Origin: Gemmatimonadota bacterium
GTDB lineage: Bacteria > Gemmatimonadota > Gemmatimonadetes > Gemmatimonadales > Gemmatimonadaceae
Length of the DNA: 5,726 nucleotides
Direction of reading: 5' to 3'
NCBI GenBank assembly: GCA_947457715.1
Contig: CANGXK010000183.1
Span: 1-5,726 of the forward strand
Shown: positions 1 through 5,726 of the stretch, piece by piece
How positions within the stretch are numbered: the first letter of the stretch is position 1
Layout: each line of letters begins with the position of its first letter
The notes under the pieces: model-generated
What the model was told of the DNA's origin: nothing
The model's input: the letters and a program-made list of their open reading frames with translations, nothing else
Database searches by the model: none
Made by a program: the position numbers and the translations under genes

Positions 1-14
1 CCACCGGCGCCGCG

Positions 15-398
15 TCAGCACCCCCCCCCCACCAATCCCCCCGCCGCATTCGCCACCACATCCGCCCATGCCGCCGACCGGGCCGGAGGCACCCCGATCG
101 ACTGCAAATACTCCACGCCCAGCGAGAAGCCAGCCGACAGCAGCAGCACTCCCCGCCACCGCACACCCAGTCCGCCCAACGCCAACCCAAACGGCGCAAA
201 CAACACCACGTTGCTGATGCCATCGGTAAGCCACAAACCACCGCAGGCCAGGCACCACCGAGGTGGCATCTGGCCTGCGGCGGTTGCGCCAGACGGAGCC
301 AGCGTAGCCAGCAGCACCAGCCCTACGCCAGCCGCCAGTATGCCCCGCCAAACCCACCACTCCGTACGTCGACTCACCACTCCGTACGCACCCTTCAC
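15..398 (-). CDS. VanZ-like membrane protein, C-terminus probably frameshifted
   Basis: This 127-residue frame has VanZ-family hallmarks. Hydrophobic segments lie at about residues 14-34, 61-79 and 83-103. A conserved N-x-x-L-F-x-P-F-G block is at 63-71, and the family signature follows: E96-Y-L-Q99, R107, W111-x-D113 and N117-x-x-G120. A C49-x-x-C52-G loop precedes the second membrane segment. VanZ was named from a teicoplanin-resistance cluster; most homologues have no known function. The start is a GTG touching the TAG stop of the upstream dehydrogenase, so the two are probably cotranscribed and translationally coupled. Two in-frame GTG codons at residues 7-8 are alternative starts. The frame ends in G-G-G-C right after a run of ten G (coding strand), whereas other frames stay open to the window edge. 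This suggests a homopolymer frameshift. Family assignment is confident; the C-terminus is not. Confidence 0.8.
   Translation of the reverse strand: MKGAYGVVSRRTEWWVWRGILAAGVGLVLLATLAPSGATAAGQMPPRWCLACGGLWLTDGISNVVLFAPFGLALGGLGVRWRGVLLLSAGFSLGVEYLQSIGVPPARSAAWADVVANAAGGLVGGGC
355..388 (-). repeat. 14-bp direct repeat at the VanZ-like gene start
   Basis: CACCACTCCGTACG (plus strand) occurs at 355-368 and again at 375-388, a 20-base period. The two copies lie within the first 15 codons of the VanZ-like frame and are read in different phases, so selection on the protein sequence does not explain them. In gene orientation each copy reads CGTACGGAGTGGTG, a GGAG followed by two GTG triplets. The copy nearest the start supplies the alternative GTG starts at residues 7-8. 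Confidence 0.7.
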
Positions 399-1577
399 CT
401 ACTTGAGCACCGCCTTCGCGATCGTCTGCAACTGCATGTTGCTCGTTCCCTCGTAGATCGTGCCGATCTTCGCGTCACGATAGAACTTCTCCACCGGATA
501 CTCGCGCGTGTACCCGTAGCCGCCGAACAGCTCCACGCATAGCGACGTCACGCGTTCGGCCATCTGCGACGAGTACAACTTCGCCATCGCCCCTTCACGC
601 GCGATGTCCTGACCCGCGTCCTTCAAGCGTGCCGCGTTGTACACCATGAGTCGCGCGGCTTCGAGTTCGGTGGCGGCCTGCGCCACCTGAAATTGAATGC
701 CCTGGAATTCCGCGAGTGCCTTGCCGAACTGCTTGCGCTCTTTCAGGTGCGCCACTGCCGCCGTGAGCGCACCCTGCGCCACGCCGATCATCTGCGCCCC
801 GATCCCGATGCGGCCTTCGTTCAGCGTTTCGATCGCGATCTTGTAGCCGATGCCCACGTCGCCCAGCACGTTCGCGTCACTCACAAAGGTGTTCTCGAAG
901 TGCAGCGACGTCGTGCTCGAGGCGCAGATGCCAAGCTTGTGCTCCTTCTTGCCCACCGCGAAGCCGGCCGTGCCGCGTTCCACGATGAACGCCGTGATGC
1001 CCTTGTAGCCCATGTCCGGGCGCGTGTTCGCGAACACCACGAACACATCGGCTTCACCACCATTCGTGATCCACGCTTTCGATCCGTTCAGCGTCCAGCC
1101 GCCGTCCACCTTCTCGGCGCGCGTGGCCAATCCGAACGCATCGGAACCCGAACCCGGCTCCGACAGCGCGTAGGCGCCGATCGTGCCCGCCGTCATACGC
1201 GGCAAAATGCGCGCGCGCTGCTCGGCGTTGCCGTAGCGATACAGCGGGTAGTTCACGAGCGTGTTCTGGACGTCCACCTGAATCGCTGCCGACGCGTCTA
1301 CTTTGCTGAGCTTTTCCACCGCGATCGCGACCATCATGAGCGATCCACCGGCACCCCCCACGTCTTCAGGCAGTTCGATGCCCATTAACCCCAGCTCCAC
1401 GAACTTTGCGGTCAGTGCGGGGTCGATCTTGCCAGCGTCCTCCATTGCCCGCACTCGCGGCTTGACTTCCGTTTCGGCCAGATCGGCCACGGCGGCGCGG
1501 AACAGCTCCTCCTCCTCGGAAAACAACGTGAGGGGGGCGCGGGAAAGGTCGGGAAGAGAGGAAGCAGTCATCGCCAT
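399..1577 (-). CDS. Acyl-CoA dehydrogenase, short/branched-chain type
   Basis: A complete 392-residue flavoenzyme expected to oxidise acyl-CoA to trans-2-enoyl-CoA using FAD and pass electrons to electron-transfer flavoprotein in the cytoplasm. Domain order is canonical: N-terminal helices (about 15-130), the beta domain with the flavin/substrate motif YALSEPGSGSD (136-146) and WITNG (169-173), then the C-terminal helical domain with RKQFGK (281-286). The catalytic base is Glu376 in the YEGTSN motif near the end. Stretches such as SKVDASAA, GYKGIT, LNEGRIG and FYRDAKIGTIYEGTSN closely resemble, from memory, mammalian ACADSB (2-methylbutyryl/isobutyryl-CoA dehydrogenase). A role in branched-chain amino acid or short-chain fatty acid breakdown is therefore likely, but the substrate cannot be fixed from sequence. 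Length is normal for the family. The chosen ATG has no strong Shine-Dalgarno; a second ATG lies two codons in. The stop abuts the GTG of the VanZ-like gene. Confidence 0.95.
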   Translation of the reverse strand: MAMTASSLPDLSRAPLTLFSEEEELFRAAVADLAETEVKPRVRAMEDAGKIDPALTAKFVELGLMGIELPEDVGGAGGSLMMVAIAVEKLSKVDASAAIQVDVQNTLVNYPLYRYGNAEQRARILPRMTAGTIGAYALSEPGSGSDAFGLATRAEKVDGGWTLNGSKAWITNGGEADVFVVFANTRPDMGYKGITAFIVERGTAGFAVGKKEHKLGICASSTTSLHFENTFVSDANVLGDVGIGYKIAIETLNEGRIGIGAQMIGVAQGALTAAVAHLKERKQFGKALAEFQGIQFQVAQAATELEAARLMVYNAARLKDAGQDIAREGAMAKLYSSQMAERVTSLCVELFGGYGYTREYPVEKFYRDAKIGTIYEGTSNMQLQTIAKAVLK

Positions 1578-1625
1578 CAGGTGTAGGGGGAGTATTCCCT
1601 TGGGATTTAAGGAGCGTGACCGAGA
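1578..1625. promoter_or_regulatory. Short divergent intergenic region
   Basis: Only 48 bases separate the dehydrogenase start (minus strand) from the EEP-protein start (plus strand). Promoters for both directions must either overlap here or lie inside the opposing gene. I see no convincing -35/-10 pair on either strand. The only clear signal is the plus-strand ribosome binding site, listed separately. Confidence 0.4.
1609..1614 (+). promoter_or_regulatory. Ribosome binding site of the EEP-family gene
   Basis: AAGGAG lies 11 bases before the ATG at 1626. It supports that ATG, rather than an internal codon, as the start, and so supports the N-terminal membrane segments being part of the protein. 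Confidence 0.65.
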
Positions 1626-2666
1626 ATGAGAAGCGGTAGAACGGGTGTGGTCATCACGGTCGCTGTGGTCGCCTACGGCTTGGGCATGGCGTTTGTTGCC
1701 GCGGCCATTGCCACGGCGGGGGACAGCACGGCGCTCGGCATGCTGTTCCTGTTTGGTCCGCGCTGGATGCTGCTCGGTCCGTGGATCCCCCTGCTGCCGC
1801 TCGCGGTCCTCGCCTCACGTCGTACGGTGCTGTTCGCGCTGGCCGGCACCGCGGTCACCCTCCTGTTTGTGAGCGGATTCGAGGTGCCGGTGCCGAACGC
1901 TCCGTGGCGTGGGGCAGAGCATGCTCCGTCGTTGCGAGTCGTCACCTACAACACCGACGGCTCGATGGCGCTGGCATCGCGTATCGTAGCGGATCTGATC
2001 GACTGGGACGCCGATGTGGTCGTGTTGCAGAGCTGTTCACCGGAGGTTGGTATCGTCCTGCAGCGGGTCGCGAGGGTGCGCTCCGTTCCACACTCCTACG
2101 AGATACACCGGGACGACGAGTTCTGCGTCGTGTCCCGACTCCCGCTGCGGAGGCTGGTGAGGAAAGCGCCCGAACGCGGCTCCCGCGAAGAGGGTCGTGC
2201 GCTTCGGTTCTCCTTTATTTGGAATGGGACGCCCGTCTCCATGGGCGCCGTGCATCTCCCGTCGCCGCGCGATGCCCTCGCCGCCGCTCGCCGGGGAAAC
2301 CCCACACTCCTCGACGGCAGTATCCGGGTGCGCTACCGGGCATCCCGGTCAACGGCCACCTGGATTCACGACCGGCGGGCATCGACCGCCGAGGTCGTGG
2401 TGGGAGACTTCAATCTGCCGGCCGAAAGCCGCGCGCTGCGCAAAGATTGGGGCGCACTCCGAAACGCCTTCAGTGAAGTCGGCTGGGGCTTCGGACACAC
2501 CATGTTCGCCGGACGTCATCAGGTGCGGATCGACCACGTGCTGGTCTCCGACGCTGTCTCCGTCCGGAAGGTCACGGTGCTTTCCGGGTACCCGTCGGAG
2601 CATCAGCCGGTCGTGGCCGACCTGGGGGTCGCGCCGAAAACGGGCAACGTCGGGGCGCTACCGTGA
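1626..2666 (+). CDS. Membrane-anchored endonuclease/exonuclease/phosphatase-family protein, catalytic Glu missing
   Basis: A 346-residue protein with two parts. Residues 8-30, about 38-63 and 68-84 are hydrophobic and probably form three membrane segments. Residues 102-335 carry the endonuclease/exonuclease/phosphatase (EEP) fold. Visible motifs in order are VVTYNTDG (105-112, Asn109), VSRLPL (169-174), AVHLPSP (208-214, His210), GDFNLP (260-265, Asp261 and Asn263), RIDHVL (301-306, Asp303) and SEHQPV (324-329, His326). The layout resembles YafD-like membrane EEP proteins. Family members are Mg-dependent phosphodiesterases or phosphatases acting on nucleic acids, phosphoinositides or sphingomyelin; the substrate here is unknown. 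The motif normally reading L-Q-E, whose Glu binds the metal, reads L-Q-S (Ser136), and S-D-H has become S-E-H. Activity is therefore uncertain. The next gene begins 93 bases downstream on the same strand, so cotranscription is possible. Confidence 0.85.
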   Translation: MRSGRTGVVITVAVVAYGLGMAFVAAAIATAGDSTALGMLFLFGPRWMLLGPWIPLLPLAVLASRRTVLFALAGTAVTLLFVSGFEVPVPNAPWRGAEHAPSLRVVTYNTDGSMALASRIVADLIDWDADVVVLQSCSPEVGIVLQRVARVRSVPHSYEIHRDDEFCVVSRLPLRRLVRKAPERGSREEGRALRFSFIWNGTPVSMGAVHLPSPRDALAAARRGNPTLLDGSIRVRYRASRSTATWIHDRRASTAEVVVGDFNLPAESRALRKDWGALRNAFSEVGWGFGHTMFAGRHQVRIDHVLVSDAVSVRKVTVLSGYPSEHQPVVADLGVAPKTGNVGALP

Positions 2667-2745
2667 CGGTGGGGGTTGTCGTGTGGCACGTCCTCCTTAG
2701 CATACCGACGACGCTCGCCCTCGCCCACATCTGACCGCCGCCGAC

Positions 2746-2749
2746 GGAG
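2746..2749 (+). promoter_or_regulatory. Ribosome binding site fixing the phosphatase start
   Basis: GGAG lies 10 bases before the ATG at 2760. The reading frame is open further upstream to an ATG at 2676, but that would add 28 residues that are arginine-rich and low in complexity, with no comparable ribosome site. The start at 2760 is preferred. Confidence 0.6.
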
Positions 2750-2759
2750 AAGACCGACA

Positions 2760-3362
2760 ATGCATTCGTGGCCCGATCGGCTTCGCTCGGCCCGGCGAGT
2801 GGCTTCGCTGCTGCGGAACCTGAACGGACCGGCCCGCAAAGCGGCGGTCGGCCGTCTGCTCGAATCGAGCGGTGCCCGTCGCGTCCGGCTGGCGCGCGCC
2901 GCCCCGGCGGCGCCGGCGCGTTTGATCATCGTGTGCCACGGCAACATCATGCGCAGTGCGTTCGCGGTGGCCTACCTGCGACAGTTGGCGCCTGAAATCG
3001 CTCCGCGCATCCTCGGGGCGGGTACGAACGCCACGGTCGGTCGCGCAGCGCAGGATTCGGCGGTGCGGGTCTCGCCGGAGTTCGGCGTACCGCTCGATGC
3101 GCATACGGCGCTTCCGCTCGACCGCGTAACGCTTGGCGCCCACGACGTGATCGTGTGCATGGATCGCGCGAACGAGGCGAACGTGATCGCGCGGTATGCG
3201 ACGCATGCCGAGCGCGTATTTCTCGTGGGCGACGGTGCGGATGATACGTTGGCCGATCGCAGCGTTGAGGATCCGTATGCGCGTGGAGATGACGCGACGC
3301 GTGCGGCCTTTCAGCAAATCGTCGCGCACGTGCGGCGATGGCTTGCGCTGATCGATCGTTGA
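2760..3362 (+). CDS. Low-molecular-weight protein tyrosine phosphatase with N-terminal extension
   Basis: A 200-residue protein whose residues 55-199 match the low-molecular-weight phosphotyrosine phosphatase family (the fold shared with ArsC-type arsenate reductases). The phosphate-binding loop is V58-C59-H-G-N-I-M-R65-S66, a valid C-x5-R-S signature with nucleophile Cys59. The general-acid loop is E170-D171-P172-Y173. With both present, catalysis by the usual cysteinyl-phosphate route is expected in the cytoplasm. The second Cys common in this loop (CxGNxCRS) is Met64 here. Family members are usually about 150-160 residues; the extra 50 or so at the N-terminus are strongly basic and end in an Ala/Pro-rich linker. 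Bacterial members often dephosphorylate tyrosine kinases that control exopolysaccharide export, but no kinase is in this window. A purely arsenate-reductase role is less likely given the DPY motif. Confidence 0.9.
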   Translation: MHSWPDRLRSARRVASLLRNLNGPARKAAVGRLLESSGARRVRLARAAPAAPARLIIVCHGNIMRSAFAVAYLRQLAPEIAPRILGAGTNATVGRAAQDSAVRVSPEFGVPLDAHTALPLDRVTLGAHDVIVCMDRANEANVIARYATHAERVFLVGDGADDTLADRSVEDPYARGDDATRAAFQQIVAHVRRWLALIDR

Positions 3363-3617
3363 GCGCCAATGGTCGTGTCGCACCGGTGTCCAGCGAGCAG
3401 GGTTTTGTGTTCTAGCGCACCAATAATCGTTTCTCTCGCGGTACCTGACTCGACAGTGTGATGTGGCACACAGTAGAGTGATAGAGAAATGCTGGAATAG
3501 CGATTTGTATCACATTCCCCAATGAAAAACGCCGTTACCCTCCATTGCAGTTGTCGTCTAAAAGATGAGTCTGCAAGCGTTATTGATCCCGCGTGTTGAT
3601 ACCGCAAGTACTGACTC
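3363..3617. other. AT-richer intergenic leader, no gene recognised
   Basis: About 255 bases between the phosphatase stop and the riboswitch. Composition falls visibly, to near 50% GC, against coding DNA on both sides. The promoter for the riboswitch-lipoprotein transcript is expected here, but I cannot place a convincing -35/-10 pair. A pair with TTGATC at 3583-3588 and AGTACT at 3607-3612 would start transcription near G3619, the first base of the aptamer stem, but the match is weak. A GTGTG/CACAC inverted repeat with a 6-base loop sits at 3456-3471. No intrinsic terminator with a U-tract follows the phosphatase gene. Confidence 0.5.
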
Positions 3618-3715
3618 TGGGAACGACAAAGGCAAACCACGCGAAAGCGTGGGACGCAAAGCTGCGGGGCTACAGCGCACACCGACCGGTGTTCGCCATG
3701 CCAGCCGGGCTCCCG
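3618..3715 (+). promoter_or_regulatory. Cyclic di-GMP-I (GEMM-I) riboswitch aptamer
   Basis: The stretch matches the GEMM-I consensus as I know it from the Vibrio cholerae Vc2 RNA. The core GGCAAACC (3631-3638) is followed by a perfect 6-bp hairpin, CCACGC (3637-3642) with GCGTGG (3647-3652), capped by a GAAA tetraloop. Then comes the near-invariant GGGACGCAAAGC (3651-3662). GC at 3632-3633 closes with GC at 3661-3662. The second hairpin has GCT (3669-3671) with AGC (3703-3705), then GCG/CGC and ACACC/GGTGT (3675-3683 with 3688-3696). The closing stem P1 pairs GGGA (3619-3622) with TCCC (3711-3714). By alignment, ligand-contact positions G20, A47 and C92 of Vc2 correspond to G3631, A3658 and probably C3706, so c-di-GMP binding looks intact. 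It lies in the leader of the lipoprotein gene, 18 bases before its ribosome site. Confidence 0.93.
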
Positions 3716-3733
3716 AACGCGATTGGACCCGTT

Positions 3734-3738
3734 GGAGG
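3734..3738 (+). promoter_or_regulatory. Lipoprotein ribosome binding site, possibly sequestered by the riboswitch
   Basis: GGAGG sits 5 bases before the ATG at 3744, which sets that ATG as the start rather than the in-frame TTG at 3723. GGA of this site plus the following GGCCC can pair with GGGCTCC at 3707-3713 if one G is bulged. That segment contains most of the 3' strand of the aptamer P1 stem, so the two pairings exclude each other. This suggests translational control in which ligand binding exposes the site. Confidence 0.65.
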
Positions 3739-3743
3739 CCCAT

Positions 3744-5669
3744 ATGCACCCCAGGATGCAGCGGTTGGTTTTCGCCGCGACAGTAGTTGTTTTGACCGCG
3801 TGCAGTCAGGATGGCCCGGTCAGCCCGACGGACATGCTGAATCCGTCTGAAGCAGGCGGAGCCACTGCGAGCTACGCCGTCGTTCTTGCCGACGGCAGCA
3901 CGCAGCTGAAGGTCGGCGAAAGTGTGACACTTCGTGCCAGCACCCTTGTGCGGCTCAGCCGCACGGTCTGGTGGAGCAGCAGCAATACGAGCGTGGTCTC
4001 GGTGACTTCCACTGGGACGAGTACCGGGCGCGCCGTAGGCACGGCGACCGTAACCGCGCTCGGCAGTAACGGCCGTCGGAGCACCTTTACAATCAGGGTA
4101 GTCAGCGCCACCACGCAGACGGCCGCGGTGGTTGCCTCGGTCGATATCACCGCTCCGTCGCCATCGATGGAAGTGGGCAGTTCGATGACCTTGTCGGCGA
4201 CCCCGCGAGATAGCGCAGGCAACTGGATTCCGGGGCGAACGGCGACGTGGAGCGTCTCGGATGGCTCGGCTTTCACCATCAGTGCCACCGGGGTGGTCAC
4301 GGGAGTGGCGCCTGGCTCGGCCGTTGCGCTAGCGACCATAGATGGAGTGACCAACGGTCGCTATCTCACGGTGACCGGATCGACGCAAACGCCAACAGTC
4401 ACGGCATTGGCGATTTCCCCGAAGACCGGTGCGACTCTTGCACCAGCGCAGACGCGACAGTTTTCTACGACAGCGAGGTGGTCGGACTTGGCCACTCGGG
4501 CTGTGAGCGTCACGTACTCGGCAACGGGAGGCACTATCTCCAGCAGCGGTCTCTATACGGCCGGTCAGCTTGCTGGCACGTTCATGGTGATTGCCAACTG
4601 TGGCTGTGACCGGGCGGATACGGCCACGGTCGTGGTAGCGTTGCCGACGACACCCACGGCACAACTGACGAGCCTGAAGATCAGCCCGGAGTCGGTCAGT
4701 GTGGCACCTGGTGCAGCGCAGCAGTTCAGCACTGCGGCAAACTGGAGCACTGGAGCGACTACGCTTCCGCCGCTCTCGTATTCGGCGACGGGTGGTACGG
4801 TATCGGCAACTGGGCTGTATTCTGCTCCCACGGCTGCCGGCACCTATCGCGTGATCGTGGCGCACACCGGCGGTACGCTGAAGGACACGGCCACGGTCGT
4901 TGTCATCGATGGTTCCACTGGCGTGGTCACCCCGCCAGCAACCACTGTCGGCGCTGGGCCGAACCAGCCTGCGGGATTTACGGTGATCTACTCGAACCCG
5001 ATGGGCACGCTGCCGCCCAAGAGCCCGGCCACCGACGTCTTCGGATTCCAGCAGTACTTTGGAACGTCGGCGCTTTCGGTGCGGAGCGAGACGTCGGTGC
5101 CGGACTTTCTGCGAGCCACCTTCCCAGCCGGAACGGCCGGTGGCGCCGACTACCCGAACGCCTTCCGTGCCGGATACGGGTTCTCGTCCTCGGGCACGAA
5201 GTCCCGCCTTTACGTACGAGTCCGTTTCCGTCTCTCGTCGAACTGGACCGACAATGGCAACACGGGCACCAAGTTCTTCTTCTTCAGCCAGCAGCAGGGG
5301 AATAATCACTACGTGAACCTGACGGAAGGAGGGCAGTTCCTTCCGGCCGTGAGCATGCAGAGCACCTTCGGGTTCGGGACACCCAGTGGGCCGAATCACT
5401 TCGTGGCGCAGCCACTGACGAAGGGGGTCTGGCATGAGATGGAAATCCTCATCGTGGCCAACACCGCTGGCGTGTACAACGGACAGGTGCGGATCTGGGT
5501 GGACGGTGCGCTGATGCAGAGCGCGAACGACATGGGGTACTTCGCTGCGGGCACGACGCCTCGCTTCGAAGAGATGTATTTCAATCCCACCTACGGCGGT
5601 GGCCGGAATCCCGTGCCGGCCGACCAGTATCTCGATCTTGACCACTGGTACGTGTCCGGGGCTCCATAG
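3744..5669 (+). CDS. Riboswitch-controlled lipoprotein: four Ig-like domains plus ConA-like/polysaccharide-lyase-like domain
   Basis: A 641-residue exported protein. The N-terminus has a short basic stretch, a hydrophobic core (8-17) and a lipobox L17-T-A-C20. Lipidation at Cys20 with Ser at +2 predicts outer-membrane location. Four Ig-like (bacterial Big_2-type) domains follow at about 44-120, 131-211, 218-300 and 305-388. The last two are close copies sharing Y-S-A-T-G-G-T and D-T-A-T-V-V-V. A Thr/Pro linker (about 389-410) leads to a C-terminal beta-rich region (411-640) with KFFFFSQ (510-516), W563-H-E-M-E, V-R-I-W-V-D-G (582-588) and D631-L-D-H-W-Y-V. This pattern recalls concanavalin A-like lectin/glucanase and alginate/glucuronan-lyase-like folds, but I cannot assign a catalytic class. 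The likely role is surface or matrix polysaccharide binding, possibly cleavage. The upstream c-di-GMP riboswitch fits a biofilm adhesin. The start follows from GGAGG at 3734-3738. Confidence 0.85.
   Translation: MHPRMQRLVFAATVVVLTACSQDGPVSPTDMLNPSEAGGATASYAVVLADGSTQLKVGESVTLRASTLVRLSRTVWWSSSNTSVVSVTSTGTSTGRAVGTATVTALGSNGRRSTFTIRVVSATTQTAAVVASVDITAPSPSMEVGSSMTLSATPRDSAGNWIPGRTATWSVSDGSAFTISATGVVTGVAPGSAVALATIDGVTNGRYLTVTGSTQTPTVTALAISPKTGATLAPAQTRQFSTTARWSDLATRAVSVTYSATGGTISSSGLYTAGQLAGTFMVIANCGCDRADTATVVVALPTTPTAQLTSLKISPESVSVAPGAAQQFSTAANWSTGATTLPPLSYSATGGTVSATGLYSAPTAAGTYRVIVAHTGGTLKDTATVVVIDGSTGVVTPPATTVGAGPNQPAGFTVIYSNPMGTLPPKSPATDVFGFQQYFGTSALSVRSETSVPDFLRATFPAGTAGGADYPNAFRAGYGFSSSGTKSRLYVRVRFRLSSNWTDNGNTGTKFFFFSQQQGNNHYVNLTEGGQFLPAVSMQSTFGFGTPSGPNHFVAQPLTKGVWHEMEILIVANTAGVYNGQVRIWVDGALMQSANDMGYFAAGTTPRFEEMYFNPTYGGGRNPVPADQYLDLDHWYVSGAP
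4395..4907 (+). repeat. Tandem duplicated Ig-like domains 3 and 4
   Basis: Two successive units, about 4395-4643 and 4656-4907, encode similar domains. Both contain an I-S-P start, a Q-F-S-T segment, Y-S-A-T-G-G-T, G-L-Y and a closing D-T-A-T-V-V-V strand. Similarity persists in the DNA: the 14-mer ACGGCCACGGTCGT occurs at 4620-4633 and 4887-4900. This points to an internal duplication. Unit 3 differs by carrying a Cys-x-Cys pair (residues 286 and 288) that unit 4 lacks. Confidence 0.75.
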
Positions 5670-5726
5670 TCCGGGGATCGCTGGTTGAAGTCGTCACATG
5701 CGCAGCAGCGCGCAGCAATGGCATCG

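Follow-up and report, generated by a model that had tools for sequence, protein, structure and literature searches.

The window, by which we mean the whole 5,726-nucleotide stretch of Gemmatimonadota DNA analysed here, carries a c-di-GMP-I (GEMM-I) aptamer directly upstream of a lipoprotein gene (Table 1). The best explanation as a whole, which we hold with moderate confidence, is a c-di-GMP-sensing GEMM-I switch that acts on translation of a matrix-type lipoprotein and leans towards activation. The aptamer would sense c-di-GMP and thereby control synthesis of a surface lipoprotein whose probable role is to bind or cleave polysaccharides of the matrix. The locus so links c-di-GMP with a matrix-type protein, in a phylum that has received little study. 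The sensor is of a known kind, and its one uncommon feature, supported but not proven, is the involvement of the coding sequence in the switch.

Table 1. Features of the riboswitch locus and of related leaders (positions without a locus handle are those of the window)
Feature	Position	Strand	Basis
LMW phosphotyrosine phosphatase gene	2760..3362	+	precedes the riboswitch in the window; adjoins it in 4/6 orthologous loci
CUGGG 5′ of P1, candidate partner of codons 2-4 (predicted helix P0)	3617..3621	+	duplex tests
c-di-GMP-I (GEMM-I) aptamer	3622..3718	+	cmscan, canonical contact positions
G20 (3631) and P2 hairpin, GAAA loop 3643-3646	3631..3657	+	cmscan alignment, sequence
A47-A49	3658..3660	+	A at 47 fits the consensus of RF01051 and departs from that of RF03167 (G)
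P3 hairpin, G83 at 3704	3660..3711	+	cmscan alignment
C92, predicted ligand-pairing base	3713	+	numbering of PMC3764141 (excerpts); C in 90/90
Possible Shine-Dalgarno hairpin (putative P4)	3720..3747	+	aptamer-constrained folds
Shine-Dalgarno GGAGG	3734..3738	+	sequence; invariant in 7/7 leaders
641-aa lipoprotein, lipobox Cys20, Big_2 domains, C-terminal PL14-like jelly roll (residues ~412-641)	3744..5669	+	
Codons 2-3, CAC CCC, nucleotide-level conservation	3747..3752	+	42/42 codon pair-sites identical
Tandem A20 + G20 leaders	L059:1316-1613, L057:1319-1614, L064:1319-1614, L015:1345-1602	+	
Tandem A20 + G20 leaders	L085:699-994, L103:1501-1786, L035:1475-1770	-	
Loci with the GGCAGGATCGC-like motif	L044, L045, L050, L052, L054, L057, L061, L066, L067, L068, L069		

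The aptamer and its family

A cmscan search of the window at E≤1 returned a single Rfam match (65.9 bits, E 2.1e-14) and no second aptamer. The first-pass annotation had placed a GEMM-I aptamer at 3618-3715; that aptamer is real, and its coordinates were correct to within 4 nt. Every part that had been listed is present, namely the GEMM-I core GGCAAACC, the GAAA-capped P2, GGGACGCAAAGC, the P3 hairpin and P1, the last of which is short in the window (pairs C3624-G3715 and G3625-C3714, with A3716 unpaired). The predicted contact bases are likewise conserved, with canonical letters at G20 (3631), A47 (3658) and C92 (3713) and also at C22, A23, A25, G32, A35, G42, C44, G45, A48, A49 and G83; numbering and conserved positions follow excerpts of PMC3764141, with C59, G79 and G90 outside the mapping. 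Three features that mark members of the class, a P2 with a GAAA loop, the interhelical C44/G83 and the P1 apex pair G14-C93, are all found in the window.

The label printed by cmscan was RF03167 (c-di-GMP-I-GGC, gathering score 59); its output omits two further clan matches that overlap this one. We read the window RNA as an ordinary c-di-GMP-I aptamer to be filed under RF01051, with c-di-GMP as its predicted ligand. A covariance-model match had been suggested as the check on the aptamer; in the window the match above gathering score is to RF03167, and it is at six orthologous sites that RF01051 exceeds its own cut-off of 35 (62.6-76.0 bits). At the five orthologous sites with both scores RF01051 is always the higher (70.1-76.0 versus 63.1-66.2 bits), the sixth (in genome G272) having no RF03167 bit score listed and standing outside this comparison. 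Because RF03167 was printed even though RF01051 has the higher bits at these orthologous sites, the winner was presumably ranked by E-value and not by bits, and the conflict illustrates that a clan winner can point to the wrong ligand class. Membership of the variant class c-di-GMP-I-GGC, with a ligand other than c-di-GMP, is very improbable for this RNA. RF03167 does rank first and above its cut-off both in the window (65.9 versus 59 bits) and at one orthologous locus (L002), but the bit scores favour RF01051 and position 47 is A in the window (A3658) and in all 90 matches, from 80 sources, of a model-based alignment, as in the RF01051 consensus, whereas the RF03167 consensus has G. These 90 matches all carry C at position 92 and vary at position 20 (G in 76, A in 13, C in 1); the window reads G/A/C at positions 20/47/92. 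The 'GGC' of the RF03167 name probably denotes these same three positions; the G at position 47, whose defining status is taken from consensus and name, is not found in the window.

Aptamers with A at position 20, which we take to be the mark of the 3′,3′-cGAMP type (GEMM-Ib), make up 13 of the 90 aligned matches, and 11 of these 13 also carry G48. Seven of the 13 are closely followed, on their own strand, by a second aptamer of the G20 type. These tandem leaders consist of the A20 aptamer, in several cases a competing terminator-like strand, and then the G20 (c-di-GMP-type) aptamer before the gene, an order that makes two-signal switches possible. A scripted look at 30 loci of a pattern search found 31 A20 sites, 28 of them with the core; a strand complementary to the aptamer 3′ end followed by a T-rich stretch, a terminator-like arrangement given here as a raw and uncontrolled count, was present at 18 of the 31, while a G20 aptamer lay downstream of five and another A20 aptamer downstream of two. 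In genome G005, at L177 and at the listed sites G005:C36:1984, 2141 and 2298, starts of A20 aptamers follow one another in twos or threes at a spacing of ~157-160 nt. The GEMM-I aptamer at L053:1133-1249 is alone among the 90 aligned in carrying C at position 20. Additionally, a GGCAGGATCGC-like motif occurs ~40 nt 5′ of many G20 aptamers and is absent from the window. The literature, in the excerpts used here, treats position 20 as a selectivity factor of the aptamer and describes tandem GEMM-Ib switches in Geobacter.

The lipoprotein gene and its surroundings

The start codon (ATG, 3744) follows the end of the aptamer after 25 nt, and the protein is, as had been annotated, a lipoprotein with Ig-like (Big_2) domains and a C-terminal domain of the ConA/jelly-roll type. 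This C-terminal domain has the jelly-roll fold of polysaccharide lyase 14 and is closest to the PL14/PL36 alginate lyases (5gmt, 6kcw, 3gne) at 13-17% identity; the Pfam PL14 model scores 20.4 bits on the protein, below its cut-off of 27. Compared with these lyases, the window protein is fused to Ig-like domains and a lipobox, and it is lyase-like in fold. The adhesin role first proposed for it is no more than a possible one: given the PL14/PL36-like fold and the polysaccharide genes near its relatives, a matrix-cleaving or matrix-binding role appears at least as likely. A search of a species-genome collection with the window lipoprotein found three loci, all in Gemmatimonadetes/Gemmatimonadota MAGs.

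Neighbouring genes were surveyed at the six orthologous loci by scanning 19 of the 22 ORFs of at least 180 aa. Polysaccharide genes lie near the riboswitch in four of the six: an O-antigen ligase and a glycosyltransferase at L071, a glycosyltransferase and the capsule gene PGA_cap at L073, one glycosyltransferase at L074 and two at L002. None was seen among the neighbouring ORFs scanned at L072 and L075. From these neighbours of its relatives, the window itself would appear to lie at a polysaccharide locus. The LMWPc gene is found upstream of the riboswitch at L072, L073, L074 and L075. Farther upstream, the window holds genes for a VanZ-like protein (15-398, reverse strand), an acyl-CoA dehydrogenase (399-1577, reverse strand) and an Exo_endo_phos protein (1626-2666, forward strand), and an Exo_endo_phos gene is also present near L072. 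A sigma-70-like promoter match (TCGACA, 18 nt, TAGAGT; 9/12) lies 5′ of the riboswitch at 3450-3479 of the forward strand.

The same riboswitch-gene pair was sought in related genomes, and it recurs, with the entire leader common to six other genomes. When the leader DNA was searched against 288 genomes of the order, 94 gave some match and six gave one reaching query base 135 or beyond. A covariance model was built from the seven leaders, leaving aside the 5′ flank and codons 2-4. Against 395 genomes of the phylum it recovered those six again with 128.8-141.4 bits (window, 143.6), and its next match scored 88.6; the seven score high by construction, having built the model, and the informative part is the gap beneath them. 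At E≤1e-20, 32 of the 288 genomes have proteins matching a relative of the window protein. Their loci, together with the window, contain 37 ORFs that resemble the window protein at BLASTP E≤1e-10; much of this similarity lies in the Big_2 repeats, so that not all are strict orthologues. With three N-terminally cut ORFs set aside, 17 of the 34 with complete N-termini have an aptamer match at their start, of the A20 type in two (L138, L152), and 17 have none. The pairing of aptamer and lipoprotein is therefore frequent and not universal. The two A20/G48 aptamers, at L138:3126-3211 and L152:1886-1967, lie directly 5′ of Ig-like lipoprotein genes resembling that of the window.

Matches to RF03167 at E≤0.001 occur in 204 of the 395 sampled Gemmatimonadota genomes, and in 92 they exceed the cut-off. 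Riboswitch clan matches are thus common in the phylum, whereas a full-text literature search combining the phylum name with riboswitch and c-di-GMP returned nothing on the topic, as judged by title. In the excerpts of the literature found, the RF03167 variant is merely named or used as a drawing template. The suggestion that the pairing may be new holds in that no account for this phylum was found; it does not hold for the kind of pairing, since GEMM-I aptamers before attachment or surface proteins are known from the excerpted literature.

Expression platform and the first codons

The Shine-Dalgarno (SD) sequence begins 15 nt past the aptamer, and a consensus scan of 3360-3900 found no terminator-like site on the forward strand. 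Together these make translational control the natural reading, and the most likely one. Control of transcription or RNA stability, for example by Rho-dependent termination, is unlikely: the scans used are blind to Rho-dependent sites and the sign of the change in SD accessibility is inconsistent between leaders, but the closeness of the SD to the aptamer and the missing intrinsic terminator-like site argue against it.

For translational control, the proposed mechanism would have the SD region (3734-3741) paired, in the absence of ligand, with the 3′ strand of P3 (~3707-3713), and the C-rich codons 2-4 with a G-run in the leader. Ligand binding would keep P3 closed and relax the grip on the SD, making an ON response somewhat more likely. 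When the window is folded without constraint, its SD region is paired to the P3 3′ strand. Across leaders this duplex has a z of -2.3, and matching to the leader's own partner is absent (permutation p 0.76). The aptamer is the minimum-energy fold in none of the seven leaders, with mean probabilities of 0.01-0.40 for its pairs. A possible alternative hairpin over the SD, P4, forms in 6/7 aptamer-constrained folds and in 7/7 linkers folded alone; its core pairs are invariant among the seven leaders, and its energy lies below mononucleotide shuffles at the 5% level in none of them.

All seven leaders are followed by CAC CCC at codons 2-3, a fixation that suggests that the control region probably reaches into the coding sequence. 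Wherever two of the ORFs share an amino acid, the codons are identical at 42/42 pair-sites for codons 2-3 versus 1974/4242 (47%) elsewhere, in a test that is post hoc, the motif having been noticed first, and among ORFs that are related and yet differ freely at synonymous sites elsewhere. Only five of the 52 columns with one amino acid in all seven (Met and Trp excluded) use a single codon, codons 2 and 3 among them, and the rest of the signal peptide around these codons evolves freely. We tentatively propose that the expression platform extends past the start codon, with CAC CCC pairing with a leader G-run located either 5′ of P1 or in the P3 5′ strand. The run 5′ of P1 gives a z of -3.5 (permutation p 0.05), and the P3 5′ strand gives -3.2 (permutation p 0.38). 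If this is true, the coding sequence itself belongs to the switch by which c-di-GMP controls a lyase-like lipoprotein at a polysaccharide locus.

A serious possibility is that codons 2-3 are fixed for a reason other than pairing, such as a preferred His-Pro start or efficient initiation. Pairing with the run 5′ of P1 falls below 5% of a leader's own shuffles in just three of the seven. Among the 120 homologues listed, window included, 29 have His-Pro right after the inferred start, while 13 further ones begin with Met, then Tyr, Phe or Leu, then Pro, and Pro3 may itself be favoured. The Met-His-Pro start is also found behind the different, A20-type aptamer of L138. An amino acid preference would have to contend with the fixation of synonymous sites as well, since Pro codons elsewhere in the seven ORFs are identical at 104/214 pair-sites and CCC accounts for only 32 of their 179 Pro codons. 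The fixed CAC CCC codons offer a cheap test of a coding-sequence role in the switch.

Direction of control and comparison with known systems

Folding models slightly favour c-di-GMP turning the gene ON rather than OFF. Enforcing the aptamer lowers the cost of opening the SD in the window (7.3 to 4.5 kcal/mol) and raises it at L071 (6.5 to 7.5 kcal/mol). The seven-leader mean is lower with the aptamer in 6/6 settings, by 0.2-1.6 kcal/mol; for the segment from the SD through the AUG, it is lower in 4/6 settings and higher in 2/6. The opposite direction, in which folding of the aptamer leaves the SD and some of the start codon locked in P4 and c-di-GMP turns translation OFF, is somewhat less likely. 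The recurrence of P4 in 6/7 aptamer-constrained folds speaks for it, as do the costlier opening from SD through AUG with the aptamer in L071 and L073 and, in excerpts of the literature, the precedent of Vc2 as a translational OFF switch. It is weakened by the failure of P4 to fall below 5% of shuffles in any leader and by the window SD, which is easier to open with the aptamer in place.

Within its own family, the window RNA resembles RF01051 in architecture, in G20, A47 and C92, in C44 and G83 and in the P1 apex G14-C93, and differs in its very short P1, in the SD 15 nt past the aptamer and in the fixed codons 2-3. With RF03167 it shares a score above the gathering threshold and differs in having A, not G, at position 47. 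Beyond these families, our comparisons draw, besides PMC3764141, on excerpts of PMC4744006, PMC9262584, PMC6456294, PMC8835794, PMC11477304, PMC12452182, PMC9943018 and PMC11124144. They offer precedents for either direction of control. According to these excerpts, the class I switches of C. difficile turn transcription OFF, and one of them precedes a calcium-binding adhesion protein, while class II ON switches govern the C. difficile adhesins CD2831 and CD3246. They also report that Vc1 of Vibrio cholerae acts positively, raising the expression of gbpA in response to c-di-GMP. The window and Vc1-gbpA are alike in having a GEMM-I aptamer ahead of a secreted surface factor that recognises polysaccharide and in positive regulation, which for the window is the slightly favoured direction; the two differ in that the excerpted accounts describe no anti-SD seen in Vc1 and in that the protein family of Vc1-gbpA is not that of the window.
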